Assembly (NCBI GenBank): GCA_027058925.1
Contig: JALTAS010000253.1
Coordinates: 1 to 6,543, forward strand
DNA from: Persephonella sp.
Lineage (GTDB): Bacteria; Aquificota; Aquificia; Aquificales; Hydrogenothermaceae
Direction: 5' to 3'
DNA length: 6,543 nt
Part shown: positions 1 through 6,543 of the stretch, in pieces
Numbering within the stretch: position 1 is the first letter of the stretch
Layout of the letters: the number at the start of each line of letters is the position of its first letter
The notes under the pieces: generated by a model
What the model saw: the letters and a program-made list of their open reading frames with translations, nothing else
The model's database searches: none
What the model was told of the DNA's origin: nothing
Program-made: the position numbers and the translations under genes

Positions 1-8
1 TACGTATA

Positions 9-14
9 AAGGAG
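9..14 (+). promoter_or_regulatory. Shine-Dalgarno site of slyD
   Basis: AAGGAG lies 6 nt before the ATG at 21, which is near-ideal spacing and fixes the start of the slyD-type gene. Only 20 nt of upstream sequence are present, so its promoter is not visible. Confidence 0.85.
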
Positions 15-20
15 TTTTTT

Positions 21-509
21 ATGAAGGCTACAAGCAACAAAGTGGTAACTTTCCACTACACACTCAAAGACAAGGAGACAGGTCAGGTTCTTGACAGCAG
101 TCAGGAATACGGACAGCCTCTTACAGTTCTGTTTGGAGCAGAGAACATCATTCCCGGACTTGAGAGCAGAATGGAAGGAATGGAGGTTGGAGAACAGAGA
201 ACTATTGAAGTTCCTGCTTCAGAGGCTTATGGTGAAAAAAATCCAGAGCTTATCCAGCAGGTTCCAAGGGAGTATTTTCAGGGGATAGAGCTTGAGAAGG
301 ACATGCCTCTTCAGGCACAAACACCTGACGGTCAGATCATAAACATGATAGTTGTTGATTTTGATGAAAACAGCGTTACTGTTGATATGAACCATCCACT
401 GGCAGGTAAAGATCTTGTTTTTGATGTTGAGATTGTAAATGTCAGGGATGCTTCCTTAGAGGAGATACAACACGGACATCCACATGGAGAAGGCGGGGTT
501 CAGCATTAA
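21..509 (+). CDS. slyD: SlyD-type FKBP peptidyl-prolyl cis-trans isomerase
   Basis: Encodes a 162-residue cytoplasmic folding helper that isomerises X-Pro bonds and acts as a chaperone. The FKBP core is split as in SlyD. The first part (about residues 7-66) carries HYTL, the FGAENIIPGLE stretch and GMEVGE. The inserted flap (IF) chaperone domain lies at about 70-120, beginning with AYGE and including the QVPREYF segment. The core then returns with the hallmark NHPLAGK at 124-130 and the closing strand LVFDVEIVNVRDA. There is no signal peptide. SlyD proteins often end in a long His/Cys metal-binding tail. Here the tail is short, with His at 151, 153, 155 and 162 and no Cys, so weak Ni/Cu/Zn binding is possible but inferred. 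The start is supported by AAGGAG six bases upstream. The gene stands alone on this strand and is convergent with the copper-ATPase unit. Family assignment is firm; the specific clients are unknown. Confidence 0.93.
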   Translation: MKATSNKVVTFHYTLKDKETGQVLDSSQEYGQPLTVLFGAENIIPGLESRMEGMEVGEQRTIEVPASEAYGEKNPELIQQVPREYFQGIELEKDMPLQAQTPDGQIINMIVVDFDENSVTVDMNHPLAGKDLVFDVEIVNVRDASLEEIQHGHPHGEGGVQH

Positions 510-513
510 AATA

Positions 514-1245
514 TCAGGGGGTTAAGCCCCCTTTTAATTTTTCTCTCCATTTTACAGCTTTATCCGGATAATCTGATGCTATAGCATCTGTTTTCCTATC
601 ATACATGATTTTTGCTGTTTCAAAATCATTTATCAGCCATGAAACAACTTTCAGTTTTAATCTGTGGGCAAAAGCGATCGCTTTTTCGGTGGCAAGTTTG
701 TATAACGGGAGAACTATTTCTGCTCCTATTTTTTTTGCCTCTATTATTTTTCCCGGCGGTCTCATATAGATAATTCCTGTTTTGAGGTTGCTATCTATCT
801 TTTTAACATCTACTAAGGCTTCTTCATAAAAGGATATAAATGCAACCCATTTCTGTGCATTTTTCTCTTTTACTGTTTTTACAATCTGCTCTGTTGTTTC
901 TGGTTCTTTTATCTCTATAAAAAGTCCTGCCCTTTTGTTCACGCTTTCTATCGCTTCTTCAAGGGTTGCCACAGGCTCTCCGTTTATGGTTATGTTTTCC
1001 CTTATGAACTCAAAATCAAGATCAGAAGGAGAGAGGGTTCTACCTGTAAGCCTTTTAAAGTCCTTATCGTGGAGAAGTATCAGCTTACCGTCCTTTGTTC
1101 TTCTAACATCAACTTCAACAATATCTGCTCCAATTATTATGCCGTACTCAATAGCACTGATTGTGTTCTCAGGTTTAACACCTTTTGCCCCTCTGTGTCC
1201 AACAATACAAAAAGGCTTTACATTCAGTTTTTCTAAAATATCCAT
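514..1245 (-). CDS. Cytoplasmic glycerophosphodiester phosphodiesterase (GDPD family)
   Basis: A 243-residue GDPD TIM-barrel enzyme. The family hydrolyses glycerophosphodiesters (deacylated phospholipid head groups) to glycerol-3-phosphate and an alcohol. Visible motifs are HRGA at 17-20 with PENT at 25-28, the metal ligands Glu44 and Asp46 in VEVDVRRTKDG, catalytic HD at 59-60, the third metal ligand Glu111 in FIEIKEP, and the late-barrel VVSWLIND at 200-207. His17 and His59 are the expected catalytic pair. There is no signal peptide, so it resembles UgpQ rather than periplasmic GlpQ, and its length is normal for that class. The ATG follows the copA TGA by one base, and its ribosome site (GAGGTG) lies in copA's last two codons, so translation is probably coupled to copA. 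The 3' end overlaps the shared terminator hairpin. Substrate specificity is not readable from sequence. Confidence 0.92.
   Translation of the reverse strand: MDILEKLNVKPFCIVGHRGAKGVKPENTISAIEYGIIIGADIVEVDVRRTKDGKLILLHDKDFKRLTGRTLSPSDLDFEFIRENITINGEPVATLEEAIESVNKRAGLFIEIKEPETTEQIVKTVKEKNAQKWVAFISFYEEALVDVKKIDSNLKTGIIYMRPPGKIIEAKKIGAEIVLPLYKLATEKAIAFAHRLKLKVVSWLINDFETAKIMYDRKTDAIASDYPDKAVKWREKLKGGLTP
516..542. terminator. Hairpin terminator shared by convergent slyD and phosphodiesterase genes
   Basis: GGGGG at 517-521 pairs with CCCCC at 527-531 around a TTAAG loop, and A516-T532 adds one pair. On the plus strand it is followed by TTTTAATTTTT, a good Rho-independent terminator for slyD only 7 nt after its stop. 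On the minus strand the same hairpin is followed by TGATATTTTAAT, so it may also end the copA-phosphodiesterase transcript, more weakly. The stem lies inside the last codons of the minus-strand gene, coding its Gly-Gly-Leu-Thr-Pro end. Confidence 0.8.
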
Positions 1246-1246
1246 C

Positions 1247-3187
1247 TCACACCTCTAATTTTTTGATCTGGAGTCTGAGAGCATTTGCGACAACTGTCAC
1301 AGAACTGAAGGACATGGCTACACCTGCAAAGATCGGCTTTAAAAGAATTCCAAAGAAAGGGTAAAGTATCCCGGCTGCTATAGGAATGCCGATTATATTA
1401 TAAACATAAGCCCAGAAAAGGTTTTGCTTTATTATTCTGAATGTCTTTTCAGAAAGTGAGTAAGCCTTCAGCACAGACTTCAGATCATCAGAAAGAATAA
1501 TCATATCTCCTGCCTCTTTAGCAAGATCTGTAGCCTGAAGCACAGCTATACCAACATCAGAAACAGCCATTGCAGGTGCATCATTTATACCATCTCCTAT
1601 AAATAATGTTTTTTTTCCCTTTTTCTGGTAATCCCTAACTATTTTGTATTTTTCTTCAGGAAGAAGCTCCCAGTAGCATTCATCAAAACCTGCCTCACCA
1701 CACACACTCTGTGCAGAAAGCTTTCTATCTCCTGTCAGCAGAACAGTTTTTATTCCTTTTTCTTTTAGTTTTTTTACAACATATCCTGCATCCGTTTTTA
1801 TTTTGTCTTGAAGGAAAAAAACAGCTACTATTTTTTTGTCAACAGCTATTATCACTTCTGTTTTTCCTTCAGGAAGGTCTATCTTTAAGCCATTTTCTTC
1901 CATAAGTTTTCTGTTTCCTATTATCACCTGTTTACCTTCAACAACAGCCTGAACTCCCCTGCCGGGAAATGTTTTTAAATCCTCTGCTTTTTTATCAAAA
2001 AAAGGTATGTGTGGCAAAACAGCATCAATAACAGGATGCTTAGACTGGGAAGCTACAGGATATGCAAATTTCAACATCTTCCTGTCATAAATGATGTTCT
2101 GTAAGACCTTAAGTTTCCCCTCTGTTATTGTTCCGGTTTTATCAAAAAAAGCTGTGTCCACTTCAGGTATTCTTTCTATAACATCAGGATTTTTTAAAAG
2201 AATACCCTCTTTAGCTCCTCTCCCAACAGAAGAAACAACGGCTATAGGTGTTGCAATCCCCAGTGCACATGGGCAGGCTATTATAAGAACAGAAACAGAA
2301 GCCAGAAAAGCTATATCAGGCCGGTCAAAAATGTACCACAGATCAAAGGTTATTATTGATATTATAAGAATAGATGGAACAAACACAGCCACTATCCTGT
2401 CTGCCAGTTTGCCGACAGACGGCTTTTTTTCCTGAGCTTCAAAAAGAAGTCTTGTCATCTGGGAAAGGAATGTTTCTTTTCCTGTTCTTACAGCCTTTAA
2501 AAGAATATAACCGTTTGTGTTAATGGTTCCTCCTACTACACTGTCTCCTACTTTTTTAAAAACAGGAAGAGACTCACCTGTTATCATTGACTGGTCTATC
2601 TCTGCTGAGCCTTCAACAATAACACCATCAACAGGAACTCTTTCCCCTGTTTTAACAACAACTATATCTCCCTTTACAATGCTGTCAGCTGGAACTTTGA
2701 TCTGTTTTCCATCAACGAGGATTGTGGCTTCCTGAGGTTTAAGGTTGAGCAGTTTTTTCATAAAGTCTGTTGCTTTGTTTCTTGAACGGCTTTCAAGATA
2801 CCTTCCCATAAGAACAAATGTTATTATTGATGCTGAGCCTTCAAAATAAAGGTTTCTCATCTGGAAAACAAAGATCTCTGGAAAAATCATAACAAACAGC
2901 GAGTAAAAAAAGGCAGCAGATGTGCCTATAACAATAAGAAGGTTCATATCGGCAATCCTGTTTTTCAGACCGCCTATGGCAGATCTGTAAAACTCAAATC
3001 CACAATAAAACTGGACAATAGAAGCCAATGCAAAAATAAGGATATTTTTTGGTGTAATAAACTGGTTAAGTAAGGATTTTTCAACGGCAGGAATATCAGC
3101 AAAATGGAGGAAAAATACAAAAATAGTAAGTATCAGTGAGATAAAAAACCTCTTTTTAAGATCCTTCTCTTCCTCTAACTTTTTTTT
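1247..3187 (-). CDS. copA: Copper-translocating P1B-type ATPase, catalytic core (3' frame of copA)
   Basis: This frame encodes the membrane and catalytic part of a Cu(I)-exporting P-type ATPase. Numbered on the 758-residue product obtained by joining it to the HMA frame, it has M1/M2 at about 126-142 and 159-180, M3/M4 at 194-243, the actuator TGES at 315-318, M5 at 375-396, and M6 with the metal-site CPC at 417-419. The phosphorylated Asp461 is in DKTGT, the nucleotide-domain HP is at 496-497, GDGINDAP is at 643-650, and M7 YN at 708-709 and M8 MSFSS at 737-741 complete the set. CPC, YN and MxxSS together are the Cu(I) (P1B-1) signature. The frame is open up to 3187, bounded by a TGA at 3188-3190, and has no ATG or GTG start. 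The only candidate, a TTG at 3026-3028, lies inside M2 without a ribosome site and would delete M1. Expression of the whole pump therefore needs a frame switch on the A9 run. All catalytic residues are intact, which argues against an old pseudogene. Confidence 0.9.
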   Translation of the reverse strand, partial: KKKLEEEKDLKKRFFISLILTIFVFFLHFADIPAVEKSLLNQFITPKNILIFALASIVQFYCGFEFYRSAIGGLKNRIADMNLLIVIGTSAAFFYSLFVMIFPEIFVFQMRNLYFEGSASIITFVLMGRYLESRSRNKATDFMKKLLNLKPQEATILVDGKQIKVPADSIVKGDIVVVKTGERVPVDGVIVEGSAEIDQSMITGESLPVFKKVGDSVVGGTINTNGYILLKAVRTGKETFLSQMTRLLFEAQEKKPSVGKLADRIVAVFVPSILIISIITFDLWYIFDRPDIAFLASVSVLIIACPCALGIATPIAVVSSVGRGAKEGILLKNPDVIERIPEVDTAFFDKTGTITEGKLKVLQNIIYDRKMLKFAYPVASQSKHPVIDAVLPHIPFFDKKAEDLKTFPGRGVQAVVEGKQVIIGNRKLMEENGLKIDLPEGKTEVIIAVDKKIVAVFFLQDKIKTDAGYVVKKLKEKGIKTVLLTGDRKLSAQSVCGEAGFDECYWELLPEEKYKIVRDYQKKGKKTLFIGDGINDAPAMAVSDVGIAVLQATDLAKEAGDMIILSDDLKSVLKAYSLSEKTFRIIKQNLFWAYVYNIIGIPIAAGILYPFFGILLKPIFAGVAMSFSSVTVVANALRLQIKKLEV

Positions 3188-3522
3188 TCAAAACTGCCTG
3201 TGTCTTCGGAAGCATCATAACCAAGCTCTTTTATTTTCTGGATAATGTCCTGTTTTGAAATCTTTGATGGATCGTACTCAAAAACACCCCTTGATGTTGC
3301 AAGATTTACAGAAGCAGATATTATTCCATTTGTAGCTCTAAGGGTTGCCTCTATACCTGCAACACATCCTGCACAGTGCATTCCTGATATGTTAAGCTCA
3401 ACCTTTTCTGTATTTCCTGAGTTTTTTTCAACTTTACCATCTTTATCTTTTTTTCCAAAGAAAAACCAGCCTATACCTCCTATCATCAGCATTGAAACAG
3501 AAAGAACAGCAACCTTATCCAA
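3175..3522 (-). CDS. copA: Membrane-anchored HMA copper-binding domain (5' frame of copA)
   Basis: Encodes 115 residues if read without a frame switch. Residues 3-23 form one hydrophobic helix ending in WFFFGKK, and a charged linker spans about 24-40. An HMA fold follows at about 41-104 with the metal motif GMHCAGC (Cys50 and Cys53). The positive residues after the helix predict N-out topology with the HMA domain in the cytoplasm. The start chosen is TTG at 3522, six bases after a perfect AGGAGG. GTG at 3525 is in frame but only three bases from it. The longer open frame upstream runs antisense through alr and has no ribosome site. The frame stops at TAG 3175-3177, directly after the A9 run, and a one-base shift continues into the ATPase. 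It may be a genuine small copper carrier made beside the full pump, or simply the N-terminus of a copA split by an indel. Confidence 0.8.
   Translation of the reverse strand: MDKVAVLSVSMLMIGGIGWFFFGKKDKDGKVEKNSGNTEKVELNISGMHCAGCVAGIEATLRATNGIISASVNLATSRGVFEYDPSKISKQDIIQKIKELGYDASEDTGSFEKKS
3180..3188 (-). promoter_or_regulatory. A9 slippery tract joining the HMA and ATPase frames
   Basis: Nine consecutive A on the minus strand. Read in the HMA frame it gives G AA AAA AAA A, containing the canonical -1 heptamer A AAA AAA (3187-3181), followed by AGT and then TAG. The ATPase frame has TGA at 3190-3188 just before the run. The permitted switch window is therefore only the run and two or three bases after it. 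Either -1 ribosomal slippage or insertion of one A during transcription yields the full pump. No strong Shine-Dalgarno-like stimulator is seen upstream. Homopolymer sequencing error is the alternative. Confidence 0.6.
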
Positions 3523-3612
3523 CACATTCCTCCTGATAAGTTTATAACCATAATTTATACCTGTTTTTAAGAAAAAAAAAGGGTTTTTTGATAAAATTAC
3601 GAAAAGATAAGT
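3523..3612. promoter_or_regulatory. Divergent copA / alr promoter region
   Basis: A 90-bp AT-rich gap between divergent genes, holding A9 (3572-3580), GGG and T6 (3584-3589). For alr, TG-A-TAAAAT at 3589-3597 resembles an extended -10 box; it would place the start site near 3604 and leave a leader of about 9 nt. For copA, TATAAA on the minus strand (3559-3554) is a possible -10, with no convincing -35 upstream. I see no clear dyad of the CueR or CsoR kind. The promoter positions are weak inferences. Confidence 0.4.
3529..3534 (-). promoter_or_regulatory. Shine-Dalgarno site of copA 5' frame
   Basis: AGGAGG on the minus strand, 6 nt before TTG 3522 and 3 nt before GTG 3525. It decides the start in favour of TTG and excludes the longer open frame that overlaps alr. 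Confidence 0.75.
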
Positions 3613-4716
3613 ATGATGCTTACGGAGGAAAAGATATACCTTAAAGGTTTCAGAAGCTGGGCTGAGATCAGTAGAGAAAGGTTGATCAAAAATGTCAAAA
3701 CAATACACAACCATGTAAACAAGCATATTTTTGCCGTTGTGAAGGCTGATGCTTATGGACATGGAGCATTAAAAGTATCAGAAATACTACAGGATATACC
3801 TTATGTTAAATATCTATGCGTAGCAACAGCAGAAGAAGGAAAAGAGTTAAGGGAAAAAGGTATAAACAAAGATATTCTTGTTTTAGGGGGAATTCTAAAG
3901 GATGAGGTGAAATGTTTTAAAGATTACAGGCTTGTTCCTGTAGTTTCTGACTTTGAACAGTTAAAGATTGTAAGAGAAAATGATATCCCAAAGATACATA
4001 TCAAAATTGATACAGGAATGCATAGGCTTGGTTTTCTTCCAGAAGAGGTGGAAGATCTAATTCAAAAAATAAGCGGATTGAAGATTGAAGGGGTTATGTC
4101 CCACTTTCCATCTGCCGATACAGATCCGGATCTTACAAATAAACAGATTAAAGATTTTGAAAAGATAGTAAAAATTTTTAGATCTTACGGTGTTGATCCT
4201 GATTATATTCATCTTCAAAACAGTGCAGGTCTTATGTATGAATGCAGTTACTGTAATGCTGTAAGAATAGGTATATCAATATACGGAGAAAAACCTTCAG
4301 ACAGTTTTAATATTCCTGTTAAAACCGTTATGTCTGTAAAATCAAAAATTATAACTGTGAAAAAAATAAAAAAAGGTCAGACCATTTCTTACGGGGGCAG
4401 GTTTAAAGCAGACAGGGATATGAAAATAGGTGTAGTGGCTTTTGGGTATGCTGACGGCCTTTCAAGGGAGCTTTCCAACAGGGGCTATTTTTTGATCAAT
4501 GACAGGAAAGTTCAGATAGTAGGGACTATCACAATGGACATGACGATGGTTGATCTAACAGATATAGAAGGTGTTAAACCCATGGACACTGTGACAATAG
4601 TTGGAAAAGACAACAAAAATGAAATATATTTTGATGATATTGCAAAGATGTGCAACACTATACCTTATGAGATAATGTGCAGAATATCAAAGAGGGTCAG
4701 AAGGGTAGTTGTTTGA
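3613..4716 (+). CDS. alr: Alanine racemase (PLP-dependent)
   Basis: A 367-residue fold-type III PLP enzyme that interconverts L- and D-alanine and supplies D-Ala for peptidoglycan in the cytoplasm. The cofactor lysine is Lys44 in VVKADAYGHGA. The substrate and PLP pocket show IDTGMHRLG (Arg138), HLQNSAG (Ser204), and VRIGISIYG (Arg218, the residue that faces the pyridine nitrogen). The C-terminal beta domain carries the second catalytic base Tyr260 in SYGG, then TMD at 307-309 and the closing IPYEIMCRISKRV. Length and motif order are normal. The start is ATG 3613, or ATG 3616 in the same frame; an in-frame TAA at 3592 excludes anything longer. Neither ATG has a strong ribosome site, and a GGAGG lies just downstream of them at 3624-3628. 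The stop overlaps the next gene's ATG (TGATG), so it heads a probable three-gene operon. Confidence 0.95.
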   Translation: MMLTEEKIYLKGFRSWAEISRERLIKNVKTIHNHVNKHIFAVVKADAYGHGALKVSEILQDIPYVKYLCVATAEEGKELREKGINKDILVLGGILKDEVKCFKDYRLVPVVSDFEQLKIVRENDIPKIHIKIDTGMHRLGFLPEEVEDLIQKISGLKIEGVMSHFPSADTDPDLTNKQIKDFEKIVKIFRSYGVDPDYIHLQNSAGLMYECSYCNAVRIGISIYGEKPSDSFNIPVKTVMSVKSKIITVKKIKKGQTISYGGRFKADRDMKIGVVAFGYADGLSRELSNRGYFLINDRKVQIVGTITMDMTMVDLTDIEGVKPMDTVTIVGKDNKNEIYFDDIAKMCNTIPYEIMCRISKRVRRVVV

Positions 4717-6077
4717 TGGAAAATCAGAACTTTTCAATTTTAATTGTAGATGATGAAAAAAATATAACAGATCTTCTGAAAGATATCCTTGAAGATGAAG
4801 GGTTTAATGTTGATGTTGCATTTGATATATCATCAGCGAAGGAAAAGATAAAAGAAAAAGATTTTGATATAGTTTTTTTAGATGTCTGGCTTCCTGATGG
4901 TGAGGGTACAGATCTGATACCTGTGATAAAAGAAAATAGTCAGATAACCAAGGTCATAATGATATCTGGACATGCAAACATACCTATTGCTGTAAAAGCT
5001 TTAAAGGAAGGAGCTTATGACTTTCTTGAAAAACCGATATCAACAGAATCTATTTTTGCTGTAATCGAGAAAGCTGTAAAAGAAATAAAAAAAGATCTTG
5101 AGTATATATTCCTAAAGCAGAAACAGACTAAAGATATTGAGATAATAGGAAACAGCCCGCCTATCTTAAAACTAAAAAAACAGATACAGAAAGTTGCAAA
5201 AACAAACGCATGGGTGATGATATCTGGCGAAAACGGAACAGGAAAGGAGCTTGTTGCTAAATCTATTCATTTTTTAAGTGAAAGGGCTAAAAAACCATTT
5301 GTTGATATAAACTGTGCGGCGCTTCCTGATGATCTTGTTGAGGCTGAACTTTTCGGTTATGAAAAAGGGGCATTTACAGGAGCTATATCAAGAAAGCCGG
5401 GAAAACTTGAGATAGCAGACGGAGGAACTCTTTTTTTAGATGAGGTAACAGATCTAAGCCTTTCTGCACAGGCAAAACTGCTGAGAGTTCTTGAGGAAAA
5501 AGAGTTTACAAGGCTTGGAAGTAATCAGAAAATAAGGGTTGATATAAGAGTAATATCTGCAACAAATAAGGATCTTGAAAAGGAGGTTGAAGAAGGTAGG
5601 TTCAGACAGGATCTTGCTTTCAGACTCGCTGTTGTTCCTATATATGTTCCACCTTTACGGGAAAGGGGAGAAGATATAATACTTCTTGCGGAGCATTTTC
5701 TGAAAAAATCCTGTATAGAAAACAAGATGGATCCTTTAAGTCTGTCTGAAGATGTTAAAAAAGCCTTGCTGAAATATGACTGGCCGGGAAATGTAAGGGA
5801 GCTGAAAAACCTTATGGAAAGGCTTTGCATCTTTGCAACAGAAGATCAGATAACTGTTGAAGATCTTCCTCCATACATATTTAAAGGAAGATCACCTGTT
5901 GGGAGCAAAAAAATAGAGATAAAGCCTCTAAAAAAGGTGAGGGAAGAAGCTGAGAAAGAGGTTATAAAACTTGCCCTTGAAAAATACGGAAGAAACCTTA
6001 AAGAGGTGGCTAAGGCTCTTGAAATAGATCTCTCTTCACTTTATAGAAAACTAAAACAGTACAATCTGGAAGAATAA
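4716..6077 (+). CDS. Sigma-54-dependent response regulator, NtrC/NtrX-like
   Basis: A 453-residue transcription activator. The receiver domain (about 6-120) has acidic Asp12-Asp13, phospho-acceptor Asp56 in FLDVWLP, Ser84 in MISGHA and Lys106 in FLEKPI. The AAA+ domain (about 143-370) has Walker A GENGTGKE at 171-178, sigma-54 contact loop GAFTGA at 218-223, Walker B TLFLDE with Asp242-Glu243, and WPGNVREL at 356-363. A Fis-type helix-turn-helix closes the protein (about 426-449, ending SLYRKLKQYNLEE). ILEDEGF and FLDVWLP most resemble NtrX, but the true signal is unknown. An open frame exists 13 codons further upstream inside alr; I choose ATG 4716 because the receiver fold starts there and it forms a TGATG overlap with alr. 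No histidine kinase lies in the window. Its targets should be sigma-54 promoters; I recognised none here. Confidence 0.93.
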   Translation: MENQNFSILIVDDEKNITDLLKDILEDEGFNVDVAFDISSAKEKIKEKDFDIVFLDVWLPDGEGTDLIPVIKENSQITKVIMISGHANIPIAVKALKEGAYDFLEKPISTESIFAVIEKAVKEIKKDLEYIFLKQKQTKDIEIIGNSPPILKLKKQIQKVAKTNAWVMISGENGTGKELVAKSIHFLSERAKKPFVDINCAALPDDLVEAELFGYEKGAFTGAISRKPGKLEIADGGTLFLDEVTDLSLSAQAKLLRVLEEKEFTRLGSNQKIRVDIRVISATNKDLEKEVEEGRFRQDLAFRLAVVPIYVPPLRERGEDIILLAEHFLKKSCIENKMDPLSLSEDVKKALLKYDWPGNVRELKNLMERLCIFATEDQITVEDLPPYIFKGRSPVGSKKIEIKPLKKVREEAEKEVIKLALEKYGRNLKEVAKALEIDLSSLYRKLKQYNLEE

Positions 6078-6078
6078 G

Positions 6079-6264
6079 ATGCCATACGTTAATGTAAAAG
6101 TTGCAGGGGAACTTTCGAAAGAGCAAAAAAGAAAAATTGTAGAAGGAATAACAAAATTACTTGAAGATGTTGCAGGAAAACCACCGTCAGCCACATATGT
6201 AGTTATAGAAGAAGTCAGCAGAGATAACTGGGGAAAGGGGGGAAAACTCCTTTCAGACAGATAA
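6079..6264 (+). CDS. 4-oxalocrotonate tautomerase family protein
   Basis: A 61-residue small tautomerase of beta-alpha-beta fold, a family that works as oligomers and uses an N-terminal proline as general base or acid. After Met removal the chain starts Pro-Tyr-Val, so the catalytic Pro1 is present, and the family's C-terminal glycine-rich segment is seen as NWGKGGKLLS. It aligns without gaps to Pseudomonas 4-OT as I remember that sequence. In that alignment Arg11 becomes Leu, Arg39 becomes Tyr and Phe50 becomes Trp, so activity on 2-hydroxymuconate is doubtful. The gene starts one base after the regulator's TAA, and GGAAG lies 6 nt upstream of its ATG. It is probably co-transcribed with alr and the regulator. 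Family is confident; the substrate is unknown. Confidence 0.88.
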   Translation: MPYVNVKVAGELSKEQKRKIVEGITKLLEDVAGKPPSATYVVIEEVSRDNWGKGGKLLSDR

Positions 6265-6277
6265 TCACCCTCTCCCC
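6230..6277. repeat. Imperfect G/C inverted repeat between convergent genes
   Basis: GGGGAAAGGG at 6230-6239 can pair with CCCTCTCCCC at 6268-6277 with one A-C mismatch, enclosing a 28-nt loop. It spans the 3' end of the tautomerase gene and the gap to the convergent barrel gene. No T-tract follows on the plus strand, so a terminator role is uncertain. Confidence 0.3.
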
Positions 6278-6287
6278 ATTGTAAGAT

Positions 6288-6543
6288 TTAAAATAACAGT
6301 CCTAACTGTGCATAAGGCTGTTTTATCTTTATGTCTGCGCTGGTGTTATCTATATCATCTATTTTTAATTTTTCATACTTGTATCCCAGTCCTACAAATA
6401 AATCGGCTATAGGTGTTCTAAACGGTTTTATTCTAAGTTCTCCTGTTATATCATAATAATGATGCCCCTGATAGGCTATACCATTTGCTTCAATCAGAAA
6501 AGAAAAAAGATCAACAGGTTTTATCTCAAGCGATCCGTGGAGC
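6288..6543 (-). CDS. Outer-membrane beta-barrel protein, C-terminal part (truncated by window edge)
   Basis: On the minus strand an open frame enters at 6542 and ends at TAA 6288-6290, giving 84 residues with no start in view because the gene continues beyond the window. The sequence has alternating hydrophobic and polar residues in short strands (LHGSLEIKP, YYDITGELRIKP, ADLFVGLGYKYEKL, ADIKIKQPYAQLGLLF) separated by polar turns, and the chain ends in Phe. That pattern is typical of the last strands of an outer-membrane barrel recognised by the BAM assembly machine. It resembles uncharacterised small barrel proteins rather than a named porin; I do not recognise the exact family. It converges on the tautomerase gene with a 23-bp gap. 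Confidence 0.75.
   Translation of the reverse strand, partial: LHGSLEIKPVDLFSFLIEANGIAYQGHHYYDITGELRIKPFRTPIADLFVGLGYKYEKLKIDDIDNTSADIKIKQPYAQLGLLF

Follow-up and report, generated by a model that had tools for sequence, protein, structure and literature searches.

A nine-adenine run conserved between two copA frames in the Hydrogenothermaceae as a probable programmed slippage site

Runs of nine adenines (A9) slip efficiently in bacteria, and Thermus thermophilus dnaX, in the available parts of the reports on it, carries a sense-strand A9 inside the gene with nearby stops in the other frames, from which two products arise in about equal halves (PMC5009743, PMC1088944). The unslipped frame of dnaX encodes the long protein, whereas the unslipped frame of Shigella mxiE encodes the short one, the only relation for which we compare mxiE here (PMC1088944, in the part available). 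Escherichia coli copA uses a slippery sequence, a pseudoknot and nascent-chain effects to yield both a copper pump and a short heavy-metal-associated (HMA) domain protein, CopA(Z), in cells that have no separate chaperone gene (PMC9548414, PMC7558416, PMC5009743, as far as their available text describes it). Furthermore, the accessible text of the GeneTack survey describes clusters of genes with poly-A sites, in which A-rich heptamers are conserved at the frame transitions, and reports that reporter cassettes with 11, 9 and 7 adenines, taken from three different genes, shifted at 63%, 40% and 10% (PMC3711429). That survey covered seven Aquificae genomes, and its main text, in the part available, mentions neither copper, ATPase, Persephonella nor lipoate; likewise, we found no report of slippage in copA or lipoate ligase of Aquificota in the accessible portions of the open-access literature. 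Here we describe a copA of the Hydrogenothermaceae that, judging from sequence, would work like Thermus dnaX, with its A9 and its flanking stops, and would yield a pair of products like that of E. coli copA. What appears to differ from these two systems is the reversed logic of copA, the predicted membrane anchor of the short product and the probable reuse of the device in a second gene. In contrast to dnaX, and as in mxiE, the unslipped frame here is the short one.

The window analysed, 6,543 bases long, is the whole of one contig from a 262-contig, 78% complete, 1.40-Mb genome. It is Persephonella-like, of the family Hydrogenothermaceae, and the closest named relatives of its proteins are from Persephonella. 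The copA gene lies on the minus strand between two genes that we take, from their translations, to be GDPD-like and alr-like. Its unshifted HMA frame ends TTT GAA AAA AAA AGT TAG, and the frame of the CopA ATPase lies at −1 to it. Both frames, the TAG and the TGA were read again in the sequence and lie as the initial annotation had described, splitting copA exactly at the A9 run. The features are as follows.

3529..3534, minus strand: AGGAGG, a Shine–Dalgarno-like site before the short frame, six bases ahead of TTG 3522
3175..3522, minus strand: unshifted frame from TTG to TAG, 115 amino acids, with an N-terminal hydrophobic segment and one HMA domain
3457..3513, minus strand: predicted transmembrane segment VAVLSVSMLMIGGIGWFFF, mean hydropathy 2.08 (prediction only)
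3214..3396, minus strand: HMA domain with the metal-binding motif GMHCAGC (PF00403, 64 bits, E 1.7e-17; no other PF00403 match in the genome of the window)
3180..3188, minus strand: A9 run (T9 on the plus strand), the putative slip site, with a G on either side (3189 and 3179)
3175..3177, minus strand: TAG, the stop of the unshifted frame, one codon past the run, as read in the sequence
3188..3190, minus strand: TGA that closes the ATPase frame upstream, its last base being the first A of the run
1247..3181, minus strand: −1 frame, encoding the Cu+-ATPase part of CopA in 644 codons that begin with AAG at 3181 and precede a stop (TIGR01511)

Within the run, an A AAA AAA heptamer stands in frame, and joining the first 114 residues of the short frame to what the 644 ATPase codons encode yields the 758-residue CopA that had been proposed. 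In line with the claim that this product keeps every catalytic motif, CPC, DKTGT and GDGIND are present in the translation. The ATPase part matches the TIGR01511 copper-translocating P-type ATPase model with 578.5 bits (cut-off 397), and its nearest solved chains are CopA structures; by its copper P1B-ATPase profile and its catalytic motifs, it is a complete Cu+-ATPase part of CopA. As had also been noted, the ATPase frame has no usable start for the whole pump domain: the sole ATG, GTG or TTG in its first 60 codons is the TTG at 3028, which is codon 51.

We searched the ATPase frame in 41 Hydrogenothermaceae genomes and found a copy that spans the junction in 31 of them, belonging to eight genera; the remaining ten contain no ortholog, or only pieces in which the junction is missing. 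In 30 of the 31 junctions, a G-A9-G sequence lies between HMA and ATPase frames that are −1 apart, and six of these 30 genomes are assembled into one to five contigs (G001, G003, G012, G029, G033 and G035). Such recurrence at one exact position is more than chance would give, G-A9-G being found only twice in the genome of the window. Neither A10, A7 nor a single-frame copA, the forms that, by the initial annotation, would have spoken against slippage, occurs in any of the 31. Its proposal that the logic is reversed, so that the default frame gives the short protein and the shifted frame the pump, agrees with the layout of all 31 junctions: the unshifted frame stops after the HMA domain, unlike that of E. 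coli copA, which, in the available descriptions, is the pump. The flanking stops are conserved as well, with a stop one to three codons after GAA AAA AAA in 29/29 loci and stops in the third frame within 2–9 codons, also in 29/29, and the codon phase of the A9 run never changes in copA. Among 20 aligned family copies, the identity of the ATPase falls to 48%, and the catalytic columns are invariant. The sole exception to A9 is an A8 in G016 (L152), a draft assembly in 320 contigs, 7% contaminated, where the frames are still apart but by the other shift; the A8 may be a true change or an error. One further locus, L014 (G013), has an intact A9 junction and 15 stops in the matched ATPase stretch, as in a low-quality draft or a decaying gene.

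Conservation at the run extends to the choice of synonymous codons. The 28 codon-aligned loci, from which L014 was left out because its ATPase frame is broken further on, share 118 columns in which the residue is invariant and a synonymous choice exists; nine of these use a single codon throughout, four of them at the slip site. Of the 14 invariant Lys or Glu columns, only the four at the slip site are single-codon, and each of the remaining ten shows more than one codon. All 28 loci cap the run with AAG, though AAG is the rarer codon (459 of 2014 Lys codons). These counts are not independent, as the loci share descent, and the same rows serve as the codon control. The nucleotides of the slip site are conserved beyond the need of the protein, and the two-frame layout is kept among orthologs. 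By comparison, among 20 other G-A9-G places taken from the family genomes as a control, only two, L230 and L231, lie in the same gene; no gene recurs among the others. A search for relatives of the short product (E at most 1e-10) gave 60 clusters (68 candidates), all of which end one to three residues past EKK. The residues after EKK begin with S or R, which AGN codons would encode. Close relatives share the length and start of the short product, among them P0001 with 115 amino acids and 97% identity.

These features make programmed slippage at the A9 of copA very likely. As the best single account, and a probable one on the sequence evidence, we propose that slippage by RNA polymerase gives two useful products. 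The polymerase would slip on the A9 run, so that unslipped transcripts would encode the 115-residue predicted membrane-anchored HMA copper-binding protein, and transcripts with one extra A would encode the 758-residue CopA pump. The short product may then pass copper to the pump or to other proteins. Roughly equal amounts of both products would be our guess, by the published shifts at A9.

The short product had been described as a small copper carrier. The HMA domain supports part of this description, and an alignment of ten sequences contains CAGC, a CxxC motif, but a soluble carrier seems less apt. In 29/29 loci, the N-terminus has a 19-residue hydrophobic segment with a mean hydropathy of 1.72–2.33, and because this segment is kept throughout, the short product is more likely to be membrane-anchored than to be a soluble CopZ-like carrier. 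By the positive-inside rule, the Lys-rich stretch that follows the segment in the window would place the HMA domain in the cytosol. CopZ is small and soluble, with about 70 residues, in contrast to 115 residues and a hydrophobic N-terminus here, and the best CopZ family model scores 64.8 bits, below its curated cut-off of 95. Exactly one PF00403 match, the short frame of copA, is present in 11 of the 14 genomes of the genus; the other three have no PF00403 match and no copA junction. A separate CopZ was not found in the 11 genus genomes that have an HMA, at the sensitivity of the PF00403 search, in keeping with the E. coli cells described above. The predicted anchor sets the short product apart from E. 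coli CopA(Z), as far as the available text describes the latter, and resembles that of CupA from Streptococcus pneumoniae, a copper-binding partner of CopA that an N-terminal helix tethers to the membrane (PMC7558416, in the part available). However, CupA is cupredoxin-like and has its own gene, whereas the HMA domain here lies inside copA.

A second candidate gene emerged in the sister family, where 13 of the 20 G-A9-G places examined fall in one gene, which combines lipoyl ligase and CO_dh domains with a weak match to DUF116. As this gene was found via its A9, its discovery is biased; the later ortholog search (E 1e-80) was not restricted to A9 and recovered the gene in 55 of the 112 genomes searched from the order, with named matches in Hydrogenobacter, Thermocrinis, Hydrogenivirga, Aquifex and Hydrogenobaculum. 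Among the 48 loci read (L165–L212), 45 have A9, L197 has A8 and L207 has A10. The other seven of the 55 genomes comprise five of genus g14, two of which were read at the site, and two with only pieces. The A9 run of the 45 loci occupies codon phase 2 in 27, phase 0 in 14 and phase 1 in 4, and the ligase and DUF116 halves share one frame in 38 loci and are split by −1 in the other 7 (39 fused and 8 split when the A8 and A10 loci are added). The nine adenines persist through changes of codon phase, residues and frame state, a pattern that polymerase slippage predicts and that appears to fit it better than ribosomal frameshifting; because the codon phase of copA never changes, phase independence rests on this second gene. 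On these sequences, ligase-DUF116 is likely to be a second slippage gene.

In the Hydrogenobaculum-like genus g14, the run is absent in the two copies read (L213 and L214). A separate ligase frame of 343–347 amino acids is present in all five g14 genomes (G070–G074), although a TAA interrupts the match in one of them, and it looks as though the short product came from a second gene there. Elsewhere, L203 has no run at the usual place, and has an A9 (L203:692-700) and a frame break about 125 codons upstream, possibly a draft error.

Single-frame relatives of the split copA exist outside the 31 junctions. In Arcobacter-type relatives, the HMA and ATPase parts are joined at the matching place, which suggests, because of that position, that the ancestor of the split copA was fused; among the matches listed, these relatives are without the N-terminal segment. 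P0113, a metagenomic and family-like protein, is a single-frame HMA–ATPase fusion of 756 amino acids, 51% identical to the ATPase, in which the N-terminal segment of the family is present and, at the protein level, EKEKL replaces EKKKL at the junction. P0113 may be a paralogue.

Whether polymerase or ribosome slips had been left open by the initial annotation, and the length of the run together with the codon phase of the second gene favours, at the level of sequence, RNA polymerase. If transcripts were instead uniform, programmed −1 ribosomal frameshifting at A AAA AAA would make the pump, with an identical protein as the result, and every G-A9-G junction, that of the window included, contains the heptamer in frame. 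E. coli copA is itself recoded by the ribosome, according to the available parts of two reports (PMC9548414, PMC7558416). The 60 nt downstream of the run also form somewhat more stable folds than mononucleotide shuffles do (mean z −1.43, against −0.04 upstream; 29 loci), a mild tendency in favour of the ribosome. However, nine adenines rather than seven are fixed, plus a capping G, and both the ninth A and the G count against the ribosome because a seven-A heptamer needs neither. Across the 29 loci, moreover, we detected no consensus RNA pairs among nested structures and no upstream Shine–Dalgarno-like stimulator common to the loci, although five of the 29 have a fair upstream site of this kind, with an energy of −5.6 or lower, which speaks for the ribosome; the stimulatory elements of E. 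coli copA have no conserved structural counterpart here on this count. The three codon phases of the second gene tell against the ribosome too, yet nine adenines include the A AAA AAA heptamer in frame whatever the phase. We consider ribosomal frameshifting unlikely.

An ancient one-base loss could also have been tolerated, with slippage rescuing the pump and the short protein as a useless by-product. Slippage is known to rescue frameshifted genes at homopolymers in insect endosymbionts, and P0113 is an example of a fused form. Three observations speak against this reading. A10 would restore the frame and commonly arises by mutation in such runs, but it appears in 0/31 junctions; the short product is the only HMA protein in 11/11 genus genomes that have one; and for the second gene, the run-less genus has a separate short ligase gene in 5/5 genomes. 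We regard a tolerated loss as improbable. Two separate proteins, with the ATPase started alone by reinitiation or coupling and no frameshifting at all, would agree with the 566–634 amino acid ATPases that databases hold for most family matches, and with an ATG 25 codons into the ATPase frame in 9/29 loci. But another 9/29 loci contain no ATG, GTG or TTG in the first 60 codons, the first comes as late as codon 51 in the window, and a separate start leaves the fixed run unexplained, which makes it very improbable. A sequencing or assembly indel had been named as the main rival, and homopolymers are indeed error-prone and the genome of the window is fragmented and incomplete. This explanation falls with the recurrence of the same A9 and the same split in the other family junctions, six of them in assemblies of one to five contigs, and a dead copA is at odds with the invariant catalytic columns; we give either next to no weight. 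Polymerase slippage with two useful products remains our preferred reading.

Extending this reading across the order, we lean, though not strongly, towards a picture in which nine-A runs serve a bacterial order as built-in two-protein switches, with RNA polymerase as their reader. In one family, the switch would fix how much membrane-tethered copper chaperone is made relative to the pump. The sister family would make a lipoate ligase with or without its DUF116 half; there, the genomic frame would be free to flip between fused and split, with slippage making both products anyway. If this is true, copA has been recoded twice in bacteria, the two logics being opposite and the machines probably different, and a fixed carrier-to-pump ratio would then seem to be worth a recoding site. 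The listing in databases of a shorter ATPase beside a separate HMA protein would, by the slippage reading, be misleading. The second gene, with its nine adenines constant and its phase and frame state changing, offers a natural test between polymerase and ribosome slippage, and cultured members in Persephonella, Sulfurihydrogenibium and Hydrogenobacter make slippage directly testable.

G-A9-G occurs only twice in the 1.40-Mb genome from which the window comes, both times on this contig; the second instance, at 3572-3580 with the A9 on the plus strand, lies between copA and the alr-like gene.
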